Below, in pieces: positions 1-64,000 of a stretch of DNA of 64,000 bases. Where the stretch lies: NCBI GenBank assembly GCA_002748735.1, contig PDTC01000010.1, positions 1-64,000 of the forward strand. Direction: 5' to 3'. Numbering within the stretch: the stretch's first letter is position 1; the number at the start of each line of letters is the position of its first letter. The position numbers and the translations under genes are program-made. The notes under the pieces were generated by a model, which saw only the letters and a list, made by a program, of their open reading frames with translations, made no database searches and was not told where the DNA came from. This DNA is from Desulfobulbus propionicus (GTDB lineage Bacteria; Desulfobacterota; Desulfobulbia; Desulfobulbales; Desulfobulbaceae).

Positions 1-77
1 CCCAGCCAGTCACTTTCGACCGACTCTTTATTCAATACTACCATATTTACTTCTATCGGCCCGCTCGCTACTACTCT

Positions 78-163
78 TCAGTTTTCAAAGATCAAGGCAA
101 CTGCCACTAGCCCTAAAAAGCTGTGTGGCCTTGCAGTATAGATAGCTTTCCGGGTGTTGTCAA
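78..163 (-). promoter_or_regulatory. Probable rRNA operon promoter and boxA leader, reading leftward
   Basis: Read on the minus strand, TTGACA (158-163) and TATACT (135-140) are separated by exactly 17 bases, a near-perfect sigma-70 promoter. About 40 bases downstream the transcript would carry GATCTTTGAAAACTG (80-94), which resembles the boxA antitermination element of rRNA leaders. No protein gene follows before the window edge. The inference is a 5' leader of an rrn operon whose 16S gene lies beyond position 1. It could instead drive another stable RNA. Confidence 0.6.
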
Positions 164-431
164 CACTTTCCTGAAAACCGTCTGTCGTTACTGAGCACTG
201 CTGGTGCAGCAGTTATTTCTGCTGAGCAACGAAGCGCGAATATACAGAAGGTCGGGGGGGCCGTCAAGAGTTTTTGTGCTGTGAGCCTAAAAAAAACTGG
301 TAGCCAGAGATAGGGTTTGTTATTTTGCAGGGTTACGTAATTTTTTTACGGCAGAGGGAGGAGGATCTTCCCCGAAAATGAACAGTTGTTGGTCTTTTTT
401 GACCGGCTGTTTCAGTAGCGCAGAGACTACC

Positions 432-1853
432 ATGGAAAATAACGTGAAGCCCGTCTACCAGCTGTTCCAGCATATCCCCAATGTGCACGACTGCCTAGGC
501 AGCCTTGCCGAAGAACCCGCTGTCGCAGAGGTGCCAGCAGGGCGATTGAAAAACAGTGTGCGGCAATACCTGGAGGTGCTGCGGCAGCGGATCCGAGAAG
601 GGTCGTTGACCCGGGAAACCGAATTGACCCTGGAGGTGGTCCTTGCAGGGATGATCCCCTGGATTGTTGAGCACCACAAACCCAGGTTTCGCCGGGTTAT
701 TAACGCCACTGGCGTCATTGTTCACACCAATCTGGGGAGATCCCTGCTCCCTAAAGAGACCATGCAGTGGCTCTATCAGGCAGGCAGCCATTACGCCAAC
801 CTTGAGTTTGATCTGGACACTGGTGAGCGGGGCAGTCGTTACAGCCTTGTGGAGGAGATCCTCTGCGAGCTGACAGGCGCTGAGGCTGCTTTGGTGGTCA
901 ACAACAATGCTGCTGCCGTACTCCTTGCCCTTGATACTTTGGCAAAGGGCAAAGAGGCGATTGTTTCCCGGGGACAGCTGGTTGAAATTGGCGGTAGCTT
1001 CCGGATACCAGACGTGATGCAGCGCAGTGGGGCACGCCTTGTCGAGGTCGGTGCCACCAATCGCACCCATCTGCGTGATTACGAGGCGGCCATCGGTGCG
1101 GAGACCAGTCTGCTGCTCAAGGTCCATTGCAGCAATTTTCGCGTTATCGGTTTTACCAGCGAGGTGAGCAATGCCCAGCTTGTTGCCCTTGGCCGTTCTC
1201 ATGGCGTCCCGGTGATGGAGGATCTGGGGTCCGGCTGCCTGGTGGATCTGTCACCGTATGGCCTTGAGCGGGAGCCCACCGTACCTGAGGTGGTGCAGGC
1301 CGGCCTTGACGTTGTGACGTTCAGCGGTGACAAGCTGCTGGGTGGGCCCCAGGCGGGGATGATTCTCGGTCGTCGTGCCATTATCTCCAAAATCAAGCGC
1401 AACCCTTTGACCCGGGCGCTGCGAATAGATAAATTTACACTTGCCGCACTGGAATCTATCCTGCGGATGTATCTTGATCCCCGGAAAGTTATGGAGCAGG
1501 TACCAACACTGAAAATGATCGCCGCCCCTGCAGCAGAGATCAATGCCCGTGCCCGTGCCACTGTCGAACTGCTTGCTGGTCTTTCTCCTGAACAGGGCAC
1601 TGTTGAGATTGTTCCAGTAGTCTCGCGGGTTGGCGGAGGAGCGTTGCCCGAACAGAACCTCGAAAGTGCTGCCCTCTGCCTCACCTCTCAAGCGTTGCGT
1701 GCCAGTGAAATGGAGCGCAGGTTGCGAACCCTGGAGGTGCCGGTCATCTGCCGGATCGAAGATGACAGGCTGCTTTTTGATATGCGGACAGTTGGCGATG
1801 ATGAACTGGAGCTGCTTGCCGCAAACCTCTTGCAGGTGGTTAGTCATGGTTGA
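432..1853 (+). CDS. selA: L-seryl-tRNA(Sec) selenium transferase
   Basis: SelA converts seryl-tRNA(Sec) to selenocysteinyl-tRNA(Sec) using selenophosphate; it is a cytosolic PLP enzyme that forms decamers in E. coli. The PLP-binding lysine lies in FSGDKLLGGPQ (about Lys301). VINATGVIVHTNLGRSLL near residue 80 is a typical SelA block. The frame opens at 378 behind GGAGGAGG, but family similarity begins at MENNVKPVYQLF, so the ATG at 432 (473 aa) is preferred; E. coli SelA has 463 aa. The stop overlaps the start of the next gene by 8 bases. Its presence means selenoproteins should be made, and one candidate lies at 31713-31976. Confidence 0.95.
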   Translation: MENNVKPVYQLFQHIPNVHDCLGSLAEEPAVAEVPAGRLKNSVRQYLEVLRQRIREGSLTRETELTLEVVLAGMIPWIVEHHKPRFRRVINATGVIVHTNLGRSLLPKETMQWLYQAGSHYANLEFDLDTGERGSRYSLVEEILCELTGAEAALVVNNNAAAVLLALDTLAKGKEAIVSRGQLVEIGGSFRIPDVMQRSGARLVEVGATNRTHLRDYEAAIGAETSLLLKVHCSNFRVIGFTSEVSNAQLVALGRSHGVPVMEDLGSGCLVDLSPYGLEREPTVPEVVQAGLDVVTFSGDKLLGGPQAGMILGRRAIISKIKRNPLTRALRIDKFTLAALESILRMYLDPRKVMEQVPTLKMIAAPAAEINARARATVELLAGLSPEQGTVEIVPVVSRVGGGALPEQNLESAALCLTSQALRASEMERRLRTLEVPVICRIEDDRLLFDMRTVGDDELELLAANLLQVVSHG

Positions 1854-3951
1854 GAGTCCAGGCCTGTCTTTGCCGCGAACGCCGACACTGACGGCCGATG
1901 ATTTTGTCATTCTCGCTCAACCGTTTGCCGAAGAGACAGCCCGGCTGCTGCCGGTGCCGGTGCCCGTGACTTTTCTTTTCAGGGCAGCGAAACAGCGGCA
2001 GGGACCAGGGAGGGCAACAGCCTTTCCTGAGGCACTGCTCCAGGGGACGGCCGTCCATGTCGACGGAGGCCGTGTCTTTTTCGCCCTGGTCATTCCCGGG
2101 GAAGGAACCATTGCTGTGGCTATGGAGATGGACCTGGAACTGGTGGCCAGGCTGTCCAGGTCATGGCTGGAGGAGTTGCAGGCGCGTCTGCCGGAACAGC
2201 TGCAGCGGGTGAAACTGGCCTATCAGGACCCGCTGACCGGCCTGTACAATGCCCGGGCACTGGATCTGCAGTTTCACCAGGAGGCAGATGAAGACGATCG
2301 GCTCTTGCTTTTGCATGCGGTCTTCAACAGGAGATCCCCCCAGAGAAATCTTCAAAGGGTACAGCGGATTGCCGGACATCTCAATGCCAGCTGTCCGGGT
2401 ACCTTGTTTTATCTCGGCTATGGCATTTTTGCCTTGCTGCAGGCGTTTGCGACAAGTGCTAAGGCCATGGGGTTTTTCAGGGCTTTGCAGCGGCAGTGTC
2501 GTCGGGATGGCCTGGCCAGGATTCAGGGGGTGTTCTGCAGGCTTGGCGGAGATAAAGTGGGGTGTACCAGGGAAGCACTGTGGCAGGGGCTGAACAGGGT
2601 ACAACAGCGCGGTCCCTGTGGCGTCATGGAACTGGGGACGACCTCGGCTGCCTCTGAGCCGTTTCTCCCGAAAGATAGCACACTTGTACGCCGACTGCAG
2701 CGATCCTGGCGGGGCTTGAAAGGCTTTTCTCTTCTTGGTGTGCGGGTACATGACGGCAGAAGGACTGGTAAGGTTGGTTGTGAGTTGGAGGGGCTGCTCA
2801 AGCAGGGAGAGCTAGCTGCGGTCGGTGACGGTCACCTGTTCGTTGTCTTGCCAGATTGTCGTGGTGCAGCCTTACAGGCAAGACTCGGCACCATTGCCGC
2901 TGCCCTGAAAAGGACACACGGCGATAAGAGCGTTACCCTGGCGGCCAGCTCCTGGCCTTTTATGGATACCAGCAAAATTGATTGTCTGCGAAACTGTATG
3001 AAGGTCTTGCTGCACTGCAGTTTTTATGGACAGGGGGCGGTCCAGGAACTCAACGCCCTTACCATGAATGTCAGTGGGGATCATTATTTTGAAATGGGTG
3101 ATTTTCGTGCAGCTATCCGTGAGTATACCAGGGGGCTGCTCCTTGATCCCAGTGATATCAATTTGTTGAACAGCCTCGGCGTGGCTCTGGCCCAGGTGGA
3201 TCGCAACAGAGAGGCTATCGCCACGTTTGAAAAGGTACTGCTCCAGCGTCCCGGAGAGTATATGGCCCTGGTGAATCAAGGGTTTGCCAGGCAGGCAGTT
3301 GGCGAACAGGACGAGGCTCTTGAGTGTTTTGAGAAGGCCTTGACCGTCAAGCTACACTCGGCGATTGGCGGCACTGAACTTTTTTTGCCGCTCTGCAGGA
3401 TATACTCGAGAAAAGGGCGTTGGGAAAGGGTCAGCCAGATCCTTGGGCGCTGGCGCGAAGAGGGGAGTACCGACGAGTATCTGTACCACCGTCTTTTCGC
3501 GCAATCATCGTGTGAGCAGGGCCAACTGGACGAGGGGATGCAGGCTGCCCAGAAGGCCTTGACTCTCAACCCTGTGGATGATGTCAGCATGAGCCTGCTC
3601 GGCCTCCTGTATGTACTGGGAGGGCAGGGCGAAGAGGTGGGGCTAAGCCTGTGCCAGCGGGCGACAGAGATGCGGGGAGGCAACGCCGACAACTGGTACC
3701 GGTTTGCTCGTGCCCTGGCTACTGTCGGGAAAAGCGACGAGGCCCGCCAGGCTGTACGTCGATGCAGACAACTGAACCGTCGCCATGAGGCGGTCAGCCT
3801 GCTTGAAGCCCAGCTGCTTGCCGAGAATGGCAAAAAGAAAAGGGCTGTTAGCATTCTTAAAAAGCTTGCACAGATGCCGTTGGAGCGTGCCGATGTTCGT
3901 GAACAGGCAGAGCGGATGCGGGCCGCAGTAGAGGAGAACCAGGGCACATGA
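1846..3951 (+). CDS. Degenerate double-GGDEF protein with C-terminal TPR repeats
   Basis: A 701-residue protein starting at the ATG that overlaps the selA stop, so translation is probably coupled. After about 110 residues, DPLTGLYNARAL opens a GGDEF-like fold, but the signature site reads LGYGIFALL (about residue 190) instead of GGDEF. A second degenerate copy has VGDGHLFVVLP (about 326). Neither should make c-di-GMP. From about residue 412 there are TPR helices (YFEMGDFRAAIREYTRGLLLDP and similar). No signal peptide or membrane segment is evident, so it is probably cytosolic. It may be a c-di-GMP-related scaffold, since PilT and PilZ genes follow; that link is inferred from position only. 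Confidence 0.7.
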   Translation: MVESPGLSLPRTPTLTADDFVILAQPFAEETARLLPVPVPVTFLFRAAKQRQGPGRATAFPEALLQGTAVHVDGGRVFFALVIPGEGTIAVAMEMDLELVARLSRSWLEELQARLPEQLQRVKLAYQDPLTGLYNARALDLQFHQEADEDDRLLLLHAVFNRRSPQRNLQRVQRIAGHLNASCPGTLFYLGYGIFALLQAFATSAKAMGFFRALQRQCRRDGLARIQGVFCRLGGDKVGCTREALWQGLNRVQQRGPCGVMELGTTSAASEPFLPKDSTLVRRLQRSWRGLKGFSLLGVRVHDGRRTGKVGCELEGLLKQGELAAVGDGHLFVVLPDCRGAALQARLGTIAAALKRTHGDKSVTLAASSWPFMDTSKIDCLRNCMKVLLHCSFYGQGAVQELNALTMNVSGDHYFEMGDFRAAIREYTRGLLLDPSDINLLNSLGVALAQVDRNREAIATFEKVLLQRPGEYMALVNQGFARQAVGEQDEALECFEKALTVKLHSAIGGTELFLPLCRIYSRKGRWERVSQILGRWREEGSTDEYLYHRLFAQSSCEQGQLDEGMQAAQKALTLNPVDDVSMSLLGLLYVLGGQGEEVGLSLCQRATEMRGGNADNWYRFARALATVGKSDEARQAVRRCRQLNRRHEAVSLLEAQLLAENGKKKRAVSILKKLAQMPLERADVREQAERMRAAVEENQGT

Positions 3952-4148
3952 GAACGCGGTGGTTCCCCAAAGGATTGCGGGCAGGTCTGGCACAGGTATT
4001 TTTACTGTTGATTTTTTGATTTTTCAGCGCATTGATGATACTAGTGAGAATAAACTGTTTTTTTGGGAAGTAACGCTGAAATCCAGTGCTGCGAGTATGG
4101 CTGCCGATTAGCCGGCAGGTCTGCGGCGGCACCATAACGGAGTGGGAT

Positions 4149-5231
4149 ATGGCTCGCATAGATGCTTTTTTTAAATTGATGAATGATGAAGGCGCCTCTG
4201 ACCTGCATCTGATGGCTGGCCAGCAGCCGGTCTTGCGTATTCGTGGCGAGATGGAGCGTGTCAAGTTCAAGATCCTCGAAGACGAGGAGCTGCGCAGTAT
4301 GCTCTATGAGATCTGTCCTGAGGACAAGATCAAGATTTACGAGGAGTCCGGCGATATGGACTTTGGCTACGAAATCCCGGGCCTGGCCAGATATCGGTGC
4401 AATTTTTTTACGCAAAAAAACGGTATCGGTGCGGTTTTCCGTGAAATCCCCAGCGATATCCTGACAGTGGACCAACTGGGCCTACCCAGGGTCATCAGTA
4501 AGCTGGCCACCCTGCCAAAGGGGCTGGTCCTGGTCACCGGTCCGACGGGCTCTGGTAAATCAACGACCTTGGCTGCCATTGTCGATGAATGCAACAAGAC
4601 CCGCAAGCACCATATTCTCACCATAGAGGACCCCATTGAGTTTGTCCACCGAAGCCAGCAGTGCGTGGTGAATCACCGCGAAGTGGGAACCCATACTAAA
4701 AGTTTCAGTGCGGCGTTACGTGGTGCGTTGCGTGAGGATCCAGATATTATTCTGGTTGGCGAGCTGCGCGACCTGGAGACGGTGACGCTTGCCATGGAGG
4801 CGGCCATGACCGGTCATCTGGTTATGGGGACCCTGCACACCATGAATGCCATGAAGACCGTAGACCGCGTTGTCGAGATCTTTCCAGCAAATCAGCAGAG
4901 CCAGGTGCGGTCAACGCTTGCAGATGCATTGAAAGCGGTGGTTTCCCAGACTCTTTTCAAGCGTGTCGATATCAAGGGGCGGGTCGCCGCCCTTGAGGTG
5001 CTTATCTGCACACCGGCTGTACGTAACCTTATTCGCGAGGGTAAGACGTACCAAATTCCCTCGATCATGCAGACCGGACGAAAGTACGGGATGCAGACCA
5101 TGGACGATGCGATTCAGGAGCATCTCGACAGAAGACGAATTTCTGCCGAGGATGCGTATATTAACTGTATAGACAAACAGAGGTTTGTGAAGTTTCTTCG
5201 TAAGGCGCCAGCAGATTTTACCGAGGTGTAG
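4149..5231 (+). CDS. pilT: Type IV pilus retraction ATPase PilT
   Basis: A 360-residue hexameric ATPase that depolymerises type IV pili for twitching motility and DNA uptake, at the cytoplasmic face of the pilus machine. Walker A is GPTGSGKST at about 131-139. The Walker B region IILVGELRDLETV and the His box GHLVMGTLHT follow. The PilT-specific segment near the C-terminus reads AVRNLIREGKTYQIPS, close to the AIRNLIRE motif that separates PilT from PilB. The ATG at 4149 is chosen because GGAGTGG precedes it and family similarity starts at MARIDAFFKLM. The 3' end overlaps the convergent PilZ gene by 14 bases. It may be functionally linked to comEC nearby, because both can act in DNA uptake. 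Confidence 0.93.
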   Translation: MARIDAFFKLMNDEGASDLHLMAGQQPVLRIRGEMERVKFKILEDEELRSMLYEICPEDKIKIYEESGDMDFGYEIPGLARYRCNFFTQKNGIGAVFREIPSDILTVDQLGLPRVISKLATLPKGLVLVTGPTGSGKSTTLAAIVDECNKTRKHHILTIEDPIEFVHRSQQCVVNHREVGTHTKSFSAALRGALREDPDIILVGELRDLETVTLAMEAAMTGHLVMGTLHTMNAMKTVDRVVEIFPANQQSQVRSTLADALKAVVSQTLFKRVDIKGRVAALEVLICTPAVRNLIREGKTYQIPSIMQTGRKYGMQTMDDAIQEHLDRRRISAEDAYINCIDKQRFVKFLRKAPADFTEV

Positions 5232-5748
5232 GGAGAGAATCGAGCCGGCGGCCGTGCTCCTTGATGCAGAGGTCGAGGAGCTCTTGTTGGTCGTCGTTGA
5301 GCTCGAGAAAGCTGGCACTGGAGCGTCGCGATTGTCGCGAATCCTGCACCTCTTTGTTGCCCTGTATTTTCGTGGAGACGATTTTTGCCGGCAGTTTTTC
5401 CAGGGAGCGTCCGTTTTCACAGTTATACAGATCGACCTCGAGCAGGGCTCCAGGAGACAGGTCTGTATCAGCCTTGCAGAGAAAGCCTACACCGCCCCTA
5501 CTGATATTGGTGATTCTCCCATAATGTGGCTGGGTATCGTGGATACGCATCAGAAATTTCGTGGGTAAGGCGTGACGAGGTTCCCGGCGCTGATCATCGT
5601 CGAAGCTGCAGGGCCAGCGATAGCGGATTGACCTGTGGCAGATATCACAAAGGTATCTGCCATTTTTTTCTCGTCCTGCGGTGCTGTTCTCTTGCTTTTT
5701 CAGGGCAGTTTTACCACATTGGGGGCATTTTTTTCCAAAAACAATCAT
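5218..5748 (-). CDS. PilZ domain protein with N-terminal zinc ribbon
   Basis: 176 residues. The N-terminus has two CxxC pairs, CPQC (8-11) and CDIC (34-37), suggesting a zinc ribbon. The rest is a PilZ domain with the c-di-GMP-binding RxxxR (Arg54 to Arg58 in RREPR) and N81xSxxG (NISRGG). All the residues expected for c-di-GMP binding are present, so it is a plausible second-messenger effector. GGAG precedes the ATG by about 9 bases. It is convergent with pilT and overlaps it; PilZ proteins often control pilus function, but this particular link is inference. Confidence 0.85.
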   Translation of the reverse strand: MIVFGKKCPQCGKTALKKQENSTAGREKNGRYLCDICHRSIRYRWPCSFDDDQRREPRHALPTKFLMRIHDTQPHYGRITNISRGGVGFLCKADTDLSPGALLEVDLYNCENGRSLEKLPAKIVSTKIQGNKEVQDSRQSRRSSASFLELNDDQQELLDLCIKEHGRRLDSLPTPR

Positions 5749-5846
5749 AAAGTTTTCTCCAAGATAGATAATAAGTTAAGGATATTAAAAGATTTTGAAA
5801 TACTTGGCAACCAAGAAACCTCAAAAGAGGCCGTGAACGCAAGAGG

Positions 5847-8330
5847 CTACTGACCTGATTGTTCTCCAATTCCCTTCCACCACACAGTTTTTTTGTTCAA
5901 TGAAAAGATAATGGTGCCCTGGTCGGGAGTCTGCAAAACCGTGGTTCCTGCCTTTCTCCATCGCCGGACATGAGCAGTAGCAGGAAAGCTGCCCCGGTTG
6001 CTTCGGCCAGAGGAAACGACGATATATCTGGGGGCAACAGCCCTGATAAACCCAGGGCTGCTGGAGGTGGTGCTGCCGTGATGTGGGGCCAGCAGTATAT
6101 CGGCGCGAAGAGCCTCGGGGGGTGTTTGTCTGTTGAGCAGTGCCTGTTCACTTACCCTTGTGATATCTCCGGGGAAAAGCACGGAGTACCCGGTAGTTGT
6201 CAATTTCAGGACGAGACTCTGATCGTTGAGGCTGAGGGTGTCCAGGGGGGCCAGCCCTGGAATACCCAGGCAGGTCAGGGTACTGGAGGGAGTTTTCCAT
6301 ACCAGGTCGCCGGCTTTGATGCGGATTACGCGCACTCCCTGTTGGTTGGCAAGCTCAAGAGAGGGGATAAGTTGCGAAACAGGCTGTCCCTGGCCAAGGA
6401 TCAGCACCTCAGGGGTGAAGTGCTCCAGGAGAAACTCAAGACCGTTGATATGGTCACTGTGGGGATGAGAGATGACAATGCCCTCGAGTTTTCTGATGCG
6501 ACGATGCCACAGACAGGGGGCGATGATGCGCTCACCGGTGGCGAAATCTGGGCCCCCCGGTCCGCCGCAGTCGATCATCCACGCCTTTTTACCTGTTTCC
6601 ACAAGGGTTGCCGATCCCTGCCCCACATCGAGAAAGATGACCCTGTCAGGGTCGCGTCTGAGAAGCGCCAGCGGGTCGAGGATAAAGGAGAGCAGGCAGA
6701 GCGAGAGCAGGAACAGCGGCAGCAGGATTTTACCTTTTTTCTCCACTGTCCTGAGCAGAAGAGTGCCACCGGCCAGGTAAAGGACAATCTCGTAGAGGGT
6801 GGGTTGAATAGTGTGCAGATCAACCCCGTTGAACCCTGCTACCCAGCTCGTCACTGCCAGGGCAAGGTCGATACCCCACGCTCCTGTGTGCAGAAGCAGA
6901 TCTCCCAGACCCGGGAAAACTGTTCCTACTGGCAGGGCCACCAGGCCAAGGGGGAGAGCCCAGAAGCACAACAACGGTTCGACAATCAGGTTGACCAGGG
7001 GGCCGACAAGAGAGATGCGATGAAAATGCCAGAGCATGAGGGGCAAGGTGCCAAGCGTTGCCGCCAGCGCGACGAGGAAGGCGGCAAACAGCCAGTGCAA
7101 AGGTATCAGCAACCGACGTTGATGCCTGGTGTCGAGTACGGCGGTAATCGTAGGTACAGCCAGAGCGATGGCGGTCACCGCAGCAAAACTCAGCTGAAAA
7201 CTCACGGTGAACAGGGCAAGCGGATTGAACAGCAGCAGGAGCAGCGCTGCCCCTGCCACCAGGGCAAGGATGTTTCTCTGCCGGCCAAGAAGAACACCGG
7301 TAACCACCAGGACAGCCATAAGGAGAGCGCGCAGTACAGGCGCATGTGCCCCGGCGATCAGGGTATAGCAGGCAAGTAGCGGCAGGGTACAGCACAGTGC
7401 CAGGCTCGGGACATGAACCTTGAGCAGTAACCAGGTGCTGCAATTGAAAAGGCGCCGCAAGAGGGTATACCCGATAAGGCTGAGTAGGCCAAGGTGAAGG
7501 CCGGAAATGGCCAACAGGTGCATTGTTCCTGTGGCCTTGAACTGCTCGAGAATATCGTTGGATATTCCTGAACGGTCCCCGGTCAGCAGCGCTTTGTAGA
7601 GGGCTGCCTCCTCTTGATCAAGGGTGGAGGTGATGGTGTGGCCGATCTGCTGACGGATGCGTTCGGCAAGGAGACCGAATTTTTTCCAGGGAGACTGCGA
7701 GGGGATTTCGATATGGAGGATAGCCTCGGGTGAGTTGATCCAGGCGGAGACGTAGATCCGCTGGGCTGCCATGTGTCGCCGGTAATCGAACACTCCAGGT
7801 GTGTGAAAATTGCGGATCGGACCGGCCCTGGCCAGTGCCATGATCTGCTCACCCGGGACCAGGTCGACCGGTCCTTTGATTGACATCCTGACAAGGCCAC
7901 GACAGGGTTGCAGCGCTGTCTGCCCGACTGGATCCCGTCGAAGGTATGCAAAAAGGCGCAGGGTAAAACGTGTTACTGTTCCATTGAATTCCGGCAGGGA
8001 GACAACCCTGCCAGCAAGGGTCACCTTGGTTCGCTCGGTAATGAGTCGCTGTACATGATCAGCCGGAAGACTCGGGTGCAGTGCCGCTGAGGTGTGAAGC
8101 ACACCGCTGAGCATGGCTGCGATGAGCATCGATGGGGTCTTGCCGGCCTTTTTTCCCAGCAGCACCAGCAGGGCAAACAGCAGGGGCACGGTAACCACAG
8201 GCCAGGGAAGATGTATCGCTGCCCCATGAACGTCGGCCAGCACAGTTCCTGTCATATAGGTGAGGGTTGCCACTGGCAGGGGGTTGGCCTTTATCTGCCG
8301 CTGGCAGCCGGTGAACCAGACAGGGGCCAC
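5847..8330 (-). CDS. comEC: DNA uptake channel ComEC/Rec2
   Basis: ComEC carries transforming DNA across the inner membrane. The protein has 827 residues with the full family layout: short N-terminal membrane segments, an extracytoplasmic OB-like domain, the Competence membrane domain (ALLTGDRSGI...HLLAISGLHLGLL near 240-280) and a C-terminal metallo-beta-lactamase domain with SHPHSDHINGL near residue 620. The start chosen is GTG at 8330. It sits 4 bases after the waaA stop, has TGGAG in the last waaA codons as Shine-Dalgarno, and leads straight into the conserved first membrane segment (NPLPVATLTYMTGTVLAD). A downstream ATG at 8255 would cut that segment. It is the last gene of the cdaA-cdaR-glmM-waaA-comEC operon. 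Confidence 0.93.
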   Translation of the reverse strand: MAPVWFTGCQRQIKANPLPVATLTYMTGTVLADVHGAAIHLPWPVVTVPLLFALLVLLGKKAGKTPSMLIAAMLSGVLHTSAALHPSLPADHVQRLITERTKVTLAGRVVSLPEFNGTVTRFTLRLFAYLRRDPVGQTALQPCRGLVRMSIKGPVDLVPGEQIMALARAGPIRNFHTPGVFDYRRHMAAQRIYVSAWINSPEAILHIEIPSQSPWKKFGLLAERIRQQIGHTITSTLDQEEAALYKALLTGDRSGISNDILEQFKATGTMHLLAISGLHLGLLSLIGYTLLRRLFNCSTWLLLKVHVPSLALCCTLPLLACYTLIAGAHAPVLRALLMAVLVVTGVLLGRQRNILALVAGAALLLLLFNPLALFTVSFQLSFAAVTAIALAVPTITAVLDTRHQRRLLIPLHWLFAAFLVALAATLGTLPLMLWHFHRISLVGPLVNLIVEPLLCFWALPLGLVALPVGTVFPGLGDLLLHTGAWGIDLALAVTSWVAGFNGVDLHTIQPTLYEIVLYLAGGTLLLRTVEKKGKILLPLFLLSLCLLSFILDPLALLRRDPDRVIFLDVGQGSATLVETGKKAWMIDCGGPGGPDFATGERIIAPCLWHRRIRKLEGIVISHPHSDHINGLEFLLEHFTPEVLILGQGQPVSQLIPSLELANQQGVRVIRIKAGDLVWKTPSSTLTCLGIPGLAPLDTLSLNDQSLVLKLTTTGYSVLFPGDITRVSEQALLNRQTPPEALRADILLAPHHGSTTSSSPGFIRAVAPRYIVVSSGRSNRGSFPATAHVRRWRKAGTTVLQTPDQGTIIFSLNKKTVWWKGIGEQSGQ

Positions 8331-8334
8331 GGGC

Positions 8335-9600
8335 TCAGCGCTCCAGCAACCGCTTGATGTAAACGAGGTGTTTGTCGATAACGCTGGTATGGAGGGTGAC
8401 CTGGTCAAGGGCTGCTTGGCCGGCCTGGTGCCGCAGCGTTTCGTTGGTCAGCAGTTCACGTACCTGCACAGTGAGGGCTGCTGCGGTGTCAATCTGGAAA
8501 GCACCATTGCTGGCCAGTAGCTCGGCACTGATCTCCGGAAAATCCTCCATGTGGGGACCAAACAGTACCGGTACCCCAAAGGCAGCAGGCTCTATGGGGT
8601 TGTGCCCACCTTCAGGTACCAGGCTGCCGCCGATAAAGGCGATGTCGGCATGGCGGTAGCAGCCGCTCAACTCGCCCAGGGAGTCGAGAATAAGCAACGG
8701 CCCCTGCCCACCTTGGCTGCGTTTTCGTACAGCCAGCCTTTTTTCTGCGCAGAGACCTGCTATTTGGTCAGATCGTGCCGGTGATCTTGGGGCAAGCAGC
8801 AGCTGGATGTCCGGGATGGTGTTCTGCAGTGCCTTGAAGCTTTCCAGGAGAAGGGCTTCTTCGCCATGATGTGTTGAACCGCACACCCAGAGAGGGGCAT
8901 CTCTGCTGAATCCCAGCTCTTCCAGCTCCGGTCCCTGGTTGGTCTGTCCGGTGTTGGCGGCGCAGGCAGCGTATTTGAGATTTCCCAGGCGCAGGAGTCG
9001 ATCTCTTTCAACACCCAGGGCTTGCATGCGCTCGACATCAACAGCACTCTGCATGCCCAGCAGGGTAAACGACCTGAAAAGTGCCCTGCAGAACGGGGCA
9101 AAGCGCCGGTAAGCTGCGGCAGACTGTTCTGATACCCGGCCGTTAACCAGCATGGTCGGGACCTCGGCATCGTTGAGCCGGAGTAGCCAGTTGGGCCAGA
9201 AATCGGTTTCCACGAGAATGAACAGGGGTGGCCGGATTGCCCTGATGAAGGCCTGGATGATCAGGGGATGGTCGAGCGGGGCCGGGATAACCGGCACCTC
9301 ATCTGGCAGTAGCCTGCGTGCCGTCTCCATGCCGGAGGTGGTCGTTGAAGACAGGACAATGGCAAAGGTGGAGGTGTTCAGCAAGCGCTGTATCAGGGGC
9401 AGGGCTGACGTTACTTCACCAACGCTCAGGGCGTGAATCCAGATACTTTGTCGTTGCTGCTCCCGGAGAAGGCTGCCAAGTCCAAATCCCATTCGTCCGC
9501 GCAGACGCCCGCTGTACCCGGGGTGGATGAGCAGTACCAGGGCAACGGGCCAGAGCAGCAGGAGGAAAAGGTGCAGTAGCAGGTTATACAGGCTCCGCAT
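8335..9600 (-). CDS. waaA: 3-deoxy-D-manno-octulosonic acid (Kdo) transferase
   Basis: WaaA (KdtA) adds Kdo to lipid IVA on the cytoplasmic face of the inner membrane, an essential step of lipopolysaccharide assembly. The protein has 421 residues, the family's usual length. An N-terminal membrane anchor (LLLHLFLLLLWPVALVLLIHP) is followed by WIHALSVGEVTSALPLIQ, the conserved acceptor-site block, and by FIGGSLVPEGGHNPIEPAAF (about 315-334), the glycosyltransferase donor-site motif. It lies between glmM (27-base gap) and comEC (4-base gap). Confidence 0.95.
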   Translation of the reverse strand: MRSLYNLLLHLFLLLLWPVALVLLIHPGYSGRLRGRMGFGLGSLLREQQRQSIWIHALSVGEVTSALPLIQRLLNTSTFAIVLSSTTTSGMETARRLLPDEVPVIPAPLDHPLIIQAFIRAIRPPLFILVETDFWPNWLLRLNDAEVPTMLVNGRVSEQSAAAYRRFAPFCRALFRSFTLLGMQSAVDVERMQALGVERDRLLRLGNLKYAACAANTGQTNQGPELEELGFSRDAPLWVCGSTHHGEEALLLESFKALQNTIPDIQLLLAPRSPARSDQIAGLCAEKRLAVRKRSQGGQGPLLILDSLGELSGCYRHADIAFIGGSLVPEGGHNPIEPAAFGVPVLFGPHMEDFPEISAELLASNGAFQIDTAAALTVQVRELLTNETLRHQAGQAALDQVTLHTSVIDKHLVYIKRLLER

Positions 9601-9627
9601 GGACTGATGGTCGTGTTCGGTGCAGTT

Positions 9628-10980
9628 TTATGAGCGCTCTGCCTTACTGATGACGTTGCAGAGCTCCCTGGCAAGGGCGGTGATCTCCTGCTGATCTTCC
9701 CCTTCAGCCATCACCCGGATGACCGGCTCTGTTCCTGAGGGACGCACCAGGATACGGCCGCGGTCACCGAGGCGGGCTTCAGCGGTACGCAGGGCCTCGG
9801 CAAAGCCATTGATATTTTCAGGGGCAATCCAGGTGGCCAGGCGGACGTTCTCCAGGACCTGTGGATAACTGGTCATGACCGTTGCCAGCTCGGAAAGGGG
9901 ACGGTTTTTTCTGATCATGATTGCCAGTAGCTGCAGGGCGGCAAGGATACCATCTCCGGTGGTGATGTGGTCGAGGAACACCAGGTGCCCGGACTGTTCG
10001 CCACCAAAGCTGTACCCCTTGGCGCGCATCATCTCCACCACGTAGCGGTCGCCAACCTGGCTGCGCACCAGCTGGCCGCCCATCTCCGTCATCGCCTTTT
10101 CCAGGCCCATATTACTCATGACCGTGGCCACCAGGGTCTTCTTCCTGAGTTTACGTCGTCGTATCAGCTCCCGGGCGCAGATGGCCATAATGTGATCACC
10201 GTCAACGATGCTGCCGTGTTCGTCGCAGACAATGAGCCGGTCCCCGTCCCCGTCCAGGGCCAGGCCGATATCGGCACCGGTGAGTCGGACCTTGGCGGCC
10301 ATGACTTCCGGGTGCAGGGCCCCACAGCCGGCATTGATGTTTGTCCCGTCTGGCTCGGCGCCGATGACGGTCACCCTTGCTCCCAGCTCGGTAAAAACAT
10401 GGGGGGCTACCCGGTAGGTAGCTCCGTGGGCGCAGTCGAGGACAATGTGAAAGTCGTCCAGGGTATAGGTATCAGGGAAGGTGTGTTTGAGAAACTGGAT
10501 ATAGCGACCGCAGGCATCTTCAATGCGCTCGGCCTTGCCTACCTCCTCGGCGACAGGCCGTAGTGCCGCCATTTTCTGGGAGAAAATCAGGTCTTCAATA
10601 TCTGCCTCCAGCTCATCGGGTAGTTTGAAGCCGGTGCGGGCAAAGATCTTGATGCCGTTGTCCTGAAAGGGGTTGTGTGAGGCGGAAATAACCACCCCGG
10701 CATCGGCACGCATGGAGGTAGTGATGAAGGCAATACCGGGAGTGGGGAGCGGTCCGACCAACTGGACATTGACACCCATGGAACAGATCCCGGCAGCCAG
10801 GGCATTTTCAATCATATAGCCCGAGAGACGGGTATCCTTGCCAATGACAATCGAACTGACGCCGCTCTGTTTTTTGACGATAAAGGCGATGGCCCGGCCT
10901 ATCTGCATGGCGATTTCAGTGGTCATGGGATAGATGTTGGCTGTCCCGCGAACACCGTCGGTTCCAAAGAGTTTACGCAT
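9628..10980 (-). CDS. glmM: Phosphoglucosamine mutase
   Basis: GlmM interconverts glucosamine-6-phosphate and glucosamine-1-phosphate, feeding UDP-GlcNAc for peptidoglycan and lipid A. The protein has 450 residues. [14 protein letters not shown] opens the protein, the phosphoserine loop is ISASHNPF (Ser101), the metal site is LDGDGDRLI near 240, and the phosphate-binding loop [12 protein letters not shown] is near the C-terminus. The frame extends upstream, but AGGGA lies 6 bases before the ATG at 10980 and similarity starts there. cdaA-cdaR-glmM is the classic arrangement of the c-di-AMP synthase locus, and in Firmicutes GlmM inhibits CdaA directly. Confidence 0.96.
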
Positions 10981-11087
10981 GTCGGTTCCCTGCATGATGG
11001 TTACCTTCGAGGCCTGGAATGACGTCCGAGCAACCGGCGGGCATTCCGGGAAAAGGTGCCGTCTCTTTTGCGGCAAGGCTGTTGTCC

Positions 11088-12116
11088 CTATGTGTCATTG
11101 CTGCCCGGTTTTTTTTCTGTGGAGTTTTGTGCCGCCCTGGTTTTGCCAGGTATTTTTTTGGTCGGGGAGCTGTTGAGTTTTTCAGGAAAAAGAAAGACCT
11201 GCTGAGGAAGGATGGAGTTGATCTGGATGGGGACATGGCCTGGGACGTCAATGCCGTTGACAGAGACTTCGACCTTCTGTGGGTCATCCTTTACTGTGTT
11301 GCCGTTGACTGAGGCGCGAAAAAGCATTGCCAGCTCAGGGGTATCCCTGATCAGGTTTTCCGGGATACTGGCCACCACCGTGACACTTGTCGGTTCAGTG
11401 CCAGCAGGGACCGGGTTGTCACGGACGTTGATGGGGATACCGCGAACCGTCTTGGTGAGGATGGTCTCACTGACCTTGACCTGTACCATGACGACGGTTT
11501 CACCGATGAGCTCCTGCAGGGAGGGAGCCAGGTTGAGGTATGCCTGTACCGTTGCCGATGAGTTCCAGCCGTTGATGTCGATGAAGAAGGTTGTCAGTGT
11601 TCTTTCCTTTTCCAGCAGGGTTTTGGGGCCAGAAACCGTCAGAACCGGAGGCTCGACAGCAACCTCCTCAAGGGAAAAGCCTGGCGCCAGCGTACCTTCG
11701 GTGAGGGGTTCGATGGGAAAATCCTTGCGGATGAGCTCATCCAGGAACAGGGTGATGTTGGCGGGTTGTAAGTGGAGGACCTCAACGCCTTTGGGAAAGC
11801 TGATCGACTCTTGGTTGTTGGAGATCACCGATGTCCCGGCAACAGCCTTGCCCAGGTCCACGGGTCTGGTTATCCCTCGCTGTTTGATATCCTGCAGTGT
11901 TTTCCTCGGCCCGCGAACACTGACCTCGATATCTTTTTTAAACTGATTACTGATCACCAGGTGTGGTGGTAGATTGTGGATCTCAAGCGGTACGGTCATG
12001 GTCATGTCCACCTGATCCTCCTCCACTACCACGAACCAGAGGCAGAATCCCATAAAGAGTGACAGGACCTTTATTTTCCAGTGACGAGTCAGGAATGCGG
12101 GCAGGGAAGCGGTCAT
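11088..12116 (-). CDS. cdaR: YbbR-domain regulator of diadenylate cyclase (CdaR)
   Basis: A 342-residue membrane-anchored protein with one N-terminal transmembrane segment ([17 protein letters not shown]). Repeated YbbR domains follow on the extracytoplasmic side, recognisable from the recurrent pattern of [22 protein letters not shown]-like and [16 protein letters not shown] strands. In Firmicutes CdaR modulates the partner cyclase CdaA. The start overlaps the cdaA stop by 4 bases (ATGA), so the two are translationally coupled. The C-terminal 25 residues are basic and low in complexity. Confidence 0.85.
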
Positions 12117-12919
12117 GATTTTTTCACTTTGGTGAACCAGGAAAAGAGCTGGGAGGGGGTCAGTGACGAAGGACTGCTGATCAGGAGCTCCTTGAGGGTG
12201 CTGGTCAGCCGCTGCTCATCCCGCAGCGGCGTGATTTTCCCCTGAAGGACCAGAGAGATCTCCTGGGTCTCTTCAGAGACGACAATGACGACGGCATCGG
12301 TTTTTTCCGAAAGGCCAAGAGCAGCACGATGGCGGGTACCGTAGCGCTTGGGAATAGTGGTGCTTTGCGACAGCGGCAACAGGCAGCCCGAGCTGTGGAT
12401 TCTGCCCTTGTGAACGATGACGCCACCATCATGCATGGGAGAAGAGGGCAGGAAGATAGCGATGAGCAGTTCATGGAGCAGGCGGGCATCAAGGCGATGA
12501 CCGGACTCCAGGTACTCACGCAGGCCGGTTTCCCGTTCAATGACGATAAGGGCGCCGACGCGGCGTTTGGCCAGGTAGGTGGCGGCCTTGACGATCTCTT
12601 CCAGGTCGGTGATGGCTACATCACCGCTTCGCTGAAAGGGGGTGCGTCCCATTTGGGTGAGCGCCCTGCGAATATCTTCCTGGAAGACGATGATGATTAC
12701 CAGCAGAAAACTTGAGAGAAAGGTCTGCAGGAGCCAGTGCAGGGTTAACAGGTCCAGTCTGCTGGAGATGAAATAGAGAACGGTGATGACCGCGATGCCT
12801 GCGAGCATCTGGACAGCCCTGGTTCCCTTGATAAGCAGGATTAGCCGGTAGATGATGTAGGAGACAAGGAGGATATCAAGGAGATCCTGCCATTGGAGAG
12901 AGATCAGGGTGTCAAGCAT
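12113..12919 (-). CDS. cdaA: Diadenylate cyclase CdaA
   Basis: CdaA condenses two ATP to cyclic di-AMP at the inner membrane. The protein has 268 residues: three N-terminal membrane helices (LLDILLVSYIIYRLILLI; MLAGIAVITVLYFI; LSSFLLVIIIVF), then a DAC domain. The catalytic motifs are present as HDGGVIV (about 162; most relatives have DGA) and GTRHRAALG (about 193). It heads the leftward operon. The 168-base gap to the divergent gene at 13088 is AT-rich and must contain its promoter, although no clear consensus was found. Confidence 0.93.
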   Translation of the reverse strand: MLDTLISLQWQDLLDILLVSYIIYRLILLIKGTRAVQMLAGIAVITVLYFISSRLDLLTLHWLLQTFLSSFLLVIIIVFQEDIRRALTQMGRTPFQRSGDVAITDLEEIVKAATYLAKRRVGALIVIERETGLREYLESGHRLDARLLHELLIAIFLPSSPMHDGGVIVHKGRIHSSGCLLPLSQSTTIPKRYGTRHRAALGLSEKTDAVVIVVSEETQEISLVLQGKITPLRDEQRLTSTLKELLISSPSSLTPSQLFSWFTKVKKS

Positions 12920-13087
12920 TGGCCACTGGATGCTGTTTCATTTTTTATTCAATTATTATAATATGTAGCATGTTGCGGTTCCAATGAATAGGGAAAATAT
13001 GGTATTTTCTCTATTTATTTCCGGTAAGCTACTTGGTGCGTACCGGCGAGACTGATCCGAAGAATATCTATAGCTTTTTGTATATAC

Positions 13088-16000
13088 GTGGAAAAAAGGA
13101 AATCACAAAAAACAGGGGCTGATGACCCTGCTGGATTCGGGGCTATCCCCATTCATCAGGAAGCCCCAGAGGTCTTCACCGGGAACGGCGGCGAAGAGAT
13201 TGTGACGGGACACCGTTTGTCTGCCCGGAAAAAGAGCGGTCGTCCTCGCCGGCACCTTTTATTGGCGGTGTTGCTACTGCTGCTGCTTACGGCAGTGTAT
13301 GCAGGAGCAGGGTATCTCCTGGGAGGAAATCTCCTGGCCAGGGCCGTTACTGAGAATCTAGGTGCGTTGACCGGCATGGAGGCCGCCTTTGCCAAGGCCC
13401 GTTTTGACCCGTTTCTTCTCCGCCTCGATCTTTTTGACATGACCCTTGCCCCGTCAGCGCCAGGGCAGGGGGTGGAGGGCACGCCCTTTCTACAGGCGGC
13501 ACGGGTTCGTGCCAAGGCGGGATTTGGTGGACTTTTACGGGGTCGGCTCGAGGTGAAAGAGGTCCTGGTGACCAGGCCTGAAATCCAGTTGTGTCAGACC
13601 CGGGCTGGGCAGCAGGGAATTGGTGAAGGATTTGGCCGGCTCATTGCAGCAGATGATGCAGGTGAACTGCCGCCATGGCTGCATGTCAAGCGGTTGAGGA
13701 TAGAGGAGGGAGTGCTTGCCTGTGAGGATGCGCAAACCGGCAAACAAAGACGGTTCACGTCACTGTACGGTGAACTGCCTGTGGAGAAAGGGTTCCATCA
13801 GGAGCAGTATTTTCGCCTGGAGTTCGAGCTGTACGGCATACCGGTGCGGCTTGTCCGTTTCGAGACCGTGGTCGACAAGGGACAGGCCATGCGCCGGGCT
13901 GAACTGGAGCTGGCCGAGGCACCACTGGCAAGGTTGAGTCAATTCTTCCTTGCCGACGGCACGGACCTGCAGATTGCGGAAGGTGTTGCCTCGGCCCGTG
14001 CCATTGTCAGTTGGCCAGCGGCAGATTTTTCTGCGCTGCAGGTGGAGGTGGAGGCAGAGATTGACGGTGTGCAGCTCACCACCCCTGATGGCGCTATCCA
14101 CGCGGAAAGCGCCACCATGGTTGTTGCCGGTGACGCCGATGTCCTGCGGGTGCGTGATCTACACCTGGAAAATCCACGGGTTGATCTCCCGGCCAGAGGA
14201 GACCTGCTCGCCCTGTCGCGGCAGCTCGGGCGTTCTTTACCCCTTGATGCCCTGCCGGAGCGGTTGTCCTTTCGGCAAGGGATTGTCAGGCAGAGCCGCA
14301 CCAGCGCCGGGCACAAGGAGCTGGCCAGGGCGCTGTCCGGCACCCTGACACCTGACAGCGCTGGCCGGCGGCGGCTCGAGTTGAGCTGGTCAGCCGGAGA
14401 CCTGCGCTGCCGCTATGACGGCGAGATAGACGCACAGCTCGTAACCCGTGGTGCCATGCGGATCGAGGACGCGAGGCTGGATCAATTTCCGCTGAGTTGG
14501 GCGCCTTCTCAGTTGAGTATCTTTCGCCGGGGTACAGCCAGCTTTACCGGCAACGTCACTCTGGCGCTGACAGCGGCAGAACCGACGTTTATCGTTGAGA
14601 GCGGTACCCTGACCCTGGAGAATTTTGCTGCTGCTCTGGCTGGAAAGGAAGTCTTTTCCGGTACCTCTCTGGTCTGTTCGAACATCAGTGGCAACAGCTG
14701 CGGCAGCACCGAACTGGTCGGAGGCAGGATCAACGCGGATCTCTGGCAACATGTCCTGAAGAGAAGTGGAGGGGCGTTGTTGTCAGAGCTTGGGGTACTG
14801 CGCCTCAAGGGGGCAACGCTGGCGTTGAATCCGGGCTATGGTGACGGCAGGCAGCTGCCTCTGGTACTCGAACAGGTTGTGCTCGGGTACTCCCCAGCCA
14901 GCGAGGAAAAGCCCGGCCATCTTACCCTCAGGGCGGCGATCGGCAAGCAGGGATCCTTGCAGGTACAGGGAGACCTGGCCGCAGGGGGCGAGGGGGTGCT
15001 GCAGCTTGATGCCCGGAATATGGAGGCTGAAACGTTTCTCCCCCTTGTCCGACCCTTTTTTCCTGCAGATGTCAACGCCGGGGTGCTTAACCTTCAGGGC
15101 GAGTTGCGATTTCCTGACAAAGCATTCACTGGGCAGGCCCTTTTGACCAAGGTCCAGGTCAAGACCGGCACCGGAGTACACTTGGCTATTCCCGAGCTTG
15201 CAGTCTCCGGGCTGGCCTGGGCTGCCGAGCCCTTTCAGCTGCGGGCCGCAAAGGTACAGGGTGATGGTAACCTTGAGCTCGATCGCTGGGAGTCCCTCAC
15301 CGCATGGTGCTCTGAACCTCGGGATCCAGGGGCCACACCACTGCAGCTCGACACCCTCAGCCTCGAGGGGAGAGTCCTTTTCAAGACAGGAATAATGGCC
15401 GGAGTACCACAGGGGCGTTGGCAGGGAACGCTTACAGCCTCGCGTCTCCACAAGGGAGACTGTACCTTTGATGTCGCCTTGCACTCCGGGCAGAGTCGAT
15501 TTGCTACTACTGGCCGTCTTACCGGGGCAGCGCCGTCCGTCTGTAAGACAACCATGGATAATTTTCCTCTGGCCTCCTTTGCCGGCCAGTTTGGCCGCTA
15601 TGATCTCGATGTCTCAGGGGCCAGCGCTGACTGGCAACTCGAGCAGGGTTCTGGAGATGTCGCAGGGACAGCCACCCTGACCCTGCGACATCTCCAGGGG
15701 ACTGCAGCGGAGATGCGCTCAGCCCTTGCCCTGCTTAGGGATACCGATCAGAAGATAACACTTGAGCTGGATCACCTTGAAGGGCAGAAACTCTTTTCTG
15801 CTGCTGCCCTGTATCTCGCTCGGCAACGGGTCAAGGCCACCCTTGATCCAGCACTTGTTCTGGGGGCGGCCCTGCCGGCCGAGCTGCGCCTGCAGTTTGC
15901 GGCAAACAGTAGCCTTGTCGATCTGGACGGTTTTCCGGAGGGATACAGTCGTTTCCTCCAGGAACATCCCGGTCTGCAGGTCAGCCTTCAGGGAGCCTAC

Positions 16001-16339
16001 GGTGAAGAGGATCGTTCTGCGCAGCGTGCAGTGCTGCAGGAAGAAGAGTATGCCCGGATTGCTCTGGAGGCAGCCCGACTGGAGCAGCAGCGGGCCGAGC
16101 TGCTTCATCGTGGTGACCTTGCGGCACTGGATCTCCTTGATGCCCTCGAACCACCAACACCGAAATCCGTCAAGGTCCCGGAAGGAGAACTGATCGCCCT
16201 TGCGCGCCTGCGGGCGGCAGCGGTTCGCGATGATCTCATCAATCTTTTTGGTATCCACGAGGACAGGATTCTTCTCGACCCGGAAATTGCTGCCCATGGC
16301 GCATATGTCCTTGTGCGCCTCCGACTTAAACAACAGTAG
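13088..16339 (+). CDS. AsmA-like DUF748 envelope protein
   Basis: A 1083-residue protein with a basic cytoplasmic N-terminus and one membrane anchor at about 56-77 (LLLAVLLLLLLTAVYAGAGYLL). A very long periplasmic part follows, built of repeating beta-rich AsmA/DUF748-type segments such as LQVQGDLAAGGEGVLQLDA. The last 50 residues (ELIALARLRAAAVRDDLINLFGI) resemble the DUF748 C-terminus. AsmA-family proteins are linked to lipid transport between membranes; that role is an inference here. The start is GTG 13088 without a good Shine-Dalgarno; GTG 13202 is an alternative that keeps the membrane anchor. Confidence 0.75.
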   Translation: MEKRKSQKTGADDPAGFGAIPIHQEAPEVFTGNGGEEIVTGHRLSARKKSGRPRRHLLLAVLLLLLLTAVYAGAGYLLGGNLLARAVTENLGALTGMEAAFAKARFDPFLLRLDLFDMTLAPSAPGQGVEGTPFLQAARVRAKAGFGGLLRGRLEVKEVLVTRPEIQLCQTRAGQQGIGEGFGRLIAADDAGELPPWLHVKRLRIEEGVLACEDAQTGKQRRFTSLYGELPVEKGFHQEQYFRLEFELYGIPVRLVRFETVVDKGQAMRRAELELAEAPLARLSQFFLADGTDLQIAEGVASARAIVSWPAADFSALQVEVEAEIDGVQLTTPDGAIHAESATMVVAGDADVLRVRDLHLENPRVDLPARGDLLALSRQLGRSLPLDALPERLSFRQGIVRQSRTSAGHKELARALSGTLTPDSAGRRRLELSWSAGDLRCRYDGEIDAQLVTRGAMRIEDARLDQFPLSWAPSQLSIFRRGTASFTGNVTLALTAAEPTFIVESGTLTLENFAAALAGKEVFSGTSLVCSNISGNSCGSTELVGGRINADLWQHVLKRSGGALLSELGVLRLKGATLALNPGYGDGRQLPLVLEQVVLGYSPASEEKPGHLTLRAAIGKQGSLQVQGDLAAGGEGVLQLDARNMEAETFLPLVRPFFPADVNAGVLNLQGELRFPDKAFTGQALLTKVQVKTGTGVHLAIPELAVSGLAWAAEPFQLRAAKVQGDGNLELDRWESLTAWCSEPRDPGATPLQLDTLSLEGRVLFKTGIMAGVPQGRWQGTLTASRLHKGDCTFDVALHSGQSRFATTGRLTGAAPSVCKTTMDNFPLASFAGQFGRYDLDVSGASADWQLEQGSGDVAGTATLTLRHLQGTAAEMRSALALLRDTDQKITLELDHLEGQKLFSAAALYLARQRVKATLDPALVLGAALPAELRLQFAANSSLVDLDGFPEGYSRFLQEHPGLQVSLQGAYGEEDRSAQRAVLQEEEYARIALEAARLEQQRAELLHRGDLAALDLLDALEPPTPKSVKVPEGELIALARLRAAAVRDDLINLFGIHEDRILLDPEIAAHGAYVLVRLRLKQQ

Positions 16340-16418
16340 GGAAAAACCAGAAGGTTGTGCTGGCAGACACAGGAACAATCGCCCAGGGGTTTTGTCCGTT
16401 AATGACAGGGAGGAGAGT

Positions 16419-17012
16419 ATGCTGAAGGAACTGATGACACGAACCCGGACGGTCCGCCGTTTTGCCGCCTCCCGACGTCTGACCAGGAAACAGCTCGTTG
16501 ACCTGGTGGATCTTGCTCGCCTGGCCGGTTCAGCCAGGAACGCGCAGGTTCTCAAATTCATGCCGATCATTGATGCCGACCGTTGTGCCAAACTCTTTCC
16601 GTTGCTGGCCTGGGCAGGCTATCTTCCCCACTGGCCAGGACCTGCTGAAGGAGAACGGCCGCCCGCCTATCTGCTCTGCTTGCAGGACAACAGTCTGCAC
16701 AGCGGCCCTGAAGACGAGGTGTGTGTCGATCTTGGCATCGCCACCCAGAACATCCTGCTCGGCGCCGCAGAACAGGGAGTATATGGCTGCCGCATCAAGG
16801 CTTTTTCTCCAAAAATTCATACGCTGCTTGATCTGGAAGAACGTTACAGAGTGCTGCTGGTGCTTGCCCTGGGGTACCCACAGGAGACCGTGGTGATGGA
16901 GGCGGTGGCTGAGGATGGTTCCATCCGCTACTGGCATGATGATGCCGGTGTTCACCATGTTCCCAAACGCAGCCTCGAGGAACTACTACTCCCCGAACCT
17001 GAGCAGGATTGA
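16419..17012 (+). CDS. Nitroreductase family protein
   Basis: A 198-residue FMN-type nitroreductase fold. The N-terminus has RTRTVRRFAASRRLTRKQLVDLVDLARLAGSARNAQ, of which RTRTVRRF and SARNAQ match the flavin phosphate and ring contacts. ATQNILLGAAEQGVYGCRI is the typical mid-helix block. Substrate unknown. The ATG at 16419 follows GGGAGGAGAG. A membrane protein gene begins 9 bases later, so the two are probably co-transcribed. Confidence 0.85.
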   Translation: MLKELMTRTRTVRRFAASRRLTRKQLVDLVDLARLAGSARNAQVLKFMPIIDADRCAKLFPLLAWAGYLPHWPGPAEGERPPAYLLCLQDNSLHSGPEDEVCVDLGIATQNILLGAAEQGVYGCRIKAFSPKIHTLLDLEERYRVLLVLALGYPQETVVMEAVAEDGSIRYWHDDAGVHHVPKRSLEELLLPEPEQD

Positions 17013-17021
17013 CCGGGCATC

Positions 17022-17441
17022 ATGTCCACCATGGAGGTTTCAGCGCCGTTTTTGAAGTTCTTGGGGATGGTCTCGGTGGTGATGTTTATCGGCAGTCTGC
17101 TGCTCATTCCGATTCTTGTCGCAAGACTGCCCCGAGAGTTCTTTCTTCGTCAGGGCCGTGGCCAGTCGACACCCGAAAGGCCTCGGTTCGCCGGAGCTGT
17201 GCTCCTGACTGTGGTGAAAAATGCTGCGGGGCTTCTGTTTCTGGGAGCCGGTATTGTCATGCTGGTGCTGCCGGGTCAGGGGCTGTTGACCATTCTTGTC
17301 GGCTTGTCCCTTATGACGTTTCCCGGAAAGAATCGGCTCACTGCCAGGTTACTGGCGATGACTTCGGTACGCACTTCGCTCAACTGGTTGCGCAAGCGGG
17401 CCCGGCAGGCCCCATTTGTCTTTGATGCAGGTGAAAGATGA
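17022..17441 (+). CDS. PGPGW-type small membrane protein
   Basis: 139 residues with an N-terminal helix (LGMVSVVMFIGSLLLIPILVARLP) and a central hydrophobic pair around GAGIVMLVLPGQGLLTILVGLSLM. The LPGQG turn between helices is the hallmark of the putative transmembrane PGPGW family. Function unknown. It follows the nitroreductase closely, and its stop is 1 base from the convergent gene at 17443. Confidence 0.75.
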   Translation: MSTMEVSAPFLKFLGMVSVVMFIGSLLLIPILVARLPREFFLRQGRGQSTPERPRFAGAVLLTVVKNAAGLLFLGAGIVMLVLPGQGLLTILVGLSLMTFPGKNRLTARLLAMTSVRTSLNWLRKRARQAPFVFDAGER

Positions 17442-17442
17442 G

Positions 17443-18702
17443 CTAGTTTTCAGCTGGGGGAAAGGGTCGGTACAGGGGATCGCCGATGAGTACCATCTGC
17501 CAACTCAGGTAAGGCAGGCTGACAAGATATGCCTCACCCAGGCTTAGGTAGCCCTGGATCAGCCTGGTCATGAACAGCTCAGGGAGGGGAAAGGCCTGGA
17601 TATACGGTTCGTAGACCGGGCCGATAGTGGCGGCGACCCCGTCTTCCAGCATGCGTTTGCACCAGCCTGTCGATGCTGGTCGCTTCAGGGTCGAGCACTC
17701 GCCGCTGGCGATATGATAGCCAATGGCTCCCGGTACCCAGGTAAAGGCATCCACATAGTGATTCAGGCTGTACCATCCGGCATACAGCGCCGTATTTCTG
17801 CAGCGGCTGGCATCGGTAATCAGGGCTTCCTCCTGATCGAGCGCTACCGGCCAGCCCGCCGCCTTGAGCTGATCGGCGGCCCGGTGCAGGCTTTGGTCGT
17901 AGAAGGCGTAGGCACTGAGCTGGGTCTCTGGTGCTGGTGCCGGCCAACGGGCGTCAAGGCAGGCCTTGCCTCGGAGCCCCTGTTGCTCTGCCTGCAGGGT
18001 ATCGGTGATGAGCCGCTCTACAGTAGCGGCATCCGGGCCATCCAGGCGGCTGACCATCAGCACCTGATCAGTACTGATGGCCATTGATTTGTAGTGAAAT
18101 CCCAGGTAGAAGGGGTTTGGCTGCCAGGTGTCAAGTGCGTAGGGGGCTGCCAGTACCAGGGCCAGCTCACTGTCCACTGCGGCCCGCGAGTCTGTGCGCT
18201 CCAGCATGTCGAGCTCCCAGCCCTTTTGCCGGATGCGGCTGTCGTAGATCTCCCGGAGTTCGGTGGCAGCTGTGCTTTGTTCCTCTTGCAGTTGTGTGAT
18301 TTCGGCATGGAGACGGGCAAGGGTTTGCGCATCGGTTGTTTCATTGGCTGTCGGCGAGATCTTGAGGGGCAGCCCGTAGATGCTCACCAGGCAGCGGATG
18401 CGGTGCTGGTTGCGCAGTCGTTCCACTGCCTGGCGGACCGGGCCGGCAATGTCGAGCTGGTACTGCTCCCGACTGCAGATCTCGTCGGGCCTGGTGTCCA
18501 CAGTGATGAGCCGGTTTGCCGGAATATGACGGAGCTTCATGTACAGGCGAGCCAGCCGCAGGGACTCTGGCACCCGGGAGTTGGCGATCACCGCCACCTC
18601 TTCTGGCTCCAAGGCCTGGAGCGGCGGGGCGGGTAACAGCCAGGTCAGCAGGCTTAGGAGAAAGGCCAGACAGTAGTGGCAAGAAGAACTGTTGAGACGC
18701 AT
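17443..18702 (-). CDS. TIGR03790-type secreted protein
   Basis: 419 residues with a signal peptide (LAFLLSLLTWLLPAPPLQA). VAVIANSRVPESLRLARLYMKLRHIPANRLITVD and a following segment on short-range sequence order match the TIGR03790 family, whose biochemical role is not known. The C-terminal half has an aligned GWYSLNHY and GVAATIGPVYEPY block. No clear Shine-Dalgarno precedes the ATG. The gene is divergent from mutY with a 90-base gap. Confidence 0.7.
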   Translation of the reverse strand: MRLNSSSCHYCLAFLLSLLTWLLPAPPLQALEPEEVAVIANSRVPESLRLARLYMKLRHIPANRLITVDTRPDEICSREQYQLDIAGPVRQAVERLRNQHRIRCLVSIYGLPLKISPTANETTDAQTLARLHAEITQLQEEQSTAATELREIYDSRIRQKGWELDMLERTDSRAAVDSELALVLAAPYALDTWQPNPFYLGFHYKSMAISTDQVLMVSRLDGPDAATVERLITDTLQAEQQGLRGKACLDARWPAPAPETQLSAYAFYDQSLHRAADQLKAAGWPVALDQEEALITDASRCRNTALYAGWYSLNHYVDAFTWVPGAIGYHIASGECSTLKRPASTGWCKRMLEDGVAATIGPVYEPYIQAFPLPELFMTRLIQGYLSLGEAYLVSLPYLSWQMVLIGDPLYRPFPPAEN

Positions 18703-18791
18703 ATGAACAGATCGCTGGGACTGGTGAACGATACCCTGATGACAAGAACTCTTCTCATCATGAACGAGGTAGAGAAAATCTTCAAGAACTG

Positions 18792-19886
18792 ATGCACAAC
18801 ACCGCCGAAATTCTTCTCCTGCGCAAGCAGCTCAGACAATGGTTTACCGCTAATCAGCGGCCGCTGCCCTGGCGCTCGACATACCATCCTTATCAGGTGT
18901 GGATTTCCGAGATCATGGGGCAGCAGACGCAGATGGACAGGGTGGTCGTCTATTTCAACAGATGGATGGTGCTGTTTCCTGATATCCAGGCCCTTGCCGG
19001 CGCTGATGAAGACCGTGTCCTCAAAGCCTGGGAGGGGCTGGGGTATTACAGTCGGGCTCGTAATCTCCTGCGGGCCGCCCGGCAGCTGATTGAGGAGCAT
19101 GATGGCAGGTTTCCCCAAGAGGTTGCCGCCCTGCGGCAGCTTCCCGGGATTGGCCCTTATACTGCGGCGGCTATCGCCTCTATTGCCTTTAACCACCCGG
19201 TTCCCCTTGTGGATGCCAATGTGGAACGGGTTGTCTGTCGGTTGACCGACCTGGAGGGGAATCCCAGGAAAAGCCCGGCTCGGCAACGTATTGAGCAGTT
19301 TAGCGCTGATCTTCTCGATGATACAGATCCCCGGCACCATAACCAGGCAATGATGGAGCTGGGCGCACTCATCTGTACCCCGAGAAATCCCCGATGTGAT
19401 GACTGTCCGCTGATGGATTACTGTCGGGCGTTTTATCGGGGAACAGTGGCTGAGCGTCCGCAAAAGATGAAAAAGGCGGCAACGCTTGATATTGTCATGG
19501 CCTGTGCGCTTATTATCGGCGGTGATGGCGACTCGTTCTATATTCAGAAACGCCTTGATGAGGATATCTGGGGTGGGCTGTGGGAGTTCCCCGGTGGTAA
19601 GGTCGAGGCTGGTGAGACCCTTGAGCAGGCTGTACGCCGTGAGGTCCTTGAAGAGACCGAATGGCAGCTTGCCGAGCTTGAACCGTATGCCACGGTGATT
19701 CACTACTATACCCGCTACCGGGTTACCCTCCATGCTTTTCTTGGCCGATGTGCACAGCCGGAGGCTTTACCGGTGTTGCACGCGGCGACCAGGTGGCAAT
19801 GGGTCAGGCTGGTAGAGCTGCAACAGTTCTCTTTTCCTGCCGGGCATCGGCAGCTGGTTGCGAAATTGATAAAGGGTAGGGCGTAA
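18792..19886 (+). CDS. mutY: A/G-specific adenine glycosylase MutY with Nudix domain
   Basis: MutY removes adenine mispaired with 8-oxoguanine. 364 residues: helix-hairpin-helix LPGIGPYTAAAIASIAF, the catalytic region with WISEIMGQQTQ, and the [4Fe-4S] ligands Cys195, Cys202, Cys205 and Cys211 (Cx6Cx2Cx5C). The C-terminal domain contains a complete Nudix box (GGKVEAGETLEQAVRREVLEETEW, with G, E, REVLEE in register), as in MutT. E. coli MutY keeps only a degenerate domain there, so this form may also hydrolyse oxidised nucleotides. That second activity is inference. Confidence 0.93.
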   Translation: MHNTAEILLLRKQLRQWFTANQRPLPWRSTYHPYQVWISEIMGQQTQMDRVVVYFNRWMVLFPDIQALAGADEDRVLKAWEGLGYYSRARNLLRAARQLIEEHDGRFPQEVAALRQLPGIGPYTAAAIASIAFNHPVPLVDANVERVVCRLTDLEGNPRKSPARQRIEQFSADLLDDTDPRHHNQAMMELGALICTPRNPRCDDCPLMDYCRAFYRGTVAERPQKMKKAATLDIVMACALIIGGDGDSFYIQKRLDEDIWGGLWEFPGGKVEAGETLEQAVRREVLEETEWQLAELEPYATVIHYYTRYRVTLHAFLGRCAQPEALPVLHAATRWQWVRLVELQQFSFPAGHRQLVAKLIKGRA

Positions 19887-19902
19887 GCGCCATAAAACCG
19901 GA

Positions 19903-19964
19903 AAAGAGGAATGCCCAAAATATTTTTCCGAATATTCGGAAAAATATTTTGGGCATTCCTCTTT
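19903..19964. repeat. 62-bp perfect palindrome
   Basis: Two 31-base arms with no loop and no mismatch are centred between 19933 and 19934 (AAT/ATT). It starts 17 bases after the mutY stop and ends 54 bases before the start of the sigma-54 activator. In RNA it would fold into a very long hairpin. The 3' flank is CTTTCTGTG rather than a clean T-run, so it is not a textbook terminator. It may block transcription from mutY or be extruded as a cruciform. Confidence 0.9.
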
Positions 19965-20017
19965 CTGTGCTAAGATACCAACAACTATACCTTTCAATTT
20001 TTTTTACGAGGCTTGGT

Positions 20018-21529
20018 TTGGGTAACGAAGTACAGCAATCTGCTATGCAGGTGGAGATAGAACGGCTGACCACGAACTGGCGCAACCTGCTGGATGCCAT
20101 GCCGGAGATGGTGATTTTACTCAACAGTGTCCACCATGTGGAGTATATGAACCGCAGCGCCGTCGCCTGTTTTGGAAGACTGGGCGAGCAGGTCAAAAGT
20201 GATCTCAAGGAACTAGGACAGGTCTGCAAGGACAGTGAAGGTGACGGGCCAGAGACGATGTCCTGGGCAGAAGGGTCACGCGAGTTTCTGGTAGGGGAAA
20301 TGCCGGTGGAATACTCCTGGGTGCCTTTTGTCGGGTATCGCGGCGAGGAGTTACGGATGCTGATTATGCGCGACATTGCCCAGCGTAAACAGCAGGAGTC
20401 GGAGCTGAGAGAGTTCAATAACAATATCGAGGGTATTCTCAAGCAGAAGATTGAGGAACTGAAGGAGAGCGAAGAGATGCGGCTGCGCCTCTCCCGTCAG
20501 GTGAACAGTCTCAAATCACAGTTGGGGCATCATCATCAGGCTGACAAGATGGTAGGTGGCAGTAAAAGAATGCGGGAACTGCGGGAGATGATCCATCAGG
20601 TGGCCAGCTCGGATGCGACGATCCTCATCACCGGCGAGTCGGGAACCGGCAAGGAGCTGGTGGCAAATCTAATCAAGGCAACCTCTACCCGGGAAGACAA
20701 ACCTTTTCTCAAAATCAACTGTAACGCCATTAATGACTCTGTCCTTGAGAGCGACCTTTTTGGTTATGAAAAAGGAGCCTTTACCGGGGCTTCCTCGAGA
20801 AAGATCGGAAAATTCGAGGTGGTTGATGGCGGCACTATTTTCCTTGACGAAATAGGTGATATCAGTGCACGGATGCAGGCCTCACTCCTGCGGGTGCTGC
20901 AAAATGGTGAAATTGTCCGCGTTGGCGGCACCCAGCCGGTGCGGGTAAATGTCCGCGTGATTGCCGCGACCAACGTTGATCTGGCCGAAGCGGTGAAAAA
21001 CAAGACGTTTCGCCTCGATCTCTATTACCGGTTGAACATCATCAATATTGAGATGCCACCGCTCAGGGAGCGCAAAGAAGACATTGTTGAACTGGTTTCC
21101 CACTTTGTGCAACGGTATAGAGAGGCCTTTAAAAAAGACATTGATTTTGTACCGCAGTCGATCATCAGCAGGCTGTTACTCCACGATTGGCCCGGCAATG
21201 TCCGTGAGTTGGAGAATCTTATCCAACGGGCAGTGCTGATGGCTAAGGGGAAGATGATAACAGAGGAAGATCTGTTTTTTGATCAGATTATGATGAATGC
21301 CCCTGTCATTGCAGCACCTGTGGATGTAGGAACCAGCCTCGGCAAGGAACCGCTCAAACAGATGGTGGCCAAGTACGAAGAAGGCATCATTACCCAAGCC
21401 CTTGAAAAGTATGCCGGTAGTGTCGCCGAGGCGGCCAGCGCTATGGATGTAGGCAAGACCGCCCTTTATGACAAGATGAAGCGTTACGGTATCAGCGCCA
21501 AGGCAATCAAAAAGCAGACGACCCCTTGA
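20018..21529 (+). CDS. Sigma-54-dependent transcriptional activator with PAS-like sensor
   Basis: 504 residues: an N-terminal PAS-like domain (RNLLDAMPEMVILLNSVHHVEYMNR), a coiled coil around 135-175, a AAA+ core with Walker A GESGTGKE (about 206) and the sigma-54 contact loop GAFTGAS (about 253), and a Fis-type helix-turn-helix at the end (AEAASAMDVGKTALYDKMKRYGI). There is no receiver domain, so it probably senses a ligand or redox signal itself. The start is TTG at 20018, six bases after GAGG; the ATG at 20045 lacks a Shine-Dalgarno. Its targets are unknown; the membrane protein at 21716 has a sigma-70-type promoter. Confidence 0.88.
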   Translation: MGNEVQQSAMQVEIERLTTNWRNLLDAMPEMVILLNSVHHVEYMNRSAVACFGRLGEQVKSDLKELGQVCKDSEGDGPETMSWAEGSREFLVGEMPVEYSWVPFVGYRGEELRMLIMRDIAQRKQQESELREFNNNIEGILKQKIEELKESEEMRLRLSRQVNSLKSQLGHHHQADKMVGGSKRMRELREMIHQVASSDATILITGESGTGKELVANLIKATSTREDKPFLKINCNAINDSVLESDLFGYEKGAFTGASSRKIGKFEVVDGGTIFLDEIGDISARMQASLLRVLQNGEIVRVGGTQPVRVNVRVIAATNVDLAEAVKNKTFRLDLYYRLNIINIEMPPLRERKEDIVELVSHFVQRYREAFKKDIDFVPQSIISRLLLHDWPGNVRELENLIQRAVLMAKGKMITEEDLFFDQIMMNAPVIAAPVDVGTSLGKEPLKQMVAKYEEGIITQALEKYAGSVAEAASAMDVGKTALYDKMKRYGISAKAIKKQTTP

Positions 21530-21618
21530 GCGCCTTATCCTCTTTGATGACGTGCGCACTGCAATCGACTCGGTGATGTTTTTTTCCACACGTGTTTGTC
21601 TCTTTTCTCTTCACGAAT

Positions 21619-21648
21619 TTGACAGATGCGGCCGTTGCTTGCTAAAAT
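21619..21648 (+). promoter_or_regulatory. Sigma-70-type promoter
   Basis: TTGACA (21619-21624) and TAAAAT (21643-21648) are 18 bases apart, 68 bases before the ATG at 21716. It probably drives 21716-23187. Confidence 0.6.
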
Positions 21649-21715
21649 TATTTATTTGTGAAGGAGAAAAATTTTTTCAGTAACTGTGAAGAGCTAAGTA
21701 TTAGTGGAGGAGGTT

Positions 21716-22090
21716 ATGGGCGGTATAGGTGAGTTTGCCGGAACGGCCTTGGAAAAAGTCGGCGCATTTCTTGAACCGTTGACCAAATGGGTCGACAAGA
21801 CACATATCCCGGAGCAGGTGGCTGATGTTGATTATGTCGGGCTGTTCACCAATCCCTGGTTCCTGGTGCCGTTTGTCATTTTCGTTGGTTACATGTTGTA
21901 CAAGCAGGCCTGGCGAGACCTCATTATCATCGGTGTAATCATCGGAGGCTGGATCGTCACCGGTACCGAGTACATGCAAACCCTGGTCGTAGGCGATGAA
22001 CTGCAGGTGAGAAAAGTGCTGCCGGTAATGTTCGGTGGTGCGGTAGTGCTTGGTTTTCTTATCTATTTGATCTTTGGTAGGTCTGACTGA
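21716..22090 (+). CDS. Small membrane protein of unknown function
   Basis: 124 residues with two or three hydrophobic segments (PWFLVPFVIFVGYMLY, LIIIGVIIGGWIV, VLPVMFGGAVVLGFLIYLIF). The ATG at 21716 follows GGAGGAGG. I do not recognise the family. A cyclic-nucleotide-type sensor begins five bases after its stop, suggesting the pair acts together. Confidence 0.75.
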   Translation: MGGIGEFAGTALEKVGAFLEPLTKWVDKTHIPEQVADVDYVGLFTNPWFLVPFVIFVGYMLYKQAWRDLIIIGVIIGGWIVTGTEYMQTLVVGDELQVRKVLPVMFGGAVVLGFLIYLIFGRSD

Positions 22091-22095
22091 GCTGC

Positions 22096-23187
22096 ATGAA
22101 GAAGTACCGTGACGCCATTTTTGTTGTTGTCGAGGACCGCTCCTGCCCTATCTATAATGTTGGCGAGGAGTTCAAGGTGGAGAAAGGAGCTCTTGGGGTA
22201 CCCCAGGCCAAGCCTGCCTGCCTGCTCATGGTCCAGGAGGTGATGAAGGTTGTCAGCAGTTCACAGAGTTTCGAACGGTTTACCCAACAAGGAATACAGA
22301 AAAACAAATTTACATGCGGTGGCTGCACCGGCACGATTCGTTTTGAATTCAAGCAGGCACGAGGATTTGCCACGCTGCAGATGAAACTGCTCGCTGCTGC
22401 GGAGCAGAAGGCCAAGAGGCGTCATATTGATGAGTTTTTTGATCTGTTGCGGATTCTCGATATTTTTGAACCGTTGTCTGATGATAGCCTGCGTGACCTG
22501 TCAGGCCTGTTGCAGCTGAGGGACTATGCTGCCGGCAAGGTTATCCTCAAGAAAGGTGAGCCGGGGAACAATCTCTTCATCGTCCTAGAAGGGCTGGTTG
22601 CCGTTATAGGTGATGAGGGTCAGACCCTCACCGAAATGGGCCCTGGAGATATCTTTGGTGAGATGAGCCTCTTGTCGGGTGAACCGGTGACGACCTCAAT
22701 TTATACCCGGCAAAAAAGTAAATTTGCCACTCTTTCCGGAAAAAATTTCAAATATATCCTTAACCGCTTCCCGGTATTGCAGGTGTTCTTTTACCGGATG
22801 CTGGTGGAACGGGCCCAGACCAACAGCCTGCGTGCCGGACGGATCAGTTCGGGCATGACAGGCAGGTTATCCGAGGTTTCCGCAGTGGATCTGTTCCAGA
22901 TGATCAATTCCAGCCAGAAGAGCGGGCGGATCCAGTTAAAAATTGAGAACGAGGGTGAGGCCGAGGTGCTTTTTCATGATGGCGAGCTGATTCACGTCGA
23001 TTTTAGGGGTCTACAGGGAAAACAGGCCCTGTTTCGGCTGCTGGGCAAGAATAAAGGAACGTTCACCTACACCTCAGGAATCAGCAGTGAAGAAAAAAAA
23101 CTGGAGTCAATCGGCGGTTTTTTTGGCCTTATCATGGAGGGATTACGCCGCATTGACGAGGAGCAGGGTGAGGTACATGTAAGGTAA
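22096..23187 (+). CDS. TIGR04076-like / cyclic-nucleotide-binding / DUF4388 protein
   Basis: 363 residues, apparently three domains. Residues 1-95 resemble TIGR04076 (FVVVEDRSCPIYNVGEEFKVEKG, plus a CGGC pair). Residues about 115-235 are a cyclic-nucleotide-binding beta-roll (GNNLFIVLEGLVAV, GDIFGEMSLLSGEPVTTSI). The C-terminus is DUF4388 (GRLSEVSAVDLFQMINSSQK...GELIHV). There is no DNA-binding helix-turn-helix, so it is probably a signalling protein and not a CRP-type transcription factor. The typical Arg of the cAMP phosphate cassette (RxA/S) is not obvious; EPVTTS stands there, so the ligand may not be cAMP. Confidence 0.75.
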   Translation: MKKYRDAIFVVVEDRSCPIYNVGEEFKVEKGALGVPQAKPACLLMVQEVMKVVSSSQSFERFTQQGIQKNKFTCGGCTGTIRFEFKQARGFATLQMKLLAAAEQKAKRRHIDEFFDLLRILDIFEPLSDDSLRDLSGLLQLRDYAAGKVILKKGEPGNNLFIVLEGLVAVIGDEGQTLTEMGPGDIFGEMSLLSGEPVTTSIYTRQKSKFATLSGKNFKYILNRFPVLQVFFYRMLVERAQTNSLRAGRISSGMTGRLSEVSAVDLFQMINSSQKSGRIQLKIENEGEAEVLFHDGELIHVDFRGLQGKQALFRLLGKNKGTFTYTSGISSEEKKLESIGGFFGLIMEGLRRIDEEQGEVHVR

Positions 23188-23223
23188 TTTGCGCCTGTTG
23201 TCCGGCGTTCCCTTTCCCTTCGT

Positions 23224-24435
23224 TTATTCCAGGTTGCGGAATATCAGGCAGGCGTTGGTGCCACCAAAACCGTAAGAGTTGCTCATGACGGTACGAAGGG
23301 GTGTCTTTCTGTACTCGGTGACGATGTCCAGCCCTGCGGCGCCCTCATCGAGTTGCTCGATATTGGCTGAGGCCGCGACAAAACCATGGCGGAGCATGAG
23401 GAGGCTGTAGATGGCCTCGTGAACCCCTGCGGCCCCGAGGGTGTGCCCGGTCAGGGATTTGGTGGAGCTGATCATTGGCACGGCTTCGCCAAACACCTCA
23501 CGGATAGCGTTCAGCTCGACGATGTCGCCTGTCGGTGTCGATGTGCCATGGGTGTTGATGTAGTCCACTGGCCCGTCCACCGTTTGGAGTGCCTGCCGTA
23601 TACAACGAACAGCTCCCTCACCCGAGGGAACGACCATCTCAAAACCATCTGCAGTGGCGCCATAGCCGATAATCTCGGCAAGAATATCTGCACCTCGAGC
23701 CTGGGCGTGTTCCAGGGCCTCGACCACAACAATGCCTGCACCAGAGGCGACAACAAAACCGTCACGCTCCCTGTCATAGGGGCGGGAGGCTTTTTCAGGG
23801 CAGTGATTGTAACTGGTGCTCAGTGCCCCCATGGCATCAAACATTGAGGTCTGGGTCCAGTGCTCCTCGTCGGCTCCACCGGCAAAGACCAGATCCTGTT
23901 TACCGAACTGGATCTGCTCCATAGCCGCGCCAATGCAGTGAGCACCTGTAGCGCAGGCAGATGAAATGGAGTAACAGACACCCTTGATGTGAAAGGGCGC
24001 AGAGAGTCCTGCCGTGACGGTACTGCTCATGGTGCGGGGAACCATGAAGGGACTCAGACGCCTGAGTCCCTTGCTGCGCATGATATCGGTGGTGAGTACA
24101 ACGTTTTCCGCTGAGGTGCCCCCTGAGCCGACGATCAGACCGGTACGAGGATTGGAGACCATATCTTCGGAAAGCCCTGCCCCGGTAATGGCCTGCTGCA
24201 GGGCGATATGGGCGTAAGCCGCGGCATTGCCCATAAATCGCAGCTCTTTCTTTTCCACATGGTCCTGCACCTGCACCCTTGTGAAGCCACCCACATGGGA
24301 ACGTAATCCCATCTCCGCATAGGGCGGGTGAAATCGAACACCTGACCTCCCCTCTTCAAGGGATGTCTTTGCCTCGGCAACGGTGTCGCCAATCGGGGAA
24401 ACCAACCCCATGCCTGTGATAACAACTCGTCGCAT
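23224..24435 (-). CDS. fabB: Beta-ketoacyl-ACP synthase I
   Basis: 403 residues with the Cys-His-His site: SSACATGAH (Cys about 161), [11 protein letters not shown] and [11 protein letters not shown]. The sequence follows E. coli FabB and not FabF along most of its length, for example in [44 protein letters not shown] and [12 protein letters not shown]. FabB elongates unsaturated intermediates made by FabA, so anaerobic unsaturated fatty acid synthesis is implied. No fabA is seen nearby; fabZ is at 33730. The gene is transcribed away from ferritin. Confidence 0.88.
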
Positions 24436-24626
24436 ATTTTTAGAAAAAATAATAGGTTAAGTCGTTTATCGCAACCATTTATACTATGGATAAAAAAACA
24501 GCTTTTCTCGTAAAACTCAAGGTTTTTCCCTTTGGGGATGGAATTTGTCCTGTGAGTGTTTATGGTGGGGCTAGAAGGAAACTGTGAAGTAGTATCACAA
24601 TAAACAACCCATACAAGGAGTACGAC

Positions 24627-25127
24627 ATGCTCAACGACAAGGTTCTCAAGGCCCTCAACGACCAGATCAATGCAGAACTGTTTTCCAGTTATTTTTACCT
24701 GGCCATGGAGGCCTATCTTCACGATCGGCAGTTGACTGGCTGTGCCACGTGGATGCGCGCCCAGGCAGCAGAAGAGCTGACACACGCCATGAAGATCTAC
24801 GATTATGTGGTCAAGAGCGGCGGCCGCATAATTCTGGAAAAAATTGACCGGCCGGAGCATACCTGGGAGTCACCCCTGCACTGTTTCGAAGCAACCCTTG
24901 AGCATGAACAGTATGTAACCTCGTTGATCAGCGCACTGGTTGAGGTGGCGATCAAGGAAGGAGATGATGCCACCAAAAACATGCTGGACTGGTTTGTCAG
25001 TGAGCAGGAGGAAGAGGAAGAGAGCGTCGGTGAAGTGCTGGAAAAATTTAAGCATGCCGGCAACGATACCGCAGCACTTGCCGCCCTTGATGCTGAACTG
25101 GGGAAACGCTCTGTGGAAGTGGGGTGA
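24627..25127 (+). CDS. ftnA: Ferritin (FtnA type)
   Basis: 166 residues. A ferroxidase-centre pattern runs through helix A (QINAELFSSYFYLAME) and helix B (AAEELTHAMKIYDYV, with EExxH). Helix C carries EHEQYVTSLI and helix D EEEEESVGEVLEKF. It stores iron in the cytosol and limits iron-driven oxidative damage. AAGGAG precedes the ATG by 6 bases. It is the first gene of a rightward run that continues with 25137. Confidence 0.93.
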   Translation: MLNDKVLKALNDQINAELFSSYFYLAMEAYLHDRQLTGCATWMRAQAAEELTHAMKIYDYVVKSGGRIILEKIDRPEHTWESPLHCFEATLEHEQYVTSLISALVEVAIKEGDDATKNMLDWFVSEQEEEEESVGEVLEKFKHAGNDTAALAALDAELGKRSVEVG

Positions 25128-25136
25128 GAAAGAGGC

Positions 25137-25865
25137 GTGGCAGTCAGATCTGGCGGTAGTCGCCGCATCAAGGAACAGGTGATGGCCCTGTTACCCATGA
25201 AGGATAGAGACCGGTTGCTCGATGAGCTCGACGCTTACCCGGTAAAGGCAGTGATCAATGTGCTGTTCTCGGGTATCTGCCGGACCGATTCCCTGCTGCG
25301 CTGGAACAGTATCACCATGATGGGCGTTATGGTTGGACGTCTGGCTGACCAGCAGATGGAAGCGGCGCGGGTGATCATGCGCCGCTTTCTCTGGAGTCTC
25401 AACGATGAATCCGGTGGCATCGGCTGGGGAGCACCTGAATCCATGGCTGAGGCCTGCTGCGCCCATGCCGGTATTGCCAAGGAATATCTTCACATGTTGA
25501 TCTCCTACATGCATGAGGATGGAGAAGAACTCTGTCAGGATGGCAACTATCTGGAGCACCTTACCCTGCAGCGGGGGCTGTTGTGGGGCATTGCCCGAGT
25601 GGCCTCCTGCCGGCCGCAACTACTGCGGCAGCGGGGTGTGGGGCCAGAGGTCGCCGCCTATCTGGATTCGCCCGACGCCGAGGTCCGGGGCCTGGCGACA
25701 TTGACGGTGGGCCTGCTGCGGTATCGTGCCGCACTGCCGCAGTTGGAATGGTTACAGAGAGATGCCAGTATCCTGCAGCTCTTTCTCCACGGAGAATTTT
25801 GCCAGGTCACCGTTGCTGAGCTTGCCGAAGAAGCACTTGCGAGGATGGAGGAAGAGGTCGTATGA
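25137..25865 (+). CDS. Conserved HEAT-like protein (DVU0298-like)
   Basis: 242 residues, mostly helical, starting GTG after AAAGAGG. It has RTDSLLRWNSITMMGVMVGRLAD, SGGIGWGAPESMAEACCAH and CQDGNYLEHLTLQRG, the pattern I associate with DVU0298-type proteins of sulfate reducers. Function unknown. The C-terminal third repeats like HEAT helices (LDSPDAEVRGLATLTVGLLRY). The stop overlaps the next start by 4 bases. Confidence 0.6.
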   Translation: MAVRSGGSRRIKEQVMALLPMKDRDRLLDELDAYPVKAVINVLFSGICRTDSLLRWNSITMMGVMVGRLADQQMEAARVIMRRFLWSLNDESGGIGWGAPESMAEACCAHAGIAKEYLHMLISYMHEDGEELCQDGNYLEHLTLQRGLLWGIARVASCRPQLLRQRGVGPEVAAYLDSPDAEVRGLATLTVGLLRYRAALPQLEWLQRDASILQLFLHGEFCQVTVAELAEEALARMEEEVV

Positions 25866-27121
25866 ACTGTGGATTTTCTACTGTAGGTGCTCTGCAGATC
25901 CGGATAACGCTGGGTGCTCCTCGTGACAACCTGGAAAAGGTACGGAGGTTGCTCTCGGCAGAAGAGCCTGTTGCTGGCTCGTTGCTTGTCTTACCTGAGC
26001 TCTGGGCCACCGGCTTTGACTACGCCAACCTTACCGCCCTGACCAGCCAGACCCCTGAACTCCTCGAAGAATTTCAACGCCTGGCTGCGGCGCATACTAT
26101 CTATCTGGCAGGGACTTTTGCAGAAGATTCCGGCCAGGCACGTCCATGGAACACGCTTTATGTGGTCGGGCCAGAGGGGGTGGTGGCCCGGCAGCGCAAA
26201 CAGCACCTGTTTCCCCACTGGCAAGAAGATCACCACTTTTTGCCAGGCAGGCGCAATACCCCCATGGTAACTCCGGGAGGGCTGCTTGGCGGGTTGATCT
26301 GCTATGACCTGCGTTTCCCTGAGCTTGCCCGAGAACTGGTTTACGACGGTTGTTCGCTGCTGGTGGTCACGGCCCAGTGGCCGGCGACCCGACTCGACCA
26401 CTGGCAGACCCTCCTCAGGGCCCGGGCCATTGAAAACCAGGTATATGTGGTTGCCGCCAACAGTAGCGGACTCACCGGCGCCATGACCATGGCCGGACAT
26501 TCCATGGTACTCGGCCCTGACGGCGGCTGTCTTGCCGGGCTGGCAACTGAAGAGGGGCTATGTCAGTTTCCGCTGGTGAACAACTACCTTGACGATATTC
26601 GTGCCCGCTTCTGCAGCATGGGGGAGCGCCCCTGGCAGTGCAGCGATGTGGAGAAGGTCATAGAGATAACCGCGCTGGAGGAGCAGCTGCGAATAAGCCG
26701 CCATCCAGGGAGCCGCCTGGTCTTCACCAATGGCTGTTTTGATATTCTCCACCCTGGGCATGTCAGCTATCTTGAGGAGGCCCGCCGGTGCGGAGATTAT
26801 CTGGTGGTTGGCCTCAACAGTGATGCGTCAGTCAGGCGTCTTAAAGGGAGCGGGCGCCCGGTGAACAGCGAAACAGAACGTGCCCGGGTGCTGGCCGCCC
26901 TCGGTGCTGTTGACCGGGTTGTCATTTTTGCTGAAGACACACCACTGGAGCTGATTAATCGATTGCGACCGGATGTACTGGTCAAGGGCGCAGACTGGCC
27001 TGAGGAGGAGATTGTCGGCGCAAAGGAAGTCAAGGGCTGGGGCGGCCAGGTGGAGCGGATTCATTTTGCGCATCAGTCGTCCACCTCTGGGGTAATCGAG
27101 CGCATCCGGGAGCTCCCCTGA
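25862..27121 (+). CDS. Nitrilase-family hydrolase fused to heptose-1-phosphate adenylyltransferase (HldE2/RfaE2)
   Basis: A 419-residue two-domain protein in one unbroken frame. Residues about 1-258 are a carbon-nitrogen hydrolase with the Glu-Lys-Cys triad region visible in LVLPELWATGF, RQRKQHLFPHW and GGLICYDLRFPE, closest in pattern to omega-amidase YafV types. Residues about 280-419 are a nucleotidyltransferase with TNGCFDILHPGHVSYL, LNSDASVRRLKG and RPDVLVKGADW, typical of RfaE2, which adenylylates D-glycero-beta-D-manno-heptose 1-phosphate for LPS core synthesis. The adenylyltransferase has no start of its own; a processing or frameshift artefact cannot be excluded by eye. Confidence 0.82.
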   Translation: MNCGFSTVGALQIRITLGAPRDNLEKVRRLLSAEEPVAGSLLVLPELWATGFDYANLTALTSQTPELLEEFQRLAAAHTIYLAGTFAEDSGQARPWNTLYVVGPEGVVARQRKQHLFPHWQEDHHFLPGRRNTPMVTPGGLLGGLICYDLRFPELARELVYDGCSLLVVTAQWPATRLDHWQTLLRARAIENQVYVVAANSSGLTGAMTMAGHSMVLGPDGGCLAGLATEEGLCQFPLVNNYLDDIRARFCSMGERPWQCSDVEKVIEITALEEQLRISRHPGSRLVFTNGCFDILHPGHVSYLEEARRCGDYLVVGLNSDASVRRLKGSGRPVNSETERARVLAALGAVDRVVIFAEDTPLELINRLRPDVLVKGADWPEEEIVGAKEVKGWGGQVERIHFAHQSSTSGVIERIRELP

Positions 27122-27258
27122 TAGCACTGTTGCGTGCACTGGCAAAGACTCTTTCAAGCAGGTTGTCGGTACTGTCGCTACCATGGAGATCCCGGCCTGT
27201 GCAGGCTTTTTTTCAGAGGTAAGCTTTTTGCGAGACAATTTTTTTCAAGAGAGTAAAG

Positions 27259-29034
27259 ATGACACAGATGTGTAACAACAGCCTGCTGACAGCAGCTGTT
27301 GTCTGGAAGCTGGAAGACCTGTATACTTCCCCTGAAGATCCCCATATTGGTGAGCACGTACGTCAATGCCGGGAGCGGGCCACTGCCCTGATGCGACGAT
27401 ATGCCGGCAGGGTGGCTGATCTCGATGCAGCGGCCCTTGCCGGACTTATCGCTGACCTTGAGGCTCTTAATACCTTGGTGACGCGCCTGTCCACCTATGC
27501 TTTTCTCAACTTTATTACCCGTATTGACGATGCCGCAGCTTCGGCACTGCACCAACAGATGGAGGAGCTGGCAGCCGAAATCGGCCGGTTGACCGTCTTT
27601 TTTCGCCTGGAGTGGAATCATCTGCCCGGGGACAAGGCTCGTCAACTCGTAGCCACGACAGCTCTGCAGAGGTATGCCCATTATCTGGAGGCACTCAGAC
27701 GCTATGCCCCTTATCAGCTCGGCCAGCAAAGGGAGGAGTTACTCCAGGAGCTGGCACCGGTGGGCCGGAGTGCCTGGAATGTCCTCTTTGACAAGGTCAT
27801 GGGCCAGCTTCGCTTTGGGGAAGAACAGCGAAGTGAGGAAGAGGTACTGAGCGACCTCTATCATCGGGAGCGATCCGTGCGGATCGAGGCGGCGCAACAG
27901 CTTACGCAAGGGTTGCGCAATAATCTCCATATCCTCACCCATATCTTCAACACCCTGGCTGCAGAAAAGATGATCGAAGACCGGGTACGTGGCTATCCGC
28001 ACTGGTCAGCGGTTATGAATCTGGAGAATGAGCTTGCTGACACCACGGTGGAGACCCTGGTGGAGGTGGTGACCAGCCGTTACGATCTGGTACACCGCTA
28101 TTATCGGTTAAAACGGCGGCTGCTTGGGTTGGATGAACTCTTCGATTATGATCGCTACGCGCCGGTACCGGGGCTGGAATCAACAGCACTGAGTTGGCCT
28201 GCCTGCCGCGAGATTGTCCAGGATGCCTTTACCCGGTTTTCTCCGGAGATGGCGAGAATCTCGGCGATGTTTTTTGACAATGGCTGGATTCATGCCCCAG
28301 TGCTGCCGGCAAAGCGCGGCGGTGCCTTTGCCCATCCCTGTGTCCCAGATGTCCATCCCTATGTGATGGTAAACTATACGGGTAATCTGCGTGATGTCGC
28401 CACCGTAGCCCATGAGCTCGGGCATGGCGTTCATCAGTATCTGGCAGCACCTCAGGGCCTGTACAATGCTGACACCCCTTTGGTGCTCGCGGAAACAGCC
28501 TCTGTTTTTGCCGAGCTCCTGGTGTTCAGGGCCCAGCTGGAACTTCTCGACAGCGATGCCCAGCGCCGGGCCTTTACCTGCCAGAAACTTGAGTCTATTT
28601 TTGCCACCGTGTTCCGTCAGGTTGCCATGAACCGCTTTGAGGCGCGGCTCCATAACGGCCGCAGAGAGGAAGGCGAGTTGTCAGGAGCGCGGCTTAGCTC
28701 TTTCTGGCTGGAGACCCAGCAACCCATGTTTGGCGATGCGGTCACCCTGACCGAGGGGTATGGACTCTGGTGGTCATACATTCCTCACTTTCTGGCGACG
28801 CCTGGATATGTGTACTCTTACGCCTTTGGTGAACTGCTGGTACTGGCCCTGTATGCCCGTTATCTTGACGAGGGCGATGATTTTGTGGCGCGCTACCTCG
28901 ACCTGCTTGCCGCTGGTGGCAGCAAGGCTCCCGGTGACCTGCTGCTGCCCTTTGCCATCAACCTAAATGACCCCGAATTCTGGCAGGGTGGCTTGACGAT
29001 TATCGAAGGGATGCTTGAGGACGTTGGCGCTTAA
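27259..29034 (+). CDS. M3 family oligoendopeptidase (PepF-like)
   Basis: 591 residues. The zinc site HELGHGVHQYL lies near residue 385, with the third ligand expected in AETASVFAELLVF. The N-terminal half is helical as in PepF/M3B. It probably trims cytosolic peptides. GAGAGTAAAG precedes the ATG loosely. Confidence 0.9.
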   Translation: MTQMCNNSLLTAAVVWKLEDLYTSPEDPHIGEHVRQCRERATALMRRYAGRVADLDAAALAGLIADLEALNTLVTRLSTYAFLNFITRIDDAAASALHQQMEELAAEIGRLTVFFRLEWNHLPGDKARQLVATTALQRYAHYLEALRRYAPYQLGQQREELLQELAPVGRSAWNVLFDKVMGQLRFGEEQRSEEEVLSDLYHRERSVRIEAAQQLTQGLRNNLHILTHIFNTLAAEKMIEDRVRGYPHWSAVMNLENELADTTVETLVEVVTSRYDLVHRYYRLKRRLLGLDELFDYDRYAPVPGLESTALSWPACREIVQDAFTRFSPEMARISAMFFDNGWIHAPVLPAKRGGAFAHPCVPDVHPYVMVNYTGNLRDVATVAHELGHGVHQYLAAPQGLYNADTPLVLAETASVFAELLVFRAQLELLDSDAQRRAFTCQKLESIFATVFRQVAMNRFEARLHNGRREEGELSGARLSSFWLETQQPMFGDAVTLTEGYGLWWSYIPHFLATPGYVYSYAFGELLVLALYARYLDEGDDFVARYLDLLAAGGSKAPGDLLLPFAINLNDPEFWQGGLTIIEGMLEDVGA

Positions 29035-29097
29035 CCAAACTTCGGGCGGGGAGCATTGAAGAAAACCAGACACCTCGCCAACAGTAACGGAGGAGAT

Positions 29098-30666
29098 ATG
29101 CTGCACTCTTCAGTGCATCCTGACGGTATTTTCCGGGTTGGTGTCCATCGTCCGAGCTATTCGGCGGTCAACCTGCGACAGCAGACCCGGATAATGCCAC
29201 TTGGTAAGGATGAGCAAGGTCAGCTTGTGGAAAATTATGCAAATTTTCCTTGCGGCGATGTCGAGGTACAGCACGCGAGACCAGTCTATGAAATTGCCAA
29301 TGCCCTGACATTTCGTGGAGCCACCTTTATCAACTCCTCCTGGGCTGATGCCAGGGTGGATAAACCGCAATCCTTTCATCTGCCGCCGGCCGATACCTGC
29401 TCACTACGAGGGCTGCTCGAAGAGGAGCTCGAAGAACCCCTGTCAACGGCACTGCTTGCGAAACTGCCACGGCAGTTGAAATGTGCGCTGGCTGCGACCT
29501 CGACAGATCCCCAAGAACTCATTCTGCTGGCCCGAGATGTCTGTACGATGGTGTTTGCCAACGACGGCTCACCTGTAGGCCTGGCCTATACGGGTAAGGA
29601 TAGGCCTGTTCCGGTGATCGATGATTTCGAGCTTTTTGAGACCATCGCCAACAATCCTGCCCTGCCGGACGCGTATAAGGAAGTCATGGTGCTGCGCCCT
29701 GGAGTTCAGGGCGACAGCCCCATTGTTGGCGAGGTACAGGGCGCTACCCATGTGGTTGAGTATCTGCGGGGCAACTCCTATATTCCGTGGGGGCATTACG
29801 CTGCCAATCTTGCCGATGATCACATCCGCTATCGTACTGCAGACCTCACCCTGGCTGATATGGAGGGGATGCGGCACCTCTACTACCAGCGGATATTTTG
29901 TACTCTGGCGGCACAGTTGAGCCTTCCTCTTCCTGAAAAACATCTGGATGTGGCAGAACTGGAAGAACTGCGATTGACAATTCTCCAGAAAGCGGCAGGT
30001 CTCAGCCATTCGGCAACCCTGTGGGGCTGGAATTTTGGGTATGATTACTCGGCCTCCGGGTATCGGCTTCATGCCTCGCATCAGATGATTCATCAGCAGT
30101 ATGCCATGGTACCTGAGCAGGTGGAACTCGTGCATGGCGGTACTGTACCGACCTATTCCTGTGGTGATCTGGTTGCCAACGAGATACAGCGCTACAGGGA
30201 TGCATACGGCTCAGATTTTTTCAGTGACCTGCTCTCCTGCATCCGGGGGAACAGGCGCACAGATACTCGTGATCTTTGCGATTCCCTGATTATCTGGGAG
30301 GATGAGCATGTGCTGTTGTTCGTTCCCAAGGCCCAGCTTTCCCAGTGGGAGGTACAGTTACTGGTTACTGCCAATGTCGGATCAGTGCCGGTGGGCAGCG
30401 TGGTGGAGGCAGACAGTGCTGTGCGGCGGTCTCTGGATATCGCCCTCCTAAAAATTCAACATATCTATGCCATCCTGGGGGCCACCCTGGTCACGTCCAT
30501 TGAGTATCCGAAACGGCTGGGAATCTTCAATAACCAGCGCCTCCTTTACTCTTTTTTGCCCAAGCTTCCCTGGTCCATGGGAGCCTTCAGTGAAGCCCAG
30601 GGGCGCTCTATTCTTGGCCATTATCCTGAGGATTTTGCCGCAGCCTGCCGGGATTGTCTCTCCTGA
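29098..30666 (+). CDS. Unknown protein with GalT/HIT-like features
   Basis: 522 residues from the ATG after GGAGGAGA. No family is recognised with confidence. Two places resemble nucleotide-transferase HIT folds: LHASHQMIHQQYAMVP (about 335), which lines up with the ASxPHxHLQFxP pattern of Ap4A phosphorylases and GalT, and WEDEHVLLFVPKAQLSQWEV (about 402), like the FENEHxxxxVPxxAxxPFE block. The active-site His-x-His-x-His triad is not exact, so activity is uncertain. It follows the peptidase gene by 63 bases. Confidence 0.6.
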   Translation: MLHSSVHPDGIFRVGVHRPSYSAVNLRQQTRIMPLGKDEQGQLVENYANFPCGDVEVQHARPVYEIANALTFRGATFINSSWADARVDKPQSFHLPPADTCSLRGLLEEELEEPLSTALLAKLPRQLKCALAATSTDPQELILLARDVCTMVFANDGSPVGLAYTGKDRPVPVIDDFELFETIANNPALPDAYKEVMVLRPGVQGDSPIVGEVQGATHVVEYLRGNSYIPWGHYAANLADDHIRYRTADLTLADMEGMRHLYYQRIFCTLAAQLSLPLPEKHLDVAELEELRLTILQKAAGLSHSATLWGWNFGYDYSASGYRLHASHQMIHQQYAMVPEQVELVHGGTVPTYSCGDLVANEIQRYRDAYGSDFFSDLLSCIRGNRRTDTRDLCDSLIIWEDEHVLLFVPKAQLSQWEVQLLVTANVGSVPVGSVVEADSAVRRSLDIALLKIQHIYAILGATLVTSIEYPKRLGIFNNQRLLYSFLPKLPWSMGAFSEAQGRSILGHYPEDFAAACRDCLS

Positions 30667-31034
30667 TCAGGTCACAAGGATATGAGTCCTGAGGCGAGAG
30701 GGGACTCCTCACCTGCATCCGGATGAAGAGACAGGCCGCGGCCCTGGCAATCCGGTTTTTTACGAAAACGATCAGGGAGTTAAATTGCAACCTCTCACAA
30801 ACCTGGAGAAAATTCGGTAGTCGCACGGAGCAGTGAGATGGTGGCTTTTTGCATACATTGCTGGCCAATCCTTACTGTGGATAAGTTGTTTTTCAGTTTT
30901 TTTTTGCGTACGGTATGTTTGGACCTAATGAGGACTTTTTTAGGTAGACGTTTTTATGAAAATATCGAGAAACGAATATACGCTGAAACGGAGACAATAG
31001 TTTATTAAAAAATCAGAATTTGCTGATAGCAATA
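30667..31034. other. Gene-free AT-rich stretch
   Basis: No convincing coding frame. The stretch after about 30870 is AT-rich with T-runs and leads into the AT-rich gene at 31035. No clear promoter or terminator is seen. Confidence 0.6.
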
Positions 31035-31502
31035 ATGAAAATAAAAGTGACGACAACAATAAACACAGATGAAGCAAGCATGTGGAAAGAACTTCAAAAA
31101 GTATCCTCACTGCTGTATGTTTCCTACCCTTTAATAATTTTTAGGCCACAAAAAGGATGTCTTCTTCCTGAAATCTGGTCGATGCAGACGGCATACACTT
31201 TTAAATTATTTTTTTTAATTATCCTGCCGCTGGGAAGTCATTGCATTGAAATAGTAGAGCTAGAAAAAGACAAAAACAGCATAAGATCACAAGAACATGG
31301 CAAATTTATCAATTCATGGAAACACCGCATAACTTTTAAGCAAAATAGCACTGGCAATATTGACTATATGGATGAAGTCGAGATTGATGCAGGGCTCCTG
31401 ACTCTACCTGTCTGGATGTTTTCTCATGTTTTTTACAGATACCGGCAATATCGCTGGAGGAAATTTTTTACGAGTAACCAGCTGCGTAGTTGTACAGGTT
31501 GA
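31035..31502 (+). CDS. Small SRPBCC-like protein
   Basis: 155 residues. The order KVTTTINTDEASMWKELQKVSSLLYVSYPLI, then a central hydrophobic strand and DEVEIDAGLLTLPVWMFSHVFYRYRQYRWRKF fits a small START/SRPBCC ligand-binding domain. It is much richer in A+T than its neighbours, suggesting it was acquired. No good Shine-Dalgarno. The ATG at 31035 is preferred over TTG 31020. Confidence 0.5.
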   Translation: MKIKVTTTINTDEASMWKELQKVSSLLYVSYPLIIFRPQKGCLLPEIWSMQTAYTFKLFFLIILPLGSHCIEIVELEKDKNSIRSQEHGKFINSWKHRITFKQNSTGNIDYMDEVEIDAGLLTLPVWMFSHVFYRYRQYRWRKFFTSNQLRSCTG

Positions 31503-31712
31503 CGCGACAATGAATTTCATGGTAGAAAAGGACAGATACATGTTCGACAGGTTTACCGCTTGCCGAGTGGCAACAGGTTCTGAGGGGAGACATGGTGCCG
31601 CAGGAGCGGTAGTGTAATAAAAAGCTCATGCCGAGCTGTAGGGTAGGGGATCTTGCCAGTACACGGCTTCCTCGGACTTGCTTCACTCACTATAACCTGA
31701 CTGAGACAACCA

Positions 31713-31976
31713 ATGACAGCACTTACTCAAATCACACCTGTAAAAAATACATTTACCGACAATGATCTGGTATGTTATTGTTTTAAATATACAAAAAAAG
31801 ATATTGAAAAGGATTTCCAGGAGTATGGCTATTCCAGAGTTCTTGCGAGGATAACGACTGAAAAAAAGAACAAGGGATGCAACTGTGAGGTTAAGAATCC
31901 CAAGAAGAGGTGATGCTTGGGAGATGTCCACCAGGTGGTGGAAGACGTGAAAAAAGAGCACAGGATAAGCAGGTAA
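31713..31976 (+). CDS. Probable selenocysteine-containing BFD-like [2Fe-2S] protein (UGA readthrough at 31911)
   Basis: 87 residues if TGA at 31911-31913 is read as selenocysteine (residue 67), with the real stop TAA at 31974. The N-terminus has CYCF and TKKDIEKDF as in BFD/CopZ-type proteins, and a second CNC pair follows. The normal family continues NPKGxCCLGDV; here it reads NPKKR, TGA, then CLGDVHQVVEDVKKEH in frame, so the TGA replaces the first Cys of Cys-Cys. The conventional call is a 66-residue protein ending at 31913. Four cysteine-type ligands of a [2Fe-2S] centre would then be two CxC residues plus Sec-Cys. SelA is encoded in this window. The Shine-Dalgarno is weak; TATAAC lies 22 bases upstream of the ATG. 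Confidence 0.72.
31914..31949 (+). promoter_or_regulatory. Candidate bacterial SECIS element
   Basis: Directly after the TGA, TCCACC (31927-31932) pairs with GGTGGA (31937-31942) around an AGGT loop (31933-31936). The loop starts 19 bases after the TGA, within the 16-37 range reported for bacterial SECIS elements, and it contains the GGT (GGU in RNA) important in E. coli fdhF. A bulge is possible next to the upper stem. The rest of the stem is less certain. Confidence 0.55.
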
Positions 31977-32040
31977 CCTTGTCCTGTTTCCGGCAACCCT
32001 AAAAACCAGCAATCAGGCAGCGCTGATCAACGAAAAAAGC

Positions 32041-32868
32041 TCAAAAGGCAGGAATATCTTCGCCAGTACACCCCACCACGACAATGCCAGCCCTGTCAGC
32101 AGCGGCAATCATCTCTTTTGCATCAAACAGCAGCGACTGCCCAGCTTCCACAGCCAGGACCGCCCCTTTGACCGCCGCCAGGGTCGTGATAGTCTGAACA
32201 CCTGTGGCCGGCAAATCAAAGCGGAAATCCTGGCCAGGTTTGCGCAGCTTTACCACCACCGCATCTGTACCGGCCAATTGACCGCCGCGGGTAATGGCCG
32301 CATCAGTGCCCTCCATCGCCTCGACAGCAAGCACTGACTTGTCGCGAACCACCACGCACTGGCCGATATCCATTCGGCCGATGCCCCGGGCAATCTGCCA
32401 GGCAAAGGTGATATCTTGGCACTGTACTTCGGTGGGTTTTTGTCGGGTCAGCACCCCTTTGGGAAACAACAGGTGCTCCAGGTAACAGGTGGAGGGGAGT
32501 ACGGTAATGCCTTCCTCGGCAAGTGCCGTGGCTACAGCTCGCAAGATGGCATCATCCTGACGCTTATCGATCCTGTTCCACAGGGTCAGCCCTTTGAGGT
32601 CTGGCAGGACATCGTGGTATATGCGGGTCTTGGTTATGGTGCCGGCAAAGACCGTCTCCTGCACCCTTTCATGGTGAAAACATTTAATAATCTTACCGAG
32701 CTGACCAAGCTTGACCCAGTGCACCGTGTCGGCAAGGGCCTCTATCTCCGGCAGGGTCTCGCTGAGGTGGGCGATGGCCACGACCCGACGCCCCCGGCGC
32801 CTAGCTGCATCGGCAAACAGCAGGGGAAACTGCCCGCCCCCGGCAATGAGCCCGATAGCTGACTGCAT
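32041..32868 (-). CDS. lpxI: UDP-2,3-diacylglucosamine pyrophosphatase LpxI
   Basis: 275 residues. LpxI hydrolyses UDP-2,3-diacylglucosamine to lipid X in lipid A synthesis, replacing LpxH in many non-enterics. Recognised from the opening IGLIAGGGQFPLLFAD, VKLGQLGKIIKCF and the Asp-rich C-terminal stretch with RGGQLAGTDAVVVKL and AVEAGQSLLFD. The ATG at 32868 is chosen because upstream sequence is lpxA. It is the last gene of the lpxD-fabZ-lpxA-lpxI cluster. Confidence 0.93.
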   Translation of the reverse strand: MQSAIGLIAGGGQFPLLFADAARRRGRRVVAIAHLSETLPEIEALADTVHWVKLGQLGKIIKCFHHERVQETVFAGTITKTRIYHDVLPDLKGLTLWNRIDKRQDDAILRAVATALAEEGITVLPSTCYLEHLLFPKGVLTRQKPTEVQCQDITFAWQIARGIGRMDIGQCVVVRDKSVLAVEAMEGTDAAITRGGQLAGTDAVVVKLRKPGQDFRFDLPATGVQTITTLAAVKGAVLAVEAGQSLLFDAKEMIAAADRAGIVVVGCTGEDIPAF

Positions 32869-32875
32869 CGCTGTT

Positions 32876-33676
32876 TCAGTCTTCCATGGTGCGCTTGACC
32901 ACACCGCGTTTGCTGGAGTTGAAGAACTCGACGATCAACTGCACCTCCCGACACTGGAGGAACTCACCTTCACCAAGCATGGCCAGCGAATCTTTAAGGA
33001 GCAGGTCGGGTGAACGAAACAGCAGCTTGAAGGCCTGGTCGAGCAGTTTGATGGTTTCCCGGTCCATACCGCTGCGCCGGAGCCCTATCTTGTTGATGCC
33101 CGCAATACGCATCTGATTGCGGGTTCCCTCGAGGATCACGTAGGGGGGGACATCGAGACTGATACCGGACATCCCTCCCACATAGGCATAGTCGCCGATA
33201 CGGCAGAACTGATGAACCGCCACCAGTCCCCCCAGATTGGCGTTGTTGCCGATCTCCACATGGCCTGCCAGGGTGGCGACGTTGGCCATGATAACATTGC
33301 TGGCAATCCGGCAGTCATGGGCGACATGGCAGTAGGCCATGATCAGGTTATGATCACCAAGGCTTGTCAGGCCACCGCCTTTTACGGTGCCTCGATTAAT
33401 GGAGACATACTCGCGGATGACATTGTCATTACCGATCTCCAGCTGGGTGGGCTCACCTCTATAATGGATATCCTGGGGCGGCGCACCGATACTGCAGAAC
33501 GAGGCGATCTTGTTGCCCTCGCCAATAGTGGTACCCCCATGGATAACGCAATGGGATTCAATCGTGCTGCCGGCACCGATGACAGCTCCCGCATGGATAA
33601 TCGTATAGGGGCCAACTTCGACATTGTCGCCGAGACGGGCGTTATCATCGACGACGGCAGTGGCATGAATGTTCAT
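32876..33676 (-). CDS. lpxA: UDP-N-acetylglucosamine acyltransferase
   Basis: 266 residues. A left-handed beta-helix of hexapeptide repeats runs from the N-terminus. The catalytic His sits in IMAYCHVAHDCRI; GNNANLGGLVAVHQFCRIGDYAYVGG is the conserved block. Substrate chain length is not predictable by eye. LpxA starts lipid A synthesis. It lies between fabZ (53-base gap) and lpxI (7-base gap). Confidence 0.96.
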   Translation of the reverse strand: MNIHATAVVDDNARLGDNVEVGPYTIIHAGAVIGAGSTIESHCVIHGGTTIGEGNKIASFCSIGAPPQDIHYRGEPTQLEIGNDNVIREYVSINRGTVKGGGLTSLGDHNLIMAYCHVAHDCRIASNVIMANVATLAGHVEIGNNANLGGLVAVHQFCRIGDYAYVGGMSGISLDVPPYVILEGTRNQMRIAGINKIGLRRSGMDRETIKLLDQAFKLLFRSPDLLLKDSLAMLGEGEFLQCREVQLIVEFFNSSKRGVVKRTMED

Positions 33677-33729
33677 GGAAATATACGTCCTCTCTTGGAT
33701 TTTTCAGAGTCGGCCAGGACCGCAAAGTT

Positions 33730-34185
33730 TCAGGCAAAGGTTGCCAGCAGCTCGGCCTCGGTCACCAGGTCATCATCGACATAGGCCTTACCGTTGATCT
33801 TGGTGAGACGTGCTTTCTGTTTGATCAGCTCACATTTGAACAGGAGCTGGTCGCCGGGACGAACCACCTTGCGAAAACGAGCCTTGTCAACGCCAGCAAA
33901 ATAGACCAGCTTCTCGCCGATCATCTCGGGCGCGGAAAGGTAAGCGAGAATCCCTCCAGCCTGGGCCATACCCTCAAGGATAAGCACTCCAGGCATGACA
34001 GGCTCACCAGGAAAATGCCCCTGGAAATACGGTTCACCCATGGAGACGTTTTTCAGACCGACAATGGTCTTGCCCTTGTCAAACGCTACGATTCGGTCCA
34101 CCAGGATAAAGGGATACCGGTGGGGGAGCAGTTCGAGAATTTTTTTGATATCAACTGGCATCTCCACTGTTTCCTGTGTTTTCAT
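33730..34185 (-). CDS. fabZ: (3R)-hydroxyacyl-ACP dehydratase FabZ
   Basis: 151 residues, starting with DIKKILELLPHRYPFILVDRI and carrying the catalytic block QGHFPGEPVMPGVLILEGMAQ with its His and Glu. It supplies acyl chains for lipid A and membranes and sits in the usual lpxD-fabZ-lpxA order. Its start overlaps the lpxD stop by 4 bases. Confidence 0.96.
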   Translation of the reverse strand: MKTQETVEMPVDIKKILELLPHRYPFILVDRIVAFDKGKTIVGLKNVSMGEPYFQGHFPGEPVMPGVLILEGMAQAGGILAYLSAPEMIGEKLVYFAGVDKARFRKVVRPGDQLLFKCELIKQKARLTKINGKAYVDDDLVTEAELLATFA

Positions 34186-35249
34186 GCTGAGTCCTCACTC
34201 CCTTGTCGTGATTCATTTTCGGCGCTAAGCCGCATGACCTCTTTGCGTAGCCGTCTGAGCTCCCGGCGCATTTCAGGCAACCGGTAGAGCACCGCCATGG
34301 CCCGGCCCCAGATCTTGGAATCGGTGGCAGGCACGCCACCGACTCGTGCTCCGGCAGGCTGGTTGTTGTGTATGCCACTTGCCGCCGCCGCCATTACCCG
34401 GTCACCCAGCTCGAGATGCCCGGCAACCGCGGTCTTGCCACCCAGCATGACCCCTCTTCCCAGCCGGGTGGAGCCGGCAATGCCCACCTGGGCAACCAGG
34501 ACAGAGTTTTCCCCCACCTCGACGTTATGCGCCACCTGGACGAGGTTGTCAATGCGCACCCCTGCCTTGATCCAGGTGGTGCCAAAGGTGGCACGATCGA
34601 TGCAACTGCAGGCCCCTACCTGGACATCATCGTCAAGGCGGACTGTTCCCACCTGGGGGCTGGTGTAGTGACGTCCGGTTGTCTTGTCGATGGCAAAGCC
34701 AAAGCCGTCGCTGCCGATAACAGCGCCATGATGCAGGACGACCCGTTTGCCGATACGACAGCGTTCGGCAATGGTGACATTGGCATGAACAACAGTGTCA
34801 TCGCCGATGGTGACATCGTCTTCAATGACGACCCCGGCACCGATCCTGACCCGCTCACCCAGGCGAACCCGGTCACCGATGCAGGCGCCGGCACCGATGG
34901 TTACTGCAGCGGGGATATGGCAGTCGACACCGATAACAGCGGCAGGATGCACGCCCCTGGCCTGAAACGGCGTTTCGAGCAGATACTGATGAATAATGGC
35001 TGCAGCGACATCGGCCTGCTCAACCTTGATCAGCGGCAGGCCTTCAACCTCGACCTCGGCCGGAACGATGCAGGCCGAGGCCTTGCCCTGCTTGAGTTCC
35101 TCCACCTGCCTGGCATGGAGAATAAAGGTGATCTCTCCTTCACCGGCAAGCTCAAGGCCGTTCAGGGCCCAGATGCGTAGATCGCCATCACCCTGTAACT
35201 GTCCCTTGACCAGAACGGCCAGTTCAGCCAGGGATGCTGGTGCTCCCAT
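34182..35249 (-). CDS. lpxD: UDP-3-O-(3-hydroxyacyl)glucosamine N-acyltransferase
   Basis: 355 residues. N-terminal LpxD domain (LAELAVLVKGQLQGDGDLRI), then hexapeptide repeats, with the catalytic His in DNLVQVAHNVEVGENSVLVAQVGIAGS. The last 25 residues (LPEMRRELRRLRKEVMRL) form a helix as in relatives. It is the first gene of the cluster; the 240 bases upstream hold no outer-membrane chaperone gene (ompH/skp), often found there. Confidence 0.95.
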   Translation of the reverse strand: MGAPASLAELAVLVKGQLQGDGDLRIWALNGLELAGEGEITFILHARQVEELKQGKASACIVPAEVEVEGLPLIKVEQADVAAAIIHQYLLETPFQARGVHPAAVIGVDCHIPAAVTIGAGACIGDRVRLGERVRIGAGVVIEDDVTIGDDTVVHANVTIAERCRIGKRVVLHHGAVIGSDGFGFAIDKTTGRHYTSPQVGTVRLDDDVQVGACSCIDRATFGTTWIKAGVRIDNLVQVAHNVEVGENSVLVAQVGIAGSTRLGRGVMLGGKTAVAGHLELGDRVMAAAASGIHNNQPAGARVGGVPATDSKIWGRAMAVLYRLPEMRRELRRLRKEVMRLSAENESRQGSEDSA

Positions 35250-35489
35250 GATACAACTCCCTTAAAGATCTTTTGGTAACGCCCCCTTGCAATGACCAGG
35301 GCAGGCAATCCAGGAGACTGACACTTTTTTGAAGAGTATCCCTTCACTTCGTTCGCCCAGGGTAAGCGGCAAAAAACCTCAGCGCCCTTGCGGTACATGG
35401 AGGGATTCAACGGCCAGCAAGGTTGTCAGCCACAGGTTGCTGCAACTGCCGCCTCCGGAGCAGATGGGGCGAACTTATCCTATTTTAGC

Positions 35490-36656
35490 TTAGTCGTAAA
35501 GTAAAACAGGGGCAATACGCTCACGGTACGCGGCCAGATCCTTTTGCCAGGAGGCCTCGATTTCCAGGAGATCAACGCCCTGTTCCAGGGCCTCACGGAC
35601 GTTGACGTCACCGATAATCAGGTCCATGGGCAGACGCTCAAATTCATACTCATACGGTGGTGCCTTGTAGGCAAAATGCTCCGGATACAGGGAGCGAATG
35701 ACCTGCAGCAAGGCCAGGCTGGTGCGATACGGTAAAAATTCGTCTGGATCGGTGACATGCAGGTGCAGACCGCCGCAGTCTGTGCCGCTGTGCTTGCCTG
35801 ATGTGGGAGAAAATGTCAGCGGTCTAAGCAGACATCCTGGCAGTGGTGTCTGTAGCGCCGCCAGCACGGCCCGGGGGTCCAGCCAGGGGGCACCAAACAG
35901 TTCAAACGGTAAGGTGGTGCCCCGCCCCTCGGAAAGCGTGGTTCCTTCCCAGAGCACCTGTCCGGGGTAAACCAGGGCCGTTTCATAGGTCGGCATGTTG
36001 GGCGAGGGAAAGATCCAGGGCAGGCCAGTGGCTGGGTGGTGCTGCTGCCGCTGCCAGCCGTCAGCGGCGATCACGTCAAGCCTGGCGTCTATCGCCATCT
36101 CCCGGTTGCACAGCTCTGCCATCTCTCCCAGGCTCAGGCCATGCCGCATGGGAACATCAAGCATACCAACAAAGGAGCGGCAGGCATCGGTAAGGAGGTT
36201 CCCCTCGATCTGGAGGCCGCCCAGGGGATTGGGACGATCGAGCACTATCACCCGCACGCCAGTTGCCGCTGCTGCCTGCAGGCAAAGGGCCACCGTCCAG
36301 ATAAAGGTGTAGACCCTGGTCCCCACATCAACGAGATCAATCAGCAGCACATCCAGGTCTTCAAGCATCCAGAGGTGGGGCTGCCGGGTCTCACTGTACA
36401 GGGAATAGATGGGCAGCCCCGTCTGTGGTTCGACGGCGTGGTCAGACTCAATCATGTTATCCTGCTTTTCGCAGAAAAACCCGTGCTGCGGTGAAAACAG
36501 TCGGAAAAGCTGGCCCGGAAAGGCCCTGGTGACACGCTCGATGCTGTGGGTCAACGAGGTGTCAAGCGCGGCCTGGTTGCTGAGTAGCGCCAACCGCTTA
36601 CCAGCCAGATCGGCAGGTGGTGAGGCGCAAAACTGCTCCACCCCTGGACGAATCAT
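35490..36656 (-). CDS. NamZ-type exo-beta-N-acetylmuramidase (DUF1343)
   Basis: 389 residues. LALLSNQAALD, LFSPQHGFFCEKQD, DVLLIDLVDVGTRVYTF and RVIVLDRPNPLGG are DUF1343 landmarks; the founding member NamZ removes N-acetylmuramic acid from peptidoglycan fragments. No obvious signal peptide with the chosen start, ATG 36656, which is preceded by GAGGAGACTCGATC. The longer frame to 36770 is unlikely. Confidence 0.85.
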   Translation of the reverse strand: MIRPGVEQFCASPPADLAGKRLALLSNQAALDTSLTHSIERVTRAFPGQLFRLFSPQHGFFCEKQDNMIESDHAVEPQTGLPIYSLYSETRQPHLWMLEDLDVLLIDLVDVGTRVYTFIWTVALCLQAAAATGVRVIVLDRPNPLGGLQIEGNLLTDACRSFVGMLDVPMRHGLSLGEMAELCNREMAIDARLDVIAADGWQRQQHHPATGLPWIFPSPNMPTYETALVYPGQVLWEGTTLSEGRGTTLPFELFGAPWLDPRAVLAALQTPLPGCLLRPLTFSPTSGKHSGTDCGGLHLHVTDPDEFLPYRTSLALLQVIRSLYPEHFAYKAPPYEYEFERLPMDLIIGDVNVREALEQGVDLLEIEASWQKDLAAYRERIAPVLLYD

Positions 36657-36916
36657 GATCGAGTCTCCTCGGCCAGGGCAGGGGCCGCAACAGTGGTGGC
36701 CAGGGGCAGCTCCCCGGTCAAGTGGCTTTTCCTGGTACTGAAGAACAACGGCTGTGGCTGCATCACGCAAGTATCAATTTCACAGGATAGTTGAAAAAAA
36801 CAGGGCACTCCTGGACAACAAGTTCCGGCCAGAGTAGCACAGTTGTCGGCACTCTCCAATTTTTTCCGACGCGCAGAGGCCAACGCTGGTCAATCGGTCG
36901 GCCCCGCCAGGGCTTG

Positions 36917-37339
36917 TCAGGATTGCTCATTGATCCTGATCTCCCAGCTGACCTCCATAATCTTACGATACATGGCGCTTACTCCGCAGTACTTGTCCTG
37001 GGAGAGCGTAACCGCTTTCTCGAGCTTGTGACGTTCAAGATTCTCTCCCCTGAACGAGTAGATCAGGTGCATCGACGAAAACAGTGACGGCTGCCCGTCG
37101 GTCAGTTCGGCCTCCACGGTAATGGTCAGGCTGGCCAGCTCCACTCGCATCTTTTTGAGAAGAGAGATGACATCTATCCCGGTGCAGCCGCTCAGGGCAA
37201 CCATCATCAGCTTTTTCGGACTAGGCCCTCTGTTCTCCCCATCGAACTCAAGGGGGGCATCGGTTATCACCTGGTGCCCGCCAATCTCGGAGCTGAAGGC
37301 CAGGTTCTTCTGCCAATGGGTATGCATGGTGGTGTTCAT
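36917..37339 (-). CDS. OsmC family protein
   Basis: 140 residues. OsmC-type peroxiredoxin-like fold: GENRGPSPKKLMMVALSGCTGIDVISLL has the conserved Cys about 52, and KLEKAVTLSQDKYCGVSAM contains the second Cys. Members reduce organic hydroperoxides with dihydrolipoyl donors; this subgroup is not well characterised. Confidence 0.85.
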   Translation of the reverse strand: MNTTMHTHWQKNLAFSSEIGGHQVITDAPLEFDGENRGPSPKKLMMVALSGCTGIDVISLLKKMRVELASLTITVEAELTDGQPSLFSSMHLIYSFRGENLERHKLEKAVTLSQDKYCGVSAMYRKIMEVSWEIRINEQS

Positions 37340-37390
37340 TAGTCGTAACCTTCCTGTTTTTCAAGGTTTTTTTGGGTGCCTTCGCTTTAC

Positions 37391-39436
37391 TCAGGGAACG
37401 CTTTCCAACCAGGCGGCAACTCGGTCGTGTCTGCCCCGGGCGTCAATGAGGGTGATCTGCACACCGCCCGGTCCTTGCGGGGTAAAACTGGCTACCTCAC
37501 CATTGGCTGGCAGGGGGACAGGGCTACCGTTGACCAGCCAGTGGTAGGGCATAACCCCACCCTGTGCCCGCAAAGGGATCGCTTCAAGGCTGTCACCGCA
37601 GCGCTTGAGTATCACCCGACTACCATCCACCGGATAGTGAATTCGAGGAGCGGCTGGCAACTCCGGAGTGTTGTCAGTAAACCAGCGCAGACCTGAGGGC
37701 AGTGCTTCCAGGTCTGCGGGCGCTTCACCGGCGGCGCTCGCCTTCGTCTCCACAGCAGGGAGCGCAGCAACGACCTGCTTTAACAGGGGCACTGCCGCCG
37801 ATGCCCCGGTGAGCTGCTTGCCGTAACCGCCGTCGGGCCGGCCCACCCAGATACCTATAGTATGGCCATGGTCATAGCCGACAGCCCAGGCATCCCTGAA
37901 CCCATAGGAGGTGCCGGTCTTGTAGCGAATGACCCTGCCGGGAGCGCCGGCCAGTGGTGCAGTGTGCAGCTGCAACAGACAGTCGTCGAGGAGCAGCACC
38001 GACCGACGGGAAAGGAGCCTGGTCTCCACTGCCTCCTGCTGCGGCTGCGTTTTCAGGTCTGCATACATTCCGGCTCTTGCCAGGGCTGTATACAAGCCGA
38101 CCAGTTCTTCCAGGGTGCAGCCGGCCCCTCCCAGGGCCAGCGACAGACCGGCCTGCCCCTGGTAGCGCAACGTTACCCCGGCCCTTTGCAGCCGCGACAC
38201 GAACCGTTGCGGGCCAAGCCGTTCCAGCACCTGAACAGCCGGGAGGTTGAGGGAGCGCTGCAACGCGGTACGTACCGAAACCCAACCGTGAGTGGTGCCG
38301 TCAAAATTGCTGGGACCATAGGTATCAAAGCGCTGGTGACCATCAAAGATGAGGGTCTTGGGATGCAGGAGGTTGCGTTCAAGAGCCATTGCGTAGATAA
38401 AGGGTTTGAGCGCCGACCCGGGTGAGCGTACAGCCCGGGTCAGATCAAGCTGGCACTGGCGGAAATCCCCGGACCCCAGGTGGGCCAGCACCTGATGGGT
38501 AGCATTTTCGACAACCAGGGCGGCGACGGTTGTCTGCCGGTCCAGTGCAAAGCTGGCCTGCGCGGCAATGGCTTCTAATTTTGTCTGCAGCTCCCGGTCC
38601 AGGGTTGTGGTTATGCACTGACTGTCAGGGAGAGCGCGATGCAGGGAACCGGTAAGCTGCGGGGCCAAAAATGGGGCAGATGCCCGCCCAGGCACCGGTC
38701 TGGTGGCAGCGAGCTGTGCGGCCTCAGAGGTCAGGACCCCCTTCTTCTCCAGCCTGGCAAGGAGGAGATTGCGGCTGTGAGTCGCATTGGCAGGGAAGCG
38801 GTCCGGACGTCTGCTCTCGGGGGCCTGCGGCAGGGCAAGTAGCAGCGCCATTCTCGAAGGCACCAGCCGCGTCGGAGCATCGCGAAAGTACAACAGGGAG
38901 GCGGCTTCAACTCCCTGGATGTTGCCCCCATAGGGAGCGAGGCTCAGGTAGAGCTCGAGGATCTGGCGCTTGGTCATCCTCTGTTCAAGCCGCAAGGCCT
39001 GGATCATCTCGACCAGCTTGTTGTATACGGTCCGGGGCCGTGGCGAGAGCAGGCGTACAAGCTGCATGGTGAGCGTGGACGCACCTGAAAGAACGCGGCC
39101 ATTGAGCAGATACTGACCAGTGGCCCGCGCCATTGCCAGGGGATCAACTCCCGGATGGGTCCAGAACCGTTGATCCTCGACAGCGAAAAGCCCTGCGATA
39201 AACCGGGGATCAAGGCGATCCAGATCTGCGGGCAGCCGCCAGAAACCAGTCGGGGTGGTAAAGACCCGCAAGGTCTTGCCTTGCCGGTCCACCACCCGGG
39301 TGGACCAGGCAATCTCCTCGGCCTGGGTCAACAGCGGCATGGGCAGGTATCGGTCTGCCAGCCCGGCGAAAACGAGAAGGAGCGAACAGCCACCCAAGAG
39401 CAACAGGACGGTTCTTGCCCAGGAGATGGTTTTCAC
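37391..39436 (-). CDS. pbpC: Penicillin-binding protein 1C
   Basis: 681 residues. Membrane anchor (TVLLLLGGCSLLLVFAGLAD), GT51 glycosyltransferase with FAVEDQRFWTHPGVDP (about 95), and a transpeptidase with SALK (in RSPGSALKPF), SLN and YKTGTSYGFRDAW. The short C-terminal PBP1C domain follows. It overlaps the alpha-2-macroglobulin gene by 4 bases; the two are a conserved pair in many Gram-negatives. Confidence 0.93.
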   Translation of the reverse strand: MKTISWARTVLLLLGGCSLLLVFAGLADRYLPMPLLTQAEEIAWSTRVVDRQGKTLRVFTTPTGFWRLPADLDRLDPRFIAGLFAVEDQRFWTHPGVDPLAMARATGQYLLNGRVLSGASTLTMQLVRLLSPRPRTVYNKLVEMIQALRLEQRMTKRQILELYLSLAPYGGNIQGVEAASLLYFRDAPTRLVPSRMALLLALPQAPESRRPDRFPANATHSRNLLLARLEKKGVLTSEAAQLAATRPVPGRASAPFLAPQLTGSLHRALPDSQCITTTLDRELQTKLEAIAAQASFALDRQTTVAALVVENATHQVLAHLGSGDFRQCQLDLTRAVRSPGSALKPFIYAMALERNLLHPKTLIFDGHQRFDTYGPSNFDGTTHGWVSVRTALQRSLNLPAVQVLERLGPQRFVSRLQRAGVTLRYQGQAGLSLALGGAGCTLEELVGLYTALARAGMYADLKTQPQQEAVETRLLSRRSVLLLDDCLLQLHTAPLAGAPGRVIRYKTGTSYGFRDAWAVGYDHGHTIGIWVGRPDGGYGKQLTGASAAVPLLKQVVAALPAVETKASAAGEAPADLEALPSGLRWFTDNTPELPAAPRIHYPVDGSRVILKRCGDSLEAIPLRAQGGVMPYHWLVNGSPVPLPANGEVASFTPQGPGGVQITLIDARGRHDRVAAWLESVP

Positions 39437-42400
39437 CGGCTGATGATGACCTGATCCGCCGTGGTCGTCGCCCGACTGGCGGGTTGATACATATCCTCAA
39501 CCTCGGCCGGAGGCAGGGTGTAGTTTCCCGGAAAAATCGCGCGCATCAGATAGGCCAGGCGAAACAGATGCTTTTCCCCCCACGGAGGCGGGGGCAGATC
39601 ATCTGTATCAAGCGCTGCCACAAACCGATCATCAAGGCCATCGATATACTGGGTCGGGCTGAGCTCAGGCAGCCAGTCGGACAGCCCCGGTATCGTACCA
39701 AGGCGGTTCTTGAGGCGGCTGTCCATGATCTCAAAGCCCGCTGGTAGCAAGTCCACGACCAGAGCCCGACTCCTGCCGTCCTTGGTAACCTCGCCACGAA
39801 GGAGGACAACCACCATATCGCCCTGCAGCACTGCAGCCCTGTCCACGGGCGTACCGTCAAGGGTGAACCAGCTTCGCTTCAGGGAAAACCCCTTGGCTAC
39901 GAGTGGCGGCGGTTCAATGGTCAGCCCCTTGACCGTGGCTGACAGCCAGACAGGATGCTTACCTGTATTGACCAGGTATGGGCCGCCATCAGTGCCGAGC
40001 CGGGCCTCGCCAAGGGTGAACACCTGTTGTCCCATGGCAACAGGCTGATCGTCAAGACGCAGGTCCAGCGGCGCTCCACCTTCCAGTGTCAACGCCGCCA
40101 GGATCAGCCAGGCCTGCTCCTGGGTGGACAGGAAGGAGGTGGCTGCCACCTCACGGGTAAGCTCCTCCCAGGCTTGCGCAGGGTCAATATCACTGCCACA
40201 CTCATCGATGATGCTGATCACCACGGCTAGATCACGGATCCTTGAACCGTAGCTTGACCAGTACTCCCCCTGCTTTTTCCCACGTTGCAAGGCAGCGTTC
40301 AAGGCCCGGCTGCCGCGCTTGTTATCACCAAGAAGGGTGAGGGTTCCGCCGAGATGAGCAAGCGCCTGCGATGACAGAGAGGCATGATCGAGGGTATCAA
40401 AGAGGTAACGGACATCTTCAGGGCTGGCCATGTTCTCCCGGGCAAGGACCCAGTGGGCATAGGCGAGTGCTGCCACCCCGGTATCCTTGGGCAGATCAGC
40501 GGCCCGAACCCGCTTACTCAACCACTGCAGCCCCTGCTCGTACAAGGTATCGGCAACAAGGATTTGTTTTTTTCTGGCGCGCGCGAGAAAATCCATGGCA
40601 TAGGCACTCAGCCAGGGATCTGTTTCACCCTGACCGGACCAGAGGCCAAAGCTGCCATCTTCACGCTGTTTCTCCAAGACAAGGGTGACGGCCTCGGCAA
40701 GACGGCCATCCAGGTTGTCCTCGCCGTTGCCGGCATGCCATTGGCGGGCCAGACTGTCCGCGTACAACAACGGCATGGCCCGGCTGGTCACCTGTTCCAG
40801 GCAGCCATAGGGGTAGCGTTTCAGCTGCGCCAGCAGTCCTGGTACATCAAGGTTTGGCGTGCTGCTGACACTGAGGGCGAAGGTGACCGTGTCCCTGTGC
40901 AGGTCACTGATCAGCGCGGCGGGGACTGTAAAACCTTGCTGTGGGGCGAGCCGTACAAAGGTTCTGCGCAGGACAGGCAGGTATTTATCACGCACATTGA
41001 GGGAATAGCTGGTGGTCGTTGTGTAGCTGCCCGGCCCTTTAACGGCAAGCGTAAGGGTACCGGAACCGACACCTTCTGCCCGAAGGTCATAGCTCAGACC
41101 CTGTCGTTGCCCCTGGGTCAGGACCACATGCCTGACACTCTCACCCTTGATGGCGACGGCCCCGGCAGCGGTGGCAGTGACCAGGTATTCACCGTCATCA
41201 CCATCCATGTTCTCGATGAGGAGATGCATGGAACTGCGGTCATCACGCGCGAGGAACCGGGGCAGCGAGGGGGAGAGCACCACGGCATCACGAACAGTCA
41301 GCTCCTTGCTGGCAGCGCCCATGGCAGAGACGCTCCAGGCCATGGCCGTCAGTCGCAGTCTGCCGTTAATATCCGGGAGTTCCAGGGGCACGACAGCCCT
41401 GCCATCAGGGCCGACCGCAACCGTGCCGGAAAACAGGGCCACAACCCGGACGTTAGACTCGACCATACCGCGGAGGGCGTCATCACCGCCACCGGAGCGC
41501 AGAGGAAGCGGCTTACCGCCAGGGCCACTGATGAGCCGGCCGTACAGGTCACGGATGTCTGTCCCCAATTGCTGCTGCCCAAAGAAATACGACAGCGGAT
41601 CCGGGGCCGGGTGTCCGGTCATCTCAAGGACCCCCGCATCCACGGCAGCCAACACCAGCGACGCCTTCTCCCCCTTTTTGACACCAGCAACCTGGACAGG
41701 AACCTCCAGGGTTTTTCGTGGCGCGGTCTTCTCCGGGGTTTCGATACGCACCTCCATCTGCTGATCCCTGTGATCAACCCCCAGCCAGACCAGGCCCATG
41801 GCACGTCCGGGGCCAGCCTTACTCTCACCGGGCCGGTACACCGTGACCAGGGCGTAAACACCGGCACCCCAGTCCCTGGTCACCGGCACGGTGAGCTCGT
41901 GTTCACCGGTGTTGAGAGAAAAAGAACGCAGCTGGTGGACGCCGGTCCCGGCGAGCACCAGGGTGGCCTCGCCGGTAAAGGGTGCCTGCAGCCGCAGTCG
42001 GGCTGTCTCTCCGGGAAGATAGTTTTTCCGGTCCGTCGACACCTGCACGGCGTCTGGAATATCAGCACTGTCTCGACCCTGCCCTGCCCAAAAACGCCAG
42101 GAGGCAACCGGGGTAGAACGGTGATCGAGCACCTCAAAACGATAGCCACCCCATTGCACCGGCACTGACATCTTTCCATGGCCGGGGCTGGTGAACTCGA
42201 CCGGCTGCTGCAGGACCTGATGTTCCCTGACCACTCGCTGATAACTCCATTCACCGCCCTTGCTGAACCACTGATAGTCAATGTCTTCCTTGACCAGGCG
42301 GTAGCTGAGTTGTGCAGCCGGTAACGGCTTACCCTGGCCATCGAGGACGATCACCTCGAAGTCAGCCATGCTCTCTTCTGATGTCTTTTTTCCGGAAAAG

Positions 42401-44628
42401 CCTGGTTTGATGCCAACATAACGGTCCAGATGCCGCACCGGAACCTGGATCTGATGGGCAACAGTGCGCCCATCGATATCAACCACATCAAGGGCAACAG
42501 TTGCCCGGACCGGCCGGGTCCCTCCGGGGAACTCGTCGAGACCACAGGAGAACACCGCCACGCCCGCATCGTCTGTTCTCGTTTCCTCCATCTGCTGGAC
42601 AGCAAAATCTATCTGCTCGTCTTCACGTCCAAACAGGTACCCGTCAAACTCCGTAAAGGGGCGAGGATCTGGGGTGAGGGAGAACTGGGCCTCTACCTGG
42701 AGCCCACTGCCGGGGGCGCCATAGAGATATTCGGCAGAGACAACCACCCTGGCCCTAGCTTTGCGGGTAATCATGCCCTCGACCTCAGCCTGAATTTCCA
42801 GACGGGGCGGGGTAAAGGCGTCCACTTCAAATGCAGTGCGGCCCACAGGCGGCCGGTCAGGATCGGCGAACAGCAATACCTGCCAATTCCCTGTACGAGC
42901 ACCCTGGGGCAAGGCCAAAGAGCTTACCAGGGCCCCGGCCGTATCCGTATGCAGCAGCCGCTCCACAGCAATCTTTCCATCAGGCCTGCGGAGCTGCAAT
43001 GTCAAGGGTGGAGCCTGCAGGGCCCGGCCCTGACCATCACGAACCAGACCAACGAGGTTGACCTGGCCTCCAGGCCGGTATATTCCCCGATCTGTGTGGA
43101 GATAGGCATCCATTGCGGTTGGCGGCATTCTCCCAGCAACGCCGCGGTCACTGAGGTCAAAGGGTGCGGTCTCCAGCGGTAAAAAGGTAAAGCCATGCAC
43201 CTGATCCTGGGCGACCACCAGGGCAGGGCGCGACCCGCCTTTGCCTCGCAGCAGCCCGGCAGGAAAGTGGGCACGCCCCTGTTCGTCAGTACGGACAACG
43301 GCCAGCTCCTTGTTGTTCCTGGAAAACAGGGATACGGACAGGCCGGAAAAGGATCGGGCCGTGGCAAGGCTGCGGGCAACCACGGTCAACCCGTCATTCC
43401 CCTGATAGGTTGTCAGGCCTATGTCAGTAATCACAAGCCATTGCGAGGCGTTATCCTGCCAGCGCTTTCCCTGTTCGCTAGCCCTGACAGCGGTCAGCGC
43501 GTAAAGCCCGGGTTCCTTGAGTACCTTTTGCGGCAGTTCCAGGCTGTTGACACTGACCTGATCCTGCTCACCCGGGAGATCGACCATGCCCTCCCAGACC
43601 AGCTCACCAACAGTGTCACGGATCTGCTCCATCTCATTTCTGTTGAGTTTTCGCCGGAACTTTGACTGCACAAATCCACTGAGCAGGTTGCGCTCCTGAA
43701 TGCGATAGAGCTCGAGTCTGGCGGTCTTCACATTCACGGAGTGGAGGCCAATGCCTGTCTCTGCGAGCAGTGGAAGAACATAGGCATCAGTCTCGAACCA
43801 GAGGGCTGGATCCCGGTGGCCAGTGTGCATGGTAAAACTGGTGGACTCGGGCAGGACCGAGCCTGTGCCGGGTAACCCTTTAAGGAGGGTCAGCGTATAG
43901 GTGGTGCCAAATTGTGCCCCGTCTATACAGACTTCCCGGCCTCTTACCCGAAACTCGCCGCCGGGCTGCGGAGAGATCCGGATATACTCTTCCAGGCTGC
44001 CACTGTCCTCGGTGTTTAACCGGTGATTAAACTGCAGACAGAGGCCAGGCTGACTCCCTTGCTCTGACACCTCGTGACCGACAAGCTGCAGTTGTTGAGT
44101 TTTTTGCTTCAACTGCCGGATCTTCTCTTCGATCTCGACAGTATCCTCAAGGTCAAGCAACATCTCATAAACAGCCAGGGCCGCGGGGGTCCAGTCATTG
44201 CGGTAATGACTGCGCTGCTCAAGAGCCTCGGCAACCCGCCGCAGGGATCTGGCCCGTTGCCGAGGATCCTCAGTGGCCAAAGCGGCAAGATAACCGGTGG
44301 TGGCGGCATATCTCCACTGGGAAGAACAAAACGAAGCCCGGGACAGCCCTTCCCAGACGGCGTAGTCCGGCGTAACACCCAGCTTCAAGGCCTGCCAGTA
44401 CAGGCTGTATGCCAGTCCGCACTCCTTTTCACTGGTCATGAGTTCAGCTGCCTGCAAAAGAATCTGGCCGTGTTCGGGCTTGGGCCGAACCCGCGTTTGC
44501 CCTTCGAGCTGCTGCTGAAACAGGGCGACCTCACGGGTCAGATCCATCAGCTTGTTGCTGGCGTTTCCCGGTGTCCAGCCCAGGAGCAGACAAATTACGG
44601 ACAGTATCAGCGATCGAAGAAGGGTCAT
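39433..44628 (-). CDS. Bacterial alpha-2-macroglobulin (YfhM-like)
   Basis: 1731 residues with a signal peptide (MTLLRSLILSVICLLLG). The thioester motif is intact as YPYGCLEQVTSRAMPL near residue 1275, so it should trap attacking proteases covalently in the periplasm. Several macroglobulin beta-sandwich repeats precede it. I do not see a convincing lipobox. ATG 44628 is chosen because AGGGAGA precedes it. It works with PBP1C, which would repair peptidoglycan after attack; that pairing is established for E. coli YfhM. Confidence 0.92.
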   Translation of the reverse strand: MTLLRSLILSVICLLLGWTPGNASNKLMDLTREVALFQQQLEGQTRVRPKPEHGQILLQAAELMTSEKECGLAYSLYWQALKLGVTPDYAVWEGLSRASFCSSQWRYAATTGYLAALATEDPRQRARSLRRVAEALEQRSHYRNDWTPAALAVYEMLLDLEDTVEIEEKIRQLKQKTQQLQLVGHEVSEQGSQPGLCLQFNHRLNTEDSGSLEEYIRISPQPGGEFRVRGREVCIDGAQFGTTYTLTLLKGLPGTGSVLPESTSFTMHTGHRDPALWFETDAYVLPLLAETGIGLHSVNVKTARLELYRIQERNLLSGFVQSKFRRKLNRNEMEQIRDTVGELVWEGMVDLPGEQDQVSVNSLELPQKVLKEPGLYALTAVRASEQGKRWQDNASQWLVITDIGLTTYQGNDGLTVVARSLATARSFSGLSVSLFSRNNKELAVVRTDEQGRAHFPAGLLRGKGGSRPALVVAQDQVHGFTFLPLETAPFDLSDRGVAGRMPPTAMDAYLHTDRGIYRPGGQVNLVGLVRDGQGRALQAPPLTLQLRRPDGKIAVERLLHTDTAGALVSSLALPQGARTGNWQVLLFADPDRPPVGRTAFEVDAFTPPRLEIQAEVEGMITRKARARVVVSAEYLYGAPGSGLQVEAQFSLTPDPRPFTEFDGYLFGREDEQIDFAVQQMEETRTDDAGVAVFSCGLDEFPGGTRPVRATVALDVVDIDGRTVAHQIQVPVRHLDRYVGIKPGFSGKKTSEESMADFEVIVLDGQGKPLPAAQLSYRLVKEDIDYQWFSKGGEWSYQRVVREHQVLQQPVEFTSPGHGKMSVPVQWGGYRFEVLDHRSTPVASWRFWAGQGRDSADIPDAVQVSTDRKNYLPGETARLRLQAPFTGEATLVLAGTGVHQLRSFSLNTGEHELTVPVTRDWGAGVYALVTVYRPGESKAGPGRAMGLVWLGVDHRDQQMEVRIETPEKTAPRKTLEVPVQVAGVKKGEKASLVLAAVDAGVLEMTGHPAPDPLSYFFGQQQLGTDIRDLYGRLISGPGGKPLPLRSGGGDDALRGMVESNVRVVALFSGTVAVGPDGRAVVPLELPDINGRLRLTAMAWSVSAMGAASKELTVRDAVVLSPSLPRFLARDDRSSMHLLIENMDGDDGEYLVTATAAGAVAIKGESVRHVVLTQGQRQGLSYDLRAEGVGSGTLTLAVKGPGSYTTTTSYSLNVRDKYLPVLRRTFVRLAPQQGFTVPAALISDLHRDTVTFALSVSSTPNLDVPGLLAQLKRYPYGCLEQVTSRAMPLLYADSLARQWHAGNGEDNLDGRLAEAVTLVLEKQREDGSFGLWSGQGETDPWLSAYAMDFLARARKKQILVADTLYEQGLQWLSKRVRAADLPKDTGVAALAYAHWVLARENMASPEDVRYLFDTLDHASLSSQALAHLGGTLTLLGDNKRGSRALNAALQRGKKQGEYWSSYGSRIRDLAVVISIIDECGSDIDPAQAWEELTREVAATSFLSTQEQAWLILAALTLEGGAPLDLRLDDQPVAMGQQVFTLGEARLGTDGGPYLVNTGKHPVWLSATVKGLTIEPPPLVAKGFSLKRSWFTLDGTPVDRAAVLQGDMVVVLLRGEVTKDGRSRALVVDLLPAGFEIMDSRLKNRLGTIPGLSDWLPELSPTQYIDGLDDRFVAALDTDDLPPPPWGEKHLFRLAYLMRAIFPGNYTLPPAEVEDMYQPASRATTTADQVIISR

Positions 44629-45190
44629 GGTGTTCTCCCTGGTGAGGCAATCCATGATTGCGGCATTTTTTCCAGCACAAGCTTCAGCAACGCATCAGGA
44701 GTTCTCGCGGCAATAGACGTGCCAATAGACGTATACACCGTTGCAAGGCAGTGAGCATCAGCAGTAGCCGGGTGTAGCCGGGGGCTGATACCGTGCCACT
44801 ATGGACCGGTCAAGCACTGCCCTCTCGAGAAAAAAAGCAAAAGTCAACCACTCGGTCAGGTAACAAGGATGGCAAAACAGAGCGACAGGTGCAGGACAAG
44901 GCTGACCTGGGCAGACCACCCTTTTTTTGGTGCACCCGGCAAAGACTACCTGCAGGATTATTCAAGGTATTCGATTTCTTCATCAAGATCAAGCCAGGGG
45001 AAGTTGTAGCGCAGGGTCGCAGTCAGGACTTGCTGGTAACTAATTGATAATAAATAAAATAAAATTACATCAGCAAGAACAGAAGAAGGTTTGCATCAGG
45101 GAGTGTCACGGTCCCATGCAAGCTTGTTGCGGCAATCAGTACCACACTGAACAGCAGTCTGTCTCTGGGTATGAGAAAAACAGAGCAAGC
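44629..45190. other. Gene-free stretch upstream of the alpha-2-macroglobulin gene
   Basis: About 560 bases without a credible gene. Small frames here lack family sequence. The promoter for the leftward pbpC/A2M operon must lie here but no clear consensus was found. Confidence 0.5.
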
Positions 45191-45217
45191 GGCAAGGCAG
45201 AGGTTTTCTGCCTTGCC
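45191..45217 (-). terminator. Probable intrinsic terminator of the SLC13 gene
   Basis: GGCAAGGCAGA pairs perfectly with TCTGCCTTGCC around a 5-base loop, just after the SLC13 stop (45228). A T-run follows 10 bases later on the minus strand. The spacing to the T-run is longer than ideal. Confidence 0.5.
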
Positions 45218-45227
45218 AAAGCCAATC

Positions 45228-46973
45228 TTATTTTACCGCAGTCACCCATTGCGGCACTACACCGATATCGATGCCAAAAACAGGAATCACGATCAGGTAC
45301 GTCAGAATCACGGTCAACATAATCCCTAGGATGTTCAGCCCGATTCCACTCTTCACCATTTGCGGAATAGTGACATAGCCTGAGCCAAAAACAATGGCAT
45401 TTGGCGGTGTTGCCACCGGGAGCATAAAGGCGCAGGATGACGCGATAGCTGCCGGAACGATGAGCAACAGCGGATTCTGGCCAAGGCCTATGGCGACAGC
45501 TGAGAGAATAGGCATGATCATTGCTGAAGTTGCGGTGTTGGACGTGAGCTCTGTGAGGAAAATAATCAGCGTTGTTACCGCAATCACCAGCACTATGATT
45601 GGTGCCAGTTCCAGTAGGCTGACCTGCGCACCTATCCACTGGGCAAGCTTGGTTGCCTTGAACCCGGCAGCCATGGAAAGCCCGCCCCCAAAGAGGATAA
45701 GAACGCCCCAGGGCATCTTTTGCGCCCAGCGCCAGTTCATGACAAAGATGTTCTTTTTCAGGTTGATGGGGATAACAAAGAGCACCAGCGCCCCTGTCAT
45801 GGCGATGGCCGCATCTGTCACCAGTTTTGGATCCGGAAAAATAAAACTCAGTTTTTTCCGGAAAATCCAGCAAATGGCGGTAAGGGCAAAGACCAGGGCT
45901 GTCCATTTTTCGCCGGTGCTCATCGGCCCCATATCTTTTAGCTGCTGCTCAATAAGGTCGTGACCTCCAGGAACCTTTTTCAGTTTCATGGGGTTAACAA
46001 TCCTTGTCAAAAAGAGCCAGCATAGAGGCAGAAAAACGGCGACAAGCGGCACACCCACCATCATCCAACCGGCAAAGGTAATCTCATAGCCGTATGTCTT
46101 TTGCAGGTATCCAGCGAGAACAGTGTTTGGCGGAGTGCCGATCAGCGTAGCGATACCACCTATGGACGCAGCATAGGCAATGCCAAGCATCAGGTTGAGA
46201 CCAAAATTGAAATTTTCAGGTGTGAAGTCGATTTTTGCGTCAAGCCCTTCTTTCTTTCCCTCAGTGACAACATGGGAAATAATTGCCAAGCCAATAGGCA
46301 TCATCATAACCGTGGTGGCAGTATTGGAAACAAAGGCCGAGAGCGCTGCAGTTGCGATCATAAAGCCGAAGATCAGACGACTGGGAGAAAAACCGATCCG
46401 CCTGACAATTTGCATGGCGATGCGCCGGTGCAAATTCCAGCGCTGCATGGCAAGGGCAATGATGAACCCCCCCATGAACAGAAAGATAAGATGAGAGGCA
46501 TAGGGAGCGGTCGCCTGCTTGGTGTGCATAATACCCAGCAGGGGAAACAAAGCGATGGGCAGTAGTGAAGTGGCAGGAATGGGAATAGCTTCACTCATCC
46601 ACCAGGTGGCCATCAGACAGGCAACGGCCGCCATTTTCTGGGCAGCCGGTGTCATCCCCTCGGGCTGGGGAAGAACAAGCACAAGTAGGAAAAGCAGCGG
46701 CCCGAGGACAAGGCCGATTTTTTGACGTCTGCTGTACTCCTTGGGGGCCCCTTCATTAACACCGCCCGGTCCGGTTTTCAGCCGGTCGATGTGCTCTGCC
46801 GGTGCAGATTCCATTTCATCAGCAAGGGCCACTTCTCTTGCATTTTCATCTTCATTGCTGTTTTGCTGATGAACAAAATGGCGGACCATTTTGTGGGGGC
46901 GAAAAAAGACCAGCGCCTTTGTCTCCTCATGCATCTTCCACAGACGGCTCCATAAGACTGCTACTCCTTCCAT
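45228..46973 (-). CDS. SLC13/DASS family sodium-coupled anion transporter
   Basis: 581 residues. A charged cytoplasmic N-terminus of about 80 residues is followed by about 11-12 membrane segments. Both SNT motifs of the family are present: VSNTATTVMMMPI and LTSNTATSAMIMPI. The substrate is probably a dicarboxylate or sulfate; sulfur metabolism would fit the organism but is not shown. ATG 46973 follows GGGAGG. The frame continues upstream to 47114 without similarity. Confidence 0.85.
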   Translation of the reverse strand: MEGVAVLWSRLWKMHEETKALVFFRPHKMVRHFVHQQNSNEDENAREVALADEMESAPAEHIDRLKTGPGGVNEGAPKEYSRRQKIGLVLGPLLFLLVLVLPQPEGMTPAAQKMAAVACLMATWWMSEAIPIPATSLLPIALFPLLGIMHTKQATAPYASHLIFLFMGGFIIALAMQRWNLHRRIAMQIVRRIGFSPSRLIFGFMIATAALSAFVSNTATTVMMMPIGLAIISHVVTEGKKEGLDAKIDFTPENFNFGLNLMLGIAYAASIGGIATLIGTPPNTVLAGYLQKTYGYEITFAGWMMVGVPLVAVFLPLCWLFLTRIVNPMKLKKVPGGHDLIEQQLKDMGPMSTGEKWTALVFALTAICWIFRKKLSFIFPDPKLVTDAAIAMTGALVLFVIPINLKKNIFVMNWRWAQKMPWGVLILFGGGLSMAAGFKATKLAQWIGAQVSLLELAPIIVLVIAVTTLIIFLTELTSNTATSAMIMPILSAVAIGLGQNPLLLIVPAAIASSCAFMLPVATPPNAIVFGSGYVTIPQMVKSGIGLNILGIMLTVILTYLIVIPVFGIDIGVVPQWVTAVK

Positions 46974-47655
46974 GAACAGACCTCCCAAGTTAGATGGTAG
47001 TGGTTGTGTCAGAAAAAAAATCTTTTCTTTCCCGACAGAAGACTCTCCTGCAAGAACATAAAAAAACGAAACCCCTAAAGGTTTCTGTCGTTTTTCTTCC
47101 TGGCCACTGTCCACGAAAAAAATGTATGCTTTTTATCCATACGGCAAAAATAGCATATTTTTGATGACGGGTTTTCCAGTCTATCAGGACTCTTTTTCAG
47201 CATAACACTGCAAACTGCTTGTAACTTTCTGTAACAAACGGCATAAATATTAATAGTAGGTATACCAATTTTCGTAAATTAAATTAGGTTGTTAAAGGTA
47301 AAATAGAAGTTTTTTCTTGCATGTCAAGCATTTTCCTTTAACCCTAGGTTAGGGCTAAAGGAAAATGCATTTTTTAAATTAATCTAAAATATTTTCTGCT
47401 CATACTTTCATTGCTTACAATAGTTTTTTCTGAGCCATCACTTTTTTCCCAAACAATACCTGAGAACTCATTCTTTTTCAGAAAAATTTTCAAAAGACAG
47501 GTGAAAAGGCTTGACGCCTTACTTAGGATTTTCTAATATTTTCACGTATTGCATACTTTTTCATGGCGTTCAAATTCCTTGCCGTGCGTTGTTTGTCATG
47601 AGTCTGTAAAAAAAGAAATTCACGCCCAACTACTACTTGCCCTACGAGAGAGAAC
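46974..47655. other. AT-rich gap upstream of SLC13
   Basis: No coding frame convincing. It contains a rightward terminator at 47328-47375 with no rightward protein gene before it. Confidence 0.6.
47328..47375 (+). terminator. Strong intrinsic terminator with no upstream gene
   Basis: GCATTTTCCTTTAACCCTA pairs with TAGGGCTAAAGGAAAATGC (one A/C mismatch), then TTTTTT at 47370-47375. No rightward gene lies upstream between 46974 and 47327, so it may end a small RNA. Confidence 0.7.
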
Positions 47656-47790
47656 ATGGCACCATTTATTCCTGTGGCTTGTGGTGTTGCCACTGTGCTG
47701 ACATTTGTCCTCGCCTATGAAACTGGCAAAGGAACCAAGCGAAAATTAGAACGCCGAAGACGACGCAATGCCAAAAAAAACCGACCTTGA
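47656..47790 (+). CDS. 44-residue small membrane protein
   Basis: 44 residues: a hydrophobic helix (FIPVACGVATVLTFVLAY) and a highly basic tail (KRKLERRRRRNAKKNR). AGAGAGAAC precedes the ATG. It overlaps the next small ORF by 23 bases. Family not recognised. Confidence 0.5.
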   Translation: MAPFIPVACGVATVLTFVLAYETGKGTKRKLERRRRRNAKKNRP

Positions 47791-48013
47791 AACAAGGAAA
47801 GAACTCGCCAAGATTGCAATGACTGCGGCCCTGGGTGTCACTGTCCTTACGGCTCCGTTGCTCAAGCGTAATAAACTCGCCAAAAATATCCACACAGGTG
47901 CTGGTGTCTTGTTGGTTGGTTTTTCGTTGTGGCACCATTATCTGTACCAGCCAGCCAATGGCACAAAAACTCTGCCCACAACGAACCAAACCCCCGACCC
48001 CAATATATCCTGA
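47768..48013 (+). CDS. 81-residue small membrane protein
   Basis: 81 residues with a membrane segment (IAMTAALGVTVLTAPLLK) and a second weak hydrophobic segment (HTGAGVLLVGFSLWHH). The two basic clusters suggest a fixed topology. It overlaps the 44-residue ORF and probably is translated with it. Family not recognised. Confidence 0.55.
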   Translation: MPKKTDLETRKELAKIAMTAALGVTVLTAPLLKRNKLAKNIHTGAGVLLVGFSLWHHYLYQPANGTKTLPTTNQTPDPNIS

Positions 48014-48170
48014 TCTTCGCCTGTGAGGTTCCTTCACTGCTCTAACCAAGAGCAAAGCCTGCAAAAAGGTTGATCGTCAACCTGAAGAGATCAAAAAGAG
48101 ATTAGGGCTATTGGAAAAGGAGTTTACCGGCCAGGCCGGGGGTGAAAATCGAAGATTCAGTAATCGTCAC

Positions 48171-48674
48171 TTACCTGCGGCAACTCCTGTGACGCCTTCT
48201 GCCACCGCACCCGCCTCTTCTCCTGCCTTGTTGGCGCTTGTGGGGCTGATCTTCAACGTGTGCATACTGTCTTGAAAATCTTATGACACATCGCTGAAAT
48301 GCAGGCAGATGATGCTCTGCGGACGCTCTCTGCAGGTTTATCATCACACCTTGGACATCAGGATAATCGACGGTTGCCTTAAGCAGTCGGTTATACATCT
48401 CGACATTTTCAATTTCGGCTGTGACCCCTGCCGTGCAAGCATCTTCAATTGATTGGGGTTTGGTGATTCGCTGATCCCAGGTATCTGGAGGTACTGGGAT
48501 TCTGTATTTGTGGAAAAGGGGGAGAAGGGCTTCAATATGTCTGGTTTCAGCATTGACGATGTTGCTGAACGGACGGATCGGACCAAAGGTGTCGATAACG
48601 TAACGATAGGTTGCGCGGGCTTTATATTCATCATCAAGTGCTTCGATAAGTGCGTCGGCTAGAGAAATTAGCAT
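48171..48674 (-). CDS. Ferritin-like/rubrerythrin-type domain protein with Arg-rich tail
   Basis: 167 residues. Two helix pairs carry ALDDEYKARATYRYVIDTFG, NAETRHIEALLPLFHKY, EIENVEMYNRLL and SAEHHLPAFQRC, with ExxH-like metal ligands typical of DUF2202-like ferritin-fold proteins. The C-terminus turns into a basic RRRGGCGGRRRHRSCRR stretch, which could be real or a sequencing frameshift. AAAGGAG precedes the ATG at 48674. It may handle iron or peroxide; inference only. Confidence 0.7.
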   Translation of the reverse strand: MLISLADALIEALDDEYKARATYRYVIDTFGPIRPFSNIVNAETRHIEALLPLFHKYRIPVPPDTWDQRITKPQSIEDACTAGVTAEIENVEMYNRLLKATVDYPDVQGVMINLQRASAEHHLPAFQRCVIRFSRQYAHVEDQPHKRQQGRRRGGCGGRRRHRSCRR

Positions 48675-49016
48675 TGCAGACTCCTTTGTTACAGTATGGT
48701 ATGCCTGTTTTTTGTACACATTGTGCTGTGGTGTCAAACCCTAAAATTTAATCTAACCGTTTTGTAATCATAAAACTATTTCTGCCAGTATCTGCGACGG
48801 GCGAGAGACGGCGCCGAGTACAGCGACGCACAGACAACATCCCCCCTTCAGGAAGCCACAAAACTCGAACCCATCGTAAGAGCAGTATAAACATCTCCTG
48901 GTGTGGAGGCGACCCTGAGTGTTGCAGTTGGTGCAAGAAAAACGTGTCGAAAGTTATCTTGCCTTGACGACGCTATTTTTTTTGGGGGGGGGAAGCCAAC
49001 TCCGAAGCTTGAGCTT
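48675..49016. other. Gene-free stretch with T8G9 tract
   Basis: No credible coding sequence on either strand. A run of eight T followed by nine G lies at about 48976-48992, prone to slippage or sequencing error. Confidence 0.5.
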
Positions 49017-49466
49017 TTAATGAAAATCAGCTGAGAAAAAACCGTTTTTATCTGCAACCGGTGGACTCCCAGCAGGTAAAGGTAGCTTGCTCACATCATT
49101 ACTATACTGAATCCCCGACCAAGATATGCTGTGGTCCATTTCTCCCTTTGCAAAAAAATCTGCAAACCTGCAGGTAATAGTGAACCATTCCTTCTGAGAC
49201 TGATCATGGGTATATTCAAGAATGCCAAGATCAAGAAATTCTTCTACAATATTTTTATATTTTAAGGAAAGTGTGGAGACTGCTACCGGATACTGTTGGT
49301 GTTTAGCGAAATACTCTTCGACTGCATCACGCAATGTAACCGCCATGAATGTTCGGTGTTTGTTTATTTTTTCTACTTTTATCATCACGGAGTTGTATAC
49401 AAGAAACAGTGCGGTAAAGAGAAACAGAACAACGAGTAAGCCTTTTCGTATTTTTTTCATAGTCAT
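49017..49466 (-). CDS. Hypothetical protein with N-terminal membrane anchor
   Basis: 149 residues. A basic start is followed by one membrane helix (LLVVLFLFTALFLVYNSV); the rest resembles the periplasmic part of a pilin-like or minor secretion protein (RDAVEEYFAKHQQYPVAV). The family is not recognised. Two ATGs (49466, 49460) are possible and neither has a good Shine-Dalgarno. Confidence 0.55.
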   Translation of the reverse strand: MTMKKIRKGLLVVLFLFTALFLVYNSVMIKVEKINKHRTFMAVTLRDAVEEYFAKHQQYPVAVSTLSLKYKNIVEEFLDLGILEYTHDQSQKEWFTITCRFADFFAKGEMDHSISWSGIQYSNDVSKLPLPAGSPPVADKNGFFSADFH

Positions 49467-49582
49467 GCATCAGTGATGAGGGATTTGATGGCTACCTGCA
49501 GGGGCCATCCTGTTATTTCATATTACCACGCTTGTCCATCCTGCGGTCGATCACGCCAGCAACGCCACGGAGTAAGAAATAA

Positions 49583-49610
49583 ACTCCCCCGCCGCAAGCG
49601 GCGGGGGAGT
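49583..49610. repeat. REP-like GC palindrome
   Basis: ACTCCCCCGCCGC and its exact reverse complement flank an AA centre. Such GC-rich palindromes often occur in many copies between genes. Confidence 0.7.
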
Positions 49611-49630
49611 AGCCCCATAGCTTCGCAATA

Positions 49631-49663
49631 AAAAAAGCCGTAACCCTTGCAGGCTACAGCTTT
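49631..49663 (-). terminator. Terminator of tRNA-Leu(TAA)
   Basis: On the minus strand AAAGCTGTAGCC pairs with GGTTACGGCTTT (two G-U pairs) and runs into seven T. It lies 34 bases after the tRNA end. Confidence 0.75.
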
Positions 49664-49696
49664 GACGATGTTATCCAGTTTCGTGAACAGTAGAGA

Positions 49697-49782
49697 TGGT
49701 GCCCGGAGCGAGAATCGAACTCGCACAGCCAGTGGCCGAGGGATTTTAAGTCCCTTGCGTCTACCAGTTCCGCCATCCGGGC
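49697..49782 (-). tRNA. tRNA-Leu (anticodon TAA), CCA encoded
   Basis: 86 bases on the minus strand. Seven-base acceptor stem GCCCGGA/TCCGGGC, anticodon loop ACTTAAAAT with TAA, a long class II variable arm, T-loop TTCGATTC, and encoded CCA. It reads TTA/TTG codons. Confidence 0.95.
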
Positions 49783-50101
49783 AATGTGTCAACCCTGGGG
49801 AATATTTTGTTGCAGAGAGGTTACTACAGTAGCTCATTACGGACGCTCAATGGTTTTCTCTCGTCGACAAGCGTCAGCCAATCTACCCGTAGAGGAAGAG
49901 TTTGTCAAATGACAACAGTTTTGAAGGCTTTTGTTTTCAGCAGGTTATCACTGGTTTTTTTGCTGTGATCTGTGATAAACTCCTTATGTAGCGGTTATCA
50001 AAGAAAAGTTTTTCACCTTTGAGGGGCTGCCTGCCGAGACCGGTGGCTAGACTTTCCTTGCTGCCGATTTGCCGGACCAGACAGGAGATACGTATAGGAG
50101 C
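49783..50101. other. Gene-free stretch
   Basis: About 320 bases between the tRNA and the channel gene without a convincing frame or promoter. Confidence 0.5.
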
Positions 50102-51091
50102 ATGAAAAAAGCAGCTGTTATCATCATGTTGTTTGCCCTCCTGCTCTTCGGGGGCACCTTCGGGTACATGCTGTTTGAGAATACCGGATTCTGGGATGGC
50201 CTGTACCTGACGATCATCACCATCTTCACCGTTGGCTACGGTGACATGGTACCCATCTATCCTGCCGGCAAGGTCTTTACTGTTTTTCTGGTGGTCACCA
50301 GTGTCAGCTTTGTCATGTATTCGTTTAGTAAGATCACTGAGAGGATGATCGAAGGTGAGTTGCGCGGTATTTTCAAGAGGAGAGAGATGAACAGGAAGAT
50401 TGAACGGTTGTCTGCGCACTATATTATCTGTGGCTATGGGCGCATCGGTAAGGAGATAGCTCGAATTCTCAACGAATATGGGCGTCCATTTGTGGTCATT
50501 GAAAACAATGAGCAAAAGATCTCCAGTCTTGAGCAGGCTGGTTTCCTTCATCTTTCCGGCGAGGCTGCCGATGACGATGTTTTGCTCAACTCCGGGATTA
50601 ATCGAGCCAAAGGGCTGGTTTCCGTGGTGTCAACTGATGCGGATAATCTTTATATCACGCTGACAGCGCGTGGGTTGAACTCAGATCTCTATATCATGAG
50701 CCGCTCCAGTGGTGAAGCAGGTGTCAGGACCAAGCTGCTTCGTGCCGGAGCATCCAAGGTGATCTCTCCCCATAGCATCGGGGCACGGCGCATGGCCCAA
50801 ATTATTGTCAGGCCGACGGTGACAGACTTCATTGATGTGATAACCCAGGCAAGTGATCTGGGCCTGGCAATGGAGGAGTTACTGGTAGAGGAGCACTCAC
50901 CTCTGGTGGGTAAGACCCTGGTGAATGCGGAAATTCGTCAACGTTTTGACATCATTGTGGTGGCCATTAAACGCGAGGACGGCAGTATGCTGTTCAATCC
51001 GAAGCCAGACGTGCAGATCATGGGCAGAGACACCCTCGTTGCCCTTGGCAAGGCAGACTCGGTTACCAGGCTGCAGGCTGAGCTTGAATAA
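50102..51091 (+). CDS. Potassium channel with RCK (TrkA-N/TrkA-C) domains
   Basis: 329 residues. Two membrane helices flank the selectivity filter TVGYGD (43-48) as in two-helix Kch/MthK channels. Then a TrkA-N Rossmann domain ([17 protein letters not shown]) and a TrkA-C domain ([28 protein letters not shown]). Helices open on NAD(H)- or nucleotide-type ligands. In other bacteria TrkA-C domains bind c-di-AMP, made here by CdaA. The 3' end overlaps pdxJ by 29 bases, convergently. Confidence 0.92.
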
Positions 51092-52247
51092 GCGCCAGCA
51101 TTTCCCGCACCGCTTGATCCAGCCCCACCAGTACCGCTCTGCTGATAACGGCGTGGCCAATACTTAACTCGTCAATGGCCGGTAAGGCTGCAATACGCGC
51201 GGTGTTTCGGTAATCAAGGCCGTGCCCAGCGTTCACCCGAAGCCCTGAATCCTTGGCCAACATGGCGCTCTGGCGTATCAGCTGGAACTCTTCTTCCGTC
51301 TCTTCAGCATCGGCAGCATCGCTGTATCTTCCCGTATGCAGCTCGACAAAGGTTGCTCCTGCCTCAAGGCTGGCCTCAATCTGTTCGGCGTCAGGATCAA
51401 TAAACAGGGAAACCGGGATGCCGGCGTCGGTAAGCTGTGCCACTGCCTTGTTGATTTTTTTTGCATTGCCACGGACATCAAGGCCGCCCTCAGTGGTCAG
51501 CTCCTGACGTTTTTCCGGAACCAATGTGACAAGGTCTGGCTGGATCTGGGCGGCAATGGCAATCATCTCTTGAGTGGGTGCCATTTCCAGGTTGAGCTTG
51601 GTCTTCACCGTTTCCCTGAGCAGCCGTATATCCCGGTCCTGCATGTGACGGCGGTCTTCCCGGAGGTGGGCAACAATGCCCATGGCGCCGGCCAGCTCAC
51701 AAACAGCAGCGGCATGCACAGGGTCAGGTTCAACTGTACCACGGGCCTGGCGAACCGTGGCGACATGATCGACATTGATGGCAAGATGTGGCATGATATG
51801 TTCCTTTTCGCGGGTAAATTGTGCAAAGAGCTGGCGCTCCATGGCATACATCTTTTTGGCATCTTCCTCGGAGCGTTCATGATCGTAGTCAAGCAGATGC
51901 AGGAGGCCGTGAATGAGTAACTCGGTGAGGCGATAGTTGAGCCCCACGCCCAATCTGCTGGCTTCCCTCGAAGCGGTATCCACAGAGAGGAGAATATCGC
52001 CGAGATCTTCCTCTGGAGGAGCCGGAAAACCGGGTGGATTTGCCGCTGGAAAACTGAGAACATTGGTGGCGCCGGCCCGGCCACGGAAGTGCTGGTTATA
52101 GTCCGCCATGGTTTCGTCATCGAGCAAGACAATGCTGACATTTCTGCCTGCCTGACCTAGCAGCAGCAACAGGCGGTCGGCAAAGTGCAGGAGCAGCTCG
52201 TTGCTGACTCGGCGCCTATAAGGAGTGCAGGAGAGCAGGGCAGGCAT
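51063..52247 (-). CDS. Fused endoribonuclease YbeY and pyridoxine 5'-phosphate synthase PdxJ
   Basis: 394 residues in one frame. Residues 1-151 are YbeY with the zinc motif [15 protein letters not shown] (about 112-125), used in 16S rRNA 3' maturation. Residues 152-394 are full-length PdxJ starting [20 protein letters not shown], which joins deoxyxylulose-5-phosphate and 3-amino-2-oxopropyl phosphate to form PNP. An AAGGA lies 7 bases before the internal Met152 codon (51794), so separate PdxJ may also be made. The ybeY start lacks an obvious Shine-Dalgarno. phoH lies 35 bases upstream. Confidence 0.88.
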
Positions 52248-52282
52248 GGGGGATCTTTTCCGAGAAAACCAGGTGCCGGTAC

Positions 52283-53311
52283 TCAGGCGGCCTCATTTTT
52301 TTCTTTGCTGCGCGCATAGGCGTGGATGATTTCCTGTACCAGGGGATGGCGCACCACATCAGTTTTGGTAAAGCGGCAGAAATAGATGCCCTTGATGTGA
52401 TGCAACAGCTGCTCAGCCTGAACCAGGCCAGACCGCCTGCCTCCGGGCAAATCAATTTGAGTGACATCGCCTGTGATCACAGCGCGGGAGTCAAATCCAA
52501 TCCTGGTCAGCAGCATCTGCATTTGCTCCCGTGTGGTGTTTTGTGCCTCATCAAGAATAATAAAGGCATTGTTCAATGTCCGTCCCCGCATAAAGGCCAG
52601 CGGTGCTATCTCTATAACCCCCCGTTCCACCATCTCCTGGGTCCGTTCCTTACCGAGCATCGACGTGATGGCATCGGTGAGCGGTCGCAGGTAAGGGTCT
52701 ATTTTCTGGGCCATGTCACCGGGAAGAAAGCCAAGTTTTTCGCCAGCCTCCACAGCCGGGCGGGTGAGAATAATCGTGGCGACCTGTTCCGCGGCCAATG
52801 CTGCCACAGCCATGGCCACAGCCAGGTATGTCTTTCCTGTACCTGCCGGGCCAATGCCAAAGACGATATCGTTTTGCCGAATCGCCTCGATATAGCGTTT
52901 CTGGTTGACAGACTTAGGGCTGATTACACGGTTGCGCGAGGTGATGCACACCTTGTCGAGAAAGATATCCTCAAGTTTTACTTTTGGCGATGATTCAAGT
53001 ATTTTTATGCCAAAAGCAATGTCTTTTGTGAAGACTGGGTACCCTTTTGCAACAAGTCTGTACAGCTGCTCCAGCAGGCTGGTGGCAAGCTCCACAGCAG
53101 GTAGGGCGCCACTCACATTCACCAGGTTACCCCTGGTGTGGATGGTGACGCCGGTTCCCTGCATAACGGCCTGTAGGTTACGGTTCAGTTCTCCGAACAG
53201 CAGTTGTGCAGTGGTGTTGTCCGGAAAATCTAAATTTTTGCTGACATGTTTCACCTGTTCTTTGGTAAGCCCCACCTCACTTACCGCTGACTTTGGCGAT
53301 TTCTTCATCAA
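52283..53311 (-). CDS. phoH: PhoH-like ATPase
   Basis: 342 residues. N-terminal RNA-binding-like part, then a P-loop domain with [11 protein letters not shown] (about 152) and Walker B IILDEAQN. PhoH commonly neighbours ybeY, as here, and is linked to RNA processing. The N-terminus overlaps the DsbA-like gene by 35 bases. The yqfF/HD-hydrolase gene often found between phoH and ybeY is absent. Confidence 0.9.
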
Positions 53312-54134
53312 TCATGCCCTGCAGGCCGGCAGGTGAACGATCTTTGACAGGCCGGCCGTTAATAAACACAGTGGGCGTGCCCGTGACGTCTGCCTGCTGA
53401 GCAGCCATCATGTCGTTTTGCAGCTGCATAATGGTCTCCTGGGTTGCCAGGTCTTTATCAAAGGCTTCCATGTCGAGGCCAAGCTGTTCTGCAGCTTTCC
53501 TGATATTCTCGGGGGTCAGGGGCTTGATGGTGAACAGCAGGTCATGCATCTCCCAGAATTTTCCCTGTTTCTGGGCGGCAATGGCAGCAAGGGCAGCAGG
53601 TTGGGCCCCGGGATGCATTTGGAGTGGCAGGTGTTTGAAGACCATTTTTACTGTATCTTTATTTTTTTCATACAACTGGTTGAGCAGTGGTTCGAACTTG
53701 CTGCAGAAGGGGCACTCAAAGTCGGAGAAAACAACCAGGGTCACCGGAGCTTCTTTTGCTCCCTTAACCGGGCTGCCGGTGAGATCAATGTACTGTTTGA
53801 GGCTCCACTCAACAGCACTGTACACCTTGCCCTGCCGGCTTATCAGATAGATGAGCTCTCCACGCGGGGCAATATCAATGGCCGTGACATCCTTGTCCAC
53901 AGCAAAGTCACCCAGTTTTGTTCCCTTGGAGGTATAGATGTGCACCTTGGAATCAGTACCCAAGACAAAAACTTTCTTGTTGTCAAGGCTCTGGGCAAAG
54001 TCAACAGGGGTAGGCTCAAGGTTCCAGGTTTCAATAACCCTGGCTTCCATGTCCTTTGAGGCTTCAAGAGACTGGGCAGCTGCCTGCTGAACGCAGAGAA
54101 CCGCCGATACTATCAAAAGGATTGCTTTGTTCAT
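53277..54134 (-). CDS. DsbA/DsbC-like periplasmic thioredoxin-fold protein
   Basis: 285 residues with signal peptide (AILLIVSAVLCVQQAAAQ). The N-terminal half has a beta-propeller-like repeat (NKKVFVLGTDSKVHIYTS). The C-terminal half is a thioredoxin domain with VVFSDFECPFCSKFEP (CPFC about 141-144) and the cis-Pro region VTGTPTVFINGR. It probably reduces or forms disulfides in the periplasm. ATG 54134 is preceded by AAGGAAAAGAC. Confidence 0.85.
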   Translation of the reverse strand: MNKAILLIVSAVLCVQQAAAQSLEASKDMEARVIETWNLEPTPVDFAQSLDNKKVFVLGTDSKVHIYTSKGTKLGDFAVDKDVTAIDIAPRGELIYLISRQGKVYSAVEWSLKQYIDLTGSPVKGAKEAPVTLVVFSDFECPFCSKFEPLLNQLYEKNKDTVKMVFKHLPLQMHPGAQPAALAAIAAQKQGKFWEMHDLLFTIKPLTPENIRKAAEQLGLDMEAFDKDLATQETIMQLQNDMMAAQQADVTGTPTVFINGRPVKDRSPAGLQGMIDEEIAKVSGK

Positions 54135-54305
54135 GTCTTTTCCTTGTCTGTCGAGTTTCTTTTTGGTGTACGCTCTTTTTTCCTGCTGCACAGAGGAGGT
54201 CACCGGTTTGTCTGCATCTTAAAACTGCTGATGGGTACTATACTTACGGAAAACCTCTTGTGCAAGCCACGTGTGTGGTAACTCCTTAACGGCCTGAATA
54301 GCTTC

Positions 54306-54334
54306 TTGAAGAGAATGCGTGATTCAGATACAAT
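54306..54334 (+). promoter_or_regulatory. Sigma-70-type promoter
   Basis: TTGAAG (54306-54311) and TACAAT (54329-54334) are 17 bases apart, 43 bases before the lipoprotein ATG. Confidence 0.6.
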
Positions 54335-54377
54335 GCATCTTGCTCTACTCCTGGTTTTTCACTGATAAGGACCTGCC

Positions 54378-54800
54378 ATGCGTGACGCTGCTTTTTTCTT
54401 TGCTGTCTTGCTGTTGCTTTCTTTTTTTGGGGGATGTTCAGTGACCTCGGCGCCAACGGAAAGTACCACGGAAACCCTGGAGAACGTTCTTGAGGCAACC
54501 ACAGACCACTCTTCAAGTACGAGCCCGGGTGCTGATAGCTCGGCGGCAAACCGTGCAGCTGATTTTATTCGTCTGCACTACGCTGATGTCCAGAAAGATA
54601 TGGCCCAGGGAGAAGGTGAATACCTTGAGGCACTGGGGGAACTTCTCGGGGTCCTTCCGGCCCGGCTCCCTGAATTTTGTGCGCTGGGGTATACGAGCTA
54701 TTCGAGCCTGTACGGTCAGGGACGTCAGGAGAGCACCGTTCTTGCCGCTTCACTTGCCAGAGAGCTGGCTCTGCGACCAGACCTTGTCCTGGCAAACTGA
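54378..54800 (+). CDS. DUF3015-like lipoprotein
   Basis: 140 residues with a lipobox (LLSFFGGCS, Cys20). After a Ser/Thr-rich linker, FIRLHYADVQKDMAQGEGEYLEALGELLG resembles the DUF3015 C-terminal block. Function unknown. AAGGA precedes the ATG. The next gene starts 5 bases after its stop. Confidence 0.65.
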   Translation: MRDAAFFFAVLLLLSFFGGCSVTSAPTESTTETLENVLEATTDHSSSTSPGADSSAANRAADFIRLHYADVQKDMAQGEGEYLEALGELLGVLPARLPEFCALGYTSYSSLYGQGRQESTVLAASLARELALRPDLVLAN

Positions 54801-54805
54801 GTGCT

Positions 54806-56668
54806 GTGTGGCCTCGCGATTTTTTCCTGCTTTTTGTGGGGATAGGGGGACTCCTTACCCTCCAATCTGGATGGGCCTGGGCCACGGTATCCGAAGAGAT
54901 CTTCATTACACTCCAGCGGCAGGGATTCTGGCAAAGCCCGCAGTGGCTGCGACTCCTGCATATTCCCGATGATTTTCCCGGCCGCCCCAGCCGGATTGAC
55001 AACCCTGATTTTTTTCTCATCTCCAGTGTTGATCCTGTTGCTGAGGGACGAGCCTTTGTCGACCTGGCCTGCAAGAAAACAGCAGAGCCTGTTGCGTGTA
55101 GGTATCCGGCAAGATTTCTCCGGGTCAATGAGGCCTTGAGCGGTTCTGGTCTGCACCTTCCTACAGCAGTCTGCCCAGAGGTTGATGACTGGCTTGCACG
55201 ATTTCAGCCTGAAGGACTTTCCCTGATTCAGGCCGAGGCGGCGCTCACCAACCCTGCCTCCATGTTTGGTCACAGTTTTTTGCGTATTATTTCAAGTAGA
55301 TATCACAGTCCGCTGCTCTTTCCGGTAATAGGATTTAGCGCGACAACTGCTGATGACCGGGGCCTCGGCTATGCACTTCGGGGCCTGTTTGGTGGGTATC
55401 ATGGCACGTTTTCCATTGGCAGGTACGCTGAAATGGTCAGGGCCTATGGTGCCCTTGAAAACAGGGATATCTGGGAGTATCAGCTCGACGTTACCGCTGA
55501 GGAGACCAGATTTCTTCTCCTGCATGTCTTTGAACTACAACACGCCAGATATGCCTATTTTTTTCTCCATGAAAACTGTGCCTTTCAGTTAATGACCCTG
55601 CTGGAGGCAGCCCGGCCGAGCCTGCGACTTGTCAACGATCTTTCCCCCTGGGTTCTGCCAACAGACACAGTGCGGGTCCTTGACAAACAGCAGGTTATTG
55701 TCGGTGGAGAATATCGACCCGGCAGGCAAGCCCGTCTCCAGGCCATGGAAAAGTCTCTCTCTCGCAAAGCAGTAGACCGCGCCGCACTGTTGTGCCACGA
55801 GGAGATAGAGCAGCTTGAACAACTCCTTGGTACCCCTGAGTCGCAGGAGGCAGCCGTACTTGAGCTTGCCCTGGAATGTCGTTACCAGGACCAGCTGGCT
55901 GAGCGTGGTCAGGAAGATCCGGCTGGCCCGGAAGAGGACGCGCTGCTGAAGGCCCTGCACCAGAAGCCTCCTTACTCCTGGAAGGGTGAACGTCGAGTCC
56001 GGCCGGACCAGGGCCATGCCAGCAGCAGGGTGCAGCTGCGCCTTGGAGACGATAATGGCCTGTTTCTGGAGGCTGGCTATCGCCCTGCGCTGCACGGCCT
56101 GCTTGATCCAATGGAGGGCTATCCTGACGGCGCTACTGTTGAGCTGTTACAGCCTTGGATTCGCTATAAAAAAGCACAGGAGCGCCTGTCTCTTGAACGG
56201 TTCCGGCTCCTGCAGATCCAGAGTGTCTCTCCGGTCAGTCGGCTGGTACGGCCAACGGCCTGGAAGATCAATATCGAGGCCAGACGGATAGAGTTTCCAG
56301 GGAACAGGCGCTCCCTTGTTTTCTGTACAGAGGTTGGCGCAGGCATCAGTTTTCGTCCAGCCCGCGATCTGCTGGTTTTCGGTATGCCAGAAGTAATGCT
56401 GGCAGGGAGCTCGCTTTTCACTGATAACGTCCGCCTGGCTGCTGGTCTCACCTTTGGCGCCCTTGCCACCGGTACGCCCTGGTCCCTTGCCCTCACCGGC
56501 AAATGCCATCATTTTTTTGGCGATTCCAGTGAATTTGTTTATGAAGCAGGGCTCCGCCTCAGTCGGCAGCTACGGCAAGATCTGGTTGTTTTTGGACAGT
56601 GGGGCGTCAAACAGGAGTTTGATGCCAGCCATCCTGCTGTTTTACTGGGAGTCTCTTTTTACTTTTAG
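54806..56668 (+). CDS. DUF4105 (Lnb-type) membrane/periplasmic protein
   Basis: 621 residues from GTG 54806, with a signal peptide or anchor (FFLLFVGIGGLLTLQSGWAWA). EAALTNPASMFGHSFLRI, YALRGLFGGYHGTFSIGRY and YFFLHENCAFQLMTLLEAARP are DUF4105 blocks, where Cys and His are conserved. The C-terminal third is beta-rich like an outer-membrane domain (LFLEAGYRPALHGLLDP and following). Probably acts in the envelope with the adjacent lipoprotein. Confidence 0.8.
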   Translation: MWPRDFFLLFVGIGGLLTLQSGWAWATVSEEIFITLQRQGFWQSPQWLRLLHIPDDFPGRPSRIDNPDFFLISSVDPVAEGRAFVDLACKKTAEPVACRYPARFLRVNEALSGSGLHLPTAVCPEVDDWLARFQPEGLSLIQAEAALTNPASMFGHSFLRIISSRYHSPLLFPVIGFSATTADDRGLGYALRGLFGGYHGTFSIGRYAEMVRAYGALENRDIWEYQLDVTAEETRFLLLHVFELQHARYAYFFLHENCAFQLMTLLEAARPSLRLVNDLSPWVLPTDTVRVLDKQQVIVGGEYRPGRQARLQAMEKSLSRKAVDRAALLCHEEIEQLEQLLGTPESQEAAVLELALECRYQDQLAERGQEDPAGPEEDALLKALHQKPPYSWKGERRVRPDQGHASSRVQLRLGDDNGLFLEAGYRPALHGLLDPMEGYPDGATVELLQPWIRYKKAQERLSLERFRLLQIQSVSPVSRLVRPTAWKINIEARRIEFPGNRRSLVFCTEVGAGISFRPARDLLVFGMPEVMLAGSSLFTDNVRLAAGLTFGALATGTPWSLALTGKCHHFFGDSSEFVYEAGLRLSRQLRQDLVVFGQWGVKQEFDASHPAVLLGVSFYF

Positions 56669-56786
56669 GACCACAGGCCCTTGCCACCCCAGTTAAAAAA
56701 CAGTTGTACGAATGCTGCATGATTGAAAATGCCTGGCAAAATCCGCGTATTCTGTTGCCTGTGTATGTTTCTGCCTCGTGCTTGTC

Positions 56787-56815
56787 TTGACTAACCACTA
56801 TAACTATATTAGATA
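56787..56815 (+). promoter_or_regulatory. tRNA promoter
   Basis: TTGACT (56787-56792) and TAGATA (56810-56815) are 17 bases apart, 12 bases before the tRNA start. Confidence 0.65.
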
Positions 56816-56827
56816 TACAGGGTTATC

Positions 56828-56913
56828 GCGAGAGTGGCGGAACTGGTAGACGCACTGGACTTAGGATCCAGCGCACCTTGTGCATGGGGGTTCAACTCCC
56901 CCCTCTCGCACCA
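56828..56913 (+). tRNA. tRNA-Leu (anticodon TAG), CCA encoded
   Basis: 86 bases. Acceptor stem GCGAGAG/CTCTCGC, anticodon loop ACTTAGGAT with TAG, long variable arm, T-loop TTCAACTC, and CCA encoded. It reads CTA. Confidence 0.95.
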
Positions 56914-57008
56914 TAGTGGTATCGTAAAGAAAAAACAGGAAACACATAGCCTATTCACGTTACTCGGTGCCCGTTTACCGGGTGCCAAAACATAAGGATC
57001 CACGCAAC

Positions 57009-58355
57009 ATGGACATTGTCGTTGAAAACGTAGCAGAACTCACCCGGAAATTGACCATTACCCTTTCTCGTGATCAGGTCAGCTCTTCGCTGAACAAGGC
57101 GTATAGTAAGCTGAAAAACGAAGTTAATCTCAAAGGTTATCGTAGAGGCAAGGTCCCTAGAGCTGTACTGGAGAGGAATTTTAAGGAGAAAGTTCAAGCA
57201 GAGGTCGGTGAACAGCTTGTACAGGAGACCTATTTCGATGCCATCGAGAAAGAGAAGATCGACGCGGTGGTGCATCCTGAAATAATGGAACACAATTTTC
57301 CCGAAGACGGTTCTTTTTCCTATGTTGCCATGGTGGATGTGAAACCGGAGTTTGATCTGGTGGGATACAAGGGCCTGGAGATCGAAAAACCGAGCACCGA
57401 GGTAACAGATGAAGAGATCGACAAGGAACTTGTCCTGTTGCAAAAACAGCACGCTGTTGTCCGTACAGCCGATGACGGCCATCTCATTGAGCTTGACGAT
57501 ATCGCTGTGGTCGACTTTCAGGGGTTCCATCGTGGCAAGGCCATGAAAGAGGTGCAAAACAGCGACTACACCGTAGATGTCGGAATGCATCGGCTTGGCG
57601 AAGAGTTCGAAGGCAAGTTGATTGGTCTGAAAAAAGGCGAAAAGACCCTCTATGAAATAGACTTCCCGGCAGAATATGGAAACCCTGTGCTTGCCGGCAA
57701 GACGGTTGAGTTTAAGGTTGACATTAAAGAGGTCAAGGTTCGGGTTAAACCGGAACTGGACGATGAATTTGCAAAAGATATCAACCCTGACCATACCAGT
57801 CTGGATGACCTGAAAAGTGAAATACAGCAACGCCTTCAGGGAGAAAAAGAAAAAGCACTTGTCGGAGACCTGGATGACCGCCTCATGAATCGGCTCCTCG
57901 AGGAGAACTCCTTTACCGTGCCTGCCCGCCTGATCAACTATGAGGTCCAGGAGATGATCAAGCAGACTGAGGAGATGCTCAAACGGAGCGGCATGACCCT
58001 GGAGACCTCTGGTATTAACCTGGAGGAGATGGTCGAACAGAATAAAAAAGTTGCTGAAAAACGTGTCCGCGGTGACTTTATTCTGAAAAAGGTGGCCGAG
58101 CTCGAAGAGATCAAGCTGGCAGAGGAAGACATTCAGCGCGGCTATCAGCGTATTGCTGATCAGTACAACATGACTATTGATGAGGTGAAGGGGTATTTTA
58201 AGCGGCGTGAGGAGCTGTTGCCGTTTATGAATGAACTCCTCAATGAAAAGATTCTCGCCTTCCTGCGTGATAATGCCAGTATCTCGGAGGAGTCGGTGAA
58301 AGAGCCGGCAGCAACGCCCGAGCCGGAAGAAGACGGGCAGGGTGAGGCGGCATAA
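57009..58355 (+). CDS. tig: Trigger factor
   Basis: 448 residues. Ribosome-binding N-terminal domain with GYRRGKVPRAVLERNF (the GFRxGKxP signature), an FKBP-type PPIase domain from about 155 (VDFQGFHRGKAM, FEGKLIGLKKGE), and a long helical C-terminal chaperone part with a charged end. It folds nascent chains. Frame opens at 56967 but similarity starts at 57009. It heads the tig-clpP-clpX-lon block. Confidence 0.95.
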   Translation: MDIVVENVAELTRKLTITLSRDQVSSSLNKAYSKLKNEVNLKGYRRGKVPRAVLERNFKEKVQAEVGEQLVQETYFDAIEKEKIDAVVHPEIMEHNFPEDGSFSYVAMVDVKPEFDLVGYKGLEIEKPSTEVTDEEIDKELVLLQKQHAVVRTADDGHLIELDDIAVVDFQGFHRGKAMKEVQNSDYTVDVGMHRLGEEFEGKLIGLKKGEKTLYEIDFPAEYGNPVLAGKTVEFKVDIKEVKVRVKPELDDEFAKDINPDHTSLDDLKSEIQQRLQGEKEKALVGDLDDRLMNRLLEENSFTVPARLINYEVQEMIKQTEEMLKRSGMTLETSGINLEEMVEQNKKVAEKRVRGDFILKKVAELEEIKLAEEDIQRGYQRIADQYNMTIDEVKGYFKRREELLPFMNELLNEKILAFLRDNASISEESVKEPAATPEPEEDGQGEAA

Positions 58356-58469
58356 GGCTCTTGTATTACTGTAGGTTCAGGTTATCCTGGCCTGATATCA
58401 AGGCGATAAACACCTGGTGAACAGGTGATACCTTCGGGCTTGCCCGAAGCATATTGATCGGAGAGACGC

Positions 58470-59078
58470 ATGAACCTGGTACCCATGGTGGTGGAGCAGA
58501 GTCCCCGGGGCGAAAGAGCCTATGACATCTATTCTCGTCTTTTAAAGGAGCGTATTGTCTTTCTCGGCACCCAGGTCAACGATGAAGTTGCCAGCACTAT
58601 CATCGCCCAGCTGCTGTTTCTGGAAGCCGATGATCCGGACAAGGACATTACTTTTTATATCAACTCGCCCGGAGGTTCAGTCACTGCTGGAATGGCCATT
58701 TACGACACCATGCAGTATGTGCGCTGCGACGTGGCAACCCTGTGTATGGGGCAGGCTGCGTCCATGGGGGCACTGCTGCTGGCTGCCGGTGCAAAAGACA
58801 AACGATTCTCCCTGCCTCATGCCAGAATCATGATCCATCAGCCCATGGGAGGTTTCCATGGGCAGGCAACCGAGATTGACATTCATGCAAAGGAGATCTT
58901 GCGGATGCGTAAGGCGTTGAATGCCATCCTTGCACATCATACCGGGCGGACAGTGAAAAAGATCGAAGCAGATACCGAGCGGGATAATTTCATGGAGGCA
59001 ACTGAAGCCATGAAATATGGCCTTATTGATAAGGTCTTGACCAGCCGAGCGGTAGCTGATGAGGAGAACAAGAAGTGA
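58470..59078 (+). CDS. clpP: ATP-dependent Clp protease proteolytic subunit
   Basis: 202 residues. Catalytic Ser in [11 protein letters not shown] (about 98) and His in [11 protein letters not shown] (about 123), with the expected Asp in the C-terminal third. It forms two heptameric rings and is fed by ClpX. Its TGA overlaps the clpX GTG (4 bases). Confidence 0.96.
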
Positions 59079-60340
59079 GTGACGACATTAACGGCGATCA
59101 TAACCTTACCTGTATCTGTTCCTTTTGTGGCAGAACCCAGGAAGAGGTGGGGAAACTCATTGCAGGGCCCAATGTGTATATCTGTGACGAATGCATTGAC
59201 CTGTGCAATGAGATTGTCCGGGACAGCAGAGAGGTGCAAAAGCCTGCGGAAGACGAGGTCTTGCTGCCTAAGCCCCGGGAGATCAAGCAGTACCTTGATG
59301 ACTATGTCATCGGCCAGGAGTATGCCAAGCGTGTTCTGAGTGTTGCCGTTCACAATCATTACAAACGCATTGATGCCGAGCCTGCCAAGAGCGGCGATGT
59401 TGAGCTGCAGAAGTCAAATATTATCCTGACCGGGCCAACTGGGAGCGGAAAGACCCTGATGGCCCAGACCCTCGCACGAGTACTTAACGTTCCCTTTACC
59501 ATTGCTGATGCCACCACTTTGACTGAAGCTGGATATGTGGGGGACGATGTCGAGAATATCCTGGTTAACCTGCTCCAGGCTGCGGATTATGAAATTGAAC
59601 GGGCCGAACGGGGGATTATCTACATCGATGAGATTGACAAGATTGCCCGCAAATCTGATTCTGCCTCTCTGACCCGGGATGTCAGCGGTGAAGGTGTACA
59701 GCAGGCCCTGTTGAAGATCATTGAAGGGACAATGGCATCGGTGCCTCCAAAGGGCGGGCGCAAGCATCCGCAGCAGGAGCTGGTACGGATAGATACCACC
59801 AATATTCTGTTTATTGTGGGCGGGGCCTTTGTCGGCCTTGACGCGGTGATAAAACGCCGTACAGGAACCAAGGCCATCGGTTTCGGTGCCAAGGTAACCA
59901 GTGAGTCCACCAGGAGTTTTGGTGAAATTATGGCTGAACTTCAGCCTGAGGATTTGCTCAAGTTTGGCCTTATACCTGAACTGGTCGGCCGTTTACCGGT
60001 TATTGCCACAATGGAGGAGCTAAAAGAGGATGACTTGATCCGTATCCTCAAGGAACCGAAAAATGCACTGACCAAGCAGTATCAAAAGTTATTCGAGTTT
60101 GACGGGATAACCCTGCGATTCACCGAGGGGTCCCTGAAGGCCATTGCCCAAAAGGCGTTGCAGCGCAAATCAGGGGCTCGCGGCCTTCGTTCGGTGATGG
60201 AAGAGGCCATGCTTGACGTGATGTACGAACTGCCCTCGGACGTCCACGCCACTGAATGTGTTATTAACGAGCAGGTCATTACCAATGGTGACTATCCGGT
60301 GGTCCTGTACGATCATAGCCGGGATCAAAAGAGTGCCTGA
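59075..60340 (+). CDS. clpX: ATP-dependent Clp protease ATPase subunit ClpX
   Basis: 421 residues. Zinc-binding domain CSFC and CDEC in the first 40 residues, Walker A GPTGSGKT, and Walker [12 protein letters not shown]. Unfolds substrates for ClpP. GTG start; overlaps clpP by 4 bases, lon follows after 2 bases. Confidence 0.97.
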
Positions 60341-60342
60341 TC

Positions 60343-62769
60343 ATGCCGCAAAGCGAATTTAGCCATTCCAGTTATCCACTGATGCCCTTAAGGGACATTG
60401 TCCTCTTCCCCGGAATGGTCGCTCCTCTTGTCGTGGGGCGGCGCAAGTCCATCCTGGCACTTGAAAGCGCCATGGAACAGCGTGCGCTCATCTTCCTGGT
60501 CACACAGCGGGACGCGAAGATAGACGACCCTGTCCAGGAACACCTGTACCGCACCGGGACGCTGGCTTCGGTTATGCAGTTACTGCGTCTACCGGACGGA
60601 ACAATCAAGGCCCTGGTGGAGGGTAAGCGCAGGGCGCGTATTATCGGTGATATTTTTGGTGGTAAAGACGAGGAGAGCTTCTTTACCGCCAACCTCGAAG
60701 AGCTGCCTGATGTACACCTTGAGCGACCTGAACTCGCCGCTTATGTCCGTGAGCTTCGCAAGGCCTTTGAGCTGTTTTCCCAGGCCAACCAGAAGCTGCC
60801 GCGGGAAGTGCTCAAGTCAGTTACAACCATCGAAGACCCTTCACGTCTTACTGACCTGATCTGCTCCCACATCCAGATACGCAGTGAAGAGAAACAGGAA
60901 ATCCTTGAGCTGGTTTCCGTTCCAGATCGTATTGCCAAGGTATTGGAAGTGCTGTACCGGGAGGTGGAGCTCTCTGAGCTGGAAAAGAATATCCACGCCA
61001 AGGTCAAGAAAAAGATGGGCTCCACCCAGCGTAACTATTACCTTGCTGAAAAGATTCGAGTTATTCAAGATGAGATCGGACAGGGGGCAGGAGAGGGGGA
61101 TGAGCTTGCCGAACTGGAGGCTGCTATTGGTAAAAAGCGGTTTCCTAAGTTGGTTCGGGAAAAAGTGGCCAAGGAGTTTAAGAAGCTCAAGCAGATGCCG
61201 CCCATGTCTGCTGAGACCACGGTGGTGCGCAACTACATCGATGCCATTCTCAGTCTGCCCTGGGCAAAAAAGTCACGGGCTAAAATTGATATCAAGGTCG
61301 CTGAGTCAGTGCTGGATGAGGATCATTTCGGCCTGGAACGACCCAAAGAACGGATTCTTGAGTATCTGGCCGTTCAGGCCCAGGTGAAGAAAATTCGTGG
61401 ACCAATCATCTGTCTGGTAGGCCCACCCGGTGTTGGCAAGACATCCATCTGCCGTTCCATTGCCAGGGCCATGAACCGGCGTTTTGTTCGGCTCTCCCTG
61501 GGCGGGGTACGTGATGAGGCGGAAATCCGAGGACACCGCCGGACCTATATTGGTGCCATGCCTGGAAAAATTATCCTCTCCATGCAGAAGGCCGGAGTTG
61601 TCAACCCTGTGTTTTGTCTGGATGAAGTGGACAAGATGAGCGTGGATTTTCGAGGAGATCCTTCTTCTGCCTTGCTTGAGGTGCTTGACCCTGAACAAAA
61701 TTCCACGTTCAATGATCATTACCTTGATCTGGACTATGATCTGTCCGAGGTGTTTTTCATCACCACTGCCAACAACCTGCACGGAATACCGCTACCGCTC
61801 CAGGATAGGATGGAAATTATTCAGCTCAACGGTTATACCGAAGAGGAAAAACTTCGTATTGCCGGAGACTTTCTGCTGCCCAAACAACTTGACCTCAACG
61901 GTTTTAAGAAAAAAGGACTGTATATCGGCGATGCAGCCATGCTGGAGATTATCCGACGCTATACCCGTGAGGCAGGAGTCAGAAATCTTGAGCGGACGCT
62001 GGCAGCCATCTGCCGCAAGGTAGCCAGGGAGCGCCTCAAAAGTGGAGAACGCAACAGGAATTTTCGCATAACCGGAAAATCGGTGGGCAAATTCCTTGGT
62101 GTTCCTAAGTATCGCTACGGTCTTGCAGAAGAGTATGACGAGATCGGACTGACAACAGGGATGGCGTGGACTGAGGTTGGTGGCGAGCTTCTGCAGATAG
62201 AGGCGACAATTATGCCGGGTTCAGGCAAACTGATTGTCACCGGTAAGCTGGGCGACGTAATGCAGGAATCAGCCCAGGCGGCCCTGAGTTATGTCCGCAG
62301 CCGCAGCATGCGACTGGGTCTGGCAACAGAGTTCTACCAGAAGGTTGATATTCATGTGCATGTCCCAGCTGGAGCCATTCCTAAAGATGGACCCTCTGCC
62401 GGTATTACCATTGCCACCTCAATTGTTTCAGCCATGCTGAAACTGCCGGTAAATCGACAGCTTGCCATGACCGGTGAAATTACCCTCCGCGGTCGTATTC
62501 TCCCCATCGGCGGTTTGACCGAAAAACTGCTCGCGGCCCGGCGTGGCCATATCACCCATGTCCTCATTCCTAAGGAAAACGAGCGAAACCTCGAGGAGGT
62601 TCCGCTGAAAATCCGTAACAGCCTGAACATTGAGCTCGTGAAAAATATGGATGAAGTCCTCAAGAAGGCCCTTTTACTCAAAAAAGGTGAGCAGCTCTTC
62701 AAGGACGTCCCCTTGGACATGATTTTTAGTGACTATACGGTATCCTCTCACAATACTTCGGCGCATTAA
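60343..62769 (+). CDS. lon: Lon protease
   Basis: 808 residues. N-terminal substrate-binding domain ([19 protein letters not shown]), AAA+ module with Walker A GPPGVGKT (about 361), and a protease domain with Ser about 685 (KDGPSAGIT) and Lys about 728 ([10 protein letters not shown]), the family's 43-residue spacing. Degrades misfolded and regulatory proteins. The stop is followed by two tRNA genes. Confidence 0.97.
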
Positions 62770-62846
62770 GGAAGAATATCGAGATATTCTGTAGCATTAC
62801 ACAGTAAAAAGTGACCAGGAAATTCTCGGGTTGCCTGTTTTTTTTA

Positions 62847-62875
62847 TTGACGGACACCCGCCTTCCTGCTAAATA
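62847..62875 (+). promoter_or_regulatory. Promoter of the tRNA-Val/tRNA-Asp pair
   Basis: TTGACG (62847-62852) and TAAATA (62870-62875) are 17 bases apart, 15 bases before tRNA-Val. Confidence 0.7.
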
Positions 62876-62890
62876 CTCCCTTCACGCTGT

Positions 62891-62966
62891 GGGCGAATAG
62901 CTCAGCTGGGAGAGCATCGGCCTTACAAGCCGAGGGTCACAGGTTCGAGCCCTGTTTCGCCCACCA
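62891..62966 (+). tRNA. tRNA-Val (anticodon TAC), CCA encoded
   Basis: 76 bases. Acceptor GGGCGAA/TTCGCCC, anticodon loop CTTACAA with TAC, T-loop TTCGAGC, encoded CCA. tRNA-Asp follows 9 bases later. Confidence 0.96.
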
Positions 62967-62975
62967 CGCATAACT

Positions 62976-63052
<77 letters not shown>

Positions 63053-63059
63053 GTTATAT

Positions 63060-63095
63060 CGGGCAACGAGAGAGATCTGGTTGCCCGTTTTTTTT
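63060..63095 (+). terminator. Intrinsic terminator after the tRNA pair
   Basis: CGGGCAAC pairs exactly with GTTGCCCG around a 12-base loop and is followed by eight T. Confidence 0.85.
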
Positions 63096-63142
63096 GTTTT
63101 TTTCTCGCCGAAAACCTGAAAAGGAACTGCTGGGGCAACGGA

Positions 63143-63781
63143 TCAGGGGGCAAGCCTGTGGATGGACCAGCTACCGTCAGTGCATGATCGATATTGAAAG
63201 CGGTCATGCAGGCGGGCTTTGCGCCCCTGCCAGAACTCAAAACTGTGCGGCCGAATACGATAGCCACCCCAGAAATCAGGCAGGGGAATTTTTCCTTGGC
63301 TGAACTTCTTTTTTACTTCGTTGAGTTTCTGGAGCAGTAGGGCCCTGGAATCAATTTCCGAACTCTGCGGACTTATCCAGGCGCCAATCTGACTTTCCTT
63401 GGGCCTGGAGGCAAAGTATCTGGCAGATTCCATCATGCTTATTTTTTCAGTAGTTCCCTGAATAATGACCTGCCGTTCCAGGAGCAACCAGGGAAAAAGC
63501 AGAGAGACCTTTGGGTTTTTTTCAATTTCACGGGCCTTTGTGGACGTGTAATTGGTAAAAAAAACAAACCCTTTGGTGTCAAAAAATTTTAGCAGAACAG
63601 TGCGCTGACTGGGCTGACCAGCGCTGTTGACTGTGCCCAGGCACATGGCATTGGGCTCCCATAATTCAGCGCTGAGGGCTTCCTCGAACCATTTTTCAAA
63701 CTGGGCAAAAGGGTCCGGAGACAGGGTGTTTCGATTCAGTTCGGCTTGGGTGTAGTCTTGACGAAGTTGATGCAGGTCCAT
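63143..63781 (-). CDS. pdxH: Pyridoxamine 5'-phosphate oxidase
   Basis: 212 residues. FMN-linked oxidase making PLP from PNP or PMP: VLLKFFDTKGFVFFTNYTSTKAREI and the ending GGYRIRPHSFEFWQGRKARLHDRFQYR (His and Arg conserved for the phosphate). Together with PdxJ at 51063 it gives de novo PLP, used by SelA. No partner gene next to it. Confidence 0.95.
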   Translation of the reverse strand: MDLHQLRQDYTQAELNRNTLSPDPFAQFEKWFEEALSAELWEPNAMCLGTVNSAGQPSQRTVLLKFFDTKGFVFFTNYTSTKAREIEKNPKVSLLFPWLLLERQVIIQGTTEKISMMESARYFASRPKESQIGAWISPQSSEIDSRALLLQKLNEVKKKFSQGKIPLPDFWGGYRIRPHSFEFWQGRKARLHDRFQYRSCTDGSWSIHRLAP

Positions 63782-64000
63782 GTGGGTGTCGCGTCGCTCT
63801 ATGAAATGTACAGATATTTGTGTTGAAATTCCTCTGTTCAGGGCTTGTTACCAGGAACGTTGTTCTTTATACGGGATTATCAGGGAAAGGTCCATCCTTG
63901 TTTATCGTAGCTGACCACAAAAGCGTGGCAGCTGTGACGTATCTGCTCTAAACTCGACCATGGTCGAGTTTAGAGATTGACCCCCAGACCTAATCCAGCT
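63782..64000. other. Gene-free edge with 30-bp perfect palindrome (63946-63975)
   Basis: A perfect 15+15 palindrome is centred on CCATGG at 63960/63961. Nothing else is recognised before the window ends. It may be an operator of a gene beyond the edge. Confidence 0.6.

Follow-up and report, generated by a model that had tools for sequence, protein, structure and literature searches.

Positions 31713 to 31976 on the forward strand of the window, the 64-kb stretch of DNA analysed here, very probably form a selenoprotein gene, in which selenocysteine (Sec) is encoded by a hairpin-flanked UGA and the product is a one-domain relative of CopZ-like (2Fe-2S) proteins whose likeliest role is in redox chemistry or metal capture. 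The frame opens with MTALTQITP, runs on through GCNCEVKNPKKR to a TGA at 31911-31913, continues as CLGDVHQVVEDVKKEHRISR and ends at a TAA at 31974. The full translation is MTALTQITPVKNTFTDNDLVCYCFKYTKKDIEKDFQEYGYSRVLARITTEKKNKGCNCEVKNPKKR-U-CLGDVHQVVEDVKKEHRISR, with the TGA as its sole interruption; read in this way it is an 87-residue protein with a single CopZ/BFD-like domain, a presumed [2Fe-2S] site and Sec as residue 67. Its layout is C21-x-C23 ... C56-x-C58 ... U67-C68, and the columns that do not vary in a 19-sequence alignment (A1) include C21, C23, C56, C58, N62, P63, U67 and C68. Plain open-reading-frame callers would truncate this gene. An earlier note on the same DNA had proposed a Sec codon here, and on rereading the sequence we found its coordinates for the frame, the TGA and the TAA to be correct; the proposal itself is now strongly supported by relatives that keep both the TGA and the sequence 3′ of it, by a conserved hairpin, and by genes for tRNA-Sec and SelD.

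The plainest alternative is that the TGA is a true stop, which would end a 66-residue four-Cys protein and leave the conservation downstream as a remnant or as some other feature. In its favor are the standard code, a hairpin that is unexceptional when the window is considered alone, and the failure to find selB in the assembly. The relatives of the gene point firmly the other way. A search of 57 genomes from the family and order, one of which is the window's own, gave a match in 21; 20 of these hold one TGA inside it, while the 21st (G016, 29% identity) has Cys at the site. Of the order's 257 genomes, 120 matched a profile built from the 19 sequences of A1, and our hand-counted table of 131 order matches, which like its counterpart for the phylum reports only a TGA inside the match and not its position, contains 123 with a TGA and eight without. 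Three of these eight span the site (G194, G016 and G078), and the other five are partial matches that end before it. Every one of the 116 order matches scoring at least 79.8 bits carries the TGA; three of them also have a TAA and one has two TGAs. Similarly, a draw of 395 genomes across the phylum gave 60 matches at an E value of 1e-10, with a TGA in 58, and the two without it (G310 and G343) are Cys proteins. Where it is found in the phylum, this small CopZ-type family is selenium-based almost without exception.

The position of the TGA was read in 48 fetched loci, eight of which were repeats. By a motif expression that allowed either Cys or Sec, 47 of the 48, amounting to 39 distinct loci, have Sec at the site; the remaining one (L035) spells its first C-x-C differently and fell outside the motif set, but nonetheless has U-C at the site. 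Sequence left over as a remnant would be lost by decay, with no preference for TGA over TAA or TAG, and this is hard to reconcile with 116 of 116 strong order matches that carry the TGA and with 39 loci that keep U-C and the stretch after it. Taken with the compensatory changes in the hairpin and the presence of Sec machinery described below, these observations make a true stop very unlikely. A local sequencing error or a reassigned TGA code is barely credible: we found no point in support of either, and more than 100 genomes have a TGA within the match, so a read-level error, including the frameshift that the earlier note had raised as a possible undoing of its reading, cannot account for it. 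Reassignment is further opposed by the conserved hairpin that lies beside this particular TGA and by the way other genes end: 12 of the 18 long window frames that we checked, selA included, terminate in TGA, which is thus a normal stop codon here.

That SECIS-like hairpin, TCCACC-AGGT-GGTGGA, occupies 31927 to 31942 on the forward strand, with its stem at 31927-31932 and 31937-31942 and its AGGT loop at 31933-31936. The earlier note had described this hairpin but had set it 19 bases after the TGA, which is where the loop starts; the stem starts at 13. On its own the window hairpin is unremarkable and would not convince. Against dinucleotide shuffles its z scores were -0.55 and -0.70 for two shorter stretches and -2.38 and -2.55 for two longer ones, as many stem pairs appeared in 3.7% of synonymous recodings, and folding was as good in 9.7% of them. 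It is conservation in relatives that makes the hairpin far more than chance. Across the 39 distinct Sec loci, all seven stem pairs form in 31 and six of seven in the other eight, always at a constant distance from the TGA, and the loops conform to [AG]G[GT]T (AGGT in 29, GGGT in six, AGTT in four). Synonymous recodings of the Sec peptides average only 4.7 stem pairs, and the same stretch of 57 Cys homologues, from which the hairpin is absent, averages 3.2. Likewise, the mean minimum free energy is -12.6 kcal/mol in the Sec loci as compared to -3.4 kcal/mol in the 57 Cys homologues, and in 28 of the 39 Sec loci the observed value was matched by fewer than 5% of synonymous recoding trials.

Covariation within the stem points in the same direction. 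One pair, in which the third position of a Val/Ile codon is matched with the first position of a codon, usually Asn/Asp, that comes five codons later, is C-G in 18, U-A in 18 and U-G in two of 38 distinct rows, a compensatory change. The covariation score was 0.254, a value that neither any of 500 shuffles nor any slid version attained. Two other counts were less discriminating; three pairs changed on both sides, a number reached by 57 of the 500 shuffles, and there were ten further pair types, a number reached by 270 of the 500. The peptide encoded by the hairpin, V-R-Q-V-V, has an entropy of 0.3-0.6 bits in Sec forms versus 1.8-3.6 bits in Cys forms, the Cys set being taxonomically the wider of the two. 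The RNA structure that accompanies the Sec codon therefore probably dictates the protein sequence that follows U-C in the Sec forms. A scan of Rfam at gathering threshold returned four tRNAs and nothing else.

The genome also encodes most of the apparatus for Sec insertion. As the earlier note had it, selA (L-seryl-tRNA(Sec) selenium transferase) lies at position 432 of the window, where there is an ATG; the gene covers 432 to 1853 on the forward strand within an open frame from 378, and matches TIGR00474 with 617.6 bits (cut-off 267.9). A tRNA-Sec with the anticodon TCA lies on contig C17 (72.6 bits, cut-off 47), and a second hit of the same model just above the cut-off (47.5 bits) is a tRNA-Trp according to ARAGORN. 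A selD gene is encoded on the minus strand of contig C18 (L017, G000:C18:45080-46021; SelD match of 363.8 bits) and has an in-frame TGA at GUAAKL, so that the selenophosphate synthetase of this organism is probably itself a selenoprotein. Thus, of the further genes that the earlier note had wished to see in the genome, selC and selD join selA, and selB was not found in the assembly (1.81 Mb in 30 contigs, 85.6% complete, with the window taking up the start of a contig of 194,896 bases). Of seven TIGR00475 hits there, the best reached 103 bits against a cut-off of 242, and three of the frames that were hit we take by their look to be LepA, EF-G and RF3. SelB scored above the cut-off in 49 of the group's 57 genomes. 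Among the 20 genomes that carry the TGA gene, 19 have such a SelB, and the one that does not is the window's own. Because tRNA-Sec, selA and a Sec-type selD are all present, the absence of selB most plausibly reflects a gap in the assembly. EF-Tu-like hits (about 160-200 bits, in frames of about 340-470 residues) are likewise missing from this assembly, which lends such a gap weak support since, by count, only 33 of the 57 genomes show them. The notion that selB usually adjoins selA, and would here lie just past the contig edge, was dropped, as in none of eight relatives' loci was selA found closer to selB than roughly 1.5 kb.

Homologues with Cys in place of Sec were collected in one scan of genome contigs, as the best 80 of 225 confirmed relatives from many phyla; the search pattern required Cys-Cys, and Sec forms outside the phylum therefore could not show up. 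The TGA of the window aligns with the first Cys of the Cys-Cys pair in these homologues from other phyla, just as the earlier note had suggested. An expression with six Cys fits 58 of the best 80 loci, and C21, C23, C56, C58, C67 and C68 are invariant, as the selection demands, across 48 of the 56 listed stretches together with the window protein. Direct reading of the 22 loci missed by the expression found the same six Cys in 19; in L110 position 56 is not Cys, and the printed frame allowed only a partial judgement of L084 and L095. A tree was built from 39 Sec domains together with 58 Cys domains; it has few columns, is unrooted and leaves out the phylum's own few Cys forms. A single branch in it, with support of 97/96, has all the Sec forms on one side and no Cys forms among them. 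This grouping persists, with an SH-aLRT value of 95, after dropping all columns from Sec onward, which are those constrained by the hairpin. Given this placement, the use of selenium in the lineage may well have had a single origin.

A crude test for the motif of an N-terminal domain detected it in none of the 39 Sec loci as opposed to 34 of the 58 Cys homologues, and the nearest Met before the first C-x-C is a median of five residues away (maximum 20) in the 39 Sec loci versus a median of 48 in the Cys homologues. The window protein resembles a CopZ-like protein reduced to its C-terminal domain. A 516-residue open frame in G381 that was considered as a possible fusion proved to be an Arg-rich open frame leading into the usual short protein. 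With the single window protein as query, no relatives were found in viral contigs.

The genes that surround the relatives offer a lead to function. For this purpose we retrieved 40 loci, each spanning roughly 4 to 11 kb; these were not a random sample, since they required contigs long enough to include neighbors and several were chosen for long open frames. Five in which the motif expression missed the gene (L177, L178, L179, L189 and L192) were dropped, leaving 33 Sec and two Cys loci with 133 neighbor proteins of at least 90 residues, of which 132 were scanned and one, beside the L175 Cys gene, was left out. At least 15 of the 33 Sec loci, in this non-random set and as a raw count without a background, have an ArsP, MerA-like, MerR-type, ACR3/ArsC or ChrA gene within the fetched stretch. 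For example, merC (203.8 bits, cut-off 170) and merA (537.5 bits, cut-off 454) are positioned directly downstream of the Sec gene in G018, and a MerA is upstream of it in G358 (514.2 bits). Other cases were a shorter MerA-like frame in G002 (381.9 bits, below cut-off), a MerR-type regulator in G027 (142.1 bits, below the cut-off of 150.85), and, in G023, an ACR3 (360.1 bits, cut-off 283) accompanied by an ArsC-type protein (143.0 bits, below the cut-off of 174). When neighbors were clustered, an ArsR cluster was found in four and a permease cluster in three of the first 20 loci, with more once the phylum loci were added, and ArsP permeases were found in seven loci. Several individual arrangements were also observed. 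The Sec gene of L160 (G018:C172) is the one followed by merC and merA and lies within a mer cluster, and in L024 a partial frame labelled by sequence as MerR-like lies upstream. In L171, L172 and L173, which represent three genomes from two families, a gene for a chromate transporter starts about 1.2-1.3 kb ahead of the Sec gene. The Cys form in L175 (G310:C1:956399-966590) is immediately 5′ of a frame labelled by sequence as MerA-like.

The window's own copy has a different setting. No metal(loid) gene was recognized beside it, and no MerA above the cut-off was found in its genome. Upstream are frames without a match, together with one that we take to be peptidase-like, and downstream are genes that are presumably of lpx type, for lipid A and the cell envelope. 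One upstream frame, at 29056-30666, encodes 536 residues with no Pfam match at 1e-5. Because the window copy is without metal neighbors, the metal reading is a lead from its relatives rather than a finding on this gene. Elsewhere in the same genome, an SO_0444-type Cu/Zn efflux permease (L196:1447-2592, on G000:C3 around 41867-42781; 430.7 bits, cut-off 300) has an in-frame TGA in PLPLUSCGVIP, with a frame that looks ArsR-like by sequence just upstream. This permease is likely to be a second selenoprotein in the genome, and its family is listed among selenoproteins with the motif UxC in a 2026 review (PMC13188914).

For the window gene, the mechanism that we propose is that SelB would bind the hairpin just 3′ of the UGA and bring the Sec-tRNA(UCA), whereupon the ribosome would read on to produce the 87-residue relative of the CopZ-like C-terminal domain. 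Six conserved chalcogens (C-x-C, C-x-C and U-C) would then be available, four of which probably hold the [2Fe-2S] cluster. The only convincing solved relative, and the nearest by sequence, is 2hu9 (E value of 5.5e-5 with the family profile). Its entry is titled 'Mercuric transport protein periplasmic component', and we take it to be the N-terminal part of Archaeoglobus fulgidus CopZ. In the alignment of 2hu9 with the window protein, C21, C23, C58, U67 and C68 correspond to chain positions 75, 77, 109, 118 and 119, and C56 corresponds to K107. We take the cluster ligands of the A. fulgidus protein to be C75, C77, C109 and C119; if these hold, Sec would be the neighbor of a ligand, and the additional Cys56 could be its partner in a pair. 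Sec is accordingly placed by this model on, or directly next to, a predicted cluster ligand.

What such a protein would do we infer from its sequence and company, and the role could lie in metal(loid) handling or in redox chemistry. Because relatives recur beside merC-merA, MerA-like, MerR-type, ArsR, ACR3, ArsC-type and ArsP genes, its likeliest function would be that of a small redox or metal-capturing partner in the handling of thiophilic metal(loid)s such as Hg and As. In a more specific form of this proposal, which we put forward tentatively and regard as possible rather than probable, Sec on or beside the cluster would capture Hg(II), As(III) or related metal(loid)s with high affinity through its selenolate, and the cluster would serve as a source or a sensor of electrons. 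If true, this would add a selenium-based metallochaperone or reductase partner to mer and ars systems. A selenoprotein of more general purpose, namely a module for electron transfer or redox sensing that has no part in metal resistance and in which Sec would do no more than tune a disulfide-like pair (C56/U67 or U67/C68), is a serious contender to which we give somewhat less than an even chance. Consistent with such a module, no metal(loid) gene was recognized near the window copy or near up to 18 of the 33 Sec loci, C56 and U67 co-occur in nearly all homologues that were read even though C56 is matched by a lysine in 2hu9, and most uncharacterized selenoproteins probably have redox functions according to the 2026 review (PMC13188914). 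It fits less well with the neighbors themselves. Among the 25 neighbor Pfam families shown of 162, ArsP_1 is the commonest (six of 132 proteins), followed by Pyr_redox_2 (four, three of them MerA-like), after which metal-type families such as Chromate_transp, LMWPc (ArsC type) and ArsR-type HTH_5 tie with GGDEF and others at three each; in addition, one Sec copy sits with both merC and merA. The same review implicates most transport-related selenoproteins in metal or metalloid resistance (PMC13188914).

With regard to known protein families, the window protein resembles several and scores below the cut-offs of three profiles, Fer2_BFD, NF047645 and NF045877. The earlier note called it BFD-like, and this is apt insofar as it is a small domain that opens with C-x-C, as does the small [2Fe-2S] domain Fer2_BFD (PF04324), but the match to that Pfam family is a distant one (14.9 bits, cut-off 26). 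The second Cys motif of Fer2_BFD presumably differs from that of the window protein. A closer likeness is to the CopZ-type metallochaperone family NF047645 (CopZ_Nterm_CC), which the window protein matches with 51.6 bits against a cut-off of 100 and only over profile positions 82-137 of 138. Both NF047645 and 2hu9 share with it the layout C-x-C ... C ... NPxGRCC, but they have Cys where the window protein has Sec, and NF047645 includes some 80 positions ahead of the matched part that appear to have no counterpart in the Sec loci. A related domain, NF045877 (Csac_0668 2Fe-2S (seleno)protein, form 2, CopZ_Nterm_CU), is matched with 19.3 bits against a cut-off of 190. Its motif is given as CU in the 2026 review, so that Sec follows Cys in form 2, whereas it precedes Cys in the window protein. 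Csac_0668 itself was predicted computationally to bind (2Fe-2S) and to take part in hydrogen production, and Sec is not mentioned in the passages on that prediction (PMC4510573).

The nearest counterpart in print is form 1 of the same kind, '(2Fe-2S)-binding protein (copper chaperone Copz family) form 1' (cd10141, representative WP_245779778.1), which is listed with the motif GxUC and credited to Zhang and Gladyshev 2008 in Table 1 of the 2026 review (PMC13188914), and which also appears, without a motif, in the table of a 2022 review (PMC9312934). None of the terms 2Fe-2S, CopZ and BFD occurs in the main text of the 2008 paper or of a 2016 one, nor does that of 2008 mention a copper chaperone, and in the open-licence PubMed Central literature we found no experimental work on Sec forms of this CopZ-type family. 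Published description and motif liken form 1 to the window protein, both having the same CopZ-type domain with Sec first in an adjacent Sec-Cys pair, but K replaces G two residues before Sec in the window protein; G is found at that position in 36 of the 39 distinct Sec loci. The CopZ-type (2Fe-2S) selenoprotein is thus a kind already known in print, to which the window gene adds a well-supported member, along with the uniform use of selenium among its relatives and the metal-gene neighbors of several of them.
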